Shown one piece after another: positions 1-64,000 of a stretch of 64,000 bases of DNA (within the stretch, counting starts at the first letter, position 1; each line of letters starts with the position of its first letter). This DNA is from Salinigranum halophilum (GTDB lineage: Archaea; Halobacteriota; Halobacteria; Halobacteriales; Haloferacaceae): the NCBI RefSeq assembly GCF_007004735.1, contig NZ_SSNL01000003.1, positions 1-64,000 on the forward strand, given 5' to 3'. The notes under the pieces were generated by a model. It was not told where the DNA came from and did no database searches. It worked only from the letters and a program-made list of their open reading frames with translations. The position numbers were made by a program, and so were the translations under genes.

Positions 1-314
1 ATCTGGACCGCGTCGCTCACGGGGAGGACGAATATCTTCCCGTCGCCCTTCTCGCCGGTGTTGGCGGCCTCGCTGATGGCCTCGACGACGTCCTCGGCGG
101 GGATGTCGGCGACGACACACTCGACTTTGACCTTCTGGTGGAGGTCGACGGTGTACTCCTCGCCGCGCCACTGGCCCTTCTTCGCGGGCTGGGAGCCTCG
201 CCCCGACACGTTCGTGACGGTGAGCGAGGGCGCGCCGACCTCGGCGAGCGCCTTCTTGACTGCACCGAGCTTCTCGGGGCGGATCACTGCGACGATCATC
301 TCGATTTCGCTCAT
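1..314 (-). CDS. glnK: PII nitrogen regulatory protein GlnK, copy 1 (3' end beyond window)
   Basis: PII signal protein, which senses 2-oxoglutarate and ATP/ADP and gates the Amt ammonium channel. The start ATG at 312-314 shares the ATGA overlap with the stop of the upstream amt gene, so the pair is translationally coupled. The T-loop tyrosine (EEYTVDL) and the GEKGDGK signature are present. The gene runs off the left edge inside the last beta strand. The 175 bases at the window edge are identical to the second glnK copy (offset 2213), while the part nearest the start codon has diverged. This suggests recent gene conversion between the copies. Confidence 0.95.
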
Positions 315-1657
315 TCTTCGGAGCCTCCGTCCGTGCGGACGACGTCCTCTGACTCAAAGGTGATGCCGCCGTCGGCGGCGACGTCGGGCTTGCCGAACTC
401 GGGGTAGGTGTCGACGCCGTGTTCGGAGCTGTCGAGGCCGGCCTGTTCGTGCGCGGGGGTGACGCGGGCCTGTCCGATGGCCTTCAGGACGCTGAACACC
501 ACGGCCGTCGCGGCGAACGTCCACAGCGCGATGACGACCACGCCGACGACCTGGTTCACCAGCGTACCCACGGTGAACCCGTTGACGCTGAAGAACGGGA
601 ACAGGAGTGCGCCGAGTACGCCGGCGGAGCCGTGGACCGGGAAGACCGCACAGACGTCGTCGATGTTGAGGCGCTTCTCGACGAACTCGAAGACGATGGG
701 GAGCTGCGCACCGGCGAGGAGGCCGATGACGAGCGCACCCGGCCAGACGACGGCGTCGGTGACCGAGGTGATGCCGACGAGGCCGGCGAGGAGACCGTTG
801 GCGACGTAGAGGGTGTCGACCTTGCCGGTCTTCACGACCGAGAGCGCGGCAGCGCCGATGGCACCCGCACCCATCGCGAGCGTCGTGGTGAGCGCGACGC
901 GGCCGACGTAGCTGAACGAGCCGAGCGTGACGCTGCCGTCGTCGGCCATGGCGAGCGGTGCGGCGGCGGTGCCGACGTTGAAGCCGTACCAGCCGAACGC
1001 GAGGATGAGCGTCCCCAGGACGGCGAAGGTCAGCGAGTGACCGGGGATGACGTTCACGGAGCCGTCCTCGTTGAAGCGGTCCATCCGCGGGCCGATGATC
1101 CACGCCGCGGTGAGGCCGGCGATACCGCCCATGCCGTGGACGATCATCCCACCCGCGAAGTCGTGGAAGTCGACGAGGAAGCCGCCGGCCCACGTGAGGC
1201 CGGTGACGACCGGGTAGATGACGGCCGCGAGGAGGATGGTGTAGGTGACGTACGCGCGGAGCTTCGCGCGGCCCGCGACGGCCCCGGAGACGATGGTCGC
1301 GGCGGTCATCGCGAAGACGGCACCGAAGAGCCAGCCGACCCACGCCGTGGACTCACCGGGGTACCAGACGTCGGTGAACGAACCCATGAACGAGTACGAG
1401 CCGCCGCCGGTCGCGCCGCCGACGATGGTCGAGATGGCGGCACCGACGAGGAAGAAGGTGATGACGCCCACCGACCAGGTGAGCAGGTTCTTCGTCAGCT
1501 GGTTGGCGACGTTCTTCGAGCGTACCTGCCCCGCCTCGAGCATGGCGAAGCCGGCGTGCATGAAGAAGATCAAGAACGTGACGGTGAGAACCCACACGAG
1601 GTTCACCGCCTCGACGATGGCCGAGAGGTCTGACTGCATGAGGAGGTCCACGTTCAT
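311..1657 (-). CDS. amt: Ammonium transporter Amt, copy 1
   Basis: Amt/MEP/Rh family ammonium channel of 448 residues, the usual length for the family, with about 11 hydrophobic segments. The two pore histidines are visible: H174 in [10 protein letters not shown] and H342 in FPVHGSAG. The start ATG at 1655-1657 gives a short N-terminus before the first membrane helix. It is the first gene of an amt-glnK operon and overlaps glnK by four bases. The expected role is ammonium uptake under nitrogen limitation, with the PII protein blocking the channel when nitrogen is ample. Its sequence differs widely from the second amt copy, although their glnK partners are nearly identical. Confidence 0.95.
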
Positions 1658-2179
1658 TCGGACGACTCCTCCGTGGTTGGTGCGATGGTCGTGGTGCTTG
1701 GACAGTTGGTCATGATTTTAGCTTATTTCCGCAGTTTTGTATCGCGGATTACGTCAGTACGTATCCACATACGAGTATATAATCATTGGTCTTTACAAAT
1801 GGCAAAATACGTCGTCCTTAATGGTCATCCGTCTAATCTGAAATCAAATATATGGTATATAAGGTCGTACATATCGAACTCTCCTCACAAATATTGCCCG
1901 GCAACTGGACGTTCGTGGACCGCGACTGACGGGAGACGCGCGTGCTGATGGACCTGTGACCGACCGGTGCGCGCGCCAGGTGCGTCTGCTCGCGCCGGAC
2001 GGCCGACAGGCGTCTCGGGTGAAACGCGCCAGTACGCTGGACAAACGAGCACCCTGGTACGGCTCTCGGGGGTGTGCCCGCCGGCAGGTCGAATTCGGTG
2101 ACGACCGCGAGAAGGAGTCCGTGGAGGAAGGTGTCAGCGGGGACCGACGGAGTGCGCGTCGGACTGTGGGCTCGGACGG
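1658..2179. other. Intergenic region between amt copy 1 and glnK copy 2
   Basis: The left part (about 1700-1915) is AT-rich and holds the amt copy 1 promoter and long leader. The right part (about 1915-2179) is GC-rich and follows the end of glnK copy 2. No convincing coding sequence was found: reading frames here lack family motifs and are rich in Arg and Ser rather than Asp and Glu. Confidence 0.6.
1830..1914 (-). promoter_or_regulatory. Promoter of amt-glnK copy 1 with candidate nitrogen-control element
   Basis: On the minus strand a TATA box, CCTTATATA (1864-1856), is followed by ATTAGACG (1837-1830) at the expected start of transcription. Upstream of the TATA box, at 1890-1914, is an element that reads AATATTGC then CTGGACGTTC on the plus strand. 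The same three parts recur with the same spacing before the second amt gene (4051-4136). This predicts a leader of about 175 bases. The TATA and start-site calls follow archaeal spacing rules, and the regulator is unknown. A second TATA-like stretch at 1773-1783 could be an alternative promoter. Confidence 0.6.
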
Positions 2180-2539
2180 TTAGACGGCCCCGACTCCGTC
2201 CGTTCCGGTGCGGATCTGGACCGCGTCGCTCACGGGGAGGACGAATATCTTCCCGTCGCCCTTCTCGCCGGTGTTGGCGGCCTCGCTGATGGCCTCGACG
2301 ACGTCCTCGGCGGGGATGTCGGCGACGACACACTCGACTTTGACCTTCTGGTGGAGGTCGACGGTGTACTCCTCGCCGCGCCACTGGCTCTTCTTCGCGG
2401 GCTGGGAGCCCCGCCCCGACACGTTCGTGACGGTGAGCGAGGGGGCACCCGCCTCCGCGAGCGCCTGTTTGACCGCGCCGAGTTTCTCGGGACGGATGAC
2501 CGCGACGATCATCTCGATTCCGCTCTCGGCTTCGCTCAT
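2180..2539 (-). CDS. glnK: PII nitrogen regulatory protein GlnK, copy 2
   Basis: Complete PII protein of 119 residues, the normal family length. T-loop with Y58 in GEEYTVDL, the B-loop region near ADIPAEDV, and the GEKGDGK signature at residues 91-97 are present. It senses 2-oxoglutarate and ATP/ADP and is expected to regulate its Amt partner. The start ATG overlaps the amt copy 2 stop as ATGA. Compared with copy 1 it has a slightly longer N-terminus ([10 protein letters not shown] against MSEIEM). It shares one perfectly identical DNA block with copy 1 (2214-2388). Confidence 0.97.
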
Positions 2540-3903
2540 TCGTCAGCACCCCCGTCCGTCCGGACGCCGCCGTCGGCAGCCATCGGATTCTCGGGGCTCT
2601 TGTTGCCCGTGAACTCGGGGTACGCCGAGATGCCGTGTTCGCCCTCGTCGAGACCGATCTCCTCCTCTTCGGCACTCACGCGGAGGCCCCAGGTGGCGTC
2701 GGCGACCCCGAAGGCGACCATCGAGGTCAGGACGGTCCACGTGCCGATGACGGCGACACCGACGACCTGCAAGACGAGCTGGTTCACGCCGAGGAACGTC
2801 CAGCCGCCGTTCGCCCCGACGGCGAAGACGGGGATGAGGATGGTGCCGACGGCACCTGCCCCACCGTGCACGGCGAAGACACCACAGACGTCGTCGATCT
2901 TCAGCGAATCGACGACCCATCTGTAGGTCGGCAGCACGAGCGCCCCGCCGATGGCTCCGATGGCGACGCCGCCCCACCAGGTGACGTGCGGGACCGCGCC
3001 CGTGACGGCCACGAGACCGGCGAGCAGCCCGTTCGCCATCCAGAGGGGGTCGGGCTTGCCCTGCCACGCCGTGGAGACGACCATCGCGGCGACGGCACCG
3101 GCACCCATCCCGAGGGTCGTGACGAGGACGACGCGACCGAGTGCGGCCCCCTGGAACGCGAGACCGGAGTCGGAGGCCGCGAGGACCGTCGCCTGCGTCC
3201 CGACGTTGAAGCCGTACCAGCCGAACGCGAGGATGAGCGTCCCCAGGACGGCCAGCACCATCGAGTGCCCCGGAATCGGCTGGGAGTTGCCGTTCTCGTC
3301 GAAGCGACCCTTCCGGGGACCGACCATCTTCGCGCCGACGAGACCGGCGATGCCGCCGCACATGTGGACGACCGTCGCCCCGGCGAAGTCGAGATACCCC
3401 GTGCCGAGCGCGGCACCGATGTAACCGCCGCTCGCGAGGAGGCCACCGGACCAGGTGAAGCCGACGACGGCCGGGTAGATGAGTCCCGTGATGACCGCGG
3501 TGTAGAACACGTACGCCTTGAAGTTCATGCGCTCTGCCACCGCCCCCGACACGATGGTCGCGGCGGTCATCGCGAAGACGGCACCGAAGAACCAGCCGAT
3601 CCAGGCGTTCGGGTCGGAGATGTAACCGAACGCACCCGCGAAGTCACCCCCGGAGGTGAGCCCTCCGACGATGGTCGCGACGCCCGCTCCCACGAGGAAG
3701 TAGATGAGGACGCCCAGCGTCCAGTCGGTCATGTTCTTCATCAACACGTTGCCGGCGTTCTTCGCACGGACCTGTCCCGCCTCCAGCAGCGCGAAGCCGG
3801 GCTGCATGAAGAAGATGAGGAAACAGACGACGAGCACCCACACGTTGTTGACGCCCGTCGCGACGGCCCCCGCGTCCACCTGCAACAGGAGGTCGAACGT
3901 CAT
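2536..3903 (-). CDS. amt: Ammonium transporter Amt, copy 2
   Basis: Amt family ammonium channel, 455 residues from the ATG at 3901-3903. Two pore histidines are visible at H180 (ATVVHMCGG) and H346 (FAVHGGAG). A longer frame opens at 3987, but its extra 28 residues are basic and unlike an Amt N-terminus, so the internal start is preferred. It forms an operon with glnK copy 2 through a four-base overlap. The two modules are tandem duplicates in the same orientation. The strong divergence of the two channels suggests different affinity or conditions of use, which is an inference. Confidence 0.95.
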
Positions 3904-4050
3904 GCCGACACCTCCAGTAGCGGACGAACGTCTACTTCTGAGCCGAACAGGGTTCGATTGCTGTTGTGAATCACGCTTCAACGACAAGAACCGTCATACA
4001 TAAATCGTAGCGTTGACAAATCCATGCCTCAACCCTCATTAATACACAAA

Positions 4051-4136
4051 CGTCTAATATTGGGTAAAATAATATGTATATAAGGTTCTCTTTCGTTGCG
4101 TGGCCGCGCGAATATTGCACGGAAATCTGGACGTTC
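4051..4136 (-). promoter_or_regulatory. Promoter of amt-glnK copy 2 with the same candidate control element
   Basis: On the minus strand, CCTTATATA (4085-4077) is the TATA box and ATTAGACG (4058-4051) lies at the predicted start site. The upstream element at 4111-4136 reads AATATTGC then TCTGGACGTTC on the plus strand and matches the element at 1890-1914 in all but two bases and one inserted base. The distance from element to TATA is 28 bases in both copies, and the distance from TATA to ATTAGACG is also the same. Predicted leader is about 150 bases. Confidence 0.6.
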
Positions 4137-4194
4137 ATCGACCCGCTCGGCCGTCACCTCCCCCGTCTCGACGGCGCGCGCTCCCGGCCCTCGC

Positions 4195-5175
4195 TCAGAG
4201 GTGGTCGGCGACGTCCTCGGCGAAGTACGTCAAGACGAGGTCCGCTCCGGCGCGTTTGATCGACAGGAGCGACTCGAGCGCCGTCTCCTCCAGCGAGAGC
4301 CACCCCTTCTCGGCGGCGGCGTGGACCATCGCGTACTCGCCGGAGACGTTGTACGCCGCGACGGGGTGGTCGAACTCGTCTCTCACGCTGCGGACGATGT
4401 CGAGGTAGGGGAGTGCGGGCTTGACCATCAACACGTCCGCACCCTGTTCGACGTCGAGTCGGACCTCGCGCAGCGCCTCGCGTGCGTTCGCGGGGTCCAT
4501 CTGGTAGTGTCGGCGGTCGCCGAACGCGGGCGCGCCGTCGGCTGCGTCGCGGAACGGCCCGTAGAAGGCCGACTCGTACTTCGCGGCGTAGGACATGATG
4601 GCGACGTCCGCGAACCCCTCGGCGTCCAGTTCGTCGCGAATCACCCCGACCATCCCGTCCATCATCCCGCTCGGGGCGACCATGTCGGCCCCGGCTTCGG
4701 CGTGTGACCGGGCCGTCCGCGCGAGGGAGTCGAGGGTCGCGTCGTTGTCCACCGTCAGGTGCGCACACTCGCGCGCGCCCGCTTCGAGCACGCCGCAGTG
4801 GCCGTGGTCGGTGTACTCGCACATGCAGACGTCCGTCGCCACGTAGACGTCCGTCTCGCGGGTGATTCGGCGCGTGGCCTCCTGGACGACACCGTCGTCA
4901 GCCCACGCCCGAGAGCCCTCGGCGTCCTTCGAGGCGGGGATACCGAACAGCATCACCGCCTCGACGCCGGTCTCGCCGATCTCTTCGACCCGTGCGACCG
5001 CCTCGTCGACGGGGACGCGCTCGTGTCCGGGCATCGACTCGATGGGCACACGCTCGTCGGTGGTCGCATCGACGAAGACGGGTGCCATGAGGTCCGTCGC
5101 CGAGAGACTCGTCTCGGAGACGAGCGGCCGGATGCCGTCCGTCCGGAGCCGTCGCGGGCGGTCGGTGAGGTTCAT
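4195..5175 (-). CDS. hemB: Delta-aminolevulinic acid dehydratase (porphobilinogen synthase)
   Basis: Condenses two 5-aminolevulinate molecules into porphobilinogen, an early step of heme, siroheme and cobalamin synthesis. The 326-residue protein has the zinc site cysteines C117, C119 and C127 (CMCEYTDHGHCG) and the two active-site lysines K199 (SYAAKYESAFYGP) and K252 (LMVKPALPYLDI), the latter forming the Schiff base. It is monocistronic here, and the start at 5175 is the only plausible one. The gene at the far right edge of the window was considered as hemA but does not fit. Confidence 0.97.
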   Translation of the reverse strand: MNLTDRPRRLRTDGIRPLVSETSLSATDLMAPVFVDATTDERVPIESMPGHERVPVDEAVARVEEIGETGVEAVMLFGIPASKDAEGSRAWADDGVVQEATRRITRETDVYVATDVCMCEYTDHGHCGVLEAGARECAHLTVDNDATLDSLARTARSHAEAGADMVAPSGMMDGMVGVIRDELDAEGFADVAIMSYAAKYESAFYGPFRDAADGAPAFGDRRHYQMDPANAREALREVRLDVEQGADVLMVKPALPYLDIVRSVRDEFDHPVAAYNVSGEYAMVHAAAEKGWLSLEETALESLLSIKRAGADLVLTYFAEDVADHL

Positions 5176-5478
5176 ACGTGTGGGTTAGGTGGTTTGTCTC
5201 AAAGGCGCATCGTTCCCGATTCGTCGGGCGCTCGTTGGCAGCGACTGGTGACGACAGCGCCAGTTCGTCCGCGAACGACCGCGACTCCCAGGGCGGCTGC
5301 TCTGTATCCGCGCCGTTCGTTTTTCCTGGCTCCTCGTGCTCTGTCACGCTCTTCTCACGTGCTCTGTTACCCCCTCACCCCTGAACGATGCCCTTCGCTT
5401 GAGTCACTCATCGACCTCGACTCTCTGTTGCGACGCGGACCACAACGGATTTGCCCGTCCGACAAGAGAGAACCGACG
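5176..5478. other. Divergent intergenic region between hemB and the DedA gene
   Basis: Must hold both promoters, but no clear TATA box could be singled out for either gene. Short frames here are Arg/Ser-rich and show no family motif. No RNA gene was recognised. Confidence 0.5.
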
Positions 5479-6012
5479 ATGGACCTCGTCTCCGTCTCGG
5501 TGCTCGCCCAACTTGCCGAGATGCCGCCCACCCTCCGCGCCCTCCTCGACTCGGAGTGGGCGCTCGTCGCTCTCTTCGGCGTGTTCGTCCTCGAGGGCGC
5601 GATGCTGATGTACTTCATGCCGAGCGAACTCATCGTCCCCGGCTCTATCGTCCTCCTCGGTACCGACGCGCTGATTCCGGTGCTCGCCGTCGCCGTCCTT
5701 GGCGCGACGCTCGGCCAGTACGCGCTCTTTCTCGTCGCGAAACGCGGCGGCCGCGCCTACCTCGAGGAGAAACGCTGGTTCCGGGTCTCGCCCGAACGGC
5801 TGGACAAGTTCGACGGCTGGTTCGACCGCTGGGGCCCGATTGCCGTCCCGGTGAGCAACGCGCTGTTGTTCACGCGCGGCATGCTCACGGTCCCGGCCGG
5901 GTTCGCCGAGATGGACGACCGCCAGTTCGTCGTCTACTCTGCCACGGGGACGCTCGTCTTCGAGTCGGTGCTGGCCGCGCTCTACCTCGTCGGCGTGTCG
6001 TGGCTGTTCTGA
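5479..6012 (+). CDS. DedA/VTT-domain membrane protein
   Basis: Integral membrane protein of 177 residues with the VTT (SNARE-associated Golgi/DedA) fold. It shows an N-terminal hydrophobic segment followed by FMPSELIVPGS, a family-like re-entrant motif, then the cytosolic GGRAYLEEKRWF loop, the arginine motif FTRGMLTVPAG and a final helix. The family is involved in membrane homeostasis and lipid (polyprenyl- or phospholipid) translocation. The specific substrate is not readable. The ATG at 5479 was chosen because upstream codons in the same frame lack coding character. Confidence 0.85.
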   Translation: MDLVSVSVLAQLAEMPPTLRALLDSEWALVALFGVFVLEGAMLMYFMPSELIVPGSIVLLGTDALIPVLAVAVLGATLGQYALFLVAKRGGRAYLEEKRWFRVSPERLDKFDGWFDRWGPIAVPVSNALLFTRGMLTVPAGFAEMDDRQFVVYSATGTLVFESVLAALYLVGVSWLF

Positions 6013-6141
6013 GGGCGGAGCGACCCCGACGTGACCGGCGTCCGCGTCCTCCCGTGGCCGCTCTCCGAGCCTCGTCCGACGGCCGAGCGCGTCGCGGGAG
6101 CAACACGGTTACGTTGGTGTGCGCCGACAGGGGAGTAGCCG

Positions 6142-6573
6142 ATGCCCCCTTCACACGTACTCGTCCCGCTCGACGGGTCGCCGCTGGCCGACGACGCGCT
6201 CGTCCACGCCCTAGAGACGTTCGACTGTCGGACGACGGTCCTCAACGTGGTCCAGCCGCTCGACGCGGGCATGAGCGAGGGGGGTGTCCTCGAACCCGGC
6301 GGCGACCGACTGGCGGCCGCGCGTGAGCGTGCGGAGACGCTCGTCGACCGCGCAGCACGTCGTGCCGTCGAACTCGACCGGGAGGTGGCGACTGTCGTCG
6401 AGACGGGTGACCCCGCCGAGACCATCCTCGCGTACGTCGAGTCACACGACGTCGACCACGTCGTCATGGGCGGCCACGGCGGCACGCAGGACGGCCTCGC
6501 CCGTCGGCTGCTCGGTACCGTCGCGACGGCGGTCGTCGGCGAGGCACCCGTGTCGGTCACCGTGGTCCGGTGA
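6142..6573 (+). CDS. Universal stress protein UspA family
   Basis: Single UspA domain of 143 residues. It starts with the typical HVLVPLDGSPLADDAL strand and ends with the nucleotide-binding loop MGGHGGTQDG followed by LLGTVATAVV, the arrangement of ATP-binding members. Cytosolic and probably dimeric. It lies downstream of the DedA gene in the same direction with 129 bases between, so the two are probably separate units. The exact stress input is unknown, as for most haloarchaeal Usp proteins, which occur in many copies per genome. Confidence 0.93.
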   Translation: MPPSHVLVPLDGSPLADDALVHALETFDCRTTVLNVVQPLDAGMSEGGVLEPGGDRLAAARERAETLVDRAARRAVELDREVATVVETGDPAETILAYVESHDVDHVVMGGHGGTQDGLARRLLGTVATAVVGEAPVSVTVVR

Positions 6574-6591
6574 GAGCCGCCGCCCGCCCCG

Positions 6592-7815
6592 TCAGACGGC
6601 CCCGCCCAGTACGACGGCGAACGCCCGGTACAGCCCGAAGCCGACGGCGACCGACGCCACGAGTGTGAGCACCCAAAAGAGGAGCGTCACGCCGATTTTC
6701 CGCCGCGAGACGCCCGCCGACCCGCCCGCGAGCCCCCCGCCGATGACGCCCGAGATGATGATGTTGTTGAACGAGATGGGGATGCCGAGCGTGATGGCGA
6801 GCTGGGCGATGATGAACCCCGGAACCAGCGCGGCGATGGAGCGGCGCACGCCGAGTTGGGCGTACTCGCGGGAGGTTGCCTGGAGGAGTCGCGGGGCACC
6901 CATCCAGGCCCCACCGAGGATGCCGGTCGCTCCCACGGCCAACAGCGCGATTCCGGGGAGCCCGAGTTCGGCGCGATAGAGGTTCTCGAGGGGTCCCGTC
7001 GCGAGCCCCACCTGGCTTCCCCCGCTGGAGAAGGCGACGACGCTCCCGAGCAGCACGAGGAAGGTCCGAACCCCGCGGTCGACCGACTCCTCGGTCCGAC
7101 GCTGGATGAAGCGGAAACTCACGGCCGCCGCGACGAGCGTGATCAACACGACGTCGAGTTCGACCCCGACGAGCGCCGGCGTCTCGACGATGCTCCCGAG
7201 GAAGGCCGCGAGTGAGCCCTGCGCCCCGCCGTCGGGGTCGGGAATCACGCTCAACCGGATGTTCGCGACGATGCCGCCGACGACGGCGGCGAGCAAGGGG
7301 ACGCCCACGGTCTCGGGGATGTCGTCCCGCCGAAGCACCGTTGCCGTGAGATACGCCAGCCCACCCGAAACGGGGGGGACGAGGACCCAGAACGTCGCGA
7401 TGCGTCGGTACGTCTCGAACGCCGGCGTCCCGCCCAGCGAGAGCCCGACACCGACCATCGCGCCCGTCGTGGCGAACGCGGCCGGGACGGGGTAGCCCGT
7501 GTAGACGCCGAACGCCATGAACGCCGTCGCGGTCAACAGCCCGGCGGTCGCCGCGAGCGACGTGATGGAGACGCCGTTTATCAGCCCGGCTCCGACCGTC
7601 TCGGAGATGCTCCCGCCCTGGGCGAGCGCCCCCAGCGCAGCCAGGATGCCGATGAGGAACGCGGCGCGCATCGTCGAGATGGCGTTCGCGCCGATGGCCG
7701 GCGCGAAGGGCGGGGAGTTACTGTTCGCGCCGAGCGCCCAGGCGGTCGCCAGTCCCGTGACCGTCGCGAGCAGGACGAGCCCCCAGAAGGTGACGCTCAC
7801 CACCGTCGGCGACAC
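6592..7815 (-). CDS. Inorganic phosphate transporter, PiT family
   Basis: Membrane protein of 407 residues with about 10-11 hydrophobic segments. The duplicated PiT signature is seen as GANSNSPPFAPAIGANAIST near the N-terminus (about residues 29-48) and as the matching ITLGIPISFNNIIISGVIGG near the C-terminus. PiT proteins import phosphate with Na+ or H+. No PhoU-like gene lies beside it in this window, so phosphate is inferred from family only and sulfate or another anion cannot be excluded. It converges on the Usp gene with an 18-base gap. Confidence 0.85.
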   Translation of the reverse strand: MSPTVVSVTFWGLVLLATVTGLATAWALGANSNSPPFAPAIGANAISTMRAAFLIGILAALGALAQGGSISETVGAGLINGVSITSLAATAGLLTATAFMAFGVYTGYPVPAAFATTGAMVGVGLSLGGTPAFETYRRIATFWVLVPPVSGGLAYLTATVLRRDDIPETVGVPLLAAVVGGIVANIRLSVIPDPDGGAQGSLAAFLGSIVETPALVGVELDVVLITLVAAAVSFRFIQRRTEESVDRGVRTFLVLLGSVVAFSSGGSQVGLATGPLENLYRAELGLPGIALLAVGATGILGGAWMGAPRLLQATSREYAQLGVRRSIAALVPGFIIAQLAITLGIPISFNNIIISGVIGGGLAGGSAGVSRRKIGVTLLFWVLTLVASVAVGFGLYRAFAVVLGGAV

Positions 7816-7988
7816 CTCCGCTCGTCGGGGCGGTGACGGGAGTCGGTCCCTCCCGGCTGCGCCTGTGGTCGGCTGCCGACGGCGGTCGAAGCCGCCCGAC
7901 GCCAGGGGTCACCTCCGGTCTCCATTGACGCGGTAACTCACCGGCCGGGGGATAAGCGTTTGGTCGCAGCGGGCGTCGGAGAAGAGCG

Positions 7989-8153
7989 CTACTCGGTGCG
8001 GTCGATGTCGAGTTGCTCTCTGAGTGCCGAGAGCTCCTCGGACTCCGCGAGCGTCTCGAGACGCTCGTGGAAGTGAGTGTCGCAGAGGCCGACCTTCACC
8101 CCGTCCTTCTCGGCGGCGTATGCGGCCTCCCGGTCGCAGTAGTGACAGCGCAT
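7989..8153 (-). CDS. Small haloarchaeal zinc-binding protein (54 aa)
   Basis: Only 54 residues. The pattern MRCHYCDREAAYA then VGLCDTHFHERL gives C3, C6, C23 and H26, a plausible single zinc site, followed by an acidic helix. The start ATG at 8151-8153 begins exactly at the zinc motif. It lies 59 bases downstream of the PHP-domain gene in the same direction and could be co-transcribed. Similar tiny proteins are widespread in haloarchaea, and the function is unknown to me. Confidence 0.8.
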   Translation of the reverse strand: MRCHYCDREAAYAAEKDGVKVGLCDTHFHERLETLAESEELSALREQLDIDRTE

Positions 8154-8212
8154 ACCGACACTCGGAACCCCGGCGGGATAAGCCTGCCCTCTCCGGCACG
8201 CTTGGTACCGAG

Positions 8213-9022
8213 TCACGCTCCGCCGACGACCCGCGAGCGGAACGTCTCGGCCTCTTCGCCGGCGAGTCCCGCCCGCCCCAGCGTCCGGTCGTGTGCGTCG
8301 CTCCCGCCCGTCCGAAGGAGTCCCGCCTCGCTGACGACCCGTTCGATTCGCCCCGTGTCCACCGGCCGGCCGTACGCGTAGTAGCGCTCGACCGCCCCGA
8401 GTTCGCGCGCGAGGTCGAGCGCGCGGTCGACCTCCCGGTAACGGAAGGGATGGGCCAGCGAGACGACGGCACACGCGTCGCGGAGGAGCGCCGCCCCGCG
8501 CTCGAACGTCGGAAGCTGTCGCGGCCGATAGCAGGGGCAGTCGCTCCCGATGAGGTGGTCGAACGCCCCCTGGTAGTCGTACGGCGCGTCGCTCTGGGCC
8601 ACCGCACGCGCGATGTGGGGACGCCCGACGCCCGCCGCGAGGTCGACGTCGAGAGTCACACCGACGTCGTCCTCGACGCAGTCGACGATGGCGCGGGCCC
8701 GCTGGACGCGGTCGCGCTGGAGCCTGTCGAGTTCGTCGCCAAGCGCCCCGTCGTCGCGAACCCCGTAGCCCAGGAGGTCGACGCGGAGGGCTCCGGCGTC
8801 GACGCGGAGTTCGACACCCCGGACGAGTCGAACCCCATCGACGACCGTCACGGGCGCGGCGAGCTCTGGGTGGACCCTGTCGTGGTCGGTGATGGCGACG
8901 GTGTCGACACCCACACGCCGCGCCGCGGCCGGCACCTCGTCGAGGGTCAGCGTCCCGTCGGATGCCGTCGTGTGGACGTGGAGGTCGGCCGTGACCGGTG
9001 TCGACCCCTCGCTGTTCGTCAT
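8213..9022 (-). CDS. PHP-domain metal-dependent phosphoesterase
   Basis: Protein of 269 residues from the ATG at 9020-9022. It carries the metal-binding motifs of the PHP superfamily: DLHVHTTASDGT (H15, H17), AITDHDRV, SLAHPFRY and GGSDAHD. The family includes histidinol phosphatase, polymerase-associated domains and the RNase AM-type nucleoside/oligonucleotide phosphoesterases. The stand-alone size and motif order best fit the last group, but the substrate cannot be read. An in-frame upstream ATG at 9064 exists, but its 14 extra residues are unlike the family start. Confidence 0.85.
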   Translation of the reverse strand: MTNSEGSTPVTADLHVHTTASDGTLTLDEVPAAARRVGVDTVAITDHDRVHPELAAPVTVVDGVRLVRGVELRVDAGALRVDLLGYGVRDDGALGDELDRLQRDRVQRARAIVDCVEDDVGVTLDVDLAAGVGRPHIARAVAQSDAPYDYQGAFDHLIGSDCPCYRPRQLPTFERGAALLRDACAVVSLAHPFRYREVDRALDLARELGAVERYYAYGRPVDTGRIERVVSEAGLLRTGGSDAHDRTLGRAGLAGEEAETFRSRVVGGA

Positions 9023-9173
9023 GGCCGTCCGTCGGACACCACGACCCAAAGCGCTTGCGTCCACCCGAGTAACATGACACTTCGACGCTTCCGAGAGAAA
9101 CTATATCATGACAGTCCATGACATTTTAACACTGAAAGGGGCTTGCAAGCGACTAAGGTTGTGCATGGAAAAC

Positions 9174-9181
9174 CATTATAG
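9174..9181 (+). promoter_or_regulatory. TATA box of the DUF5789-type gene (leaderless)
   Basis: ATTATAG lies about 28-30 bases before the ATG at 9208, in a short AT-rich stretch. This spacing predicts transcription starting at or within a few bases of the start codon. Confidence 0.55.
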
Positions 9182-9207
9182 TTGTGCTCGGATTCTGTGT
9201 GAATGTA

Positions 9208-9492
9208 ATGCGCCTGAACGGCACCCAAGAGGCAATCGACGCGACCGACTATCCGCTCAGCAGTGAGGAGTTCATCTCACAACACGGCGAGCACACCATC
9301 GAACTCGCCAACGGGACGGAGACGGTCGCCGACGTACTCGGCCGTCTGGGTCCGGAGACGTACACGTCCGCCGAAGACGTTACGAACTCCCTCTACTCCG
9401 CAGTCTCGCACAAGGGCATCGGCCGACGCTTCTACAGCGACCGCGACGCGTACGCGCTCGGCGAGAGCGGCCCCACGCCCGAGTCGTTCTGA
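9208..9492 (+). CDS. Small haloarchaeal protein, DUF5789-like
   Basis: Acidic protein of 94 residues beginning MRLNGTQEAIDATDYP, with the central segment TIELANGTETVADVLGRLG. I recognise this from the haloarchaeal DUF5789 group, which has no assigned function. The start at 9208 is favoured over the in-frame upstream start at 9184 because the TATA box then gives a leaderless transcript. A strong hairpin terminator follows the stop, so the gene is monocistronic. Confidence 0.8.
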   Translation: MRLNGTQEAIDATDYPLSSEEFISQHGEHTIELANGTETVADVLGRLGPETYTSAEDVTNSLYSAVSHKGIGRRFYSDRDAYALGESGPTPESF

Positions 9493-9512
9493 GGACGACC
9501 CCACTCCCTTCT

Positions 9513-9536
9513 CGAACCGGTGACCCGGTTCGTTTT
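9513..9536 (+). terminator. Hairpin terminator after the DUF5789-type gene
   Basis: A perfect 8-base inverted repeat, CGAACCGG (9513-9520) and CCGGTTCG (9525-9532), with a four-base loop, followed directly by TTTT. Confidence 0.6.
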
Positions 9537-9650
9537 CCACGACACCGAGCGACCGCGCCGGACACGCCCGGTCGTGTCGACGCTCGTCTCGCCTCCGTCG
9601 ACCGTCGGTGACGCGGGGGTTCGGCGGCCGGTAGCGCGGTTGAAAAGTAG

Positions 9651-10640
9651 TTAGAACGGCAGGTCCAGCGGGACGCTCCCCTTGGTGTAACCGTCGACCC
9701 CGCCGTCGGGTCTCACGCGAAAGACGACGGCCGGGCGGTGTCTGACCTCCGGTCGCTCACCGCGAACCGCGTTCCAGTCGTCGTCCGGGAACGACGAACA
9801 GTCGACGAACAACACTGCGCCGCCCGCGTGTCGCTCCAGTTGCCCGTCGGTCTTCGTCTGCGCCGTGTCGCGGACGGCGGTGATGGGGCTGTTCGCCGCG
9901 CGCCGGTTGGGCGGCAACGGACGCGTCACCTCGACGAGCGTCACCTGCCCCCCCTTCTCGACCCGGTAGTCGAGCGAGTGTCCCGTCGTCACTTCCGCCT
10001 CGGGCTCGAGGTCGTACCCCGCGTCGTACAGGAGTTTCGCGGCGTTGAACTCGCCCATCGCCGCGCTCATCCGCACCAGGTCGAGCGACGTCGACGTACC
10101 GAGCTTACCCGCCATCAACTCCCGATAGGGGTCTAACACGCCCGTCGCCAGGAACGACTCGTAGTACTCGAGCGCCTCCGCCGCGGTGGCGTCGGGAAAA
10201 CCCGCCGCGTGCTCGGCGAAGAACGCCCTCGTCGTCTCCCGGCCGTCCTTCGAGCAGAACACGGGCAGGAAGAACCACGAGAGGTGTGGATACGGCTTCA
10301 GCCACGGCGACTCGTCGTGCAGTTCGGCGAGGAGTTCCCGCTCGACCCACGCCGTGATCTCCGCGGGGGCCTCCTCCAGCGCGATCTTGTCGGTCCGCCA
10401 GAGCGCCGACGGCGTCTCGGTGTTCCCGACCCAGTAGGCCTCGTCGTCGTTCCAGGCGAACAGCGCCGTGTCGTCGTTGTCCATGTCGAACCGCCGGGCG
10501 TCGAAGCCGTCGGGCTGGCGGTACCACGGCTTCGACATCGTCGCTCCCAGGTTCCCGTCGAGGTCGGCGTAGATGTCTCGCCGGACTCGGTCGAGGGTCC
10601 AGCGACCGGGGGCGTGTCGGAAGCGGAGCGGTCGTGCCAC
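9651..10640 (-). CDS. Haloarchaeal protein, DUF5784-like
   Basis: Soluble acidic protein of 329 residues that starts MARPLRFRHAPGRWTLDRV. The C-terminal third contains a segment resembling a nuclease-type fold: SLDYRVEKGGQVTLVEVTRP, with an E-x-T after a hydrophobic strand. That is suggestive only of a PD-(D/E)XK-like core (D at SLDYRV, E at LVEVT). The start residues match the haloarchaeal DUF5784 group as I remember it. No function is established. It is transcribed away from the small gene at 10777, so the two promoters share 10641-10776. Confidence 0.75.
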   Translation of the reverse strand: MARPLRFRHAPGRWTLDRVRRDIYADLDGNLGATMSKPWYRQPDGFDARRFDMDNDDTALFAWNDDEAYWVGNTETPSALWRTDKIALEEAPAEITAWVERELLAELHDESPWLKPYPHLSWFFLPVFCSKDGRETTRAFFAEHAAGFPDATAAEALEYYESFLATGVLDPYRELMAGKLGTSTSLDLVRMSAAMGEFNAAKLLYDAGYDLEPEAEVTTGHSLDYRVEKGGQVTLVEVTRPLPPNRRAANSPITAVRDTAQTKTDGQLERHAGGAVLFVDCSSFPDDDWNAVRGERPEVRHRPAVVFRVRPDGGVDGYTKGSVPLDLPF

Positions 10641-10741
10641 GCTCTCGTCTACTCGACCGGCACAGTTATGCGTTCCGTGACCCGGCCGAACCGTCCGCCG
10701 ACACCCGAATCTTCACGGTCGTTGTTGATGGTCACCGGAAC

Positions 10742-10750
10742 CTATATATT
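10742..10750 (+). promoter_or_regulatory. TATA box of the DUF5786-type gene
   Basis: CTATATATT lies about 30 bases before the ATG at 10777, within a 40-base AT-rich island in an otherwise GC-rich region. A leaderless transcript is predicted. Confidence 0.55.
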
Positions 10751-10776
10751 GGCAACATTCCAAGATAATATGTACC

Positions 10777-10950
10777 ATGTCAATGGGTGCCTATGACGAG
10801 GACGAGCACGAGCGACGTGAACAGAAGACCTCGCAGGTCGACGCGTCTTTCGACGACGAGCGAGTTGTGTACCAGGGGACCCTCGAGTACGACTCCGGGG
10901 ACTCCACAGCGGCACTCCTCGACCAGTTCAAGCAGATCAAAGAGCAGTAA
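10777..10950 (+). CDS. Small haloarchaeal protein, DUF5786-like (57 aa)
   Basis: Very acidic 57-residue protein starting MSMGAYDEDEHERREQK and ending LLDQFKQIKEQ. The opening and the EYDSGDSTAALLDQF segment match the conserved haloarchaeal DUF5786 group, whose function is unknown. There is a clear TATA box at leaderless distance, and the gene ends 12 bases before the convergent membrane protein gene. Its compact size and the charge pattern suggest a small soluble accessory protein rather than an enzyme. Confidence 0.8.
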   Translation: MSMGAYDEDEHERREQKTSQVDASFDDERVVYQGTLEYDSGDSTAALLDQFKQIKEQ

Positions 10951-10962
10951 CGCGGCCTTCTC

Positions 10963-11679
10963 TCACCCAGTCTCCGTCCGAACCGTCACGAGTGCGACCG
11001 TCGAGACGCTCGTCACCGCGACGACGTGTCCCGCGACGGCCGCGAAGAGCACCGGTTCGCTCGTGAGGAACGGCAGGAGGGCCACCTGAACCAGGCCGAA
11101 CGCGACGTTGGTCGCGTCGGTCCGCTTGAGCGCCGCGGCGGTCTCGGGGTCGAACGTGTACCGGTACGAGCGCCACGCCGCGACCACGGCGGCCCACCAC
11201 GACGTCCCGATGCGGTAGCACAGGTCCCAGAGGACGAGTAGCATCAGGTAGACCACGATCACCGGCGGTTCCGGGCCGAACAGGGTGGTCAGGAGCGTCT
11301 CACCGGGCGACCGGGGTGCGAAGACGAACAGGTGGGTGACGAGTGCGACGAACGCCAGCACGCCCAGCACCACCTCGATACCCGACGAGAACAGGAATCG
11401 GTGGTACGAGGTCGGGAGGTCCAGTCGGCGGGTCGCGGCGCTGAACCGGAGCATGAGGACGCTCCCGACGGCCGCGACGCCGATGGCGGCCGTCCCCGCC
11501 GGGACGACGGCCCAGAGGCCGTACGCCCACGCGAGGACGAACAGGCTCGCCTGGAAGATGGCGATCTGGAGGGCGACGGCGGCCGTCCCCGACAGCGACG
11601 CCCCCGGTAGCGCGCCGACGATGCTCTCGTACACCCACGTCTCGCCGTACTGTGGGCCCTCGTCCGTCGTGGCCGTCAT
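10963..11679 (-). CDS. Haloarchaeal integral membrane protein, unknown function
   Basis: Protein of 238 residues with about six hydrophobic helices (around residues 32-52, 60-78, 98-118, 135-157, 190-208 and 212-232). It has a short soluble N-terminus and charged loops such as RFSAATRRLDLPTSYHRF. No catalytic or transport motif was recognised. It follows the NmrA-like gene in the same direction with a 13-base gap, so the two probably form one transcript. Confidence 0.75.
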   Translation of the reverse strand: MTATTDEGPQYGETWVYESIVGALPGASLSGTAAVALQIAIFQASLFVLAWAYGLWAVVPAGTAAIGVAAVGSVLMLRFSAATRRLDLPTSYHRFLFSSGIEVVLGVLAFVALVTHLFVFAPRSPGETLLTTLFGPEPPVIVVYLMLLVLWDLCYRIGTSWWAAVVAAWRSYRYTFDPETAAALKRTDATNVAFGLVQVALLPFLTSEPVLFAAVAGHVVAVTSVSTVALVTVRTETG

Positions 11680-11692
11680 GGAGAGACGGGTG

Positions 11693-12724
11693 TCACTGTA
11701 CTTCCGTCCCCGGCTCGACCGTCGTTCCGTTCTCGACGGGTTCGTGAACCTCGACCGTCACCGTCTCCTCGGGTTCGGGTTCCCGGCCGAGCGCGCGGGC
11801 GACGGCCACGTCGAACGGCGTGAGGTCGACGTCGACCAGGTCGCGGATGCGCGTCTCGGTCACCACGACGGGGTTCTTCAGCCCCTCGATGAGCGGCCGG
11901 GCGACGGAGCGGGGCACGTCGGTGACGAGGTCGAGCCAGTACGCCGAGAGCCGCGGCGTCAACACCGGTACCGAGAGGATGTGCGGCTCCTGTCCCAGCT
12001 GTCGCCCGGTCCGGCGCATTATCTCGCGGTAGGTGAGGACCTCCGGCCCCCCGACCTCGTACGTCTCGCCCGCCGTCTCCGCGACGTCGAGCACGCCCAC
12101 GAGGTAGGCGACGACGTCGTCGACGGCGACCGGCTGACAGGGCGTCTCCACCCATCGCGGCGTCACCATCACCGGCAGACGCGAGGAGAGCTGACGGATG
12201 AGCTCGAAGCTCGTGCTCCCCTCGCCGACGATGATGGCGGCTCGGAGCGTCGTCAGTGCCGCGTCGCTCTCGCCCAGGATCCGTTCGATCTCCCGTCGCG
12301 ACCGGAGGTGCGGCGACAACTGGTCGCGGTCGCCGCCCAGTCCGCCGAGATAGACGACGCGCCCGACGCCGCCCTCGGAGAGCCCCCGGACGAACGTCCG
12401 CGCTGCCGTCCGGTCTCGTGCCTCGAAGTCGCCGCCGGTCCCCATCGAGTGGACGAGGTAGTACGCCGCGTCGACCTCGAGTGCCTCGAGGAGGGCTCCC
12501 AGCGGCTGTCGTTCTGCCGCCGCGGGACTGGTCGACACCCCTTCGTCGACGAGGTGGAACGACCCTGGCTCCAGCAGGTCGCCCTCGACGACCTGGACCC
12601 CCGGTGGGCCGCGATACCGCGTCGCGTCACGAGTCAGAACGACGACCTCGTGACCCACCTCGAGGAGCGCCGGGACGAGCCGGCTCCCCACGAACCCGCT
12701 CGCACCCGTCACGAACACCTTCAT
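11693..12724 (-). CDS. NAD(P)-binding atypical SDR, NmrA/NDUFA9-like
   Basis: Protein of 343 residues beginning MKVFVTGASGFVGSRL, the Rossmann GxxGxxG motif of short-chain dehydrogenase-like proteins. VVYLGGLGGD and the later PVAVDDVVAYLVGVL segment match the NmrA and complex-I NDUFA9-like group. Such proteins bind NAD(P)H as sensors or reductases, and no catalytic YxxxK is obvious here. The frame continues upstream past 12724, but the ATG is placed exactly before the Rossmann strand and upstream codons look non-coding. It lies in a minus-strand set after the YkgJ-type gene. Confidence 0.88.
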   Translation of the reverse strand: MKVFVTGASGFVGSRLVPALLEVGHEVVVLTRDATRYRGPPGVQVVEGDLLEPGSFHLVDEGVSTSPAAAERQPLGALLEALEVDAAYYLVHSMGTGGDFEARDRTAARTFVRGLSEGGVGRVVYLGGLGGDRDQLSPHLRSRREIERILGESDAALTTLRAAIIVGEGSTSFELIRQLSSRLPVMVTPRWVETPCQPVAVDDVVAYLVGVLDVAETAGETYEVGGPEVLTYREIMRRTGRQLGQEPHILSVPVLTPRLSAYWLDLVTDVPRSVARPLIEGLKNPVVVTETRIRDLVDVDLTPFDVAVARALGREPEPEETVTVEVHEPVENGTTVEPGTEVQ

Positions 12725-12749
12725 ACAATTCTCGATGAGCCGAAACGAA

Positions 12750-13631
12750 TTAACCCTTGTCGCCGTTGTCCCGATTCCACCCCGGGGTCGACGGCGCGCC
12801 GAACCGCTCGTCGACGCGCGTCGCGGCCTCGACGGCGCTGTCGCCGCACGCCCCCGCCATCGATTCCCAGGCCGCGATTGCGTTGCTCGCCCACGAGGAC
12901 GCCGCGACGACCTGGTCACGGACCGATTCGAGTCGCGTCTCGTCCACGGCGAGCGACCCCGGTGCCGACGCGACGGCACCCGCGACGAACTCCGCGCGGT
13001 CCGCGCGCCGAAGCCGCCCGCGCACGAGTCTGTCGACGGTCTCGTGCAGGCGCTCGGGTGCGGGGTGGACGAACACCTTCGTCCCGATGGCCTGCGGGCC
13101 GAGCGCCAGGTTCCCGGTGGGCGGGTCGCCCCGGTCCTGCAGTCGCGTCCCGCCGTGTCCGTCCTCGACGCGCTCGCACTCCGTCTCCTGGTCGAGGACG
13201 AGGTTGTGACCGGGGTAGTCCGCACAGTCGCCGGGGTAGCGGTCGTCCCCGTGGATACGACACTGCAGCGTCTCGGGGTCGAGGAAGACACAGGTGCGGA
13301 GCCACCGCCGCTCGCCCCCGAACGGCGCGACCGGCTTCGGCGGTTTCCGCAGGCCGACGAAGAAGACCGGCTTGCCGTCGACCGCGGCCACCTCGTGTCC
13401 GCCGAGACGTCGCTTTCCGTCTCCTGCTCCCGGTTCGAACAGTCGCGGGGTGAGGACGTCGCCCTCTCCCGCCTCGACGAACCGCTTGACCTCGTCGCGG
13501 GCGAGCGGGACGAGGTTGTAGCTGTCGTCCAGCGGGACACGCTCACCGCGCCGTTCGTGGTCCAGTGCCGCCGGCGAGAGGGGCCGCCAGTCGAGACAAC
13601 AGCCCGCACAGCCGGCACAGTTCACCTCCAT
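12750..13631 (-). CDS. YkgJ-type cysteine cluster protein
   Basis: Protein of 293 residues starting MEVNCAGCAGCCLDW. Further cysteines occur in RTCVFLDPETLQCRIH and DCADYPGHN, giving the CxxCxxCC plus distal cysteine arrangement of the YkgJ/Fe-S-cluster-or-zinc family. The family's biochemical role is not settled. A start seven codons earlier (13652) is possible, but the ATG at 13629-13631 begins right at the cysteine motif. The C-terminal half is alanine- and aspartate-rich without motifs. 25 bases separate it from the SDR gene downstream, suggesting an operon. Confidence 0.85.
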   Translation of the reverse strand: MEVNCAGCAGCCLDWRPLSPAALDHERRGERVPLDDSYNLVPLARDEVKRFVEAGEGDVLTPRLFEPGAGDGKRRLGGHEVAAVDGKPVFFVGLRKPPKPVAPFGGERRWLRTCVFLDPETLQCRIHGDDRYPGDCADYPGHNLVLDQETECERVEDGHGGTRLQDRGDPPTGNLALGPQAIGTKVFVHPAPERLHETVDRLVRGRLRRADRAEFVAGAVASAPGSLAVDETRLESVRDQVVAASSWASNAIAAWESMAGACGDSAVEAATRVDERFGAPSTPGWNRDNGDKG

Positions 13632-13710
13632 GCCTGTGCTAGTTGTTGTCACGAAACATAGCTGCTGTCCCCCCAGCGCGCTTATCCGCCCGCTCCCCGT
13701 AGGACCGCCG

Positions 13711-13932
13711 ATGGGCTCTCAACGGTGTGACGGCTGCGGCTCGAAGGTCCGTATCGCCGGCGGTATCGGCGACTTCTGGACGTTCTCCAGCGAATCCTCG
13801 GGGGGTATCGACCTCGAACTCGCCGACGGGACCGACCACTTCCTCTGTTTCGACTGCGTCGAGCGCCTGCCCGACGACCACGACGTCACGAGCGCGGACG
13901 TCGCCGCTCTCGCCGAGTCCGACGAGCGCTAG
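13711..13932 (+). CDS. Small zinc-ribbon protein
   Basis: Acidic protein of 73 residues with CDGCGSKV near the N-terminus and FLCFDCVERLP further on, a four-cysteine zinc ribbon. Family function is unknown. An in-frame upstream start at 13630 would overlap the divergent gene and adds residues without acidic character, so the ATG at 13711 is preferred. It lies 30 bases ahead of the helicase gene and may be co-transcribed with it. Confidence 0.75.
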   Translation: MGSQRCDGCGSKVRIAGGIGDFWTFSSESSGGIDLELADGTDHFLCFDCVERLPDDHDVTSADVAALAESDER

Positions 13933-13962
13933 ATTTACCCGCCGGAGCCACGACGCTCCGGT

Positions 13963-15813
13963 GTGGACGCCTCCCGTATCGTCGACGAGTTCCCCGCCCC
14001 TTCCTTCAGAGGCGCCCAGGAGCAGGCCCTCCGCGACATCCGCGACGCGTTCGCCGCCGGCAACGACGTCGTCCTCGTCCGCGCCCCGACCGGCAGCGGC
14101 AAGTCCCTCCTCGCCCGCGCCATCTGCGGCGCCGCGGCGACGGTCGAAGAGTCCCGACCCAGAGACGCGACCGACGCGTACTACACCACGCCGCAGGTCT
14201 CCCAGCTCGACGACGTCGCGGGCGACGCCCTGCTCGACGACTTCCAGGTCATCCGCGGCAAGCGAAACTACACCTGTCTCATCGACGGCGAGGAGGACAC
14301 CCCCGTCAACCAGGCCCCCTGCGCCCGCCAGCGCGGCTTCGACTGCTCGGTCAAACACCGCTGTCCGTACTACTCCGCGCGGGCCATCGCCTCCAACCGG
14401 CGCATCGCGGCGATGACGCTCGCGTACTTCATGCAGACCGCCGGCTCCGACGTCTTCCGGAAACGGGACGTGGTCGTCATCGACGAGGCGCACGGTCTCG
14501 CGGAGTGGGCCGAGATGTACGCGACCATCGACCTGAGCCCGCGGACGGTCCCGGTCTGGGACGACCTCCGCGTCCCCGGTGTCGAGGAGGTGTCGGACCC
14601 GCTCGAACGAACGGTCCGATTCGCCGACGCCCTCGTCGGCGTCTGTACGAACGCGAAGGACGACCTCCTGGCGAAGCAGGAACTCTCGCCCGACGAGGCG
14701 GCCCGTCGCGACCGCCTCCAGGAGCTCATCTCGGAGCTGAAGTGGTTCGTCGACGACGCCCGGGACCCCCAGTCACCGACGACGTGGGTCGTCGACCAGC
14801 CCGGCGGTGCGGACTCGTCGATCTCCATCAAGCCGCTCGACCCCGCGCGCTATCTGAAACACACCGTCTGGGACCGCGGCAACTCCTTTGCCCTGCTCTC
14901 GGCTACCATCCTGAACAAGGAGGCGTTCTGTCGAGGTGTCGGGCTGAACCCCGACCGCGTCGCGCTCGTCGACGTCCCGCACACCTTTCCGCTCGAACAC
15001 CGCTCCCTGTACGACGTCACGCAGGGCAAGATGACGTACGAACACCGCGACGAGACCATCCCGAAGATCGCGCGCTTGCTCGTCCGTCTGATGGCCGCAC
15101 ACCCCGACGAGAAGGGACTGGTCCACTGTCACTCGTACCGCATCCAAGAGCGCCTCCACGAGCGCCTCGCGGGGATGGGTGTCGCCGCTCGCGTCCGCGG
15201 CCACGGCCGAGACGACCGCAACGACGCGCTGGAGGCGTGGAAGGCGAGTTCGAAGCCGACGCTGTTCCTCTCGGTGAAGATGGAAGAGGCGCTGGACCTC
15301 AACGGCGACCTGTGTCGCTGGCAGGTGCTCTGTAAGGCACCGTACCTCAACACGAGCGACTCACGCGTGGCCCGCCGCCTCGAAGACGGCCAGTGGGCGT
15401 GGTACCACCGCGCCGCGCTTCGGACCGTCATCCAGGCGTGCGGGCGCGTCGTCCGCGCGCCCGACGATTACGGCGCGACCTACCTCGCCGATTCGAGCCT
15501 GCTTGACCTGTTCGACCGCGCGCGGAGCGACCTCCCGCCTTGGTTCCGCGAACAGGTCGACGCGATACAGTCGCCCGCCCTCTCCGGCTTCGACCCGGCG
15601 GCCGCCCTCGCCGGCATCGACGCGACCCCGACGCCGACCCGCGTCGACCGGTCGTCGCCGACGCCGCCGTCGTCGACCCGCTCGTCCTCGTCAGGGGCGT
15701 CTTCGACCTCCACCTCTCCCTCCTCGTCCGGTTCGTCGGCTTCGTCCGACTCGTCCGCGTCCTCGACCGACCGCGGTCGTCGCCACCCACTCTCCGACGT
15801 CTGGGGGGAGTGA
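13963..15813 (+). CDS. XPD/DinG-type Fe-S DNA helicase
   Basis: Superfamily 2 helicase of 616 residues with a GTG start at 13963. Walker A is APTGSGKS (41-48) and Walker B is VVVIDEAH. Between them four cysteines, C105, C120, C128 and C134, form the 4Fe-4S site typical of XPD, FancJ and DinG. The distal motif VIQACGRVVRAPDDYG matches motif VI. This indicates 5'-3' unwinding in DNA repair or R-loop removal. After about residue 550 comes a long Ser/Thr/Pro-rich linker and then a conserved-looking end, RRHPLSDVWGE, which may be a partner-binding tail. That last point is inference. Confidence 0.92.
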   Translation: MDASRIVDEFPAPSFRGAQEQALRDIRDAFAAGNDVVLVRAPTGSGKSLLARAICGAAATVEESRPRDATDAYYTTPQVSQLDDVAGDALLDDFQVIRGKRNYTCLIDGEEDTPVNQAPCARQRGFDCSVKHRCPYYSARAIASNRRIAAMTLAYFMQTAGSDVFRKRDVVVIDEAHGLAEWAEMYATIDLSPRTVPVWDDLRVPGVEEVSDPLERTVRFADALVGVCTNAKDDLLAKQELSPDEAARRDRLQELISELKWFVDDARDPQSPTTWVVDQPGGADSSISIKPLDPARYLKHTVWDRGNSFALLSATILNKEAFCRGVGLNPDRVALVDVPHTFPLEHRSLYDVTQGKMTYEHRDETIPKIARLLVRLMAAHPDEKGLVHCHSYRIQERLHERLAGMGVAARVRGHGRDDRNDALEAWKASSKPTLFLSVKMEEALDLNGDLCRWQVLCKAPYLNTSDSRVARRLEDGQWAWYHRAALRTVIQACGRVVRAPDDYGATYLADSSLLDLFDRARSDLPPWFREQVDAIQSPALSGFDPAAALAGIDATPTPTRVDRSSPTPPSSTRSSSSGASSTSTSPSSSGSSASSDSSASSTDRGRRHPLSDVWGE

Positions 15814-15930
15814 CGCCGTGGGGTGGCATCGGCGCTATCGTGTGATTTCGTCACGGTGACCCACGTTACGCCGTACCGAACGGTCTCCAGAATGGGACGA
15901 ATCCCCAGCGTTGGTCGGACGGAGTCGACG

Positions 15931-16054
15931 CAACTAACACGATTGTTAATTACTTTAACTGAACGTCCAACTAAAACGCGAAAAAATTAGTTGTTTGAAG
16001 GTGTTAGAACGGCAATAACCGTTGGTCTGGGACGGTATCTCACGGTATACTTAA
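15931..16054 (+). promoter_or_regulatory. AT-rich promoter region with nested inverted repeats
   Basis: An AT-rich island lies between the helicase and a small HTH gene. An inner inverted repeat pairs CAACTAA (15968-15974) with TTAGTTG (15987-15993), and an outer one pairs CTAACAC (15934-15940) with GTGTTAG (16001-16007). A TATA-like TATACTTAAC lies near 16046, about 40 bases before the ATG. The repeats could be operator sites for the HTH protein itself, which is an inference. The rest of the gap from 15814 to 15930 shows nothing. Confidence 0.4.
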
Positions 16055-16087
16055 CAACCAGGCACCTGTAGGGGTGGTCGTACGACG

Positions 16088-16279
16088 ATGAATCCGCACG
16101 CCCTCAACACGGCGCTCACACTGTATCGCAGCAGAACGCTCTCCCTGTCGCAGGCCGCCCACCGGGCCGGCTGCTCGGAGCGCGAGATGGTGCGGGCGCT
16201 CGGAAGGCACGGAATCGTCGTTCGTGAGCGGTTCACCTCACACACCTCGCTGAACAACCCCTCTGCCAGCGCCGACTAG
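16088..16279 (+). CDS. Small helix-turn-helix protein (63 aa)
   Basis: Protein of 63 residues. The segment LYRSRTLSLSQAAHRAGCSEREMVRALGRHG has the spacing of a helix-turn-helix, and RHGIVVRERF would be the wing or tail. Similar short HTH proteins are common in haloarchaea, next to unrelated genes, and their targets are unknown. The upstream AT-rich region with nested inverted repeats is unusually large for so small a gene and suggests autoregulation, an inference. The gene is followed by the convergent nmd3. Confidence 0.7.
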   Translation: MNPHALNTALTLYRSRTLSLSQAAHRAGCSEREMVRALGRHGIVVRERFTSHTSLNNPSASAD

Positions 16280-16347
16280 TCACTCCTCTTCAGCAGTCGT
16301 CCCGCTCCCGTCGTTCTCTTCGGTTCTCCCCTCGCCCCCGCGCCGTT

Positions 16348-17475
16348 TCAGGACTCTTCGTTCCCCGCCTCGGGCAGGATGTGAAGCCCCGACCGACTCT
16401 TGAGCACCGGCACCGTCTCGGCTGCCGGGTCGAAGTACGCCGGCCGAGAGACCGTCTTGGCCTCGTACGTCTCCGGGTCGAGCACCTGCACCGCGTGGTC
16501 GTCCTCGACGGTCACGACGGTGGTCTCCTGGGCGTCCTCGCGCGAGCCGAGGCGACGCGCGTCGGGGGCGATACCCTCCTCGAACGCCGCCTCGTACCCG
16601 TCGCCCGTCGCCAGCCGGACGCCTTTCAGCCGACGTCGTGCGCTCCGGACGAGCACCGGCCCGTCGCCGTCCTCGGGGTCGATGACGGTACCGGGGGGAT
16701 AGGGTGGGAGCCGCACCGCGAACGTCACCCGGTAGACCTCGTTGCCGTCGCCGTCTTCGGTCACGAGGGTCGGGTACTCCTCGACGCTCCCGCCGAGTTC
16801 GCGCGTGATACGCCGGGCGATGCCGCCGCCCATCTGGTTCGTCGATATCTTGAGGTCGACGCCGTCGTCCGTCTCTTTCACCTCCGAGATGAACGCGTTT
16901 CTGTCCCCCGTGGCCTCCCGTTCGGCGATGTACGCCTCGGCGATTTCGACCGCCCGGGCCTCCTCCTCGCTCGTCGGTGTCCGGTCGTCCGCGCGGACTT
17001 GTACCTCGGCGGCGTAGTAGCCGCCGGCGATGCGCCCACACCGGTTGCACGTCCCCCGCGCGATGAGCACGGGCACCGTGACCTCCTCTTCGACGTAGGT
17101 TCCGCGGACGACGCCGGAGAACCGACAGTGCATCCGGATGGTGTTCTGGTCGACCTGTTCGGGGTCGATGCCCCACTGGACGTCCGTCGCGTTCAGGTGG
17201 ACCCCGAGCGCGCCCCCGACTTCGTCGATGGCGACGTCGGTGTAGTCGTCCGCGCCGACGTCGACCCAGCGGTTCCCCCGGTGGACCGCGCCGCACTGCG
17301 AACACACCTGCACCTCGATGCGGTCGGGCGCGTCGACGAGGTCGAAGTCGGCGAAGTAACAGGCGTTACAGAGGACCGCGTCCTGCTCGCGCGGCTGGCC
17401 CGGCAGGGGTTCCTCGCGTTCGGGAACCGGGTCGCCACACCGCGGACAGAACTCGCGCGACGCCGCGTCAGTCAT
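16348..17475 (-). CDS. nmd3: NMD3 family 60S/50S ribosomal subunit export/maturation factor
   Basis: Archaeal NMD3, 375 residues. Four zinc-binding CxxC pairs are visible: CPRCGDPV at the N-terminus, CNACY, CSQCGAVH and CNRCGRIAGG. A C-terminal region follows with a VLDPETYEAKTVSRPAYF stretch. In eukaryotes NMD3 loads onto the large subunit and adapts it for export. In archaea, which lack nuclear export, a role in large-subunit maturation or recycling is assumed. The ATG at 17475 starts at the first zinc finger. Upstream codons in the same frame belong to a shadow of the next gene. Confidence 0.9.
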   Translation of the reverse strand: MTDAASREFCPRCGDPVPEREEPLPGQPREQDAVLCNACYFADFDLVDAPDRIEVQVCSQCGAVHRGNRWVDVGADDYTDVAIDEVGGALGVHLNATDVQWGIDPEQVDQNTIRMHCRFSGVVRGTYVEEEVTVPVLIARGTCNRCGRIAGGYYAAEVQVRADDRTPTSEEEARAVEIAEAYIAEREATGDRNAFISEVKETDDGVDLKISTNQMGGGIARRITRELGGSVEEYPTLVTEDGDGNEVYRVTFAVRLPPYPPGTVIDPEDGDGPVLVRSARRRLKGVRLATGDGYEAAFEEGIAPDARRLGSREDAQETTVVTVEDDHAVQVLDPETYEAKTVSRPAYFDPAAETVPVLKSRSGLHILPEAGNEES

Positions 17476-17516
17476 AGGGGACTCTACTCCGTCGGCGTGG
17501 TTAAGCCCCGCGAACT

Positions 17517-18164
17517 TCACGCCCGGTCTTCGCTCGCCCCTCCGAGGTCCAGATACGCGCGCGCCTCGGCGTCGCGCAGTTGCCGGAAGTCCCGGTAGCA
17601 CTGGCCGACGGAACCGAACTCCTCGGGCATCTCGACGGCGACCACCTCGGCCCCCTCGTCGCTGACGCGCGCGACGGACTCGGGGGCGGCGACCGGCACC
17701 GCCAGCACCACCGCGTCGGCACCGGCGGCCCGTACCTGTCGAACGCACGCCAGCGCCGTCGCTCCCGTCGCGAGGCCGTCGTCGACGACGACCACGCGCT
17801 CGCCGTCCAGCCGGGGAAGCGACTCGCCCCGGCGGTACTCGCGGACCTTCTGGGACGCGACAGCCTGTGCGCGCGCCTGTTCCTCGTGCAGGTAGGCGTC
17901 GTCGACGCCGAGTCGGGAGACGAGCCTGTCGTTCGTCCAGACGCTCCCGTCGTCCGTGACCGCCCCGACGGCGAGTTCGGGGTTGCCCGGCGCGCCGAGC
18001 TTCACCGCGACGATGACGTCAAGTGGGACCCCGAGTCGGTCCGCGACGACCCGACCGACCGGCAATCCGCCACGGGGAATGGCCAGCACGAGGTCGGCGT
18101 CGACGCCGCGCTCTGTGAGTCGCGTGGCGAGTCGTTCGCCCGCGTCGGTCCTGTCAGTGAACAT
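17517..18164 (-). CDS. Phosphoribosyltransferase-domain protein
   Basis: Type I phosphoribosyltransferase fold, 215 residues. The PRPP-binding loop is VVVVDDGLATGATALA, and an N-terminal AIPRGGLPVG motif marks the group of stand-alone haloarchaeal and bacterial phosphoribosyltransferases whose substrate is unknown. The ATG at 18162-18164 fits the usual N-terminus FTDRTDAGERLA. It lies 41 bases upstream of nmd3 in the same direction and 47 bases downstream of the epimerase gene. A short operon of three genes is possible, but no functional link is evident. Confidence 0.88.
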   Translation of the reverse strand: MFTDRTDAGERLATRLTERGVDADLVLAIPRGGLPVGRVVADRLGVPLDVIVAVKLGAPGNPELAVGAVTDDGSVWTNDRLVSRLGVDDAYLHEEQARAQAVASQKVREYRRGESLPRLDGERVVVVDDGLATGATALACVRQVRAAGADAVVLAVPVAAPESVARVSDEGAEVVAVEMPEEFGSVGQCYRDFRQLRDAEARAYLDLGGASEDRA

Positions 18165-18211
18165 GTACGCTCTACACGCAGGACGGACAAAACGTCTCGG
18201 CCGAGCCTGAG

Positions 18212-19102
18212 TCACTCCGCCAGCAACGACGGCGTCTCGACCGCCTCGTCCTCGCTCTCGCGCCACGTGTGTTCCGGCGTCCAGCCGAACAGTTCCTCGG
18301 CCTTCGCCGTCGACAGCGCGGAGGCCTCACCGGACAGTGCACACTCGTCGGGAACGGCACCGAAGAACGCCTCGACGGCGTCGACCGTGGGCCGACCGAG
18401 GTAGTTGTCGGCGGCCGCGGCGTGGACGGCTTCGTGTCCCTCGGGAGGGGACTCGAGCGCGCGCTCGACCAGCGAGACGACGTCGCGGACGTCGACGTAC
18501 GACCAGAAGTTGCCCGCGCCGCCCGCGAGACCCTCCGCCGCGACGGTCCGACAGCTGTACTCGCCGGGGTACTGGATCCACGACGGGCGGACGGAGGTGA
18601 CGGGCGTTCCGTACCGGCGGGCGACCATCTTCGCGACTTCCTCTCCGGCGACCTTCGAGGTCCCGTAGGGGTCTTCGGGTCGCATCGGGTGCGACTCGGT
18701 GATGGGCAGTTCGTCGGGGAGCGTCTTCTCGCGGGCGAACGCCCAGCCGTACGTCGACTCCGAGGAGGCCCAGACGGTCCGCGCGCCCGCCCGTCCAGCG
18801 CCGACGAGGACGTTGTACGCCGCCAGCAGGTTCGTCTCGAACACCCTCCCTCCGGGGTGTCGCGTCGGTGCCGGGATGGCCGCCCAGTGGACGACGGCGT
18901 CTGGCTCGATGTCCGACAGGAGGTCGAGCGCCTCTCCTCGCTCGGTGAGGTCCGCCGCGCGGAAGTCGACGTGTGGACGTTCTGCCACCTCGAAGCCGGG
19001 CTGGTCGTAGTCGACGCAGACGACGTCGTAGTCACCAGCGAGTCCGTCGACGAGCCACCTCCCGGAGCGGCCGCGTCCACCCGTGACGAGTAGGGTCTCC
19101 AT
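18212..19102 (-). CDS. NAD-dependent epimerase/dehydratase (extended SDR)
   Basis: Protein of 296 residues starting METLLVTGGRGRSGRWLVDGL with the extended-SDR Rossmann motif. The catalytic site reads SSESTYGWAF and later DPYGTSKVAGEE (YxxxK). WSYVDVRDVV is the second typical SDR motif. These enzymes act on nucleotide sugars or related compounds. The absence of adjacent sugar genes means the substrate cannot be deduced. The start at 19102 is set by the Rossmann strand. Confidence 0.88.
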   Translation of the reverse strand: METLLVTGGRGRSGRWLVDGLAGDYDVVCVDYDQPGFEVAERPHVDFRAADLTERGEALDLLSDIEPDAVVHWAAIPAPTRHPGGRVFETNLLAAYNVLVGAGRAGARTVWASSESTYGWAFAREKTLPDELPITESHPMRPEDPYGTSKVAGEEVAKMVARRYGTPVTSVRPSWIQYPGEYSCRTVAAEGLAGGAGNFWSYVDVRDVVSLVERALESPPEGHEAVHAAAADNYLGRPTVDAVEAFFGAVPDECALSGEASALSTAKAEELFGWTPEHTWRESEDEAVETPSLLAE

Positions 19103-19172
19103 ACGCTCCGCTCGACGGCAGAGTTCAATAAAGAAACCGGACCACGTGCCGTCGTCGGCACCCGTCCCCGCG

Positions 19173-19292
19173 TCAGTACGGGGTGAAGCCGTGTACCTCT
19201 CGTGCGTGTGCGAGGAGTTCCTCCGTCGTGTCGAAGGACTTCCCGCAGCTGCACGTGTGGTACGCCGATTGGGGTGTTTGACCAACGGCCAT
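19173..19292 (-). CDS. Minimal C2H2 zinc-finger protein (39 aa)
   Basis: Protein of about 39 residues, MAVGQTPQSAYHT followed by CSCGKSFDTTEELLAHAREVH, a single C2H2 finger (C-x-C, then H-x4-H). An ATTATTATG stretch at about 19313-19323 on the minus strand lies at TATA distance, giving a leaderless start at 19292. An upstream in-frame ATG at 19313 falls in the TATA region and is rejected. Small single-finger proteins are common in haloarchaea and some control motility or biofilm formation. The role of this one is unknown. Confidence 0.7.
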   Translation of the reverse strand: MAVGQTPQSAYHTCSCGKSFDTTEELLAHAREVHGFTPY

Positions 19293-19501
19293 ACAACTGT
19301 ATCCAGAGCGCATCCATAATAATCTTTCGTCGGTTGTGTGTCGATGCGTCACATTGGCGCGAATCGTTACGCGTTCGTCACGGCTTTTACTCGGTTCGTA
19401 CTCGTTTGTTACGCTCTGTCGCAGTACAGTAGCTGTCACGGTTTCGCCCTGCCACCGCGTCACCCGGCAGGGTTTATGCCGTCGAGCCAGTAGACACGCT
19501 C

Positions 19502-20386
19502 ATGCAGTGGAAACCAGATTGGGGGCTCCGCGGTCGCATGGCCCTCACCATGTTCCTGCTGTTCGCCCTCTACATCGTCTTCGTCGGCGTGTTGAGTCTG
19601 TACTTCGGACGGCTCCTCCCCGTCGTCGTAATCATGGGGGGTTTCCTGTTCGTGCAGTTCTTCTTCAGCGACAAACTCGCCCTGTACAGCATGGGTGCGC
19701 ACGTCGTCGAGGAGGACGAGGCGGACGCGGAGATGCGGAAGGTCCACCGGATGATCTCTCGGCTCTCCCAGCAGGCCGACCTCCCCAAACCGAAGGTCGC
19801 TGTCGCGGAGACGTCGATTCCGAACGCGTTCGCCGCCGGTCGCTCCCGGAAGAGTTCCACCGTCTGTGTCACCCGGGGCATCCTCCGGTCGCTCGACGAC
19901 GACGAACTCGAAGGCGTCCTCGCGCACGAACTCGCACACATCAAGAACCGCGACGTGATGGTGATGACCATCGCGTCGTTCCTCTCGACGCTCGCGTTCC
20001 TCATCGTCCGCTGGGGCTGGTTCCTCGGCGGCAACAGAGAACGGGGCGGCGCCCCGGTCATCGTCGCCATCCTCGTCTCGCTGGTGGTGTGGATCGTCTC
20101 GTTCCTCCTCATCCGCGCCCTGTCGCGATACCGTGAGTTCGCCGCCGACCGTGGTGGAGCAGTCATCACCGGCAAACCCTCGGCGCTCGCCTCCGCGCTC
20201 CTCACCATCGAGGGGCGGATGGACCGCGTGCCGAAGCAGGACCTCCGCGAGCAGTCGGAGATGAACGCCTTCTTCGTCATCCCTATCAAGGGCGACTTCA
20301 TCGGGAAAGTGTTCTCGACGCACCCCGCCACCGACCGACGAGTCGAGCGCCTCCGCGAACTCGAGCGGGAGATGGAATCGGCATAG
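19502..20386 (+). CDS. htpX: Zinc metalloprotease HtpX (M48B)
   Basis: Membrane-bound M48 peptidase of 294 residues. Two N-terminal helices (about residues 12-33 and 38-56) precede the catalytic domain with the zinc motif HELAH (142-146) and the later glutamate in YREFAADRGGA. A second hydrophobic pair near residues 158-205 is typical. HtpX cleaves damaged membrane proteins. The stop codon at 20384-20386 is followed with no gap by the start of the PspAB gene. A TATA-like TTTATG precedes the gene by about 27 bases. Confidence 0.95.
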   Translation: MQWKPDWGLRGRMALTMFLLFALYIVFVGVLSLYFGRLLPVVVIMGGFLFVQFFFSDKLALYSMGAHVVEEDEADAEMRKVHRMISRLSQQADLPKPKVAVAETSIPNAFAAGRSRKSSTVCVTRGILRSLDDDELEGVLAHELAHIKNRDVMVMTIASFLSTLAFLIVRWGWFLGGNRERGGAPVIVAILVSLVVWIVSFLLIRALSRYREFAADRGGAVITGKPSALASALLTIEGRMDRVPKQDLREQSEMNAFFVIPIKGDFIGKVFSTHPATDRRVERLRELEREMESA

Positions 20387-20992
20387 ATGGGCCTGTTCGA
20401 CTCCCTCCGCTCGGTGCTCGGCATGAGCGCCGAGGCGGACGCGACCCGCGCCGCCGACCCCGAGGACCTCTTCGGGATGTCGACGGCCTACCTCACGATG
20501 GCGGCCGACCTCGACTTCCCCTCCGCGGGCGAGGCGGCGCTCTGTTTCTCGAACGTCGACTCGACCGACTTCGCCTCCACTGTGGAGGAGGTCGAGGCCA
20601 TCCTCGACGCCGGCAAGGAAGAGACCGGCACCGACCACTGGCGCCACAGCGACGACTACGGCTACCACTGGTTCGTCCTCGCCGACTCGGACCCCGAAGA
20701 CCTCGTCACCTCCGTCCACTTCGCCGCCGACGAGTTCGTCGAGCGCGGCTACGGCTCTCGGTTGCTGGCCGCGCTGTTCGCTTTCGAACGGGACGGCGGC
20801 TACGTCTACTGGGTCTACTCCTTCCGAAGAGGCGCGTACTACCCCTTCGTCCCGACGGGCACGAGCTCGCGCGACTCGAAACTGGAGTTCAAACTCCAGG
20901 CCGTCCTCGACGGGGAACTCGCCGTCGAGGCCGACGAGGAGTACTGGTATCCGCTGTGGCCAGACCGCGCCGGGCGTCACCCCTGGGAGTGA
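20387..20992 (+). CDS. pspAB: PspA-associated protein PspAB
   Basis: Soluble protein of 201 residues beginning MGLFDSLRSVLGMSAEAD. It is the protein usually encoded beside htpX in haloarchaea and is annotated as PspAB. The C-terminal part holds the WYPLWPDRAGRHPWE ending. PspAB is linked to the phage-shock/PspA membrane-stress response. The start codon follows the htpX stop without a spacer, so the two genes are translated together. PspA itself is not in this window. Confidence 0.85.
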   Translation: MGLFDSLRSVLGMSAEADATRAADPEDLFGMSTAYLTMAADLDFPSAGEAALCFSNVDSTDFASTVEEVEAILDAGKEETGTDHWRHSDDYGYHWFVLADSDPEDLVTSVHFAADEFVERGYGSRLLAALFAFERDGGYVYWVYSFRRGAYYPFVPTGTSSRDSKLEFKLQAVLDGELAVEADEEYWYPLWPDRAGRHPWE

Positions 20993-21155
20993 GCGTCGGT
21001 CGCGGAGGCTCGGCCGACTCCTCGTCCCCCCGTCCGCTCGGCCACACCTGACGAGCGCCGCGCGTCCGCGGCATCGGATTTGAACCTGCTCATGCCGTCT
21101 CTCCTCCACCCGGTTCCTGCCTCCGTTTTCACTTTCACTACGCTGTTAACGAGGC

Positions 21156-21161
21156 TTTATG
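21156..21161 (+). promoter_or_regulatory. TATA box of radA
   Basis: TTTATG lies 27-32 bases before the radA ATG at 21188, in an AT-richer stretch (21125-21162), predicting a leaderless or nearly leaderless mRNA. The rest of the gap from 20993 shows no gene. Confidence 0.5.
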
Positions 21162-21187
21162 TGCGAACGGGCAGAAGGGTGGTGTAC

Positions 21188-22219
21188 ATGCCAGACGACG
21201 ACCTCGAGTCCCTCCCCGGTGTGGGGCCCGCGACAGCAGACAAACTCGTAGAGGCCGGTTTCGAGAGCTACCAGTCCATCGCCGTCGCCAGCCCCGCCGA
21301 ACTGTCGAACACGGCAGATATCGGCGATTCGACTGCGGCGGACATCATCAATGCGGCCCGGAAGACGGCGGACATCGGCGGCTTCGAGACGGGCTCCGCA
21401 GTCTTGGAACGGCGCAAGCAGATCGGCAAGCTCTCCTGGAAGATCGACGAGGTCGACGAGCTTCTTGGAGGAGGGCTCGAGACCCAGTCCATCACCGAGG
21501 TGTACGGCGAGTTCGGTGCCGGGAAGTCGCAGGTCACCCACCAGATGGCGGTCAACGTCCAGCTCCCACAGGAGGTCGGCGGCCTCCGCGGCAGTTGTAT
21601 CTTCGTCGACTCCGAGGACACGTTCCGCCCTGAGCGCATCGACGACATGGTCCGCGGCCTCGACGACGAGGTCATCCAGGCGACGCTCGACGACCGCGAA
21701 ATCGAGGGCGCGCCCGGTGACGAGGAGACGATGGAGGAACTCATCGCCAGCGTCCTCGACAAGATTCACGTCGCGAAGGCGTTCAACTCCAACCACCAGA
21801 TTCTCCTCGCACAGAAGGCCAAGGAGATCGCCTCCGAACACGAAGATAGCGAGTGGCCCGTCCGTCTCCTCTGTGTCGACTCGCTCACGGCGCACTTCCG
21901 CGCCGAGTACGTCGGTCGTGGTCAACTGGCCGACCGCCAGCAGAAGCTCAACAAACACCTCCACGACCTGATGCGGGTGGGCAACCTCTACAACAGCGTC
22001 GTCCTCGTGACGAACCAGGTCGCCTCGAACCCCGACTCGTACTTCGGCGACCCGACCCAGCCCATCGGCGGGAACATCCTCGGCCACACCTCGACCTTCC
22101 GGATGTACCTCCGCAAGTCCAAGGGGGACAAGCGGATCGTCCGGCTCGTCGACGCCCCGAACCTCGCCGACGGCGAAGCCGTGATGCGCGTCCAAGACGG
22201 CGGTCTCAAACCCGAGTAA
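21188..22219 (+). CDS. radA: DNA repair and recombination protein RadA
   Basis: Archaeal RecA/Rad51 recombinase, 343 residues. An N-terminal helix-hairpin-helix domain ([16 protein letters not shown]) is followed by the ATPase core with Walker A GEFGAGKS (107-114), Walker [13 protein letters not shown] and the DNA-binding loop region around [13 protein letters not shown]. It forms filaments on single-stranded DNA and drives strand exchange. No intein is present. The frame extends upstream to 21080, but the ATG at 21188 matches both the TATA spacing and the family N-terminus [13 protein letters not shown]. Confidence 0.98.
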
Positions 22220-22421
22220 CGGCCCACCGCTCTTTTCGACGACGGCGCTCGGTGCTCGCGCTCCGAGATGACTCTCCCTGCGCATCCCTCGCGCTCCGAG
22301 CCGACCGCATCGGTCGTTCTCGGCTTCGACTGCACCGACAGCTTCCGTTTCCCATACTCTTGGAATATATGCACAATATTATCCCCTTGGCAGGACTTCC
22401 TCTAGCTGTAGGTGACGACTC

Positions 22422-22658
22422 ATGAGCACGCTATCACCCGACGTGACGATCGACTCCCGCGGTGCCGGCTGTCCCGGCCCTTTGATGGACCTCATCGGGA
22501 AGGTCAAGAAGGCCGACCCGGGCACGGTCATCGAACTGCAGACCTCCGATTCGGGGTCGAAAGACGACGTGCCCGAGTGGGTCGACAAGGCGGGCCACCG
22601 CCTCCTCGACGTGGTCGAACACGACGACTACTGGAGCATCTACGTCGAGACGGCCTGA
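22422..22658 (+). CDS. TusA-family sulfurtransferase-like protein
   Basis: Small protein of 78 residues with the TusA motif DSRGAGCPGPLMDL; C17 in CPGP is the expected persulfide carrier. TusA proteins relay sulfane sulfur between enzymes, for example in tRNA thiolation or sulfur oxidation. It is the first gene of a run with a sulfide:quinone-reductase-like flavoprotein (54 bases downstream) and a DUF1641 protein, which argues for sulfur oxidation or sulfide detoxification rather than tRNA modification. A GGTGA motif lies about 10 bases before the ATG. Confidence 0.88.
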   Translation: MSTLSPDVTIDSRGAGCPGPLMDLIGKVKKADPGTVIELQTSDSGSKDDVPEWVDKAGHRLLDVVEHDDYWSIYVETA

Positions 22659-22712
22659 TCTAGCGGCGGGGTAACGTCTTTACGACCACTCATCGACACT
22701 ACACTCAGAATC

Positions 22713-23855
22713 ATGACACAACACATCGTCGTCGTCGGTGCCGGCACGGGCGGGTCCGTGCTGGCGAACCGGCTCGCTGACCGACTCGCCCCCGACATCG
22801 ACGCGGGCGACGTCGAGGTAACACTCGTCAACGAGAGCGAGATGCACGTGTACAAGCCCGTGTGGCTGTACGTCGCCTTCGGGAAGCGTGACCCCGAAGA
22901 CGGCGTTCGTCCGGTGACCGACCTCGTCGACCCGCGGGTCTCGCTGCGCTTCTCGCGTGTGGAGGCCATCGACACCGACGCCAAGCGGCTGTCGCTCAAC
23001 GGTGGCGACTCCCTCGCGTACGACTACCTCGTCCTCGCCACGGGGGCTCGAATCGTTCCCGACGAGGTGCCCGGCCTTGCCGAGGCGGGGCACGACTTCT
23101 ACAGCGAGGAGGGGGCGCTGGCGCTCCGCGACGCGCTCGCCGGCTTCACCGAGGGCCACCTCGTGCTCTCCGTCGTGGGGACGCCGCACATGTGCCCCGC
23201 CGCACCGCTGGAGTTCGTCTTCATGGCGGACGACTGGTTCCGCAAGCGGGGCATCAGAGACCAGGTCGACATCACGTACACCTATCCCATCCAGCGGGTC
23301 CACGGGAAGCCGACCATCGCCGAGTGGGCCGCCCCGCGACTGGAAGAACGAGATATCCGCGCGGAGACGTTCTTCAACGTCGAGTCGGTCGACGCCGAGA
23401 ACAGGGTCCTCGAGTCGATGGAGGGCGAGGAACTCGACTACGACCTCCTCGTCACCATCCCACCGCACGACGGCGTCCCGATGATTCGTGAGGCGGGACT
23501 CGGCGACGACGGCTGGGTCGAGGTCGACCGGAACACGCTCGAAGCGGTCCACGCCGACGACGTCTTCGCGCTGGGCGACGCCTCCGACGTCCCCGCGCCG
23601 AAGGCCGGTAGCGCCGCACACTACCAGGCGGGCGTCGTCGCCGACCGCCTCGCCAGCCTCGTCCACGGCGGCGTGCCGACGGCGACGTACGACGGGAAGA
23701 CCGTCTGCTTCCTCGAAGCCGGCATGGACGAGGCGACGTTCGTCTCGTTCGACTACGAGAACGAACCGTACCTCCGACCCGAGTCGCGGCCGGTCCACTG
23801 GGCGAAACTCGCGTACAACGAGTCGTACTGGCTGACCGCCAGGGGGCTCCTCTGA
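22713..23855 (+). CDS. Sulfide:quinone oxidoreductase-like flavoprotein
   Basis: FAD-dependent oxidoreductase of 380 residues. An N-terminal FAD motif IVVVGAGTGGSVLANRL, a mid ATGARIVPDE motif and a distal FALGDASDVPAPKAGSAAHYQ motif are present. C161 (TPHMCPAAP) and C332 (KTVCFLEAG) occupy the places of the two redox cysteines used by sulfide:quinone oxidoreductases. The C-terminus has an amphipathic stretch (WAKLAYNESYWLTARGLL) suited to membrane attachment. Expected reaction: sulfide to sulfane sulfur, with electrons to menaquinone. NADH dehydrogenase type II is a less likely alternative. Confidence 0.88.
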   Translation: MTQHIVVVGAGTGGSVLANRLADRLAPDIDAGDVEVTLVNESEMHVYKPVWLYVAFGKRDPEDGVRPVTDLVDPRVSLRFSRVEAIDTDAKRLSLNGGDSLAYDYLVLATGARIVPDEVPGLAEAGHDFYSEEGALALRDALAGFTEGHLVLSVVGTPHMCPAAPLEFVFMADDWFRKRGIRDQVDITYTYPIQRVHGKPTIAEWAAPRLEERDIRAETFFNVESVDAENRVLESMEGEELDYDLLVTIPPHDGVPMIREAGLGDDGWVEVDRNTLEAVHADDVFALGDASDVPAPKAGSAAHYQAGVVADRLASLVHGGVPTATYDGKTVCFLEAGMDEATFVSFDYENEPYLRPESRPVHWAKLAYNESYWLTARGLL

Positions 23856-23864
23856 GGTGGTTCG

Positions 23865-24491
23865 ATGAGTGAATCATCATCCCTCGACGCCCTCGACGCC
23901 TCGGAGTACGACTCGCTGGAAGCGGCCATCGCCGAGAACCCCGACGCAGTCGCCGCGTTCGTCCGCCGCCTCGACGCGGTGAACGAACTGCTCGACGTGG
24001 TCGCGCTCGGCACTTCGGCGCTGGAAGACGACATGGTGGCCGAACTCGCGGGAACGGCCGCGACCCTCGCCGAGGCGGGCGACGGCCTCGCGACGGACGA
24101 GACGGTCCGACTGGCGGCGCTCGTCGGCGAGAACGGCGACGAACTCGCCGCCTCCCTCGAGACGCTCGTCGAACTCCAGCGGGCGGGGACGCTCGACGAA
24201 CTCGTCGGACTCGTCGACGCGGTCTCGCTCCTCACCGCGGCGCTGGAAGACGACATGGTGACCGAACTCGCCCGGACCGGTTCCCGTCTGGGCGAGGTCG
24301 CGGACGAGGCGGCCGACCCCGACGCGGTCCGCGGCCTGACGCGGCTGGTCCGCGCCGTGAGCGACGCCGAGACCACCGGGTCGGAGCCCGTCGGCCCGGT
24401 GGGGCTCGTGAAGTCGACGCGCGACCCCGAGGTGCAGGCGGGCCTCGGCTACCTGCTCGCGCTCGCCCGCGCCGTCGGCCGACAGGCCTGA
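23865..24491 (+). CDS. DUF1641 protein
   Basis: Acidic, helical protein of 208 residues starting 9 bases after the SQR-like gene. It has an internal duplication: ALEDDMVAELAGTA at about residues 50-63 and ALEDDMVTELARTG at about 125-138. The last 40 residues (VGLVKSTRDPEVQAGLGYLL) match the DUF1641 signature. DUF1641 genes often accompany sulfide:quinone oxidoreductases and formate dehydrogenases, which suggests a small accessory or tether for the flavoprotein. Function has not been established. Confidence 0.85.
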   Translation: MSESSSLDALDASEYDSLEAAIAENPDAVAAFVRRLDAVNELLDVVALGTSALEDDMVAELAGTAATLAEAGDGLATDETVRLAALVGENGDELAASLETLVELQRAGTLDELVGLVDAVSLLTAALEDDMVTELARTGSRLGEVADEAADPDAVRGLTRLVRAVSDAETTGSEPVGPVGLVKSTRDPEVQAGLGYLLALARAVGRQA

Positions 24492-24536
24492 CCGGTCGCG
24501 CACGAGCTTTATTGCGTTGTACGTCGGTAATATGGT

Positions 24537-24893
24537 ATGGTCTCTCTCGACACGGACTCGTTGACGACGCTCCACTGGGTCGGTATCGCACTCGCGGCGG
24601 TGTCGGCGGTCGTTCACCTCGTCCTCGGTGTGCGCTTCTTACCGGGCGCGTTCGGCATCTCGTTCCTCGTCGCCACGGTGGGATTCGCCGTCGGCATCGG
24701 CGCTGTCCTCGTGAACTACCGACGGCGGCTGTTCTACCTCGTCGGCGTTCCGTTCACCGCGGGTCAGGTCGTCATCTTCGCGGTCACCGTCGTCCAGGGC
24801 ATCAACGAACTCGGTCCCATCGCCATCGTCGACAAGGCCGCACAGGTCGGCCTCGTCGCCGTCCTCGTCGTGTTGCTCCGCCGCGGCGGCTGA
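24537..24893 (+). CDS. Small haloarchaeal membrane protein
   Basis: Protein of 118 residues with four hydrophobic segments (about 14-34, 40-58, 66-86 and 92-112) and a charged loop NYRRRLFY. It is preceded by a TATA-like GCTTTATTG about 27 bases upstream, giving a leaderless transcript separate from the sulfur operon. No motif was recognised and the function is unknown. Confidence 0.75.
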   Translation: MVSLDTDSLTTLHWVGIALAAVSAVVHLVLGVRFLPGAFGISFLVATVGFAVGIGAVLVNYRRRLFYLVGVPFTAGQVVIFAVTVVQGINELGPIAIVDKAAQVGLVAVLVVLLRRGG

Positions 24894-24899
24894 GCAGCG

Positions 24900-25454
24900 A
24901 TGATGGTCACCTCCCACGCCGTCGTCGGCGTCGCGCTCACGGCACCACTCCTGGTCGTCGCCCCGGAACTCGCCCCGGTCGCCGCGCTCGCGGGTTTCCT
25001 CGGCGGCGTCTTTCCCGACCTCGACCTCCTCGTGGGGACCCACCGGAAGACGCTCCACTTCCCCCTCGTCGGCTGGCTCGTCGCGCTCCCCGCCCTCGTC
25101 GCCGCCGCCCTGGTCCAGACACCGGCGACGGTCGTCGTCGCGGCGTTCGCCGTCGCAGCCGCGGTCCACGCCGGGATGGACGCTCTCGGCGCTGGCGAGG
25201 AACTCCGGCCCTGGGAGCGGACCAACCCGTACGCCGTGTATCTCCACCCGCGCGGGCGGTGGCTGCGCGCGCGATACTGGGTGCCGTACGACGGCTCCCC
25301 GCACGACCTGGCGGTGACGCTCGTCGGCGCACTCCCGGGCCTGCTGTTCTTCTCCGGCACTGTCCGCCTGCTCTGTGCGCTCGCCGTCGCCGTCGCCGCC
25401 CCGTACACGCTGGTGCGCAAACGGCTGCCGCCGTACTTCGAGCGTATCGTCTGA
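24900..25454 (+). CDS. Membrane-bound metal-dependent hydrolase, YdjM-like
   Basis: Protein of 184 residues with several hydrophobic helices and the signature of the YdjM/LexA-regulated inner-membrane hydrolase group: MVTSHAVVGVAL (early His), GGVFPDLDLLVGTHRKTLHFP (Asp/His-rich) and a later HAGMDALG. It begins 6 bases after the preceding membrane protein, with tandem ATG codons at 24900 and 24903. The substrate is unknown. The conserved His/Asp set suggests a metal site facing the membrane. Confidence 0.8.
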   Translation: MMVTSHAVVGVALTAPLLVVAPELAPVAALAGFLGGVFPDLDLLVGTHRKTLHFPLVGWLVALPALVAAALVQTPATVVVAAFAVAAAVHAGMDALGAGEELRPWERTNPYAVYLHPRGRWLRARYWVPYDGSPHDLAVTLVGALPGLLFFSGTVRLLCALAVAVAAPYTLVRKRLPPYFERIV

Positions 25455-25567
25455 TTCCGACGCTCGACGGCTTCCCGCGATACGTCTCGCGCCCACGACA
25501 GCTTTACACCGGACGCCTCCTACGGTCCGCTTATGCACGGGACGACGCGGTGGTCGGGGGTCACGCG

Positions 25568-26611
25568 ATGACCGCCGAGAGCGAAGCGGAGGTTGGACCC
25601 AGCGGCGAGAGCGCGGCCCGACAGGTGCGGTTCGTCGCGCCGCGCCGCGTCGAGGTGACGCGCCACCCCGTCGCGACCCCCGAACCGGACGAGGTGCAGG
25701 TCGAAGCGTCGCTCTCGGCCATCAGCCCCGGCACGGAACTGCTCGTCTACCGCGACCAGGTCCCCGAGAACCTCCAGCTCGACGAGAACATCGACGAACT
25801 CGGACACGCCGCGACCTATCCGTTCTCGTACGGGTACGCCACCGTTGGGACCGTCACCGCCGCCGGTGACGACGTCACCGACGACTGGGTCGGTCGGCGC
25901 GTCTTCGCCTTCCACCCCCACGCCAGCCACTTCTGTGTCCACCCGGACACGCTCGTTCGCCTCCCCTCGGACGTCGCCGACGAGGACGCGGCCCTCCTCG
26001 CGATGGTCGAGACGGCGGTGAGCCTCGTCATGGACGGCCGCCCTCGGGTCGGCGAGCGCGCCGCGGTGTTCGGACAGGGGGTCGTCGGCCTCCTCACCAC
26101 AGCGCTCCTCGCGCGTCACCCCCTCTCGCGGCTCGTCACGTTCGACCACTACACCGCCCGCCGGGAACGCTCGCTGTCGTTCGGGGCCGACGCCTCGCTC
26201 GAACCCGACGTCGCCGGCGAGGTGTTCGACGCTGGCGACGGCCGCGCCGACGTCTCGTTCGAGGTCTCCGGGAACCCCGCGGCCCTCGACTCGGCAATCG
26301 ACACCACCGGCGACGACGGCCGAGTCATCATCGGCTCGTGGTACGGCGCGAAACCGGCCGCGCTCGACCTCGGCGGTCGGTTCCACCGGAGTCGCATCCG
26401 GCTACAGGCCAGTCAGGTCTCACGCATCGACTCGTCGCACGCGGGACGCTGGGACAAACAGCGGCGCATGGACCTCGCCTGTGACCTCCTCTCGGACCTC
26501 GAACCCTCGCGGCTGGTGACACACCGGGTCCCCATCGAGAACGCGGCCGACGCCTATCGGCTACTGGACGAATCGCCCGACGAGGCGCTGCAGGTCCTCC
26601 TGGAGTACTGA
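25568..26611 (+). CDS. BchC-like medium-chain dehydrogenase
   Basis: MDR-family dehydrogenase of 347 residues, ATG at 25568. The NAD(P) fold is marked by VFGQGVVGLLTTALL, and VSFEVSGNPAALDSAI is the typical downstream strand. The N-terminal part has AISPGTELLVYRDQVP instead of the zinc-ligand CGTD, and the GHE motif is replaced by YGYATVG. It therefore resembles bacteriochlorophyllide dehydrogenase BchC and related non-canonical members. First gene of a tight cluster with a pterin-synthase-like gene, a glycosyltransferase and a methyltransferase, so its substrate probably belongs to that pathway. Confidence 0.85.
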   Translation: MTAESEAEVGPSGESAARQVRFVAPRRVEVTRHPVATPEPDEVQVEASLSAISPGTELLVYRDQVPENLQLDENIDELGHAATYPFSYGYATVGTVTAAGDDVTDDWVGRRVFAFHPHASHFCVHPDTLVRLPSDVADEDAALLAMVETAVSLVMDGRPRVGERAAVFGQGVVGLLTTALLARHPLSRLVTFDHYTARRERSLSFGADASLEPDVAGEVFDAGDGRADVSFEVSGNPAALDSAIDTTGDDGRVIIGSWYGAKPAALDLGGRFHRSRIRLQASQVSRIDSSHAGRWDKQRRMDLACDLLSDLEPSRLVTHRVPIENAADAYRLLDESPDEALQVLLEY

Positions 26612-26659
26612 CTCCCACAGAACGCACCTTTACAACCGTCGCCCCCGGACACCCACGGC

Positions 26660-27040
26660 ATGTACACCGTCACCGTCGTCCGTCCCCTCATCGCCCAGCA
26701 CTTTCTCACCGTGCCGAACCCCGGCCCCGAGGGTGACCTCCACTCGCACCACTTCCGCCTGGAGGTCGAACTCGCGGGCGAGGAGTTGAACGAGTACGAC
26801 TATCTCGTCGACATCGACGAGGTAGAGGCCGCCCTCGACGCCGTCGAAGCACGGTACTCGGACGAGACGCTCAACGACCTCCCCGAGTTCGAGGGGTACA
26901 ACCCGAGCGTCGAGCGCTTCGCCCGGGTCGTCCACGAGCACATCTCGGACGAGGTCACGACCGACGGCGTCGAGCGCCTCACCGTCACCGTGTGGGAGGA
27001 CGACGTCGCCAACGCCGCCTACGCCGCCCCACCCGCGTAG
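26660..27040 (+). CDS. 6-pyruvoyl-tetrahydropterin synthase-like (COG0720) protein with altered active site
   Basis: Protein of 126 residues of the PTPS/QueD fold. Zinc ligands H14, H28 and H30 are kept (LHSHHF), and the substrate-anchoring glutamate E113 (VTVWEDD) is present. The catalytic cysteine four residues before the HxH is E24 instead, and the Asp-His pair of the LDHxxLN motif reads SDETLN (67-72). So the standard QueD or PTPS reaction is unlikely as such. A glutamate in that position is known in PTPS-III-type folate enzymes. The stop codon abuts the next start, so it belongs to one operon with its neighbours. Confidence 0.85.
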   Translation: MYTVTVVRPLIAQHFLTVPNPGPEGDLHSHHFRLEVELAGEELNEYDYLVDIDEVEAALDAVEARYSDETLNDLPEFEGYNPSVERFARVVHEHISDEVTTDGVERLTVTVWEDDVANAAYAAPPA

Positions 27041-28135
27041 ATGCGGGTCGCCTTCGTCGCGCCCGGCGACTTCGAGACGACCTCCGGCGGGTTTCGCTAC
27101 GACCGCCGCCTCGTCGCCTCCCTTCGGGAGACGGACGACGTGAGCGTCTACTCGGTCCCCTGGCGGCGCTACCCCCGCTCGCTCGTCGACGCGCCCACAA
27201 CGCCCCTCTCGCGGTTTTCGACTGATGCCGACGTCGTCGTCGTCGACGAACTCGCGCATCCGACGTTCGCGGTGCGGTGTGCGGGGGTACGGGGGGACCA
27301 CACGCCCGTCGTCGCGCTCGTCCATCACCTCCGGTGTGACGAGCGTGGCCCCGAGGCTCCCCTCGCTCGCGAACTCGAACGCCGGTTTCTCGGCCGCGTC
27401 GACGCCGCGGTCTGCACGAGTTCGGCGACCGACGCGGCGGTCCGGGACCTCGCCCCCGACCCCGCGCTCCCGACACTCGTCGCCCCGCCGACCGCCGACC
27501 AGTTCGACCCCGACGTCTCACCGACAGCCGTCGACGACCGCGCCACCGAGTCCCCGTTCCGCGTCGTCTTCCTCGGCTCGCTCGTCCCACGGAAGCGCCC
27601 GCTCGCACTCGTCGACGCGCTCGCGGCCCTCGAGGTGCCCTGGGAGGCGACGTTCGTCGGCCCGCAACCGAACGAACGGTACGCCTCGCGGGTTCGAAGC
27701 CGGTGTCGTCGCCGCGGTGTCGCCGACAGCGTCGCCCTCGCAGGGCCGCTCTCGACCGCGGAACTCGCCGCGGTGCTTCGCAACGGCCACGTCCTCGCAC
27801 TCCCCTCCCGGCACGAGGGCTTCGGCATCGCCGCGCTCGAAGGGATGGGGTTCGGGCTCCCCGCCGTGGTGACGCAGTCGGGCGGTGCGACGGACCTCGT
27901 CACGCACGGCGAGAACGGCTTCCTCGTCCCGCCCGACGGCGTCGGTGCGGTCTACGCGGCGCTGTCGGCGCTCGCGACTGACCGCACACGGCTCGCCCGG
28001 ATGGGCCGAGCGGCGCTGACGCGGTACCGCTCGCATCCCCCGTGGCCGGAGACCGCCGCACGGACCCGGACGTTCCTCGCTCGGGTCGCGTCCGACCCGT
28101 CCAGTGCTGCCGAGCCGCCGCTGGAGGCGACGTGA
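27041..28135 (+). CDS. Glycosyltransferase family 4
   Basis: GT-B glycosyltransferase of 364 residues. The N-terminal strand RVAFVAPGDFETTSGGFRYD, the inter-domain FLGSLVPRKRPLALVDAL, and the donor-binding SRHEGFGIAALEGMGFGLPA (E-x7-E) identify GT4, which uses NDP-sugars with retention. It starts directly at the end of the PTPS-like gene (TAG then ATG), and its own stop overlaps the GTG start of the methyltransferase. The acceptor is unknown. The neighbours suggest a pterin-like small molecule, while a lipid or glycan acceptor cannot be excluded. Confidence 0.9.
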   Translation: MRVAFVAPGDFETTSGGFRYDRRLVASLRETDDVSVYSVPWRRYPRSLVDAPTTPLSRFSTDADVVVVDELAHPTFAVRCAGVRGDHTPVVALVHHLRCDERGPEAPLARELERRFLGRVDAAVCTSSATDAAVRDLAPDPALPTLVAPPTADQFDPDVSPTAVDDRATESPFRVVFLGSLVPRKRPLALVDALAALEVPWEATFVGPQPNERYASRVRSRCRRRGVADSVALAGPLSTAELAAVLRNGHVLALPSRHEGFGIAALEGMGFGLPAVVTQSGGATDLVTHGENGFLVPPDGVGAVYAALSALATDRTRLARMGRAALTRYRSHPPWPETAARTRTFLARVASDPSSAAEPPLEAT

Positions 28136-29055
28136 AGGGTGACTTCGAGCGGTACCTCTCGGCGAAGGCGACCGTCGACGACCGCGCGCTCGACCGGGAC
28201 GTCCTCGGTCGGTTCCGCGCCGACCTCCGTGGGCGCGCCGACCCGCACATTCTCGAGGCCGGCGCGGGAACCGCCGCGTTCTGCCGGCGGTTCCTCTCGT
28301 GGGACGACCGCCCCGACTGCACCTACGTCGCCGTCGACACCGACCCCGCGCTCTTGACGACGGCTCGCGCGGAGATTCTCGACACCGCCCGCGCGATGGG
28401 GTTCGAGGCCGTGCTCGTCGACCCGGCGGAGCCCGGGTTCGACGTCGACATCGCCGGCGGTACGCCCGTCGCGACGATTCGGCTCTCGGGTCCCGCACAC
28501 GTCGACGTCCACCTCGTCACCGGCGACGCGCTGACCGTCGCCTCCCGGGGGCGATGGGACGCGCTCGTCGCCCAGGCGTTCGTCGACCTCCTCTCGCCCG
28601 CCGACGTCGAGCGACTCGTGAGCGGCGTCGCCGCCGACGGCCTCGTCTACTTCCCCATCACCTTCGACGGCGGCACCGCCTTCGCTCCCCCCCACCCGGC
28701 CGACGACGCTGTCCTCGACGCGTACCACGCGACGATGGTCGGAGCCGACGGCCACAGGCTCGGCGCGCGCGCCGGCCGGCGACTGCGCACGCTGCTTCCC
28801 GACCTCGGCGTCGACCTCGTCGCCGTCGGCGACGCCGACTGGACCGTCGACCCCACAGCGGACGGCTACCCCGCCGACGAGGCGTACTTCCTCGACGTCG
28901 TCGTCGACACCGTCGCCGACGCGGTCCGTGGCCGTGTTCCGGACGAGACGGTCGACGCGTGGCTCGCGGCACGAAGCGAACAGCGAAAAGCGGGCGAACT
29001 CGGGTTCGTCGCGCGGAACCTCGACCTGTACGGGCGCCGGAGGGAACGCGAGTGA
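28132..29055 (+). CDS. SAM-dependent methyltransferase (class I)
   Basis: Protein of 307 residues with GTG start at 28132, overlapping the previous stop by four bases (GTGA). SAM-binding motif I is HILEAGAGTAAFCRRFL, and motif II YVAVDTDPALL follows. A later VAQAFVDLLSPADVERLVSGV is the usual post-motif region. An alternative upstream start at 28042 would overlap the glycosyltransferase by 94 bases and is disfavoured. It is the last gene of the dehydrogenase/PTPS-like/GT4/methyltransferase cluster. The target atom cannot be read. Confidence 0.88.
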   Translation: MKGDFERYLSAKATVDDRALDRDVLGRFRADLRGRADPHILEAGAGTAAFCRRFLSWDDRPDCTYVAVDTDPALLTTARAEILDTARAMGFEAVLVDPAEPGFDVDIAGGTPVATIRLSGPAHVDVHLVTGDALTVASRGRWDALVAQAFVDLLSPADVERLVSGVAADGLVYFPITFDGGTAFAPPHPADDAVLDAYHATMVGADGHRLGARAGRRLRTLLPDLGVDLVAVGDADWTVDPTADGYPADEAYFLDVVVDTVADAVRGRVPDETVDAWLAARSEQRKAGELGFVARNLDLYGRRRERE

Positions 29056-29058
29056 CGG

Positions 29059-29478
29059 TCAGTCTTCGGTCGTCGTGTGGTCGATTTCGAGTTCGCCCGT
29101 GTGGATACGAGCGCCGTCCTGAGCGACCTGGCGCGCGAGGACGGCGCATTTGATACGCATCGGGCTGATGTCGACGCCGAGCATCTCCGTGACGTCGTCG
29201 GTGTCTAACTCCTCGAGTTCGTCGAGCGTCATCCCCTGGAGCTTCGAGGTGAGCATCGACGCCGACGCCTGCGAGATGGCGCAGCCGTCGCCGCTGAAGG
29301 CCGCGTACTCGATAGTCTCGCCGTCGTCTGCCAACTGGACGTCGACGCGGATGGTGTCGCCACACGAGGGGTTCTCACCCTCGTGAGTGAACGTCGGGTC
29401 CTCGAGTTCCCCGTAGTTCCGGGGGTTCTTGTAGTGGTCGAGGATCTGCTGCCGGTACATGTCCGAACCCAGGCCCAT
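29059..29478 (-). CDS. sufU: Iron-sulfur cluster assembly scaffold SufU/IscU-like
   Basis: Scaffold protein of 139 residues. The three cysteine ligands are C39 (NPSCGDTI), C66 (GDGCAISQASASML) and C111 (RIKCAVLARQ), with Asp D41 following the first. Spacing between the first two cysteines, with the extra residues typical of SufU, supports that subgroup, which either carries Fe-S clusters or acts as a zinc-dependent sulfurtransferase for SufS. It converges on the methyltransferase gene with only a 3-base gap. The SufS-like gene is 3.2 kb away on the same strand rather than adjacent. Confidence 0.92.
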   Translation of the reverse strand: MGLGSDMYRQQILDHYKNPRNYGELEDPTFTHEGENPSCGDTIRVDVQLADDGETIEYAAFSGDGCAISQASASMLTSKLQGMTLDELEELDTDDVTEMLGVDISPMRIKCAVLARQVAQDGARIHTGELEIDHTTTED

Positions 29479-29660
29479 TGTGGTTCACGGTAAGGATGAG
29501 CGCTGTAAAACAGTTCCGCCAACGGCCTGCATCGGCCCGTTCGACCGAATCCGGTGGCACATCGTTCGAACCGCGTGGCTGCCTCGGGACGTTCTCACGC
29601 GCTGAGAGTGGTCTGCTGTCGCTATCTCTCCGGGGCCTGTCTAGACACCTGGTGAGTCCG

Positions 29661-30344
29661 ATGTTCGATAGTTTCCACCACACGCTCGACGAAGCGGTTC
29701 GCACCGAGACCGAGGCCGCTGCCGTCCGCGCACGGTTCGTCGGCGGCGCGCTACTGTTCGTCGTCGGCCTCGTGGCACTGATGGGTATCATCACGGCCGA
29801 GGCGTTCTACCCTGGCTACAACGCCGGCGTTCAGGAAATCAGCGATCTCGGTGCCTCGCGCCCGCCGAACAGCGTCATCGTCCAGCCCGCCGCGACCATC
29901 TTCAACACCGCGATGATGGTCTCCGGACTGCTCGCGCTCGGTGCCGCGTACTGCCTCCACCGTGCGTTCGGCGACCGCGCGGTGACGGCCGTCTTCGGCC
30001 TCTTCGCGCTGGGCGTCCTCGGCGTGGGTGTCTTCGACGGCAGCGAGGCTCCGATGCACGGCATCAGCGCGCTGCTCACGTTCTTCACGGGCGGGCTCCT
30101 GGGCGTCGTCGCCGCTCGGGTGATCACGACGCCGTTCCGGTATCTCTCGCTCGCTGTGGGCGGATTCGTCTTGCTGCTGCTCGTGAGCATCATCGGACTC
30201 GGACTCGCAGGAGTCGCACACCCGCTCCTGTTCCTCGGGATGGGCGGGCTCGAACGGTACGTGACGTACCCGTTCTTGCTGTGGTTGCTCGCGTTCGGCG
30301 GCTACCTGATGGCTCCAACCCCCACGTCGACGGACCGAGTGTGA
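29661..30344 (+). CDS. DUF998 membrane protein
   Basis: Protein of 227 residues with about six transmembrane helices. The pattern TAEAFYPGYNAGVQEISDLGASRPP is the DUF998 signature, and FDGSEAPMHGISALLTFFTGG follows. The family is widespread and its function is unknown. The ATG at 29661 sits right before the soluble N-terminus. Upstream frame codons overlap the sufU promoter and look non-coding. Confidence 0.85.
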   Translation: MFDSFHHTLDEAVRTETEAAAVRARFVGGALLFVVGLVALMGIITAEAFYPGYNAGVQEISDLGASRPPNSVIVQPAATIFNTAMMVSGLLALGAAYCLHRAFGDRAVTAVFGLFALGVLGVGVFDGSEAPMHGISALLTFFTGGLLGVVAARVITTPFRYLSLAVGGFVLLLLVSIIGLGLAGVAHPLLFLGMGGLERYVTYPFLLWLLAFGGYLMAPTPTSTDRV

Positions 30345-30386
30345 GCGGGTCGGTCCTGGATGCAGGTTCGCCGTCGACACCTCGCC

Positions 30387-30905
30387 TCAGGTGAACAGGC
30401 CGTCAGAGCCGGCTTCGGGCTCGAGTACGTACCTGCTCTCGGGGTAGGTCTCGTCGCCGATGCTGGTTGGCTGCTCGTCGACGAACTCGAACCCGAACTG
30501 TTCGTAGAACTCCGCACCCGGGCGGTTCTCCGAGAGGACCATCGCGTTGATTCGCTCGACGCCTCGCGCGACGAGTGTGTCACACGTCCCCTCGAGCAAC
30601 TCGCGGCCGACGCGCTCGCGTCGGTGGTCGGGGTGGACGTAGATTCGGAGGATGTACCCGTTCGCGTCCTCCTCGCTCCAGGTCGCGTGTGCGAAGCCGA
30701 CGAGTTTTTCGTCTCGCTCGGCGACGAGCACCGCGGTTCGCTCCGCACCGAGTTCGGCTTCGATTCGCTCGGGTGCGTACCAGTCGTTGACGGCCGTCTC
30801 GACCGTCTCGCGGGTGAGGACTCCTCGATAGTCGGTCTCCCACGAGCGTGTCGCGATTCGCCTGATGGCGTCGACGTCCCCGACCACTGCGTTCCGTATC
30901 GTCAT
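30387..30905 (-). CDS. GNAT-family N-acetyltransferase
   Basis: GNAT domain of 172 residues. It begins MTIRNAVVGDVDAIRRIA, and the acetyl-CoA binding motif is YVHPDHRRERVGRELLEG; AEFYEQFGFEF is the last conserved strand. It acetylates an amine or a protein N-terminus. The substrate cannot be read. The ATG at 30905 is chosen over an upstream continuation of the frame that shadows the mechanosensitive channel gene. Confidence 0.9.
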   Translation of the reverse strand: MTIRNAVVGDVDAIRRIATRSWETDYRGVLTRETVETAVNDWYAPERIEAELGAERTAVLVAERDEKLVGFAHATWSEEDANGYILRIYVHPDHRRERVGRELLEGTCDTLVARGVERINAMVLSENRPGAEFYEQFGFEFVDEQPTSIGDETYPESRYVLEPEAGSDGLFT

Positions 30906-30973
30906 GTGTGTTCTTACCACGGCAACCGGGATACGCTTTGGCCCGGGGCCGTCGGTCGGACTGAGGACCGTCG

Positions 30974-31543
30974 CTACGACGGCGTCGACGCGGGCGTCGT
31001 GTCCTCCAGCGTCCACTTCTTCTCGACGGCGCTGTTGGCGACGACGACGGTGTGGCCGTCGTCCATCTCGAACCGGCTCTTGCGGAGACCGATGTCCCGT
31101 ACCTCGCCCGTGGTCCCGTCGGCCGTGACGCGGTCGCCGGGGTTGAAGTCGGGGTCTCGAAGGAGGTAGACGCCGGCCACGGTGTCGGCGATCATGCTCG
31201 ACAGCGCGTACGAGATACCCAGCGCGATGAAGCCCGCGGCGGTTCCGAGGCTGGCGGCGATGTCGCCCATGCCGAGGATGTTCAACAGTGTGAGCGCCGT
31301 AGCGAACCAGAGGAACACCCCGACGACGGTCGTCGCGAGGGCCACGATGAGGTCTTGTTCTTCGGGGTAGATGGCGTCGAGCGTCCCGTGAACGACGCTG
31401 AGCGCGAGTTTGATACCCACGTAGGCGACCGTGAGAAACACCAGCGCCATGAGGAGCTTCGGGACCGCATCGATGAGGCCTCGCTGGATGCTGGCGACGG
31501 TCTCCCGGACGAGTTCGGTGAGGAAGCCGACGGATGACTGCAT
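30974..31543 (-). CDS. Small mechanosensitive channel, MscS family
   Basis: Short MscS-type protein of 189 residues. Three N-terminal hydrophobic segments lead to the pore-lining helix region LGTAAGFIALGISYALSSMIAD and then the beta domain ADGTTGEVRDIGLRKSRFEMDDGHTVVVANS. It lacks the large C-terminal vestibule of E. coli MscS. Expected to release ions on hypo-osmotic shock, relevant for a halophile. It lies 68 bases upstream of the GNAT gene in the same direction. Confidence 0.88.
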   Translation of the reverse strand: MQSSVGFLTELVRETVASIQRGLIDAVPKLLMALVFLTVAYVGIKLALSVVHGTLDAIYPEEQDLIVALATTVVGVFLWFATALTLLNILGMGDIAASLGTAAGFIALGISYALSSMIADTVAGVYLLRDPDFNPGDRVTADGTTGEVRDIGLRKSRFEMDDGHTVVVANSAVEKKWTLEDTTPASTPS

Positions 31544-31650
31544 GACTCGGTTCCACGGATGGCCCGCAGAAAAACCGTTCGGACCTTCGACACGTCGAAC
31601 GACTCGAGACGACGCAAAAGAGTCAGTTCAGGACGGGGACGTCCCGTACA

Positions 31651-31944
31651 TCAGTTGCCCGCGGGCGCTTTCGTCCGGTCGTCCCTCGCGACCTCCTCGG
31701 GCAGTGCCATCTTGTACAGGCCCCAGAGGAACAGCACCACGAGGCCCGCGATGACGAGACCCGTCCGGAGGGTCGGGTCGACCATCGGGGTCGCGACCAC
31801 CTCACCCGCGTCGTTCGTCACGGGAGCTGCCCCGTAGGGCTGTCCCGCGAGGATTTCTACCATGCCGAGGACGACGACGCCCACGAGTATCAGCGCGCCG
31901 CCGAGCCCTTTCGCGAGTTTGTCGATCGTATCTTCGAGTTGCAT
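31651..31944 (-). CDS. Small two-helix membrane protein downstream of doxX
   Basis: Protein of 97 residues with helices near 14-33 and 62-82, a predicted external loop GQPYGAAPVTNDAGEVV and a charged C-terminus. It starts 14 bases after the doxX stop, so both are probably made from the same transcript. No family motif was recognised. It might be a small subunit of the DoxX protein, which is an inference from gene order only. Confidence 0.75.
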   Translation of the reverse strand: MQLEDTIDKLAKGLGGALILVGVVVLGMVEILAGQPYGAAPVTNDAGEVVATPMVDPTLRTGLVIAGLVVLFLWGLYKMALPEEVARDDRTKAPAGN

Positions 31945-31958
31945 CTTCGTTCACCTCC

Positions 31959-32483
31959 TTACCCGAGCAGGTACCGGAGCTTCGGGTGGCGTTCGACGAG
32001 CGTGGTCTTCTCGATGATGGCGTCGAGGCCGTAGAACCGCCCCGCCGCGAGCACCATCAGCGTGACGAACAGCAGCAGCCCCATCAGGTCGCTGTTGACG
32101 AGCCCGTGGCCGAAGCCGGCGTTGCCGACCCAGAACAGGATCATGAAGATGACCCCGCCGAACGCGGCCAGTCGGGTCAGCGCACCGACCATCAGCGCCA
32201 GTCCGATGAGCGTCTCGAACAGCGGGACGCCGGGCTCGATGAGCCACGCGAGGTTGTTCCCCATCCAGACGGGGATGGGACCGAGCGCGGTGCCGGTCAT
32301 CCCCTGCATGTAGGCCGGTCCCGACGTGAACGCGAGGCCGTCTTCGATGAGCTTCGTCACGCCGGCGTGGAAGAACCACCAGCCGGTCAGGACGCGTAGC
32401 ATCGCGATCCAGTACCCCGCCAGCGGCCCGTCGACGTCGAATGCGAACTCGTTTTTCAGCCGAGTTCCAGGTTGGTACGCCAT
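31959..32483 (-). CDS. DoxX/DoxD-family membrane protein
   Basis: Protein of 174 residues with four transmembrane helices. The first contains MLRVLTGWWFFHAGVTKL, the usual DoxX family opening, and the pair GVPLFETLIGLALMVGALTRLAAF is the second half of the motif. DoxD is a thiosulfate:quinone reductase subunit in thermoacidophiles, while general DoxX proteins have oxidoreductase-linked or unknown roles. A GAGGTGA ribosome-binding-like motif sits 7 bases before the ATG. Two tandem promoter/operator modules lie upstream (32523-32617), suggesting tight control. Confidence 0.85.
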   Translation of the reverse strand: MAYQPGTRLKNEFAFDVDGPLAGYWIAMLRVLTGWWFFHAGVTKLIEDGLAFTSGPAYMQGMTGTALGPIPVWMGNNLAWLIEPGVPLFETLIGLALMVGALTRLAAFGGVIFMILFWVGNAGFGHGLVNSDLMGLLLFVTLMVLAAGRFYGLDAIIEKTTLVERHPKLRYLLG

Positions 32484-32522
32484 CGGTCTCACCTCACATG
32501 TGCGACTTGCGAGGGGAGCGTG

Positions 32523-32617
32523 GTATAAATCCGCCCAGCTTCTCAGCGGCTGAAAACTGCCCGCTGTGGGACTCGCGTGGATGTATAAACTCCCGGGCCT
32601 TCCCAGTGGTTGAAAAC
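32523..32617 (-). promoter_or_regulatory. Tandem duplicated promoter/operator modules of doxX
   Basis: Two modules repeat with a 60-base period. Each has, on the minus strand, an operator-like sequence followed 17 bases later by TTTATAC. Module A: operator at 32540-32557 containing the palindrome TCAGCCGCTGA, TATA at 32523-32530. Module B: operator at 32600-32617, TATA at 32583-32590. The shared operator consensus is GTTTTCARCCRCTGRGAA. Module A is at the right distance for transcription about 15-20 bases before the doxX ATG. The regulator is unknown. Confidence 0.6.
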
Positions 32618-32704
32618 GGCTCCCGAGCGTCGAACGCCGGATTCGGCTCGTCACCCGTCGTCGCTCGACGAGCGAGCGGAATCGCCGACGCCGTCCGACC
32701 GCAC

Positions 32705-33982
32705 TCAGGCGAACAGCTGTCGGGCCTCGTCGACTGCGTCCACCAGGGCGTCGACCTCCTCGCGGGTGTTGTAGACGTAGAACGAGGCACGGGCGGAGGC
32801 GGCCGCGCCGAGTTTGTCGTGTAGCGGCTGGGTGCAGTGGTCGCCGGCGCGGATGGCCACGCCGTAATCGTTCAGGATCGAGGAGAGGTCGTGGGCGTGG
32901 ACCGAGTCGAGGTTGAACGCCACCAGCCCGCCTCTCTCGTCGCCCGGCGGGCCGTAGACGGTGACGTCGTCGAACGCCGTCAGGCGGTCGTAGGCGTACT
33001 CGGTGAGGAGGTCCTCGTGCGCCTGGACGTTCTCCATCCCGAGGTCGTCGAGGTAGTCGACGGCGGCGTGGAGCGCGATTCCCTGGGCGATAGGCGGGGT
33101 ACCGGCCTCGAACTTCCACGGGAGGTCTTCCCACGTCGAGTCCTCGTACGTCACGGAACGGATCATCTCCCCGCCGTAGAGGTACGGCTCCATCTCCTCA
33201 AGGAGGTGTTCCTTGCCGTAGAGGACGCCGATACCCGTCGGGCCGCACATCTTGTGGCCGGAGAAGGCGAAGAAGTCAGCGTCGATGTCACCGACGTCGA
33301 CCGGTCGCGTCGGCACGGACTGCGCCCCGTCGACGAAGGCGTACGCACCGACCTCGTGGGCCATGTCGGCCAACTCCGCCACGGGGTTGATGGTGCCGAG
33401 GGTGTTCGAGACGTGGACGACAGAGACCATCTTCGTCGACTCGTCGATGAGGTCGCGCGCGTGGTCCATGTCGAGGGAGCCGTCGTCGTCGACGCGGATG
33501 TACCGTACCTCGGCACCGGTCTTCTTGGCTATCTGCTGCCACGTCACGAGCGACGCGTGGTGTTCCATCTCGGTCAGAACCACCGAGTCACCCGGCCCGA
33601 GTTCGGCCAGGCCCCACGCGTAGGCGACGAGGTTCATCGACTCGGTGGTGTTCTTGGTGAAGACGACCTCCTCTCGACCGCTGGCACCGATGAACTCGGC
33701 GACCCGGTCGTGGGCGCGTTCGTACGCGACCGAGGCCTCCTGGCTCAGGTGGTGGATACCTCGGTGGACGTTCGAGTTGTAGCCGCGGTAGTAGTCACAG
33801 ATCGCGTCGACGACCGGTTCGGGCGTGTGGCTCGTCGCGGCGTTGTCGAGGTAGACGAGGGGAACGGTGTCGTCGGGACCTTCACCCGGCGTCTCCAGGT
33901 CGCCGCCGACCTTCCGGTCGAGGATGGGGAACTGCTCCCGGATGGCCTCGACGTCGAGCGGGTACGATTCCTGCGTTCTCAT
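32705..33982 (-). CDS. sufS: Cysteine desulfurase SufS-like aminotransferase, loop cysteine replaced
   Basis: Fold-type I PLP enzyme of 425 residues. The PLP lysine is in FAFSGHKMCGP, the cofactor-binding TEMEHHASLVTW and VSVVHVSNTLGTINP motifs are present, and GTPPIAQGIAL follows. In SufS the catalytic cysteine lies in CRASxxxYNT; here the matching segment reads SARASFYVYNT, so alanine takes its place at identical spacing from HCTQPL. The sequence is otherwise SufS-like and a sufU gene is nearby. Either another residue carries the sulfur or the reaction differs. The start ATG at 33982 is preferred over a GTG at 33991. Confidence 0.85.
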   Translation of the reverse strand: MRTQESYPLDVEAIREQFPILDRKVGGDLETPGEGPDDTVPLVYLDNAATSHTPEPVVDAICDYYRGYNSNVHRGIHHLSQEASVAYERAHDRVAEFIGASGREEVVFTKNTTESMNLVAYAWGLAELGPGDSVVLTEMEHHASLVTWQQIAKKTGAEVRYIRVDDDGSLDMDHARDLIDESTKMVSVVHVSNTLGTINPVAELADMAHEVGAYAFVDGAQSVPTRPVDVGDIDADFFAFSGHKMCGPTGIGVLYGKEHLLEEMEPYLYGGEMIRSVTYEDSTWEDLPWKFEAGTPPIAQGIALHAAVDYLDDLGMENVQAHEDLLTEYAYDRLTAFDDVTVYGPPGDERGGLVAFNLDSVHAHDLSSILNDYGVAIRAGDHCTQPLHDKLGAAASARASFYVYNTREEVDALVDAVDEARQLFA

Positions 33983-34132
33983 CGGATACACCTAACGACT
34001 CGAACACTAACACACCTTCGGTCCGCCCCACCTCGTGAAACCGAAACCAGTTACGTATCGCCCGGGACGTCACCGTCGCGCCTTTCGTGCGGCGGCCCGA
34101 GCTTTATCGACTCGTCCGTGGTATGACGACAC

Positions 34133-35068
34133 ATGACGGTACACGGGGAGGAGGGGGCACCCGCTCCGCAGTCGCCCGACAGCGTTTTCGGCGTTCTGGG
34201 AGACGCGACGCGACTCGGCATCCTGCAGGCCCTGTGGGACCGGTACGACCCGAACGCGACCGACAACGCGGTCACGTTCTCCGAACTCTTCGACCGGGTC
34301 GACGTCACGGACACGGGGAACTTCAACTACCACCTGGGGCGACTGACGGGACACTTCGTCCGCCGGACGGACGCGGGCTACGAACTGGCCGCGCCGGGCT
34401 TCAAAATCGTCCGCGCGGTCGTCGCCGGCGGCGTCACCGGGGACCCGACGCTCACGTCCTCGCCGGTCGACGCCACCTGTCCGCGCTGCGACGGGCCGAT
34501 GGCGCTCCGCTACGAGGACGGGACCACCTGGGTGCGGTGTACCGTCTGTGAGGGGTACTGGCCCCAGCGCGGGGGCGAACTCTTCGGCTTCAGCCTCCCG
34601 CCGCAGGGGCTCCGTGGCCGCGACCCCGACGAGGTCCTCGACGCCACCATCGTCTACTCCATCCACCGCTTCGAGACGATGACCCACGGCGTCTGCCCCG
34701 AGTGTGGCGGGAGCGTCGACGCCTCGCTCTCGGTGTGTGCGGAGCACGACGCGGCGGACGGCGTCTGTGACGCGTGTGGCTCTTCCTTCCTCGGCGTCGT
34801 CAGACTCGTCTGTGCCTCGTGCAAGTTCGACTGGCGGAGTCCCAGCTACGCGGTGGTCAGCGACCACCCCGCCCTGGTGGCGTTCTACTACGACCACGGA
34901 GTCGAACACGTCCCCGCGACGTGGGCGGCGATTACTCGTGGACTCCACTGGCGTGAAGCACTCGTCTCGACGGACCCGGCCTCGCTCCGCGTCACTGTCC
35001 GTCACGCCGGGGAGCGACTCGACTTCCTGCTCGACGAGACGGCGACGGTCGTGGACGTGAGTGAGTGA
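34133..35068 (+). CDS. Winged-helix transcription regulator with zinc ribbons
   Basis: Protein of 311 residues. An N-terminal ArsR-like winged helix (VFGVLGDATRLGILQALW to about residue 95) has a haloarchaeal form with NFNYHLGRL. After it come several CxxC pairs: CPRCDGPM, CTVCEGYW, CPECGGSV, CDACGSSF and CASCKFDW, suggesting two or three zinc ribbons. These multidomain regulators are typical of haloarchaea and their signals are unknown. It is transcribed divergently from the sufS-like gene (141-base gap) and upstream of the FAD oxidoreductase, either of which could be a target. Confidence 0.82.
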   Translation: MTVHGEEGAPAPQSPDSVFGVLGDATRLGILQALWDRYDPNATDNAVTFSELFDRVDVTDTGNFNYHLGRLTGHFVRRTDAGYELAAPGFKIVRAVVAGGVTGDPTLTSSPVDATCPRCDGPMALRYEDGTTWVRCTVCEGYWPQRGGELFGFSLPPQGLRGRDPDEVLDATIVYSIHRFETMTHGVCPECGGSVDASLSVCAEHDAADGVCDACGSSFLGVVRLVCASCKFDWRSPSYAVVSDHPALVAFYYDHGVEHVPATWAAITRGLHWREALVSTDPASLRVTVRHAGERLDFLLDETATVVDVSE

Positions 35069-35151
35069 CCCCTCTGCAAAAACATCAAACTCCTTACAGC
35101 AACGCCGTGCTGAATACGGCTATGGTGTCGCACCTCCGACATAACCGTGCG

Positions 35152-35292
35152 ATGCGAACCCTGACCCTCCCGCGCTCCGACGCGGTGACCAGCGCCGTCC
35201 GGGCGGCGAGCGTCACTGCGACGAGTGCGGCCGAACCGGACGCACCGACGACCGAACCGTGTGGCCGGCCGCCGAGTGGGGGTGTGCCGTGA
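35152..35292 (+). CDS. Possible small ORF overlapping the FAD oxidoreductase start
   Basis: A 46-codon frame (MRTLTLPRSDAVTSAVRAAS) ends with TGA at 35290-35292, sharing bases with the GTG start (35289) of the next gene, a coupling arrangement. It is less acidic than real haloarchaeal proteins and I recognise no homologue, so it may be chance. Alternative in-frame ATG codons lie upstream, back to 35065. Confidence 0.25.
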   Translation: MRTLTLPRSDAVTSAVRAASVTATSAAEPDAPTTEPCGRPPSGGVP

Positions 35293-36641
35293 CGCTGCGT
35301 ACGATTCCGGCGTACGACGGCGCTCGGGTACCCGAACGTGGTGGCCACGCGGTGGTGGTGGGCGCGGGGATGGCCGGACTGTTCGCGGCGCGCGTGCTCG
35401 CCGACGCCTTCGCCACGGTCACCGTCATCGAGCGTGACAGTCTCCCGGACGACCCGACCCCGCGCCGTGGGGTGCCGCAGGGACCACACCCCCACGCGTT
35501 ACTGGAGGCTGGACGCGCGACCATGGCGGACCTCCTGCCGGGGTCGGTCGACGACGTCGTCGCCGCCGGTGGCGTCGTGACCGACTTCGCGCGGGGTGTC
35601 GACTTCTACAACGCGGGCGATTTCCTCGCTGAGGGGCCGGTTCCGATGGAGACGGTCTCGGCGAGCCGACCGCTGTTCGAGCACGTCGTCCGCCGGCACG
35701 TCGCGGCGCACGACGACGTCTCCATCCGGACGAACTGCTCGTGTGTCGACTACCGATTCGACGACACTGAGACGACCGTCGAGGGCGTCGTGGTCCGCGA
35801 GGGGACCGACTACGCGGACCTCCCGGCCGACCTGACCGTCGACGCCAGCGGCCGGACGAGTCGGACGCCGGGGCGGCTGGCGGCTCACGGCTACCCGTCA
35901 CCACCGGTCGACGAGGTGACCATCGACATCGCGTACAGCACCACGTTCCTCGAACGCCCGCCGGACGACACGCGGACGTACCTCGTCCCCCCGTCGGCTC
36001 CGCGGACCCGTGGCGGCATGGCCGCCCCTATCGAGGGCGACCGCTGGATCGTGAACCTGTCGGGCGTCCACGGCGCGTCGCCGCCGACGGACCACGCGGG
36101 GTTCGTCGACTACGCGGAGCGCCTCCCGGTGCCCGAACTGGCACGGCTCCTCGACGACCACGAGTGGGCCACGTCGGAGGCCCGCTCGTACCCGTTCCCG
36201 TCGAACCGCCGCTGCCGCTACGAGGCGCTCGACCGGTTCCCGACCGGACTGCTCGTCGTCGGTGACGCGGTGGCCAGCTTCAACCCCGTCTACGCACAGG
36301 GGATGTCCGTCGCCGCGCTCGAGGCGCTGGTGCTCCACCACGTGCTGGCGCTGGCGGACGACCCCACGGACCTCGCCGTCCCGTTCTTCGACCGCGTGGC
36401 CGACGTCGTCGACATCGCGTGGTCGCTCGCGGTGGGAGCCGACTTCGGGTTCCCGGAGACAGCGGGGCAGAAGCCTCGTGGCACCGCCTTCTTCAACTGG
36501 TATCTGGGTCGGCTCCTCCGGCACGCGCACACCGACGGCACGCTGACCGACGCCTTCGTGCGCGTTCTCACGATGGAACGACCGCCCACCTCGCTCCTGC
36601 GTCCCGGAATCGCGTGGCGAGTCCTCAGACCCACCCGGTGA
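35289..36641 (+). CDS. FAD-dependent oxidoreductase, monooxygenase/geranylgeranyl-reductase-like
   Basis: Flavoprotein of 450 residues. FAD-binding GxGxxG is VVVGAGMAGLFAARVL near the N-terminus; LTVDASGRTSRTPGRL is the DG-like strand motif; and VVGDAVASFNPVYAQGMSVAALEAL is the second FAD motif of the PHBH-type group. Its substrate may be an aromatic or isoprenoid compound, which cannot be decided from sequence. The GTG at 35289 starts near the conserved region; an ATG 30 bases upstream (35259) is possible. It may be controlled by the upstream regulator. Confidence 0.85.
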   Translation: MTLRTIPAYDGARVPERGGHAVVVGAGMAGLFAARVLADAFATVTVIERDSLPDDPTPRRGVPQGPHPHALLEAGRATMADLLPGSVDDVVAAGGVVTDFARGVDFYNAGDFLAEGPVPMETVSASRPLFEHVVRRHVAAHDDVSIRTNCSCVDYRFDDTETTVEGVVVREGTDYADLPADLTVDASGRTSRTPGRLAAHGYPSPPVDEVTIDIAYSTTFLERPPDDTRTYLVPPSAPRTRGGMAAPIEGDRWIVNLSGVHGASPPTDHAGFVDYAERLPVPELARLLDDHEWATSEARSYPFPSNRRCRYEALDRFPTGLLVVGDAVASFNPVYAQGMSVAALEALVLHHVLALADDPTDLAVPFFDRVADVVDIAWSLAVGADFGFPETAGQKPRGTAFFNWYLGRLLRHAHTDGTLTDAFVRVLTMERPPTSLLRPGIAWRVLRPTR

Positions 36642-36675
36642 CCCCCACTGCTCGCCCCCGTCGGCGGCGACTCGA

Positions 36676-36978
36676 CTACCGCAACCAGAGCAACTGCGCG
36701 TGGAGCGTCCCCTCGACCTCGAGGACGCGCTCCTCGTCGACGATGCCAGCCTCGATAGCGACCGAGACGGCGCGCTCCCCGACGATGTTCGCCGTCGTCG
36801 CGCGCATGAGGCTGTCGACGACGGCTTCTCTGTCGGCCCGTTCGGCCTCGTCACCGCCGTAGAAGTCCTCGGTGACGTCGAGCGAGACCGGACCATCCTC
36901 GAACGTCTCGCCGAGGCAGTCGGGGTCACAGACCGACACGAGCAGGCCCTCGGGGGTGTCGCGCTCTCGGAGCAGCAT
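36676..36978 (-). CDS. DUF424 protein
   Basis: Acidic protein of 100 residues. The segments LVSVCDPDCLGETFEDG and LDVTEDFYGG are the DUF424 signature found across archaea. The start ATG shares the A with the stop of the TPR gene (TGATG), so the two are translated together. The function is unknown. Archaeal DUF424 genes lie beside translation-related genes, and the protein ends in HAQLLWLR. Confidence 0.88.
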   Translation of the reverse strand: MLLRERDTPEGLLVSVCDPDCLGETFEDGPVSLDVTEDFYGGDEAERADREAVVDSLMRATTANIVGERAVSVAIEAGIVDEERVLEVEGTLHAQLLWLR

Positions 36979-37727
36979 CACTTCTGTTCCTCGACGAGTC
37001 GCTCCTCGCGCTTCTCACGCAGTTCGTCGGCGCGTTCTTGTACCCGCTCTGCCTCCTCGCTCTCGCCGAGTTCCTCCAGCGCGAGCGCCTTCTCCTCGAG
37101 CACCTCGGCGCTCCGCATGCCGAGTCGGATGGCGTTGTCGAAGGCGTTGACGGCGTCTTCGAACAGTCCGCGCTCGGAGAGGAAGAAGCCCCGGTTGTAC
37201 CACGCCTGTGGGAACCGTGGGTCGATTTCGACGGCGCGTTCGGCGTGTTCGAGCGCCTCCTCGGTGTGGCCGAACTCCCAGAGCGCGTAGGCGAGATTCG
37301 TCTCCGCCGATGCGGCGTGCTCGGAGTCGTCGTCGATTCTCAGGGCCTCTTGGTACGCGCCGATGGCCTCGTCGTACTCCTCCAACTCGGCGTGGGCGAC
37401 ACCCTTGTTGACCCAGGCTTCCTGGGCGTCGAGGGAGTCCTCCTCGGCGAAGCGCGCGGCGCGCTCGAACGTCTCGGTGGCCTCCTCGAAGCGGTTGATA
37501 CCCATGTACGAGAGCCCGACCTCGACGAGGTCCTGGACGTCGACGTCGTCGCGGTCGATGTTCCGGCGGTCGAGGATGTCCGACAACACCCGCGAGTCGA
37601 CCGGGTCGACCTTCGTCGGGTCGACTTTCAACTCCGGTGGGTCGAGCGTGAACTCGTCGTAGTCGGCGTCGACCCCCTGTCCCTCCGAGAACCGGTGTTT
37701 CTTCGGTGGGTCGCCGTCGTCTGTCAT
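36978..37727 (-). CDS. TPR-repeat protein
   Basis: Protein of 249 residues with about four tetratricopeptide repeats between residues 65 and 235, for example EAWVNKGVAHAELEEYDEAI and FPQAWYNRGFFLSERGLFED. The N-terminal 60 residues are highly acidic and lack repeats (DSRVLSDILDRRNIDRDDVD). TPR domains scaffold protein complexes. It overlaps the DUF424 gene by one base, implying a common task. It is divergent from thpR with a 72-base gap between starts. Confidence 0.9.
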   Translation of the reverse strand: MTDDGDPPKKHRFSEGQGVDADYDEFTLDPPELKVDPTKVDPVDSRVLSDILDRRNIDRDDVDVQDLVEVGLSYMGINRFEEATETFERAARFAEEDSLDAQEAWVNKGVAHAELEEYDEAIGAYQEALRIDDDSEHAASAETNLAYALWEFGHTEEALEHAERAVEIDPRFPQAWYNRGFFLSERGLFEDAVNAFDNAIRLGMRSAEVLEEKALALEELGESEEAERVQERADELREKREERLVEEQK

Positions 37728-37799
37728 ACGCCGCGATTGGCGGTCACGGTGGGTAAGGGTTACGTCACGGTTTTCCTCTTCGGCGTGTCACGAACGGGT

Positions 37800-38354
37800 A
37801 TGCGTCTCTTCGTCGCCGTCGACCTCTCCGACCGTCTCGCCTCCTCGGTCGCCGACGCACAGGAGCGGTTCGGTGGTGCGCCTGGACTCCGCTTCACCGA
37901 CGCCGAACAGGCACACGTCACGCTCTCGTTCCTCGGCGAAGTCGACGACACTCGACTCGACGAGGTCGAACAGGCCGTCGAGCGCGGTGTCGACGCTTCC
38001 GGCGTGGCCCCGTTCGATGCCACCGTCGGCGGCTTCGGCGTCTTCCCGTCGCTCGACTACATCAGTGTGGTCTGGACCGGAATCAGACAGGGCACGGGTG
38101 AGCTGAACCGTCTCCACGAAGCCATCCAGGCCGAACTCGTCCCGCTCGGCTTCGAGCCGAACGACCACGCCTTCACGCCGCACGTCACGCTCGCCCGCAT
38201 GGACGACGCCCGCGGGAAGGCGACGGTCCAGCGCGTCGTCCGCGAGGAGGACCCTACCGTCGGCTCCTTCCGGGTCGACGCCGTCCGACTGAAACGCTCG
38301 GAGTTGACGCCTGACGGTCCGCAGTACTCGACGGTTCGCCGCGTCCCGCTCTGA
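37800..38354 (+). CDS. thpR: RNA 2',3'-cyclic phosphodiesterase ThpR
   Basis: 2H phosphoesterase of 184 residues with the two HxTx motifs HVTLSFLGE and HVTLARMDD. The N-terminus MRLFVAVDLSDRLA is the family start. It hydrolyses 2',3'-cyclic phosphate ends of RNA, and in archaea it is linked to tRNA splicing or ligation. It ends 6 bases before the convergent EamA gene. Confidence 0.95.
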   Translation: MRLFVAVDLSDRLASSVADAQERFGGAPGLRFTDAEQAHVTLSFLGEVDDTRLDEVEQAVERGVDASGVAPFDATVGGFGVFPSLDYISVVWTGIRQGTGELNRLHEAIQAELVPLGFEPNDHAFTPHVTLARMDDARGKATVQRVVREEDPTVGSFRVDAVRLKRSELTPDGPQYSTVRRVPL

Positions 38355-38360
38355 CGCCGG

Positions 38361-39287
38361 TCAGTCGTCCCCGCTCACCACGCCGTCGCGCTCGTCCCAC
38401 CGCCGGAGTTCGCCCCGGAGCGCACGCCCTTTCACGAGCAGGAAGCCCGCGAAGATGAGCGCGAAGCCCGCGACGGTCGAAGCGGACAGCGACTCGCCGA
38501 GTGCGAGCCACCCCGTCAGTGCGGCGAAGACGGGGATGACGTACTCGAGGAGGCTCACCTCGATGGGGCCGAGCGCGTCGAGGAGGACGAAGTAGAGGAC
38601 GAAGCCGCCGATGCCCGCCACCACCGCCAGGTAGACGAGCGCGGCGACGGCCTCGACCGGCCAGACGGTCGGTACGGGCTCACCGAGGGCGACAGACGCG
38701 ACGTGGAGGGTCACGCTCCCGATGGCCATCATCCACGCCTGCTCCGCCGGGACCGAGAGCGAGGGCGCACGACCGTAGGTGAGGACGGCACCCAGCGCGA
38801 ACGCCAGCGCCGACGCGAGGACGAGGCCGACGCCGAGCGCGTCGACAGTGAGGCTCGCTGGGTCGGGGTCTGCGATGACGACCACACCGGCGAACCCGAC
38901 GAGGACGCCGAGGACACCGAGCGACGAGAGCCGTTCTCCGGTCGCCGTGAGCCGCGTCAGCGCCGGCGTCACGACGGGGATGAGGCCGAGGAGGACCGCG
39001 GCGACGGCGCTCGTCACGTACTGCTGCCCGGCGAAGAGCAGGGCGTGATGGACGCCGATGATGAGCGCCCCGCCGGTCACGAGCGGATACCAGTCCGTCC
39101 CCCGTGGTCGCCACTGGACCCCCCGGAGCGCGACGTACCCGAAGAGCACCACCGTCGCGATGTCGAAACGGAGGGCGGCGAGGAGCGCCGGCGGTGCGGT
39201 CTGGAGGCCGACCTTCGTCACCATGAACGCCGTCCCCCACACCGCCGAGAGGCAGAGGAACAGGGCGGCGTGTCTGTACCGGTTCAC
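38361..39287 (-). CDS. DMT-superfamily EamA transporter
   Basis: Membrane protein of 308 residues with ten hydrophobic helices and two EamA repeats. The first opens with CLSAVWGTAFMVTKVGL, and the second contains LGPIEVSLLEYVIPVFAALTGWLALGE. The family exports amino acids or other metabolites. A GTG codon at 39285-39287 starts the protein; no ATG in the frame is close enough to the first helix. The substrate is unknown. Confidence 0.88.
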   Translation of the reverse strand: MNRYRHAALFLCLSAVWGTAFMVTKVGLQTAPPALLAALRFDIATVVLFGYVALRGVQWRPRGTDWYPLVTGGALIIGVHHALLFAGQQYVTSAVAAVLLGLIPVVTPALTRLTATGERLSSLGVLGVLVGFAGVVVIADPDPASLTVDALGVGLVLASALAFALGAVLTYGRAPSLSVPAEQAWMMAIGSVTLHVASVALGEPVPTVWPVEAVAALVYLAVVAGIGGFVLYFVLLDALGPIEVSLLEYVIPVFAALTGWLALGESLSASTVAGFALIFAGFLLVKGRALRGELRRWDERDGVVSGDD

Positions 39288-39921
39288 GTCACTGGGTGGG
39301 TGTCTCGGCTGAAAGCGCTGTCCATCCACGCTCTCTGCACGCCAGTCACACGCGCTCGTCGCCGCGCTCCCCTCTCGCACTCGCGACGACACCCCGACCC
39401 TCGCAACCCCCTCGCTCGGACGATTCTGTATCGCACCAGGCGGTTTACCGCTACGGCCCGGAGCTCTCCGTGCACTCCCGTCTCGAGGTCCGAGACCGAC
39501 GAACGCGGCCTGTCCGCGTCCTGCTGCCGACACGGGCAGACGCTCGCGGACACGCACTACCTGCCGCTTCGACGCCACCGAACTCTCTCCGCTCTCACCA
39601 TGCACCTGTGCGGGTGGTCAGACGTCCGCCGTCGCCTCGTGTAACGTGCTCGTGTCGCTGGCTCAGACGCCGACCGTTCCGCACGTCATCCCTCACCGCC
39701 CTGCCACTGCCCGGTGGTCCATCGCCGACGAGACGAGTCGCGCGGTGACGTGCACAGCGTGCTCGCGTACCTGGTGAGGGTGTCGTCCGCCTCGCCGTAC
39801 TCGTGGGGCCGATTTCGACGGTCGGGTCGAGTCGAGCGTCGCGGGTGTGTACACCGTATTCTGCGATACCAAACGGCGGCGACCGGTGTCGACTTATGCC
39901 CAAACGTCGACAGTCACGCGT
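39288..39921. other. 634-base gap between the EamA and LOG genes
   Basis: No coding sequence with acidic haloarchaeal composition or a family motif was found on either strand. It holds one copy of a 29-base motif (39419-39447) that recurs in the next large gap, and near its right end an ACTTATG TATA-like box (about 39891-39897) at leaderless distance from the LOG gene. An untranslated RNA is possible but not shown. Confidence 0.5.
39419..39447 (+). repeat. 29-base intergenic motif, copy A
   Basis: Reads GACGATTCTGTATCGC, six variable bases, then CGGTTTA. It matches copy B at 40629-40657 at about 21 of 29 positions and ends in a TTTA that could be a TATA box. Both copies lie in gene-free DNA on the same strand. 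Confidence 0.45.
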
Positions 39922-40503
39922 ATGGACCGTATCTGCGTCTACTGTGGCTCGCGTCAGGGTACCGATCCGGCGTTCGTCGACGCGGCGGCGAGGTTCGGCC
40001 GCCTGCTCGCCGAGCGCGACCTCGGCCTCGTCTACGGTGGCGGCGACGTCGGGCTGATGGGAGCCGTCGCCGATGGCGCGCTCGACGCCGGCGGCGCGGT
40101 GTTCGGCGTCATCCCCGAGGCGCTCTTCGAACGCGAGGTCGCCCACGAGCGAGTCACCGAACTCCACGTCGTCGACTCGATGCACACTCGAAAACGACGG
40201 ATGGCCGACCTCGCCGACGGCTTCGTCGCGCTCCCCGGTGGGTTCGGCACCCTGGAGGAACTCGTCGAGATGCTCACCTGGGCCCAGCTGGGCTTTCACA
40301 CCGACCCGTGCGGACTCTTGAACGTCGCCGGCTACTACGACGGACTCGTCTCGTTCTTCGACGCCCAGGTCGACGCCGGCTTCGTGGAACCGCAGCACCG
40401 CCGACTCCTCACAGTCACGGACGACCCGACTACCCTCCTCGACGAGTTCGAGCAGTACGAGTCGCCCGTGACCGAGCGGGTGGTCGACGACACGGAACTC
40501 TGA
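39922..40503 (+). CDS. LOG/TIGR00730-family nucleotide hydrolase-like protein
   Basis: Rossmann-like protein of 193 residues with the PGGFGTLEE motif, the AARFGRLLAERDLGLVYGGG nucleotide strand and RKRRMADLADGF. LOG proteins cleave nucleoside 5'-monophosphates into base and ribose 5-phosphate; related members are called lysine decarboxylase-like in error. In an archaeon a role in nucleotide salvage or clean-up is likely. ATG at 39922 begins at the conserved strand MDRICVYCGSRQG. Confidence 0.92.
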   Translation: MDRICVYCGSRQGTDPAFVDAAARFGRLLAERDLGLVYGGGDVGLMGAVADGALDAGGAVFGVIPEALFEREVAHERVTELHVVDSMHTRKRRMADLADGFVALPGGFGTLEELVEMLTWAQLGFHTDPCGLLNVAGYYDGLVSFFDAQVDAGFVEPQHRRLLTVTDDPTTLLDEFEQYESPVTERVVDDTEL

Positions 40504-41232
40504 CCGACTCGCCCGGGGAACGAGGTCTCCGCCGTCGTCTCACGGGAGGTCGCACGTCTGGTCTCAGACCCGCAGACCAGTCGAGCTAGCCGTTCGGACC
40601 GCCGCCCGCACTCGACGTCCTCCCTTCCGACGATTCTCTATCGCGGGATGCGATTTATGACTGCTCCCGGTCGGGCCCGTTACGGATGCGGCTGAACCCG
40701 CGATTCCGAGTGATACGGCGTCTGTCGTCGCGCTTCTGCTCCTGTTCGGGTGTCTTCGACGAAGCACACCACCGTGCACGTCGCGCCCGATGCGACCGGT
40801 CGGCGTCCGGGCGTCTCGGTTTCACCGCACGCTCTCCGGCAGCGACTCGTTACCGGCGTGTGGGCTCTCTTCTGAGGCGCTGTGCGGTCGGCAGGCCCCG
40901 ACCGGGTTGACGGTCGAGTCCCGCCCGGCCACGGCTGTCGTCGTCTCCCCGCGAACGACAGCGTCGGCGACGCCGACACGCCCGCGGTTCACTGTCGGAT
41001 TACCGGTGACGTCCCGTTCTCGAACCGTTCGAGCCCAGTCGGCCGTGTCTCGATGGCCGACTCGGCACGCCGCATCTACTGTATACGACGATACGAAACC
41101 CACCAGTCGCGTCCGACCCTGGTTCGAGAGCCGTCGTGCCGTGCGAGGACGTCACACGGAAAATCCGGTCGTCTCGCCCGCCAGGGACGAAAGAACAAGA
41201 TTTTATGCGGCGCTGAAGAAGTACCCGTCACT
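40504..41232. other. 729-base gap before the L39e operon
   Basis: Longest gene-free stretch in the window. Frames on both strands are Arg/Ser/Thr-rich without family motifs. It holds copy B of the 29-base motif at 40629-40657 and a TATA-like TTTTATG at 41201-41207 for the ribosomal operon. I looked for conserved patterns of RNase P RNA and SRP RNA and recognised neither. A long leader or small RNA is possible. Confidence 0.5.
40629..40657 (+). repeat. 29-base intergenic motif, copy B
   Basis: Reads GACGATTCTCTATCGC, six variable bases, then CGATTTA. See copy A at 39419-39447. The motif keeps identical length and spacing in both copies. Confidence 0.45.
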
Positions 41233-41385
41233 ATGGGTAAGAAATCGAAGGCCAAGAAGAAGCGGCTGGCCAAGCTCGAGCGGCAGAACAGCCGGGTTCC
41301 CGCGTGGGTCATGATGAAGACGGACATGGAAGTCCAGCGCAACCCCAAGCGGCGCAACTGGCGCCGAAGCGACACGGACGAGTAA
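41233..41385 (+). CDS. rpl39e: 50S ribosomal protein L39e
   Basis: Very basic 50-residue protein, [18 protein letters not shown] to [11 protein letters not shown]. Archaeal and eukaryotic L39e lines the ribosome exit tunnel. The TTTTATG box at 41201-41207 gives a short leader. It is the first gene of the L39e-L31e-aIF6-L18a-prefoldin-FtsY operon. Confidence 0.97.
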
Positions 41386-41388
41386 CCA

Positions 41389-41667
41389 ATGAGTTCCAAC
41401 GACTTCGAAGAGCGTGTCGTCACGGTCCCGCTCCGAAAGGTGAAGGCCGTCCCGGACCACGAACAGGCCGGCCGCGCCATGACGCTCGTCCGCGAGCACC
41501 TCGCGAAGCACTTCAACGTCGAGGAGAGCGACGTCCGGCTGGACCCGTCGCTCAACGAGACCGTCTGGGCTCGCGGCCAGCAGAACCCGCCGAGCAAGCT
41601 TCGCGTTCGCGCCGCACGGTTCGTCGAAGACGGCGAGCCGATCGTCGAAGCCGAGCCCGCACGATAA
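41389..41667 (+). CDS. rpl31e: 50S ribosomal protein L31e
   Basis: Ribosomal protein of 92 residues, starting 3 bases after L39e. It shows the L31e pattern: VVTVPLRKVKAVPDHEQAGRA, a KHFNVEESDVRLDPSLNE segment and a PPSKLRVRAARF strand. It sits near the peptide exit region of the large subunit. Confidence 0.96.
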   Translation: MSSNDFEERVVTVPLRKVKAVPDHEQAGRAMTLVREHLAKHFNVEESDVRLDPSLNETVWARGQQNPPSKLRVRAARFVEDGEPIVEAEPAR

Positions 41668-41670
41668 CAC

Positions 41671-42336
41671 GTGCTCCGCGTCTCCTTCGCTGGCTCGTCG
41701 TACATCGGTGTCTTCGCGCGTGCGACAGACGACTGTCTGCTCGTGCGGCCCGACGCCGACGCCGACCTCGTCGCCGCCCTCGGCGAGGAACTCGAGGTTC
41801 CCACCCTCGAGACGACGGTCGGCGGCTCCGCCACGGTCGGTGCGCTCGCGACCGGCAACGAGAACGGGGTCCTCGTCACGAGTCGGTCGACGGAGCGCGA
41901 GCGCGACGCCATCGCCGAGGTCGCCGACCTCCCGGTGTACGAACTGCCCGGCCGCATCAACGCCGCCGGCAACGTCGTGCTCGCCAACGACTACGGCGCG
42001 TACGTCCACCCGGACCTCTCCGACGAGGCCACGGCCGTCGTCGAGGAAGCGCTCGAGGTCCCGGTCGAGCGCGGCGACCTCGCGGACGTCCGAACCGTGG
42101 GAACGGCGGCCGTCGCGAACAACCGCGGCGTGCTCTGTCACCCCAAATCGAGAGAGCCCGAACTCGAAGCCCTCGAGGAACTGCTGGACGTCCGCGCCGA
42201 CATCGGCACGGTGAACTACGGCGCGCCGCTGGTGGGTTCGGGCCTCGTTGCCAACGAGGCGGGATACGCCGTCGGCGAGGACACCACCGGTCCCGAACTC
42301 GGCCGCATCGAGGACGCACTCGGCTACATCGACTGA
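41671..42336 (+). CDS. eif6: Translation initiation factor aIF6
   Basis: Ribosome anti-association factor of 221 residues with a GTG start at 41671, 3 bases after L31e. The pentein repeat fold is marked by recurring strands such as [31 protein letters not shown] and [17 protein letters not shown]. It binds the large subunit to stop premature joining and takes part in subunit maturation. Confidence 0.96.
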
Positions 42337-42415
42337 CCACCGCTTTCGCCCGCCGCTCGGTCTCCGACAACTCCGAGTAGGAAGACTCTTCCCGCTCCTT
42401 CTCCCAGGCGTAGAC

Positions 42416-42592
42416 ATGAGCCAGTTTACGGTGAGCGGCCGCTTCCGGACCCGGCATGGGCTCCAGGAGTTCACGAAGAGTATCGATGCACCCAACGAGT
42501 CGGTCGCTCGCGAACACGTGCTGTCGCAGCTCGGCAGCGAGCACAACCTCAAGCGCACCCAGGTCGAACTCGGGGAGGTGACCGCCGCATGA
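42416..42592 (+). CDS. rpl18a: 50S ribosomal protein L18a (LX)
   Basis: Protein of 58 residues, the short archaeal LX form. It begins MSQFTVSGRFRTRHGLQEF and ends LKRTQVELGEV. The stop overlaps the prefoldin start as ATGA. The 79-base gap from aIF6 may hold an internal start, but no clear TATA box was seen. Confidence 0.94.
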   Translation: MSQFTVSGRFRTRHGLQEFTKSIDAPNESVAREHVLSQLGSEHNLKRTQVELGEVTAA

Positions 42593-43062
42593 TGGGTGGC
42601 GGTGGCAACCAGCAGCTCCAGCAGCTCTCGCAGGAACTGCAGGCGATTCAGGGCGAGATCGACGAACTCGAAGCCGAGATCGACGACTACCAGCAGGAGC
42701 AAGACGAGATCGACGAGGCCGTCGACGCCATCGAGACGCTCGAGACCGGCTCGACCGTGCAGGTCCCCCTCGGCGGCGGCGCGTACGTCCGCGCCGAGAT
42801 TCAAGACATCGACGAGATCATCGTCGACCTCGGTGCCGACTACGCCGCAGAGCAGGAGCAAGACGCCGCCGCGGACGCGCTCCAGCACAAGAAGCAGGCC
42901 ATCGAGGACCGCATCGACGAGGTCCGTGCGGAAATCGACGAGCTCGAAGACGAGAGCTCCGAACTCGAACAGCAGGCCCAGCAGATGCAACAGCAGATGC
43001 AGCAGCAACAGATGCAGCAGATGCAGCAGATGCAGCAGGCCGAAGAAGACGCCGACGAGTAA
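42589..43062 (+). CDS. pfdA: Prefoldin alpha subunit
   Basis: Prefoldin alpha, 157 residues: two long coiled-coil helices flank beta hairpins (STVQVPLGGGAYVRAEI, with IIVDLGADYAAEQEQ). The tail is rich in Gln and Met (QQMQQQMQQQQMQQMQQ), a low-complexity extension after the second helix. It hands unfolded polypeptides to the thermosome, which is encoded 12.5 kb away. Coupled to the upstream L18a gene by a four-base overlap. Confidence 0.95.
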   Translation: MMGGGGNQQLQQLSQELQAIQGEIDELEAEIDDYQQEQDEIDEAVDAIETLETGSTVQVPLGGGAYVRAEIQDIDEIIVDLGADYAAEQEQDAAADALQHKKQAIEDRIDEVRAEIDELEDESSELEQQAQQMQQQMQQQQMQQMQQMQQAEEDADE

Positions 43063-43068
43063 CCCCAG

Positions 43069-44454
43069 ATGTTCGACGGGCTGAAGAAGAAGCTCAACAG
43101 CTTCCGCAAGGACGTCGAGGAGACGGCCGAAGAGAAGGCCGACGCCGAAGAAGAGGCCGAACCCGGGGCAGAGGCCGAACCTGACGCCGAGGCCGAACCT
43201 GACGCCGAGGCCACGGCGGCGGCCGACTCCGTCGAATCGACAGCCGCGACTGTCTCCGACTCGGCCGCGGACTCGAGCGAGGCGGCCGACGCCTCCGAGA
43301 GCGACGCCCCCTCCGCGGTAGACGCGGACGATGCACCCGAGCCCACCGAGGCATCGACTGCCGCGGAGACTGGGGCAGACGCCGCCGACGAGGCAGCCGC
43401 GGAGACTGTCGAGGCGGACGCGACGGCGACCGACACGGATGCGGGCGTCGAATCCGACGCCGAGGACGTCCCCGACGACGTCGACCTCGACGAGGAGGCG
43501 CTCGCCGCCGACGGCGTCGAAGCCGCCGTCGAAGAGGCCGCCGGCGGCCGGGGCGGCGAGAACGCCAGCACGCTCCAGCGAGCCAAGGCGTTCGCCACGG
43601 GCCGCATCATCATCGAGGAGGAGGACCTCGAAGAGCCGCTCTGGCAGCTCGAGATGGCGCTTCTCGAATCCGACGTCGAGATGAACGTCGCCGAGGCCAT
43701 CCTCGAGACCATCCGCGAGAAGATGATCGGCGAGTCCCGCAAGCAGGTCGATACCACGGCGGAACTCGTCTCGGAGGCGCTCTCCGACGCGCTCCTCGAA
43801 GTCATCTCTGTCGGCCAGTTCGACTTCGACCAGCGTATCCGGGAGGCCGACAAGCCCGTCACTCTCATCTTCACCGGCGTCAACGGCGTCGGCAAGACGA
43901 CGTCTATCGCCAAGTTGGTCCGATACTTCGAAGAACGGGGTCTGTCGACCGTCATGGCGAACGGCGACACCTACCGCGCCGGTGCCAACGAGCAGATTCA
44001 GCGCCACGCCGACAACCTCGGGGAGAAGCTCATCACTCACGAGCAGGGTGGTGACCCGGCGGCCGTCATCTACGACGCCGTCGAGTACGCCGAGGCGCAC
44101 GACATCGACGTCGTCCTCGGGGACACAGCGGGTCGACTCCACACCTCGAACGACCTGATGTCCCAACTGGAGAAGATCGACCGCGTCGTCGACCCGGACA
44201 TGACGCTGTTCGTCGACGAGGCGGTCGCCGGCCAGGACGCCGTTCAGCGGGCGAAGAAGTTCAACGAGGCCGCCGAAATCGACGGCGCCATCCTCACGAA
44301 GGCCGACGCCGACTCCCAGGGCGGGGCGGCTATCTCCATCGCCTACGTCACCGGGAAGCCCATCCTCTTCCTCGGCGTCGGGCAGGGGTACGACGACCTC
44401 ACCCGGTTCGACCCCGAGGAACTCGTCGAGAGTCTCCTCGCCGACGGCGAGTAG
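43069..44454 (+). CDS. ftsY: Signal recognition particle receptor FtsY
   Basis: SRP receptor GTPase of 461 residues. The first about 150 residues form a very acidic A domain (Ala/Glu/Asp repeats), typical for halophiles, followed by the N domain and the G domain with G1 FTGVNGVGKTTSIAKL, the box LGDTAGRLHTSND and GAILTKADADSQGG. It partners with SRP54, encoded 1.9 kb downstream on the same strand, to bring ribosomes to the Sec translocon. Confidence 0.97.
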   Translation: MFDGLKKKLNSFRKDVEETAEEKADAEEEAEPGAEAEPDAEAEPDAEATAAADSVESTAATVSDSAADSSEAADASESDAPSAVDADDAPEPTEASTAAETGADAADEAAAETVEADATATDTDAGVESDAEDVPDDVDLDEEALAADGVEAAVEEAAGGRGGENASTLQRAKAFATGRIIIEEEDLEEPLWQLEMALLESDVEMNVAEAILETIREKMIGESRKQVDTTAELVSEALSDALLEVISVGQFDFDQRIREADKPVTLIFTGVNGVGKTTSIAKLVRYFEERGLSTVMANGDTYRAGANEQIQRHADNLGEKLITHEQGGDPAAVIYDAVEYAEAHDIDVVLGDTAGRLHTSNDLMSQLEKIDRVVDPDMTLFVDEAVAGQDAVQRAKKFNEAAEIDGAILTKADADSQGGAAISIAYVTGKPILFLGVGQGYDDLTRFDPEELVESLLADGE

Positions 44455-44505
44455 TCCGGCCACGCGGCGGCCACCCCTTTTCGGACTCGCGCCCGTTCAG
44501 CAATC

Positions 44506-45087
44506 ATGAGCACTATCGCCGCCCTTCGTTGTCGCGACGGCGTCGTCGTCGCCGGTGACCGCCTGGTCGTCCGCGACGGACGAGTCGAGAGCCGGAACCG
44601 TCGGCACGTACTCGACGTCGCTTCCGACGTCGGTGCCGCAGCCGTCGGCCGCGACGTCACACGCTTCGCCGACCGCCTCACGGGCGAACTCCGGACGTAC
44701 CGGTTCGAGCGTGAGGCGGTGTCACTCGAGGCGCTCGAACGCGTCGCGAGCGACGTCGTTCGCGACACCGGTGTCGAGGCTCTCGTCGCTGCACGCGACG
44801 CGGACGGGCGCGCGGCGCTTCGCGCCGTCTCCGCCGACGGGTCGACGCTCTCCGACTCACCGATGGCGTTCGGGAGCGGCACCCCGTTCGTCCTCGGCGC
44901 GCTCGAAGCGGTCGACGCGGCGTCGACGTCGCTCCCGGCGGCCGAGACGTTCGTCCGTGAGGCCTTCGACAGCGCGGCCGAACGCGACCCCGGCACCGGG
45001 AGCGAGGTCGACGTCTGGACGCTCGCGGACGGGTCGGAAGACGCCACAGACGGGGCCGGTTCGGATGCGGACTCGTCCGACCTCTGA
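44506..45087 (+). CDS. Proteasome-fold (Ntn-hydrolase-like) protein
   Basis: Protein of 193 residues whose N-terminus, M-STIAALRCRDGVVVAGDRLV, parallels HslV and proteasome beta subunits right after the processing site. If the initiator Met is removed, Ser1 would take the place of the catalytic Thr1. Asp17 (AGD) is kept, but the position of Lys33 is His in RRHVLDV. There is no propeptide. It could be an inactive or altered subunit, or a new Ntn hydrolase with Ser. Located between ftsY and srp54. The acidic tail (DGAGSDADSSDL) is typical for halophiles. Confidence 0.75.
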   Translation: MSTIAALRCRDGVVVAGDRLVVRDGRVESRNRRHVLDVASDVGAAAVGRDVTRFADRLTGELRTYRFEREAVSLEALERVASDVVRDTGVEALVAARDADGRAALRAVSADGSTLSDSPMAFGSGTPFVLGALEAVDAASTSLPAAETFVREAFDSAAERDPGTGSEVDVWTLADGSEDATDGAGSDADSSDL

Positions 45088-45093
45088 CCGACC

Positions 45094-45522
45094 TCACGCC
45101 CCCTCCGCACCGTCCGGTCGGGTGTACCACCACGCCCAGAGTATCAGAACGCCCTGCAGTGGGAGCCGTGCCACCGTCGCCGCATCGGAGGGCTCGCGCG
45201 CCCACTCGGGAACGCCCTCGAGGACCACGTCGTGGGTCGCCATGTAGACGTTCGCCGGAAAGACGGCGAGCAACAGGAGCACGAGTCCCCAGGCCGCGGC
45301 CCGACGGGTTCGCGGCACGAGCACCCCGAGTCCGAGAACCACCTCGGCGACGCCCGAGAGATAGACGAGTTCGAGCGGCCGGGGAAACGCCGGCGGGACG
45401 ACCTGGACGTACACCTGCGGAACGAGGAAGTGCAGCACGCCCGCGACGACGTACAGTCCCCCCATCACGTAGCGAAGCGGGTGTTTGAACCGAGCGAGTG
45501 TGGTGGTGACCTCGTCGCGCAT
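45094..45522 (-). CDS. DoxX-family membrane protein, second locus
   Basis: Protein of 142 residues with four transmembrane helices: YVMGGLYVVAGVLHFLVP, LVYLSGVAEVVLGLGVLVP, AAWGLVLLLLAVFPANVYM and PLQGVLILWAWWY. The opening resembles DoxX-like small membrane proteins. It shows little similarity by eye to the DoxX at 31959, and its function is unknown. Converges on the proteasome-fold gene with a 6-base gap. Confidence 0.82.
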   Translation of the reverse strand: MRDEVTTTLARFKHPLRYVMGGLYVVAGVLHFLVPQVYVQVVPPAFPRPLELVYLSGVAEVVLGLGVLVPRTRRAAAWGLVLLLLAVFPANVYMATHDVVLEGVPEWAREPSDAATVARLPLQGVLILWAWWYTRPDGAEGA

Positions 45523-45563
45523 CTCGTCTGCGGGTTCGGGCGAGACACAAAGAGGGTTCGCCC

Positions 45564-46178
45564 CTAGACGACGAGCGCCCCCGCGAGGACGACCATCACC
45601 GCGCTGGCGACGTACTGGAGGCCCTGCGAGAGCCGACTCCGCGCGAGCAACTGCCCCGCGCGGTTCGACGCGAGTGCCACGCTGGAGAGGTAGACGGCCG
45701 TGACCAGTGCGTACAACACGCCCAGGACGGCCATCCGCGTGGGGGCGTCGGGACCCGAACCGGCGAACCCCGGCAGGAACGCGAGAAAGAACAGCGCCAC
45801 CTTCGGGTTGAGCGCGTTCACCAGCACCCCCCGTCGGAAGCTACCCCCTGCTTCGCTCTCCGTCGTCGGGTCGAACTCCTCGGTTCGGAGCGCCTGCGCG
45901 GCGAGGTAGAGCAGGTAAGCCGCCCCGACGTATTTCACGAGTGTGAACGCCGTCGGTGCGGTCTGTAAGAGCGCCGAGATGCCGAGGGCCGCGGCCAGCG
46001 TGTGACCGAGGACACCCGTGGCGACGCCGAGCGCCGAGCGGACCCCGGCGTCGGGACCCTGGAGGCCGCGAGCGAGGACGTACATGGTGTCCGGGCCGGG
46101 TGCGAGGATGAGCGCCACCGCTGCGGCGAGGTACGCGAGGAGCGTCGTGGGCTCGAAGCCGAAGACGGCGCCGACCAT
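45564..46178 (-). CDS. LysE-family translocator
   Basis: Amino acid/metabolite exporter of 204 residues with six hydrophobic helices. LILAPGPDTMYVLARGLQG is the LysE family motif and VNALNPKVALFFLAFLPGF the second signature. It probably exports an amino acid or homoserine-like compound. ATG at 46178 was chosen; an upstream in-frame ATG at 46280 would overlap the srp54 promoter region. Confidence 0.9.
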   Translation of the reverse strand: MVGAVFGFEPTTLLAYLAAAVALILAPGPDTMYVLARGLQGPDAGVRSALGVATGVLGHTLAAALGISALLQTAPTAFTLVKYVGAAYLLYLAAQALRTEEFDPTTESEAGGSFRRGVLVNALNPKVALFFLAFLPGFAGSGPDAPTRMAVLGVLYALVTAVYLSSVALASNRAGQLLARSRLSQGLQYVASAVMVVLAGALVV

Positions 46179-46319
46179 CGTGTCGCTCGCGGATTGTGCG
46201 GAGAGGGATAAGTAACGTGTGGATGCTCCAGGCATCGTCCTCGCGTCTCCGGGTCGAAGCGCATCGGAACCGACGAACAAAGCCTTTACCGCCTCCGTCT
46301 CCTACCCGAACGCAATACG

Positions 46320-47714
46320 ATGGTACTCGACAACCTCGGGAGTTCGCTCAGGGGCTCACTGGACAAGCTCCAGGGCAAGTCCCGACTCGACAAGGACGAC
46401 GTGCAGGAGATCGTCAAGGAGATCCAGCGCTCGCTCCTGTCGGCGGACGTCGACGTGAGCCTCGTGATGGACCTGTCGGACTCCATCAAGACGCGCGCGC
46501 TCGACGAGGACCCCCCGGCGGGAACGAGCGCCCGCGACCACGTGCTGAAGATCGTCTACGAGGAACTCGTCGACCTCATCGGCGACTCGACCGAGATTCC
46601 GCTCGAGCCTCAGACCATCATGCTCGCCGGCCTCCAGGGGTCGGGGAAGACCACCACCGCCGCCAAGATGGCGTGGTGGTTCTCGAAGAAGGGCCTCCGA
46701 CCGGCGGTCATCCAGACCGACACGTTCCGGCCGGGTGCGTACGACCAGGCGAAGCAGATGTGCGAACGCGCGGAGGTCGACTTCTACGGCGACCCCGACG
46801 CCGACGACCCCGTCCAGATCGCCGAGGAGGGGCTCGACGCGACGGACGATGCCGACATCCACATCGTCGACACTGCCGGCCGCCACGCGCTCGAGGCCGA
46901 CCTCATCGACGAGATCGAGGAGATCGAATCGGTCGTCCAGCCCGACCTCAACCTCCTCGTCCTCGACGCGGCCATCGGCCAGGGGGCGAAAGAACAGGCC
47001 CGTGAGTTCGATAGCTCCATCGGCATCGGCGGCGTCGTCATCACGAAACTCGACGGGACCGCGAAGGGCGGCGGTGCGCTCACCGCCGTGAACGAGACCG
47101 GCTCTTCTATCTCCTTCCTCGGGACCGGCGAGACGGTCCAGGACATCGAGCGGTTCGAGCCGAACGGCTTCATCTCCCGCCTGCTCGGGATGGGTGACCT
47201 CAAACAGCTCTCCGAGCGCGTCGAGCGCGCGATGGCCGAGACCCAGGCCGAAGACGAGGACTGGGACCCCGAGGACATCATGAAGGGGTCGTTCACGCTC
47301 AAGGACATGCAGAAGCAGATGGAGGCGATGAACAAGATGGGGCCGCTCGATCAGGTGCTGGACATGATTCCGGGCCTCGGCGGCGGCCTCAAGGACCAGC
47401 TCCCCGAGGACGCGATGGACGTCACCCAGGACCGAATGCGGAAGTTCGAGGTCATCATGGACTCGATGACCGACGCCGAGATGGAGAACCCCCGTTCTGT
47501 CGGCGCACAGCAGGTCCGTCGTATCGCCCGTGGCTCCGGCACCGACGAGGAGACGGTGCAGGAACTCCTCCAGCAGCACAAGATGATGGAGCGCACGCTC
47601 AAGCAGTTCCAGGGGATGGGCGACGGCGATATGCAACGGATGATGAAGAAGCTCCAGAAGCAGGGTGGCGGCGGGATGGGCGGCATGGGCGGGATGGGTC
47701 CGTTCGGCGACTGA
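46320..47714 (+). CDS. srp54: Signal recognition particle 54 kDa protein
   Basis: SRP54/Ffh of 464 residues. N domain, then G domain with G1 [30 protein letters not shown] and [17 protein letters not shown], then the methionine-rich M domain (for example [21 protein letters not shown]) that binds signal peptides and 7S RNA. It ends with [15 protein letters not shown]. The receptor FtsY is encoded just upstream. A CTTTACC box lies about 30 bases before the ATG. Confidence 0.97.
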
Positions 47715-47805
47715 CCGGCCTCGTCCCCTCTCGAGTTCCGCGCCCCGTCGCTCAGGCTGTCGGCGTCTCGCCCGATTTTTACCCCTCCGCCGCGAATCAT
47801 CTCCG

Positions 47806-48393
47806 ATGACCGTCCGCGAGGTGGCGCTCGACGCCTACCGTGAAGCGCTCCCCGCGCTCGTCGCCAGTCTGCTCGGCGGACTCCTCGCCGGCGTCGTCCT
47901 CAGCGGGATGCGACCGGAACTCCGCGACGTCCCAGGTCTCCTCGTCCTCATCCCGGCGCTGCTCGCCACCCGGGGGAACGTGTACGGGTCCCTCGGCGCA
48001 CGGGTCGCCACCGCACTCCACCAGGGGCTCATCGAACCGCGTCTCTCCGAAGCCGACAGACGGCTAGGTGCGGCCGCGGCCGCGGCCATCTCGAACGGGC
48101 TCCTCGCGTCGACGTTCGCTTCCGTCGTCGTCTTCGCGCTCCTCACCGCGCTCGGCGACTCGGTCGCGCCGCTCTCGACGCTCGTCGGTATCGCCCTCAT
48201 CGCCGGTATCCTCTCGGGCGTCGTCTTGACCGTCGTCGTCGTGACCGTCGTCTTCGCCGGCTACCGCCGCGGGCGCGACCCCGACACGCTCGTCGGCCCC
48301 ATCGTCACCACCACGGGCGACGTCTTCGGCGTCCTCTTTCTCCTCTTGGCCGTTCGAATCGTGCTCGGATTCGGTATCGGAGGCGGTGGCTGA
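47806..48393 (+). CDS. MgtE-type half transporter, first gene of pair
   Basis: Membrane protein of 195 residues carrying only an MgtE/SLC41-type integral membrane domain with five hydrophobic helices. The motif LIPALLATRGNVYGSLGARVAT is the usual pore signature, and GPIVTTTGDVFGVLFLL is the last helix. It lacks the cytosolic N and CBS domains of bacterial MgtE. The stop overlaps the start of the next gene (TGATG), so they are probably subunits of one transporter, likely for Mg2+ or another divalent cation. Confidence 0.85.
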   Translation: MTVREVALDAYREALPALVASLLGGLLAGVVLSGMRPELRDVPGLLVLIPALLATRGNVYGSLGARVATALHQGLIEPRLSEADRRLGAAAAAAISNGLLASTFASVVVFALLTALGDSVAPLSTLVGIALIAGILSGVVLTVVVVTVVFAGYRRGRDPDTLVGPIVTTTGDVFGVLFLLLAVRIVLGFGIGGGG

Positions 48394-48950
48394 TGCCGAC
48401 CGAGTGGTCGGTCCGGGCCATCACTCGCGCGATGCTGCCCGTCCTTCTCGCGCTCACGCTCGTCGAAATCGGCTCGGGCCTCGTCCTCGGCAGTTTCGAG
48501 TCCTCGTTGCTTCGGTTTCCGACCCTGCTCGTGTTGGTGCCCGTCACCATCGGCACTGCCGGCAACCTCGGGAGCATCCTCGCGGCTCGCCTCTCGACGG
48601 CGTTCCACCTCGGGACGCTCTCGTTCGACCCGCGCGACGAGGCGCTGGCGGGGAACGCCCTCGCCACGCTCGGGCTCTCTGTCACGGTGTTCCCCCTCAT
48701 CGGGACGGGCGCGTGGCTCCTCTCGACGCTCCTCGGCACGGCACGGCTCCCGCTGTCGACGGTCCTCGCCGTCGCGATTACGAGCGGTGTCGCCCTCGCG
48801 GTGCTGGCGGTCGTCGTGACGCTCGTCGCGACGTACGCGGCCTACCGCTTCAGCCTCGACCCCGACGACGTGGTCATCCCGCTCGTGACCAACGCTTCCG
48901 ACGTGCTGGGCGTGCTGGTGCTGTTCGGGGCCGTCCAGCTGTACGTCTGA
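48393..48950 (+). CDS. MgtE-type half transporter, second gene of pair
   Basis: Partner of 185 residues with the same five-helix organisation and matching motifs: VLVPVTIGTAGNLGSILAARLST and VIPLVTNASDVLGVLVLF. It starts on the last base of the preceding gene. Together the two half genes resemble the two MgtE domains fused within one SLC41 protein. Direction of transport and cation are not readable. Confidence 0.85.
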   Translation: MPTEWSVRAITRAMLPVLLALTLVEIGSGLVLGSFESSLLRFPTLLVLVPVTIGTAGNLGSILAARLSTAFHLGTLSFDPRDEALAGNALATLGLSVTVFPLIGTGAWLLSTLLGTARLPLSTVLAVAITSGVALAVLAVVVTLVATYAAYRFSLDPDDVVIPLVTNASDVLGVLVLFGAVQLYV

Positions 48951-48996
48951 GCGCGGTGCGCGTGGCTTTTTATCTCCGCCGCGTCTGTCGACACTG

Positions 48997-49266
48997 ATGG
49001 CCTCTCGCTCCCTCCCGGGCCGCGACCGTCCGTACGTCGCCGCCCCGTTTCTCGGCATCCTCGTGACGCTCCCCGTCCAGCTGTTGAGCGGGCTGTTGGG
49101 ACTGGTCCCAGCACAGACCGTCCTCGTCGCCCTCATCGCGGCGGGACTGGTTGGAGCCGGCTTCGGCACGCGGTACGCGGGTGAGACGGTCACCGCCGCC
49201 TCCCTCTCCGCCTCCCTCGCCGCCGGCGGCGCGGTCATCGTTCTCATCGTCGCCGGCTCGTTGTGA
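48997..49266 (+). CDS. Small membrane protein, unknown function
   Basis: Protein of 89 residues with about three hydrophobic helices (18-37, 40-58, 68-87). A TATA-like TTTTTATC lies about 30 bases before the ATG. No motif. It is in the same direction as the MgtE pair but has its own promoter, and may be an independent gene. Confidence 0.65.
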   Translation: MASRSLPGRDRPYVAAPFLGILVTLPVQLLSGLLGLVPAQTVLVALIAAGLVGAGFGTRYAGETVTAASLSASLAAGGAVIVLIVAGSL

Positions 49267-49351
49267 CGCCGCTCTCGGTGGGCCACGACCACCAGCCAGC
49301 GCGGTCGCCCCGACCGACGCGCCTTTGCCCGCTCGCGCCCGAGACTCGACC

Positions 49352-50347
49352 GTGACCTCGGCGTCGCTCGTCGTACTCCAGTCGGACCTGTTCGCCGTCC
49401 TCGTGGACGTCCTCCCTCGAGTCGCGCGCATCGCCGTCTTCATCGCCGTCGGGGTGTTCCTCGCGAACCTCGCCGTCGGCTTCGGCCTCGTCGAACACAT
49501 CGCTGGCCTCTCGCAGTACCTCACGCGACCGGCGAACCTCCCCGACGAGGTGGGGACCGCGATTCTCACGACCGCGGCATCGACGACGGCGGGGTACGGG
49601 ATGCTCGCCGAGTTCCGCGAGTCGGGCCTGCTCGACGACCGCGCGACGCTCGTCGCCGTCACCATCAACACGTTCTTCGGCTTCGTCCAGCACATCTTCA
49701 CGTTCTACGTTCCCGTCCTGATTCCCATCCTCGGGTTCGAGGTCGGCGTGCTGTACGTCGGGTCTCGAGCGCTCGTCGCGCTCGGCATCACGCTCGCGGG
49801 CGTCGCCGCCGGTGCCCTGTTGCTCGGCGGCGACAACGTCGACTCGTCGGCGACGGCCGCGACCGACGGTGGACCGATAGCCGACGAGGGACCCGAGACG
49901 CGCCGCGAGGTCGTCGAACACGCCTGGGAGCGAACGCTTCCCAAACTCCGGCGTATCGTGCCCCGTCTGGCGGTCGTCTACACGCTCGTCGTCGTCCTCA
50001 CCCGCACCTACGACCTCACCGCGCTCACCAGCGTCGCCGACCCGCTCGCGACCGTCGTGGGGCTCCCCGGTGCCGCCGTGCCGGTCATCGCCGTCTTCGC
50101 GCTCGACACGACGGCGGGTGCGGCGACCATCGCCCCGCTCGTCGGTGTCGAGTTCACCGCGCGGCAGGCGGTGGCGACGATGCTCATCGGCGGTATCGTC
50201 TCGTTCGCCGTCTCGACGTTCAAGCGCTCGATTCCCTTCCAGTACGGCATCTGGGGCCCCGCCTTCGGGTCGAAGGTCATCGCGGTGAACACGGCGTTCA
50301 AAGTGGTGTTCATCGGCCTCGTCGTGACCGCACTGTTGACGGTCTGA
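49352..50347 (+). CDS. Nucleoside-recognition/SpmB-like membrane protein
   Basis: Membrane protein of 331 residues, GTG start at 49352, with two nucleoside-recognition (Gate) domain halves. The first half has AILTTAASTTAGYGMLAEF; the second has VFALDTTAGAATIAPLVGVE. A charged, acidic loop separates them (residues about 155-195). The family includes spore maturation proteins and nucleoside or ion transporters, and the archaeal role is unknown. Upstream codons in the same frame shadow the preceding gene. Confidence 0.82.
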   Translation: MTSASLVVLQSDLFAVLVDVLPRVARIAVFIAVGVFLANLAVGFGLVEHIAGLSQYLTRPANLPDEVGTAILTTAASTTAGYGMLAEFRESGLLDDRATLVAVTINTFFGFVQHIFTFYVPVLIPILGFEVGVLYVGSRALVALGITLAGVAAGALLLGGDNVDSSATAATDGGPIADEGPETRREVVEHAWERTLPKLRRIVPRLAVVYTLVVVLTRTYDLTALTSVADPLATVVGLPGAAVPVIAVFALDTTAGAATIAPLVGVEFTARQAVATMLIGGIVSFAVSTFKRSIPFQYGIWGPAFGSKVIAVNTAFKVVFIGLVVTALLTV

Positions 50348-50659
50348 CCGTTTCGCCGCTAGTACATCTCCCCACCCAGAGGAACCGCTTCGTCGGGCGT
50401 CACCAGCACGGCCGTGCCGTCGCCACCGGACACCCCGACCGTGAGCGTCTCGGACGCGAAGCCGGCGCTGTTGACGACGCCCGGGTCGCCCGCGAGTTTC
50501 ACGACTTCGGACGTTTGGGCTCCATGCCTCGGGGAACGACGCTGTGGACAGTCCCTCCCCAACGGCGATGGCGACGTCGAACGGACCGGCCCCTCTCTCC
50601 GGTCGCCACCGCATACAACCGGAGTAAGATACTCAACCCTCCCCCGCGCACATCCGTGC
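50348..50659. other. Gap between the SpmB-like and LbH genes
   Basis: Mostly without gene evidence. One weak short reading frame lies on the minus strand at 50359-50502 (listed separately). A TAAGATACTC stretch about 30 bases before 50660 may be the promoter of the LbH gene. Confidence 0.45.
50359..50502 (-). CDS. Possible small protein (47 aa)
   Basis: GTG-start frame, VKLAGDPGVVNSAGFASET, ending TPDEAVPLGGEMY. The composition is acidic with alternating hydrophobic strands, as in real haloarchaeal proteins, and is unlike the other frames in this gap. No homologue is recognised and no TATA box was seen, so the call is weak. Confidence 0.35.
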   Translation of the reverse strand: MKLAGDPGVVNSAGFASETLTVGVSGGDGTAVLVTPDEAVPLGGEMY

Positions 50660-51175
50660 ATGACAGACAGTCGACGATACGAGTTCGAGGGGACGACGCC
50701 GACCATCGCCGACTCGGCGAGCGTGGCACGAGACGCGACGCTCGTCGGCGACGTCCGGGTCGGTCCCGATTCGAGTATCTGGCCCGGCGTCGTCCTCCGC
50801 GGCGACATCGGCCCGGTCATCGTCGGTGGGGAGTCGCACGTCGGCGACAACGCCGTGCTCCACGCGGCTCGCCTCGGCGACCGGGTGATGGTCGGTCACG
50901 GTGCCGTGTTGAACGAGACGACGGTGGGCGACGGGTCGATGATCGGGTTCAACTCCACCGTCTCGGACACCCACATCGGCGAGGGGAGTATCGTCGCCGT
51001 GGGCACCGTCATCCCCGAGGGCCTCGACATCCCGGCCGAGTCGTTCGCACGGGGGGCACCGGCGACGGTGACGCCACTCTCGGAGACGACGTTCGACGTC
51101 GAGGAAGCGTTCGAGGCCTACTCTTCAGGAGACTACTCGGATCTGGCGAGTCGACACACCGACCTGTTCGACTGA
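50660..51175 (+). CDS. Gamma-carbonic-anhydrase-like LbH protein
   Basis: Left-handed beta-helix protein of 171 residues with hexapeptide repeats (for example ATLVGDVRVGPDSSIWPG). In the gamma carbonic anhydrases zinc is held by three His; here H68 (DNAVLH) and H80 (VGHG) are kept, but the third position reads N85 (GAVLNE). Zinc-dependent carbonic anhydrase activity is therefore doubtful, and an acyltransferase-like or other role is possible. ATG at 50660. It converges on the UPF0201 gene. Confidence 0.87.
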   Translation: MTDSRRYEFEGTTPTIADSASVARDATLVGDVRVGPDSSIWPGVVLRGDIGPVIVGGESHVGDNAVLHAARLGDRVMVGHGAVLNETTVGDGSMIGFNSTVSDTHIGEGSIVAVGTVIPEGLDIPAESFARGAPATVTPLSETTFDVEEAFEAYSSGDYSDLASRHTDLFD

Positions 51176-51177
51176 CG

Positions 51178-51597
51178 TTACTCGTCCGGACGAACCGGCT
51201 TCCCGCCCTCCGTCGGCGGCGCGATGGCGTCGATGTACGCCTCGACGGAGGGTGAGCGAACCCGCACCTGCACTTCGATGTCACCGAGTTCGTCGGGGTT
51301 CCCAACGGAGAAGTTGACGACCCCCTTGAACGCCGCCTGTTTCTTCAGCGCGAAGGAGAAGCCCTCGTCGTCGGCGCGACGGAAGAACTCCCGCCGCGCC
51401 GAGTCGAGTATCTCCTGCTCGTGGAGGCGCTCGGAGAAGCGCTCCAGCGAGTGCGTCTCGGCGACGACCTGCCCGGCCTCGTGTTCGAGGTCGGCGTTCG
51501 GGAAGAGGTTCGCCACGGCGTCGGCGACCCGGTCAGACACCTCGGTGTCACGGACCGGGGCGACGACGCGCGCGTCGATGCTGTACACGTCGGTCAT
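51178..51597 (-). CDS. UPF0201-family RNA-binding-like protein
   Basis: Protein of 139 residues, MTDVYSIDARVVAPVRDTE to PSVEAYIDAIAPPTEGG. Archaeal UPF0201 genes follow UPF0200 genes as here. It begins inside the ATGA overlap with the upstream ATPase gene. Folding suggests an RNA-binding-like domain with ferredoxin-type strands. No function is established. Confidence 0.85.
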   Translation of the reverse strand: MTDVYSIDARVVAPVRDTEVSDRVADAVANLFPNADLEHEAGQVVAETHSLERFSERLHEQEILDSARREFFRRADDEGFSFALKKQAAFKGVVNFSVGNPDELGDIEVQVRVRSPSVEAYIDAIAPPTEGGKPVRPDE

Positions 51598-52154
51598 CGG
51601 TGTTCCTCCTCCGGTGCGGGGATGTCGAGGACGCGGCGGACACGGGTCCGAAAGGCCTCCAGCGAGTCGGTGTTGTTGATGACGACGTCCGCACGGCTCA
51701 TCGCCTCGTCCATACCGAACTCGAGTTCGCGCTGTTCGCGTTCGAGCAGCGCGTCGCGGTCCTCGTCGGTCAGGTCTCGGCCCCGTTCGGCCAGGCGGGC
51801 GGCGCGAACCTCGAACGGCGCTTCGACGCTCACGAGCGTGAAGTCGTCGCCGAACGCCTCCTCGAAGGCGTCGACTTCGACGCCCGACCGGAGACCGTCG
51901 ACGACGACCATCTCGCTCTCGTTCAGGTACTCCTTGACCATCGGGAGCGACCGCCTGGCGATGGCCGCGGGGCCGTCCTCTTCGCGGAGCGCGCGGGCGA
52001 CCGTCCCGTGTTCTTCGGGTGGCAGTCCGCGCGCTTCTGTCTCGGCTCTGACGACGTCGCCCATGGTCACAACGGGGATATCCGCCCGCTCCGCCACGGC
52101 CGCGGCCTCGCCCTTGCCGCTCCCGGGGAGTCCGACGGTCCCGATGACTCTCAT
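51594..52154 (-). CDS. UPF0200-family P-loop ATPase, dephospho-CoA-kinase-like
   Basis: P-loop kinase-like protein of 186 residues. Walker A is GLPGSGKGEAA, with the LID-like REQRELEFGMDEA segment and a DVVINNTDSLEAF strand near the C-terminus. It resembles dephospho-CoA kinase (CoaE) and adenylate kinases. UPF0200 is archaeal-specific. Archaea use a different dephospho-CoA kinase, so the true substrate is open. It is translated together with the UPF0201 gene (four-base overlap). Confidence 0.88.
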   Translation of the reverse strand: MRVIGTVGLPGSGKGEAAAVAERADIPVVTMGDVVRAETEARGLPPEEHGTVARALREEDGPAAIARRSLPMVKEYLNESEMVVVDGLRSGVEVDAFEEAFGDDFTLVSVEAPFEVRAARLAERGRDLTDEDRDALLEREQRELEFGMDEAMSRADVVINNTDSLEAFRTRVRRVLDIPAPEEEHR

Positions 52155-52300
52155 ATGCGCCCGTACCCGCCCACGTCATTTCACTCCGTCGGGTTCCCGC
52201 AGCCACCACGGTGTCGCGACCCGCTCACACCCGCCTCGAACCGCCGCGTGGAGACGGTCGTGAACCCCGTTTTATACGCGTCGGCCGCGTATCAGTCACT

Positions 52301-52681
52301 ATGCCTCAACGGTCGCTCCTCGTCCGCGCCCTCTGGTTCGTCTTCGTCGGCTGGTGGGCGACGCCCGCCGTCGTCAACATCGCGTGGCTGCTCAACGCCA
52401 CCATCGTTCTCCTTCCGCTCGGTATCAAACTCATCAACCTCGTTCCCACCGTGCTCACCCTCCGCGAACCGCGGTCGGTCATGGACCCCGACGCGCCGGG
52501 GCAGGGGCAGCGCTCGCTCGCAGTCCGGGCGGTGTACTTCGTCGTCGTCGGCTGGTGGCTCTCGTGGCTCTGGGCCAACGTCGCCGCGTTCCTGGCGGTG
52601 ACGATTATCGGGCTGCCGGTGGCGCTCTGGATGTTCAACCGACTGCCGTACGTGACGTCGCTGTACCGGTTCGACGGGTGA
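52301..52681 (+). CDS. YccF-domain membrane protein
   Basis: Protein of 126 residues with two YccF repeats, each with a WFVFVGWW or YFVVVGWW helix followed by a helical stretch (LLPLGIKLINLVPTVLTL and VTIIGLPVALWMFNRLPYV). A TTTTATA box at about 52270-52276 is placed for a leaderless start at 52301. Function is unknown in archaea. Confidence 0.85.
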   Translation: MPQRSLLVRALWFVFVGWWATPAVVNIAWLLNATIVLLPLGIKLINLVPTVLTLREPRSVMDPDAPGQGQRSLAVRAVYFVVVGWWLSWLWANVAAFLAVTIIGLPVALWMFNRLPYVTSLYRFDG

Positions 52682-52733
52682 TTACTTTCGCTCTACGGGT
52701 TTATTTCACATACTGTTCACCACTTGCGGGCGC

Positions 52734-53189
52734 ATGGACTCTGTATTTGATCCTAAATCGAAAGGAGAACGCATTGAGGCTGTTATACTTGCAGAACTCG
52801 TCCACAGAGGACTAACTGTACTGACTCCATTTGGCGAAAACCACCGATACGATTTCGTAATCGAAACAAGCCAAGGCTTCAATAGGCTCCAGTGCAAGTC
52901 CGCTCGCGACGAAGGAGAAGTTATCCGATTTAGCACTAGAAGCACTCGGCCAAGAGCTAACGGATACGATACTGCTGATTACGACCGAGACATCGATTAT
53001 TTTATCACGACTGTTGGACTTGGGTCGGATGTGTATCTCGTTCCTATCGAGGACGCCTCGAAGAACGAGATGGTGCTTCGCAAAGAGCCACCAGCAAACA
53101 ACCAGTCAAAGGGTATAAACTGGGCTGATGAATATCGGCTGGATGCGCACATTGACCGGCTTCGAGGGCACGTAGCTCAGCCTGGATAG
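52734..53189 (+). CDS. PD-(D/E)XK endonuclease, group-I-intron-associated family (PDDEXK_5-like)
   Basis: Nuclease-fold protein of 151 residues. The catalytic residues are visible as E12, D40 (ENHRYDFVIE) and Q53-x-K55 (LQCKSAR), as in the I-Ssp6803I homing-endonuclease family. Its DNA is visibly less GC-rich than the neighbours and codon use is less biased to C/G at third positions. The last seven codons and the stop (53187-53189) lie inside the 5' part of the tRNA-Arg gene, so the C-terminus GHVAQPG is tRNA sequence. This suggests acquired DNA joined to the tRNA, and the original C-terminus may be lost. Some members are inactive relics. Confidence 0.8.
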   Translation: MDSVFDPKSKGERIEAVILAELVHRGLTVLTPFGENHRYDFVIETSQGFNRLQCKSARDEGEVIRFSTRSTRPRANGYDTADYDRDIDYFITTVGLGSDVYLVPIEDASKNEMVLRKEPPANNQSKGINWADEYRLDAHIDRLRGHVAQPG

Positions 53190-53269
53190 AGCGTCGGACT
53201 TCTATCTCCGTCGGTACTCCGTCGGAGGAAGACATCCGATGGTCGTGGGTTCAAATCCCATCGTGCTCG
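53166..53269 (+). tRNA. tRNA-Arg (anticodon TCT) with intron
   Basis: Acceptor stem GGGCACG (53166-53172) pairs with CGTGCTC (53262-53268) with one G-U. D arm GCTC...GAGC, anticodon stem TCGGA/TCCGA (53194-53198 and 53235-53239), and T arm GTGGG TTCAAAT CCCAT. The anticodon loop reads CT-TCT-A before a canonical position 37/38 intron of about 29 bases (53205-53233). CCA is not encoded; the discriminator base is G at 53269. The upstream 24 bases are shared with the end of the nuclease gene. Confidence 0.9.
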
Positions 53270-53307
53270 TCACTTCTCCGCGAACGACAGCGAGTAGTAG
53301 TGACGAG
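53266..53307 (+). terminator. Inverted repeat at the 3' end of the tRNA
   Basis: CTCGTCAC (53266-53273) and GTGACGAG (53300-53307) form a perfect 8-base inverted repeat with a 26-base spacer. It overlaps the tRNA end by four bases. It may be a processing or terminator structure, or a remnant of recombination beside the tRNA. No T-run follows. The rest of the gap to 53410 shows no gene. Confidence 0.4.
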
Positions 53308-53410
53308 TCCACGTGGGAGTTGAATCAGGGAGCGGGCGGTGAGCGAGCGAACGGGGGTCGCGTGTACAGAGGGCGATGGGTCCGCGCCCGCGCTCGCGTC
53401 TCGACGCCGA

Positions 53411-55237
53411 CTACCCGTCCGCCGCCGGGAGTCGCACCGTGAGCATCGACGCCCCGTCCCCGTCGGCCAACTGGACGTCACCCCCGAGGCGAGTGACCAC
53501 CCACTCGACGAGCCACGTGTTGAGTCCCGAAGCGTGTTCCAGCGGCGTCTCGCGCCCCGTTCTGACCGGGGTCCACTCGTTCGTCACCGTCTCCTCGAGA
53601 CGGAACCGCAGTTCGACCTCGTCCTCCGTGTTCCGAATCGTCACCGTCGGGCCCGCCCGGTCGTCCGCGGAGCCGACCGCCGCATCGAGGAGTTCTCGGA
53701 GGGCGACGGCGAGCGTCGCGTCGGCGGCGACCGGGGCGGTGTCGGGGCCGTCGATGTCGAGCCCGTGCACCCCATCGTCGACGACCCGCGTCCACTGCTG
53801 GTCGAGGAGTTCTCGGAGGTCGACGACCCACCGGTCGGCTTCGGCGGGTTCGAGCGTGAACTCCGCGTCCGTCGCTCGCTCGCTGAGGTCGTGGAGTTCC
53901 GTCGTCGCTCGCTGGATCGCTTCGGCCGAAGCCACGCCTCTGTCGTCGCCTCGTTCGGACAGTCGCCTGCACAGTTCGTCCGCGTGGCCCGCGATGACGT
54001 TCAGCTCGTTCCGAAGGTTGTGCCGGAGGACGCGGTGGAGTACTTGCAGTACCTGCTGTTGAATCCGCTCGTCGGTCACGTCCTCCTGGATGGCGACGAA
54101 CCCATCGACACGGTCCTCGTCGTAGATGGGCGCGATGGTCTGTCTGGCGTGGTAGAGTTCGCCGTTCGCTCGGCGGTCGACGATGGCCTCCCGCCACACC
54201 TCGCCCCCGTTGATGGTTCGGTACATCTCGTCGTAGTAGGCGTCGGACATCCGCCCCGAGTTGAGGAGGATGGGTTTCTCTCCGATCACCTCCGTGACGG
54301 AGTGTCCGGTAATCCGCTCGAACGACGGGTTGGCGTAGGTGATGGTTCCCGTGACGTCGGTGACGTAGATCGCCGGGGCAGCGTGTTCGACGGCCCGTGA
54401 GAGGTGTCTGACCTCTCGCTCGCGACGCTCTCGCTCGGTCACGTCGAGGAGGACGCCGGCGATGGCCACACCGCCGTCGACCCTGACGCCGCTCCCGCTG
54501 GTTTCGACCTCGATTCGCGTCCCATCGGCGCACAACCCGCTGAAGACGTAGTGTGCCCGCTCTCGATGTCCCTGTTCTCGGACCTCGAGGTACCGACGGA
54601 CCCTGCTGCGGTCCTCGGGCGCGACGAACGACATGACGGGCCGCCCTTCCATGGCCGCCGGCGTCGTCCGGAAGACGTCGGCCAGCCGGGGGCTGACGTA
54701 GCTGAACGCCCGGTCCTCGATGACGTATATCCCGACGATGTTCTGTTCGACGAGTCGCTGGTACCAGCGGCTGTGGAGTGTGTTCCCGTCGTCGAGCGGG
54801 ACTCGCTCGGTGGCTCTGTTTCTCGCTTCGACGCCGCGGTTCCCGTCGACGAGCGCGTCGACGCTCCGTGCGAGTAGTTCGTCCGCGAGGGCGTCCGACG
54901 TCCGGGGCCGAACGTCGGCCACGTCGTACGCCGCGACGGCCTCGCTGACCGCCGCGAGGTCGGCGTCGGTGAACAGCACGACAGGAACCGACGGCCGCCG
55001 CGCTCTGAGCGCCGCGAGAAACGAGTCGCCCGAGTCGCTCGCCTCGTCCGTGTCCGTCCACGGGGCGACGACGCAGACGACCGCATCGTCTTCGACCGCC
55101 GAGAGCGCCACCGCATTCGCCTCCCTGGTCGAGACGGAGACGCCCGGCAGCGCCCGCTCGACGGCACGTCCCGCTCGCACCGTCCGCGCGTCGTCACCCA
55201 CGAACAGGACGACCGAGTCGCGGTCCGGGTCGTTCAC
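53411..55237 (-). CDS. PAS-domain sensor histidine kinase with degenerate receiver and ATPase domains
   Basis: Protein of 608 residues without membrane helices. The first 125 residues resemble a receiver fold (VVLFVGDDARTV to VVLFTDADL) but lack the phospho-acceptor Asp. Two PAS domains follow (about 160-280 and 290-400; for example AIYVTDVTGTITYANPSFERIT). The H-box is VLHRVLRHNLRNELNVIAG. The ATPase domain is poorly kept: the N-box reads LRELLDAAV without the usual Asn, and no clear DxGxG is seen. It is soluble and haloarchaeal in type. Signal and partner are unknown, and no response regulator lies nearby. Confidence 0.88.
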   Translation of the reverse strand: MNDPDRDSVVLFVGDDARTVRAGRAVERALPGVSVSTREANAVALSAVEDDAVVCVVAPWTDTDEASDSGDSFLAALRARRPSVPVVLFTDADLAAVSEAVAAYDVADVRPRTSDALADELLARSVDALVDGNRGVEARNRATERVPLDDGNTLHSRWYQRLVEQNIVGIYVIEDRAFSYVSPRLADVFRTTPAAMEGRPVMSFVAPEDRSRVRRYLEVREQGHRERAHYVFSGLCADGTRIEVETSGSGVRVDGGVAIAGVLLDVTERERREREVRHLSRAVEHAAPAIYVTDVTGTITYANPSFERITGHSVTEVIGEKPILLNSGRMSDAYYDEMYRTINGGEVWREAIVDRRANGELYHARQTIAPIYDEDRVDGFVAIQEDVTDERIQQQVLQVLHRVLRHNLRNELNVIAGHADELCRRLSERGDDRGVASAEAIQRATTELHDLSERATDAEFTLEPAEADRWVVDLRELLDQQWTRVVDDGVHGLDIDGPDTAPVAADATLAVALRELLDAAVGSADDRAGPTVTIRNTEDEVELRFRLEETVTNEWTPVRTGRETPLEHASGLNTWLVEWVVTRLGGDVQLADGDGASMLTVRLPAADG

Positions 55238-55616
55238 GGCCGTCCTCCACGTCTCACGTAGACGAGGCTGTCGGTCTCACGCCCCGGCGACCGTCGAGAC
55301 GACTTCATGCACCCGACACCCGTCCCCGACATATACGTCTATCTCCGGGAGATTCGACGGTGAGAATCCGGGCACGCGGTCTCTTCAGTGCCTCGCGGGT
55401 GCTGTTGTTCGCGGTCGGCAAAAGAACGGAGCAGTGTCGGTCGAACGGCGGTGCAACGGGTCAGGGGGATGGGTGAGTGAGTCCACCCGAGGGGCTCACT
55501 CTCGCGGGTGGCGTACTGCGCTCACGGGGAGCGAGGCTCCCCGTTCGCTTCGAGGCTTCCCTTCGGTCAGCCTCGCTCGCTCCCCGCTCGTTCCAGAGGT
55601 TCTTACAGAACCTCGC
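55238..55616. other. Gap between the kinase and thermosome genes
   Basis: Holds the promoter side of the kinase gene and the 3' side of the thermosome gene. The second half is full of hairpins: ACGGGGAGC/GCTCCCCGT (55523-55531 and 55535-55543) and others. No coding sequence was found. Confidence 0.55.
55523..55613 (-). terminator. Cluster of hairpins after the thermosome gene
   Basis: GAGGTTCT (55595-55602) and AGAACCTC (55606-55613), with a three-base loop, form a hairpin four bases after the thermosome stop. A second perfect 9-base hairpin lies at 55523-55543, and a CGAGGCT/AGCCTCG pair between them adds more structure. Together they could protect and end this highly expressed mRNA. Confidence 0.5.
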
Positions 55617-57302
<1,686 letters not shown>

Positions 57303-57329
57303 AGTACACCAGCGGATTGTTTGTGATTC

Positions 57330-57337
57330 TATATAAA
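57330..57337 (-). promoter_or_regulatory. TATA box of the thermosome gene
   Basis: On the minus strand TTTATATA is preceded by CGAAACG. The distance of about 28 bases to the ATG predicts a nearly leaderless, probably heat-inducible mRNA. The remainder of the intergenic region to 57579 shows a plus-strand TTTTTATACG stretch (about 57412-57421), but no gene was seen for it to serve. Confidence 0.55.
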
Positions 57338-57579
57338 CGTTTCGTTAGTGGTGCTGCCGAATCGCCACACGGGGACGAGATGTGTCACGTGAAGTGTTAG
57401 CATGCTACGGCCGTTTTTATACGAACCGCTCGCGGCTCGAATCGAGTGACTGCCGTCCGAGACGGGGGTGACCGTCGAGTCGCCGTCCTCGCTCTCATCG
57501 ACGTGTAACGGGCCGAAGAAGCCGGTTCCCGAGTGACACACCGACCCACCTCGGCCGGCGGTCCCGGACTCGACGCCGC

Positions 57580-58116
57580 TTACGACTTGACGTCGAACCC
57601 GCGGGTGAGTTCGTTGTGCTTCCGTTCGAGGAAAGAGTAGACGGCCCCGTGGGGAGCCCCGTCGAGGATCATCTTCGTCGCCCGGCGAACGGCCTCGACC
57701 TCTTCGGGTTGGCCGATGATACCCAGTGTGGAGCCGTAGATGACGACCTCCGCGCCGGTGAGTTCCTCCATCAGCTCCCTCGTCCGCCCGTTCTCGCCGA
57801 TGAGCCGGCCCTTCTGGCGCTGGAGGTCGTTCTTGTTTCTGGTGTACTCTGCGAGGTCGATGAGTTCGAACATGCGCAGGTCGTCGTCGAGAAGCGACAG
57901 CGCGGCGTCGGGCTTGAACCCTCTCCCGACGGCGCGGACGATGTCGGGTGCCACCATCCCGGAGACGGGGTCGCCGACGGAGTCGACGGCGACGCTGCCG
58001 CTCTCGGAGTCGATGTCGAGACGGACCTCCGCGCGACGTTCGATCTCGCGCATGGTCTCGCCTCCTTCACCGATGAGGACACCGATGCGGTCCTGCGGCA
58101 CCTTCACGTGCTGCAT
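57580..58116 (-). CDS. KH-domain ribosome biogenesis protein, Pno1/Dim2-like
   Basis: Archaeal KH protein of 178 residues. Two KH domains contain IGVLIGEGGETMREIERR and KGRLIGENGRTRELMEEL, both with the GxxG RNA-binding loop. The family includes eukaryotic Pno1/Dim2, which acts in small subunit maturation with RIO kinases. The RIO1 and aIF1A genes lie on the same strand upstream, consistent with a shared role, though a patatin gene is inserted between them. Start at 58116. Confidence 0.9.
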   Translation of the reverse strand: MQHVKVPQDRIGVLIGEGGETMREIERRAEVRLDIDSESGSVAVDSVGDPVSGMVAPDIVRAVGRGFKPDAALSLLDDDLRMFELIDLAEYTRNKNDLQRQKGRLIGENGRTRELMEELTGAEVVIYGSTLGIIGQPEEVEAVRRATKMILDGAPHGAVYSFLERKHNELTRGFDVKS

Positions 58117-58172
58117 GGTCCAGGATATCCGACGGAGCGGTTTAAGCGTTCCTTCGTGGCCGTACGTCCGTG

Positions 58173-60095
58173 TCACCTGTCGACGTCGACCGTCCGGTCG
58201 GGCGCGGACAGGGGCCGAGCCGACAGCTGGTCGCGGAGCCACCGACGGTCATCCCCCATTCCCGTCGCGACGATGCGGCCCGCGGCGAGCTCGTGGACGA
58301 ACGTCCAGCGAGCCTCGACCCGCCGGCCGCTCGGTTCGATGCCCTCGAACGGCGCGCGGTGACAGCCCGTCATGACCGCGCGGACGACGACACGGTCGCC
58401 TTCTGCCACCACGTCCCGGACGCTGACGCGGAGGTCGGGGAACGCGTCCCGGTAGGACTGGACGAACGCGACGTACTCGTCGCGTCCCTCGACGTCGTCG
58501 CCAGTCCGACGGAAGACGTGGTCGGGAGCGACGAGTTCGCGCGCGACGGCGGCGGTCCGGCGGTCGTCGCCCCAGAGCTGTTCGGCGTGGCGGACAGCAA
58601 CCTCCCGCGCCTCCGCCGCACTGTCCATGTCGGAGACGACGGGTGTCGCTGTCGCCGCCGGCGTCGCGGGACCGTCGGTCGTGTCGGCCACCGACCGCAG
58701 CCCGCCGTCGTCCACCGTGAGCCACGACTCGGCGACGACCGGGTCGCCGTCACGCTCGACGACGCGGGCGATTTCGACGCCACGAATCGTGACGTCCTCG
58801 TCCGAGGGCTCTCGTCCGAAGAGCCGCCCCGTGTGACGGCCACGTGCGACCCACACCAGTGCCACCCGGTCGCCTTCGGCCAGGTCCGTCTCGACGTCGA
58901 GTTCGAGCCCATCGAGTGCGCTCTTGACTCGTTCGACGTACGCCTCGTACGCCGCCGGCCCCCGGCCGGTCCCGGCTTCGGTGGCGTGGAGCTCGAAGTC
59001 GTCGGCGAGGTAGACTCCCGCGGCGGGACTCTCGGTGTTCCACAGCGCCTCGACGGTGCCGCGGACGAGCCGCCGGTTCCGCTCGGCGTCGAGGAAGGCG
59101 GTGGCTGCGCGCCCCCCCTCGCGGCGCAACCCGTCGAGGAACGCCGGTCGGCAGTCGAGCTTCGAGGCTGCCGTCAACGGCGCGTCCGCGAGTCGGTCCT
59201 CGTCGAGGCCGATGCACCGGACAGCGACCTGCTGGTAGGGCGCCGAGAGCGCGCCCTCCGCGACCCACTCGTTGACCCGCCTGATGAACGCCAACTCCTG
59301 GTTGACGGAGAGGTTCCCACCCAGTTCGTTTCGCCGGTCGGCGATGGACGTCAGCGTGGTCGGGACCCCCTCGCGGCGCTGTGGATTGATCCGTACCAGC
59401 CAGATTTCCTCGGGCTTCCGCTCCGTCGACACCCCCGCCAGGAGGTCGCGAACGGGTGGGTTCTGTGAGAACAGGCCGTCCCAGTACCGTCGCTCTTCAC
59501 TCTCGCCTTCGACGCTGACGGCGCTGAACAGTGTCGGGACGGCCGCCGACGCGAGCACCGCATCGATGGTGACCTCCCGCTCGGTGAACGTCCGGAACGT
59601 CCCTCGCTCGACGTCGACGGCACCGAGGTGGAGCGTCGGTGCCGTCTCGGGCAGCGTCGCGACGACCCGTGCCAGTTCCTCGGGCGGCACCGCCCGCTCG
59701 AGCGCCCGCCGGAGGTACCACGACGTCCACACGGATACTGCCGAGTCGTCGGGGCTCACCACCGGCAGCGGCAGGCCGCCGTCCCGGGCGTGTGCCCACC
59801 ACACACCGACCCGGTTCGTCGCCGCCACCATCGGGTCCGTCGCCGCGATGTCGTCCCACACCTGTGCGAGGAGGGCCCGTGCCCGTTCGCGACCCGCTTC
59901 CTCGCTCGCCTCGCTCACCAGCCCGTACCACGCGAGGAACGCACAGATTCCACCGCCGGACGTCCCCGTCAGCCCCACGATTTCGGCGGCGTCCGGTTCG
60001 GTTAGCAGGCGGTCGAGGACCCCCGCGGTGAACGCGGTGTGACTTCCTCCACCCTGACAGGCGACGGCGACACGCCGCCGACTCTCCTCGGTCAT
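58173..60095 (-). CDS. Patatin-like phospholipase fused to two SnoaL-like domains
   Basis: Protein of 640 residues. The N-terminal patatin domain has the oxyanion loop CQGGGSHTAF, nucleophile S46 in TGTSGGGICA, and catalytic Asp in YWDGLFSQNPP. After residue about 355 come two SnoaL/ester-cyclase-like domains, LVRGTVEALWNTESPAAG... and AVRHAEQLWGDDRRT..., separated by a linker (DGPATPAATATPV). The patatin part is expected to hydrolyse lipid esters. No patatin-SnoaL-SnoaL combination is known to me. The gene sits between the KH-protein and RIO1 genes, which are normally close neighbours in haloarchaea. Confidence 0.85.
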   Translation of the reverse strand: MTEESRRRVAVACQGGGSHTAFTAGVLDRLLTEPDAAEIVGLTGTSGGGICAFLAWYGLVSEASEEAGRERARALLAQVWDDIAATDPMVAATNRVGVWWAHARDGGLPLPVVSPDDSAVSVWTSWYLRRALERAVPPEELARVVATLPETAPTLHLGAVDVERGTFRTFTEREVTIDAVLASAAVPTLFSAVSVEGESEERRYWDGLFSQNPPVRDLLAGVSTERKPEEIWLVRINPQRREGVPTTLTSIADRRNELGGNLSVNQELAFIRRVNEWVAEGALSAPYQQVAVRCIGLDEDRLADAPLTAASKLDCRPAFLDGLRREGGRAATAFLDAERNRRLVRGTVEALWNTESPAAGVYLADDFELHATEAGTGRGPAAYEAYVERVKSALDGLELDVETDLAEGDRVALVWVARGRHTGRLFGREPSDEDVTIRGVEIARVVERDGDPVVAESWLTVDDGGLRSVADTTDGPATPAATATPVVSDMDSAAEAREVAVRHAEQLWGDDRRTAAVARELVAPDHVFRRTGDDVEGRDEYVAFVQSYRDAFPDLRVSVRDVVAEGDRVVVRAVMTGCHRAPFEGIEPSGRRVEARWTFVHELAAGRIVATGMGDDRRWLRDQLSARPLSAPDRTVDVDR

Positions 60096-60195
60096 GTCTG
60101 CTGAGGAAGGTTTCCGAACGGATAGCCCTATCTACGGCCCGTGAGACAGTCTCGGCGGCTGAGACGACGGGGACCTCTCGGAACCGGAACGAGAT

Positions 60196-61050
60196 TCACG
60201 ACCGCTCGCCCGTCACGTAGTCGTACAGGTCGTCGGGGCTCGTCTCGAGCCCCTGCCGCGTGAAGAAGTTCGCCACGTTTCGGCAGTCGCGTCTGAGGAA
60301 CTCGTCGGCGTTGCGGTGGTGGACCGTCACGGCCTGGCCGAGGTCGATGACGACGAGTTCGCCGTCGTGGATGATGAGGTTGTACTCCGAGAGGTCGCCG
60401 TGGACGAGCCCCGCGGTGTGGAGCCGTCGCATGTACTCGCTCACCACCTCGTACGCCGTCTCGGGGTTCTCGACGTTGACCTCGGCGAGCCGTCGCGCAC
60501 GGTCTTCGACCAGCCCCACGAGTTCCATGACGAGGACGTTCCGCTCGACGGCGATGGGTTTCGGCACGCGGACGCCGGCCTTCCGGGCGCGTTCGAGGTT
60601 CGCGAACTCCTTGCGCGTCCACGCGAGGACGATCTTCGACTTGTCGTTCCCGATGCCCTCGAAGCGTGGGTCGCCGTCGAGGTAGTCGCGCATGTGCTGA
60701 AAGTCCGAGGCGTTGATGCGGTAGATCTTGACCGCGATATCGCCGTCTTCGCCGAGCGCCTCGTAGACGTTCGCTTCCTTGCCGGTGGAGATGGGCCCGC
60801 CGAAGGCATCGATGTGGCCGTCCTGGACGAGTTTGTAGATGGCGGCGAAGGTGGCGTCGTCGAACACCGACTGCTCGACCTTGAACTGGTCGGCGTCCTT
60901 CAGCCGCTTGCGAAACTCGTCGAACTCGCGGTCCCGTTTGCGGGCGATGCGGTCGGCGTCGGTGTCGGAGACGTCGATCTCCTCCCACTCGTCGCCGAAC
61001 CCCTCCCCCTCGCCCTCCTCGGGTGCGATCAGGCCGAACTCCTCTGTCAT
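60196..61050 (-). CDS. rio1: RIO1 serine protein kinase
   Basis: RIO-type kinase of 284 residues. An N-terminal winged-helix-like extension (residues 1-80) precedes the kinase core: STGKEANVYEAL is the flexible P-loop equivalent, VKIYRI holds the conserved Lys, HGDLSEYNLI the catalytic loop and VIDLGQAV the metal-binding Asp. RIO1 helps small-subunit maturation. The ATG at 61050 is chosen; the frame continues upstream without coding character. aIF1A lies 121 bases upstream in the same direction. Confidence 0.95.
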   Translation of the reverse strand: MTEEFGLIAPEEGEGEGFGDEWEEIDVSDTDADRIARKRDREFDEFRKRLKDADQFKVEQSVFDDATFAAIYKLVQDGHIDAFGGPISTGKEANVYEALGEDGDIAVKIYRINASDFQHMRDYLDGDPRFEGIGNDKSKIVLAWTRKEFANLERARKAGVRVPKPIAVERNVLVMELVGLVEDRARRLAEVNVENPETAYEVVSEYMRRLHTAGLVHGDLSEYNLIIHDGELVVIDLGQAVTVHHRNADEFLRRDCRNVANFFTRQGLETSPDDLYDYVTGERS

Positions 61051-61171
61051 CTCCTTCGAGATAGGAGGAGGAACGTGAAAAGCGTGGGTATCGGCGTCAG
61101 GGATACCATCGCGCTTCGACGGCGAAACGCACCGCTCCTCGGCGGTGGTCGTCCCGAAAAGCAGCCGTCGA

Positions 61172-61462
61172 CTACTGGATGTGGCCTTCTTCGCGCAACT
61201 GGTCCGCCTCGCTCTTCTCGTAGCGCCAGGCGATGTCGCCCTTCTCGTCCTGCCAGTCCCACGGCTCGACGAGCACGACGTCGTCTTCGCGGATCCAGAT
61301 GCGCTTTTGCATCCGGCCCGGGATGCGAGCGGTGCGCTCGACGCCGTCGGCACAGCGGACCTTCACGCGGTTGGCTCCGAGCATGTCCGTCACGACGGCG
61401 AACACCTCGTCCTCGTCGGGCATCCGGAGGTCGCGTCGCGTCTCGTCTCCGTCTTTCGCCAT
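61172..61462 (-). CDS. eif1A: Translation initiation factor aIF1A
   Basis: OB-fold factor of 96 residues with the sequences [37 protein letters not shown] and ending [17 protein letters not shown]. It binds the small-subunit A site during start codon selection. First gene of the cluster with RIO1 and the KH protein. Confidence 0.97.
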
Positions 61463-61594
61463 ATTTCCGAGTTGGTGAGCATTCGGTTTAAACCCGCCGT
61501 TCGCCCGTCAGGTCGGGTGTGGACGCCGCTCACGAAACCGATAGGCAGCGCCGGCCCGGCTGGGTCCGGTCACGACGGCGGTCCAGGTCGGTCC

Positions 61595-62587
61595 TCAGCG
61601 CTGTGTCTCCAGCACCTCGCGGCCGGGCGCGATGAGCTCGTCGAGGTAGTCCGCGAGCGCGCCCTTCGCGTCGGCCGGGTGGAGTTCACCCGACTCGAGG
61701 TCCGCCTCCAGCGCCTCGTAGCTCTCGTACGTGAGATTCCCGCCGTACTTCTCGGGTCGCTCGACCACGACTTCGGTGAACCGGGGGAAGACGTGGTACT
61801 GGAATATCTGTAAGACGGGGTTCTCGCGCTCGTTCCCCTCGTCGTCGGGGTCGGGAGTCGCCGTCTGTGGGCAGTACGCGCTGTTGACCTTGTCGACGAG
61901 GTCCGCGGCGGAGTCTTCCATCGAGATGGTGACGCCCTCCGACGAGGACATCTTGCCGACGCCGGTCGTCAGGTCGGCGAGGATGGGGGTGTGCAGCGCC
62001 GGTCGCGACTCGTACCCCACCGAGGGGAGTTCCTCGCGGGCGAGCATGTGGACCTTCCGCTGGTCTAACCCCCCGACGGCGAGGTCGAGGTCGAGGTACT
62101 CGATGTCGAGCGCCTGCATCAGCGGGTAGACCATCTGCGACACCTTCGCGTGCTCGCCCCGCTGGATCTCCGCCATCGCCCGCTGGGCCCGTGCAACCGT
62201 CGTCTCCAGTTCGAGCGCGTGCAGGTCGAGGACGTACTCCTCGTCGAGCTGGTACTCCGAGCCGAGGACGAACTCCGTCTGCGCCTCGTCGAGGCCGTAC
62301 GCGATGAACTGCTGTTTCATCTTCTCCGCCGTGGCGCGGATCTCCTCGAACGTCCCCTTGTCGTTGAGGTACGCGTGGACGTCGGCGAGCAGGATGACGA
62401 CCTCGAAGCCTTCCTCCTGGAGGTCGATGAGTTTGTTCGCCGTCAGCATGTGGCCGATGTGGAGGACGCCGGAGGGTTCGTATCCGACGTACGCCCGCTT
62501 TCCGTCGGGGTCATCGCTCAGCGCACGTACCTCCTCCTCGGTGACCACCTCGGACGTGTTCCGGGTGATCCGTTCGTAGGCGTCCAT
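61595..62587 (-). CDS. tyrS: Tyrosyl-tRNA synthetase
   Basis: Class I synthetase of 330 residues, the archaeal TyrRS length without the bacterial S4 domain. HIGH signature at HIGHMLTANK and KMSKS signature at KMSSSEG. YVGYEPSGVLHIGH is the tyrosine-binding entry. It attaches Tyr to tRNA-Tyr. The ATG at 62587 precedes the conserved MDAYERITRN start; the frame continues upstream without support. Confidence 0.97.
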   Translation of the reverse strand: MDAYERITRNTSEVVTEEEVRALSDDPDGKRAYVGYEPSGVLHIGHMLTANKLIDLQEEGFEVVILLADVHAYLNDKGTFEEIRATAEKMKQQFIAYGLDEAQTEFVLGSEYQLDEEYVLDLHALELETTVARAQRAMAEIQRGEHAKVSQMVYPLMQALDIEYLDLDLAVGGLDQRKVHMLAREELPSVGYESRPALHTPILADLTTGVGKMSSSEGVTISMEDSAADLVDKVNSAYCPQTATPDPDDEGNERENPVLQIFQYHVFPRFTEVVVERPEKYGGNLTYESYEALEADLESGELHPADAKGALADYLDELIAPGREVLETQR

Positions 62588-62717
62588 ACGCGTGGGGAAT
62601 CGACGATACGGGATATGACTTCTGGAACCGCTCGCACGCGGCGCTCCTCCACGTTCGCTCCGTGACCGCCGCAACCGACAGTCTGATTCGCGCTCCGCCG
62701 TACCTCATCACGAGACG

Positions 62718-63020
62718 ATGGCTTCGCTCCGCTCCCCCCTCGCCCTGTTCGTCGGCTTCTTCGTCTTCGTCAGCATCCCGCTCGTCGCCATGTGGGTCTC
62801 CGTCGGCGACCCGGCCCTCCTCCTCCCGCTGCTCGGTTTCGTCGTCTACTTCCTCGTCGCGCACGTCGTCGTCCCCGGGTGGGTCTACCTCGACGCCAAG
62901 AGCGCGAGGAACGACTACGCCGTCGCCTGGACCGTCCTGAGCTTCTTCGTCCCGCTCGTCGGGGCACTGGTCTACCTGTTGCTCGTGCGCAGCCGCCGGG
63001 ACGTGGCGTCGAGCGGCTAG
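62718..63020 (+). CDS. Small membrane protein, PLDc_N-like
   Basis: Protein of 100 residues with three hydrophobic helices. Positive charges near helix ends (SARNDY, RSRRDVA) and the WTVLSFFVPLVGALVYLLLVR motif resemble the phospholipase D N-terminal (PLDc_N) membrane domain. No nuclease or lipase motif is present. Function is unknown. Confidence 0.7.
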   Translation: MASLRSPLALFVGFFVFVSIPLVAMWVSVGDPALLLPLLGFVVYFLVAHVVVPGWVYLDAKSARNDYAVAWTVLSFFVPLVGALVYLLLVRSRRDVASSG

Positions 63021-63123
63021 CCGAACCACGGCCTGACGCATCGTGTACGCTCCGCACTGTCCGTTCCTCCTGTAGATATCTTCATCATCGTTCGTGTCGT
63101 TCGAAGTATCGGTGAACTACACT

Positions 63124-63594
63124 ATGACAACGAAAGCTGCAGAGAGTGGCGACGCGCTCGCACGGTACTTCGGCCTCCGCGGCAAGTATCTAGCGCAGTT
63201 GAGCGAACACGGCTTCCTCGCCCAGAACGGGCGGATCAGCGCCGCAGTGCTCGGGAGCGTCTTCCAGCCGGCCCCGGGCGGGGAAGCGGAGTGGGAGAAA
63301 CACTGCCGCGAACACCCGCGCGACCCGCTCTGTCTCCTCGGCGCCCGTGCCGATATCCGACTCGACGAACTGTTCGAGATACGTGACGACTACCTCAACG
63401 CCATCACGGAAGCCGGACTGACCGACGTCCAGCGCGGCGTCTCGGACATGGTCGCGAGCGGCGTCGGTGTCGGCGTCGCCGTCGGCGGGAACGCCGGACT
63501 CGTCTCCCCCGACCAGCCGAACGCCGACGACATCATCAACAACCCGATAATCGGGCCGCGGGCGCGCGAGTTCGCCGTCCGGATGATGTTCTGA
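63124..63594 (+). CDS. Haloarchaeal protein of unknown function
   Basis: Protein of 156 residues, ATG at 63124 (an upstream start at 63094 exists). It has a helical N-terminus (ALARYFGLRGKYLAQLSEHG) and a glycine-valine-rich segment SGVGVGVAVGGNAG that could insert into a membrane. The ending, DIINNPIIGPRAREFAVRMMF, is distinctive. No family motif was recognised. A hairpin with a following T-run ends the unit. Confidence 0.65.
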   Translation: MTTKAAESGDALARYFGLRGKYLAQLSEHGFLAQNGRISAAVLGSVFQPAPGGEAEWEKHCREHPRDPLCLLGARADIRLDELFEIRDDYLNAITEAGLTDVQRGVSDMVASGVGVGVAVGGNAGLVSPDQPNADDIINNPIIGPRAREFAVRMMF

Positions 63595-63625
63595 TACCGT
63601 CGGCTGTAAGCTGGCGAACGGGTTC

Positions 63626-63652
63626 GGCACCCCGGGTGCCCGACGGGTTTTT
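63626..63652 (+). terminator. Hairpin terminator after the 63124 gene
   Basis: GGCACC (63626-63631) and GGTGCC (63635-63640) form a hairpin, followed by GGGTTTTT (63645-63652). Terminator for the plus-strand gene. Confidence 0.5.
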
Positions 63653-63745
63653 CGACGATGTCACGACCGACAGTGTGGGCGTCGCTCTCGGCCGACGCCG
63701 GATTTCATTGTCGTGTCGGGGCGTATCGCGCCACCGACCCACGCG

Positions 63746-64000
63746 TTACTCTCTGCTTTCCGCCCGGGACTCCGCGCGGTGTTCGGAGATGATCTGGTCG
63801 ACCATGCTCGACTTCTGCTCCTTCCGCCGCTCCTCCGCCCGTACTTCCCAGTCGTCGATGGCCGCCCCGACCTCCGACTCGCGGGCGACGGCCAACTCGT
63901 CCACCTCCTGGATGGTCACGTCCTCTACGGGCGCGACGGGGACACCGTGGTCGAACAACACCTGGTCGGCCACCTGCGAGAGGCCCCCTCGGCGAATGAC
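63746..64000 (-). CDS. C-terminal part of an unidentified protein, possibly DUF460
   Basis: The last about 84 residues of a protein that enters from beyond the right edge, beginning VIRRGGLSQVADQVLFDHGVP. The end is charged and helical (EERRKEQKSSMVDQIISEHR). The strand-helix pattern VPVAPVEDVTIQEVDELA and the tail remind me of the C-terminus of archaeal DUF460 RNase-H-like proteins, but this is a tentative recollection. HemA was considered and rejected, since no feature supports it. Confidence 0.5.
   Translation of the reverse strand, partial: VIRRGGLSQVADQVLFDHGVPVAPVEDVTIQEVDELAVARESEVGAAIDDWEVRAEERRKEQKSSMVDQIISEHRAESRAESRE

Follow-up and report, generated by a model that had tools for sequence, protein, structure and literature searches.

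A conserved gene module around an aberrant PTPS-like protein in haloarchaea and bacteria, with a possible role in making a pterin-like compound

The genes for a PTPS-like protein (COG0720), a BchC-like dehydrogenase, a methyltransferase and usually a GT4 glycosyltransferase are supported as one functional module, which is kept by about half of the haloarchaeal genomes sampled, by Salinibacter-like bacteria and by many Chloroflexota. The clustering is far beyond chance, because the gene order is preserved in haloarchaea and bacteria. Two unrelated ring-opening cyclohydrolases have been recruited by this one module; this suggests one particular precursor and opens the pathway to direct test. We regard it as evenly balanced whether the module forms a dedicated accessory pathway that starts at ring-opened GTP and ends in a pterin-like compound bearing a methyl and, usually, a sugar group.

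The cluster, its distribution and its neighbours

The window analysed is a stretch of 64,000 nucleotides from Salinigranum halophilum (contig NZ_SSNL01000003.1, positions 1 to 64,000). Reading of its ORFs gives a cluster of four plus-strand genes at 25568–29055, encoding the dehydrogenase, the PTPS-like protein, the GT4 and the methyltransferase. The features are as follows.

24537–24893, plus strand: DUF7475 small membrane protein (Pfam PF24287, E 2.4e-10)
24900–25454, plus strand: YdjM-like membrane protein (weak PF04307 match)
25568–26611, plus strand: BchC-like MDR dehydrogenase (Pfam ADH_zinc_N)
26630–26636, plus strand: TATA-like element TTTACAA, about 27 bases 5' of the PTPS start (from sequence)
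26660–27040, plus strand: PTPS-like (COG0720) T-fold protein (Pfam PTPS, E 1.8e-25)
27041–28135, plus strand: GT4 (GT-B, EX7E) glycosyltransferase (PF00534, E 3.8e-26)
28132–29055, plus strand: class I SAM-dependent methyltransferase (weak Methyltransf_25 match and AlphaFold model)

The coordinates and Pfam assignments agree with the earlier note on this DNA, which described four plus-strand genes with the last three abutting or overlapping. The PTPS stop codon (27038–27040) directly adjoins the GT ATG at 27041, and the GTG start of the methyltransferase overlaps the GT stop codon TGA by 4 bases. The dehydrogenase has an alternative in-frame GTG start at 25550. TTTACAA is a possible leaderless promoter for the PTPS, GT and methyltransferase genes.

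The PTPS-like gene is present in 133 of the 243 genomes of the order (~55%). The earlier note had staked its reading on co-occurrence across the haloarchaea, and the dehydrogenase (129/243) and the methyltransferase (127/243) prove to be confined to PTPS-positive genomes, with all three genes together in 125. Fisher tests against the PTPS-like gene, which ignore relatedness, give p ~1e-65 for the dehydrogenase and ~1e-62 for the methyltransferase, and the co-occurrence holds in genomes where the genes lie far apart or on separate contigs. The module is also found in Salinibacter-like Bacteroidota and in Chloroflexota, and the gene order is identical across all three groups.

The DUF7475 gene is a recurrent companion of the haloarchaeal module, with homologues in about 28 of the fetched loci, and it lies directly upstream of the dehydrogenase in four Chloroflexota loci. 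The YdjM-like gene is found upstream of PTPS in five loci, all from Haloferacaceae, and its membership of the module is doubtful.

GTP cyclohydrolase III (GCH III) is linked to the module in 14 of 51 loci. It lies either directly upstream of the dehydrogenase, as in three loci that include Haloferax marinum, where arfA adjoins the module, or downstream of the methyltransferase, as in three others. A second GCH III copy is present in six of the nine genomes with a module-linked GCH III. In nine bacterial loci the enzyme upstream of the dehydrogenase is instead GCH II, which either adjoins RibD_C or is fused to it, and a second GCH II is found in seven Bacteroidota-type genomes. The RibA-RibD_C fusion protein scores above the cut-offs of both RibA and RibD_C; of the RibD-type models, that for archaeal diaminopyrimidine reductase ranks ahead of eubacterial RibD on it, yet falls short of its own cut-off. 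Neither GCH III nor RibD_C is found near the S. halophilum cluster, as in many haloarchaea, and the GCH III of this species is unlinked, on contig C1. RibA/RibD_C was not found within 7 kb of several Chloroflexota clusters.

GCH III and GCH II are unrelated enzymes that open GTP to riboflavin-type pyrimidines. Because both adjoin the same module, its precursor is probably a ring-opened pyrimidine rather than dihydroneopterin triphosphate. The latter had been taken earlier as the substrate, and the linked first-step genes (GCH III in archaea, GCH II with RibD_C in bacteria) speak against it. The first enzymes are shared with the archaeal riboflavin pathway (ArfA/GCH III, ArfB, ArfC), but that pathway has no role for a PTPS, GT4 or methyltransferase, and in many genomes the module has a further GCH III copy of its own.

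The encoded proteins

The PTPS-like protein has the clade motif AQHxLTVPxxGPE(G/N)xxHSH. Across 28 aligned relatives H14, H28, H30, E24 and E113 do not vary, and E24, D68 and E113 are conserved among the archaeal members of the clade. In the alignment E24 matches Cys27 of QueD: counted back from the HxH motif (ExxxHSH) it lies four residues before the first His, precisely where QueD has its Cys. The Cys-Asp-His triad is gone, with E24-x67-D68 in its place, and the absence of an Asp-His pair noted earlier is thus confirmed. The earlier observation that the zinc ligands and E113 are kept, with Glu24 at the Cys position, stands for the 28 relatives but not for the whole clade. Most Chloroflexota members have Asn in place of H28 and Glu in place of D68, and so the zinc site is not universal.

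The protein was compared by signature with PTPS-I/QueD, PTPS-II, PTPS-III and PTPS-IV; motifs for PTPS-V and PTPS-VI are reportedly given by Phillips et al. (2012). It shares with QueD/PTPS-I the T-fold, the metal ligands H14/H28/H30 and the E113 anchor, but QueD has CxxxHGH and the Cys-Asp-His triad, whereas here Glu replaces Cys, the Asp-His pair is lost, and neither QueC nor QueE is seen among the recurrent neighbours of the gene. PTPS-II has CxxxxxHGH and the triad, neither of which is present. PTPS-III, the folate side-chain-cleaving type, also has a Glu near the Cys position, and had been proposed as the analogue of Glu24. The analogy is off by one residue: PTPS-III has ExxHGH and an Asp-His pair, whereas the Glu here is at −4 and not −3, the motif is HSH and the pair is missing. 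The nearest solved structure is that of SCO6650 (PDB 3D7J; Z 18.0, 30% identity), solved in 2008. It belongs to PTPS-IV, with the signature FGPAQ; the FGPA of that type differs from the GPE(G/N)xxHSH and HxH metal ligands of the S. halophilum type, and the two form separate clades. In the tree the PTPS-like protein falls in a distinct, strongly supported COG0720 clade apart from PTPS-IV (support 100/99 and 98/93, respectively), in agreement with the earlier view of it as an aberrant form.

Public records (NCBI) label close relatives as a queuosine enzyme (QueD/PTPS-I) and name the partner genes generically. The S. halophilum genome has two further COG0720 (QueD) genes, each with QueE and QueC. 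On this ground a QueD role was rejected here, in agreement with the earlier judgement that the protein is not an ordinary QueD. Against TIGR03367 (cut-off 89.25 bits) it scores 45.8 bits; the genuine QueD of the same genome is also below the cut-off, at 78.9.

The catalytic zinc ligands of the dehydrogenase are missing. In the alignment the Cys is replaced by an invariant S53 and GHE by G89-Y90-A91, and there is no invariant Cys. The best NCBIfam match is BchC (TIGR01202; 76.5 bits, below the 291-bit cut-off), and PDB neighbours include butanediol, sorbitol and ketose reductases. We propose that the enzyme oxidises or reduces a secondary alcohol in a side chain.

The GT4 has an EX7E motif with invariant E259 and E267, and its profile matches the tetrahydrobiopterin glucosyltransferases (BGluT) with E 3e-22. 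Sucrose-phosphate-synthase-like and MshA-type GT4 entries outscore BGluT, and the comparison does not set the BGluT match apart from matches to unrelated GT4s. GT4 is missing from six otherwise intact modules, and several lineages do without it. Both the dehydrogenase and the GT4 belong to large families in which the sequence does not reveal the substrate.

The AlphaFold model of the methyltransferase (pLDDT 94.4) has a class I fold (Z 20.4 against 3MGG), and G44 and G46 of its GxG motif are invariant. Its structure matches in the PDB name no substrate.

A proposed pathway and its alternatives

From the computed module, its co-occurrence, the cyclohydrolase linkage, the lost PTPS triad and the missing zinc site of the dehydrogenase, we infer the chemical steps and the product as follows. 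The cluster would be the downstream half of an accessory pathway from ring-opened GTP. GCH III (GCH II in bacteria) would open GTP, with deformylation to 2,5-diamino-6-ribosylamino-pyrimidinone 5'-phosphate, and a RibD_C/ArfC reductase would convert the ribosyl to a ribityl chain. The BchC-like dehydrogenase may then oxidise the 2'-OH, and attack of the 5-amino group on the resulting ketone would close a dihydropterin ring; a redox detour would thereby lead to the same type of product as GCH I forms via an Amadori rearrangement. The PTPS-like enzyme could close the ring, or trim or isomerise the side chain, with E113 holding the 2-amino-4-oxo edge and E24/D68 and the metal replacing Cys-Asp-His. 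Methylation and then, usually, glycosylation would follow, as the families suggest. The earlier proposal of a reduced, glycosylated and methylated pterin or related molecule thus gains from the module and the aberrant clade, but loses its assumed substrate. Redox ring closure in particular, that is, pterin ring formation dependent on the dehydrogenase, is a tentative and rather improbable element. Slightly more doubtful still is a GCH I-independent route common to haloarchaea and bacteria, in which GCH II/III would open GTP, RibD_C would reduce the sugar at C1', the dehydrogenase would reoxidise it at C2' to allow ring closure, and a Glu/Asp-based PTPS relative, methyltransferase and GT4 would complete a pterin that is new as a natural product or cofactor.

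FolE2/MptA is present in 240 of the 243 genomes and could already supply dihydroneopterin, and a second route therefore needs a reason. The H28N change in Chloroflexota implies that one mechanism may not suit all members.

It is somewhat unlikely, though a serious candidate, that no pterin ring is closed, and that the PTPS-like protein acts on a diaminopyrimidine to give a methylated, glycosylated ribityl-pyrimidine, lumazine or deazaflavin-like offshoot of riboflavin or F420 synthesis. The linked upstream enzymes are of riboflavin type only, and PTPS-IV, which sits in similar clusters, has been assigned to F420 synthesis, stated as unpublished work (Zallot et al.; PMC5041015). However, linked deaminase, lumazine synthase and FO synthase were not found, and the T-fold and E113 suit a closed or closing 2-amino-4-oxo ring. 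Moreover, F420 is made by haloarchaea generally, whereas the module is in only ~55% of genomes; F420 production is documented in Halobacterium and Halococcus (PMC8498797). A pterin glycoside pathway like that of cyanobacteria (GCH I, PTPS-II, sepiapterin reductase, BGluT), the model on which the earlier note drew, offers a PTPS homologue and a BGluT-related GT-B enzyme. Here the GCH I/FolE2 product would enter, PTPS-II and sepiapterin reductase would have their counterparts in the PTPS-like protein and the dehydrogenase, and decoration would fall to GT4 and the methyltransferase. The relation of GT4 to BGluT, the near-universal FolE2/MptA and the precedent of solfapterin for archaeal pterin glycosides agree with this, but it is improbable: the linked cyclohydrolases are III or II and not I, the PTPS-II motif and triad are absent, and several modules have no GT4. 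The module also differs from the cyanobacterial pathway in having an MDR dehydrogenase in place of an SDR, and an extra methyltransferase.

Very unlikely, in our view, is a non-catalytic PTPS-like binder or scaffold beside a sugar- or lipid-linked product made by the dehydrogenase, GT4, methyltransferase, a CDP-alcohol phosphatidyltransferase and an AKR. Homologues of the CDP-alcohol enzyme occur in 29 fetched loci, of which two duplicate others by overlap, and about 25 loci have MocA-AKR fusions; the PTPS triad is lost, and SCO6650, the nearest structure, is suspected to be non-catalytic. Against this, both genes are missing beside the module within the S. halophilum window and elsewhere are often divergently transcribed, and the invariant E24, E113 and metal ligands suggest catalysis.

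Two further roles were rejected. Riboflavin gap-filling, with the PTPS-like protein as the missing ArfB or phosphatase, fails because the module has a ~55% spread while riboflavin synthesis is general, and because the ArfB and ArfC candidates already published are other genes (PMC8305020). Replacement of the folate route is set aside in view of the FolE2/MptA distribution. A creatininase by the module in a Haloarcula plasmid was considered as a linked ArfB; no second locus has it, and among NCBIfam models it comes closest to an MftE-like one, and so it is a chance neighbour.

The earlier note knew of no description in archaea. This stands for the cluster itself, on which our literature search (SCO6650, HVO_1282, halopterins, archaeal pterin glycosides) found no paper, but related matter is known. 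Solfapterin, a glycosylated neopterin of Sulfolobus reported in 1988, is cited in PMC3546692, and PTPS-IV neighbourhoods with GCH II (PF00925) and RibD_C (PF01872) have been reported (PMC5445326). The bacterial relatives match that arrangement, whereas the haloarchaea have GCH III instead or an unlinked enzyme. Chloroflexota members of the FGPA type (PTPS-IV) are also found beside an ADH and a GT4, and the module would help to place SCO6650 and other PTPS-IV proteins in a functional context.

The cluster and its PTPS-like protein

The genome carrying the window is 4.2 Mb in size and of haloarchaeal type, and the window lies on its contig C2. The relevant genes are:

25568-29055, plus strand: four-gene cluster (dehydrogenase, PTPS-like protein, GT4, methyltransferase), from the open reading frames of the window
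29059-29478, minus strand: SufU gene, downstream of the cluster and convergent with it

The PTPS-like and GT4 genes abut with zero gap, and the GT4 and methyltransferase genes overlap by 4 bases. A YdjM-like gene and DUF7475 lie upstream. SufU holds this same convergent position in no fewer than six loci of Haloferacaceae (L034, L035, L038, L042, L048, L051). Pfam and NCBIfam profile searches gave the four genes the same families as the earlier note. The methyltransferase is hardly detectable by sequence; its predicted structure (pLDDT 94.4, Z 20.4 to 3MGG) is that of a class I methyltransferase.

In the PTPS-like protein, H14, E24, H28, S29, H30, D68 and E113 are unchanged throughout an alignment of 28 relatives; most Chloroflexota members have Asn at the H28 position and Glu at the D68 position. 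E24 is the counterpart of Cys27 in E. coli QueD, and the Asp-His pair of QueD becomes x-Asp68. AlphaFold predicts a T-fold (pLDDT 95.7), to which the closest structure is SCO6650 (3D7J, Z 18.0), followed by QueD (Z 16.2). SCO6650 is reported to have neither zinc nor the triad and to show no PTPS activity. The protein was previously likened to PTPS-III, but the PTPS-III signature is ExxHGH (PMC5041015, PMC5445326), whereas the motif here is ExxxHSH. The Glu therefore occupies the Cys position, one residue off the PTPS-III Glu, and the arrangement is not that of PTPS-III. In a tree of 54 sequences, the window-type proteins form a single clade (support 100/99), outside which fall the PTPS-IV-like FGPA sequences (98/93), those with CExxHGH, and the two QueD proteins of this genome.

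Besides the PTPS-like gene of the cluster, two further COG0720 genes are present in the genome, three in all. Both of these have the CxxxHGH motif of QueD, and each is grouped with QueE and QueC; the cluster's protein is thus not QueD. In NCBI records its close relatives nevertheless carry the name '6-carboxytetrahydropterin synthase' and a GO term for queuosine. The same misleading label is found in the haloarchaeal plasmid loci L140, L141 and L142, where 'zinc-binding alcohol dehydrogenase' is also applied to a protein without zinc ligands. The second preQ0 operon of the genome is:

L133:4878-11502, equivalent to about 260777-267401 on contig C5: QueD, QueE, FolE (GTP cyclohydrolase I), QueC

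It faces a DpdA protein of 1175 aa (NCBIfam NF041059, 254 bits, cut-off 200), and the locus is likely to be a 7-deazaguanine DNA-modification island.

Conservation of the module

We surveyed 50 loci from named genomes, counting neighbours within 7 kb of the PTPS-like gene. The dehydrogenase is present in 45, GT4 in 44 and the methyltransferase in 46, with all of them in 36. Across 243 genomes of the order, the PTPS-like gene occurs in 133, the dehydrogenase in 129 and the methyltransferase in 127, the latter two being strict subsets of the PTPS-like-positive genomes (Fisher p about 1e-65 and 1e-62 respectively, ignoring relatedness). This co-occurrence persists in eight genomes where the genes are unlinked (G029, G040, G068, G092, G202, G210, G234, G235). 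Not every module includes GT4: those of Haloquadratum, of Halobellus and of certain Bacteroidota lack it (L062, L063, L142, L065, L128, L136), so the core is dehydrogenase-PTPS-methyltransferase. In Haloarcula marismortui the PTPS-like gene looks broken, since it is unannotated and matched as two pieces (NZ_CP039137.1 232705-233048 and NC_006395.1 104289-104632). The copy in G201 has an internal TGA.

The gene order is also kept in Rhodothermaceae/Salinibacter-like Bacteroidota and in Chloroflexota. Further recurrent companions are DUF7475, a CDP-alcohol phosphatidyltransferase, a MocA-AKR fusion and a sulfatase-like protein, with a ComB-like phosphatase in the Chloroflexota modules. Genes for a ClpS-like adaptor, AKRs, an acyltransferase and LPG_synthase_TM recur beside the latter (L114:2543-2920, L119, L121). 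Chloroflexota FGPA-type genes also adjoin RibD_C, dehydrogenase and GT4 genes (L125, L126, L127, L138); L127 has two FGPA-type PTPS-GT4 pairs (7034-7795 and 10329-12671), with another gene between.

Linked GTP cyclohydrolases and a possible pathway

In Bacteroidota-type loci, a GTP cyclohydrolase (GCH) II-RibD_C fusion gene lies immediately upstream of the dehydrogenase; in some Chloroflexota loci the two are separate genes at that end. The fusion scores above the cut-offs of the RibA and RibD_C models, its reductase part giving 138 bits with the archaeal diaminopyrimidine reductase model (below its cut-off) against 111 bits with eubacterial RibD. In haloarchaea it is GCH III (ArfA) that is linked to the module, in 14 loci and at two different positions. 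A second GCH III is found in six of the nine haloarchaeal genomes with a module-linked copy, and a second GCH II in seven Bacteroidota-type genomes. The window's genome has a single GCH III gene, which is unlinked to the cluster, as is its main RibD_C gene. GCH II and GCH III are unrelated enzymes, each opening GTP to riboflavin-type pyrimidines. That a single downstream module has recruited both is the best clue to the precursor.

The broad pattern of COG0720 with GCH II and RibD_C has published precedent. PF00925 and PF01872 were reported in PTPS-IV neighbourhoods by AGeNNT (PMC5445326), and Zallot et al. mention a PTPS-IV role in F420 synthesis as unpublished (PMC5041015). A Haloferax arfA deletion was made in a COG0720 paper, Phillips et al. 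2012 (per PMC8305020), whose authors had probably seen the arfA linkage already. What is new is the distinct PTPS-like clade with its triad lost, the cross-domain module including a methyltransferase, the near-perfect co-occurrence of its genes, and the parallel recruitment of two cyclohydrolases, GCH II and GCH III.

The dehydrogenase is BchC-like, has none of the three catalytic zinc ligands, and counts butanediol, sorbitol and ketose reductases among its PDB relatives. We infer the chemistry of each step as follows. GCH II or III with RibD_C/ArfC would give 2,5-diamino-6-ribitylamino-pyrimidinone phosphate; the dehydrogenase would oxidise C2', after which the 5-amino group could close a dihydropterin ring. 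The PTPS-like protein may help, or remodel the side chain, via E24/D68, and the methyltransferase and usually GT4 would decorate the product. The E113 position is the base anchor of T-fold enzymes, which argues that the substrate retains a 2-amino-4-oxo edge, consistent with the absence of a deaminase gene from the clusters. FolE2/MptA is found in 240 of the 243 genomes, which shows that the module is accessory.
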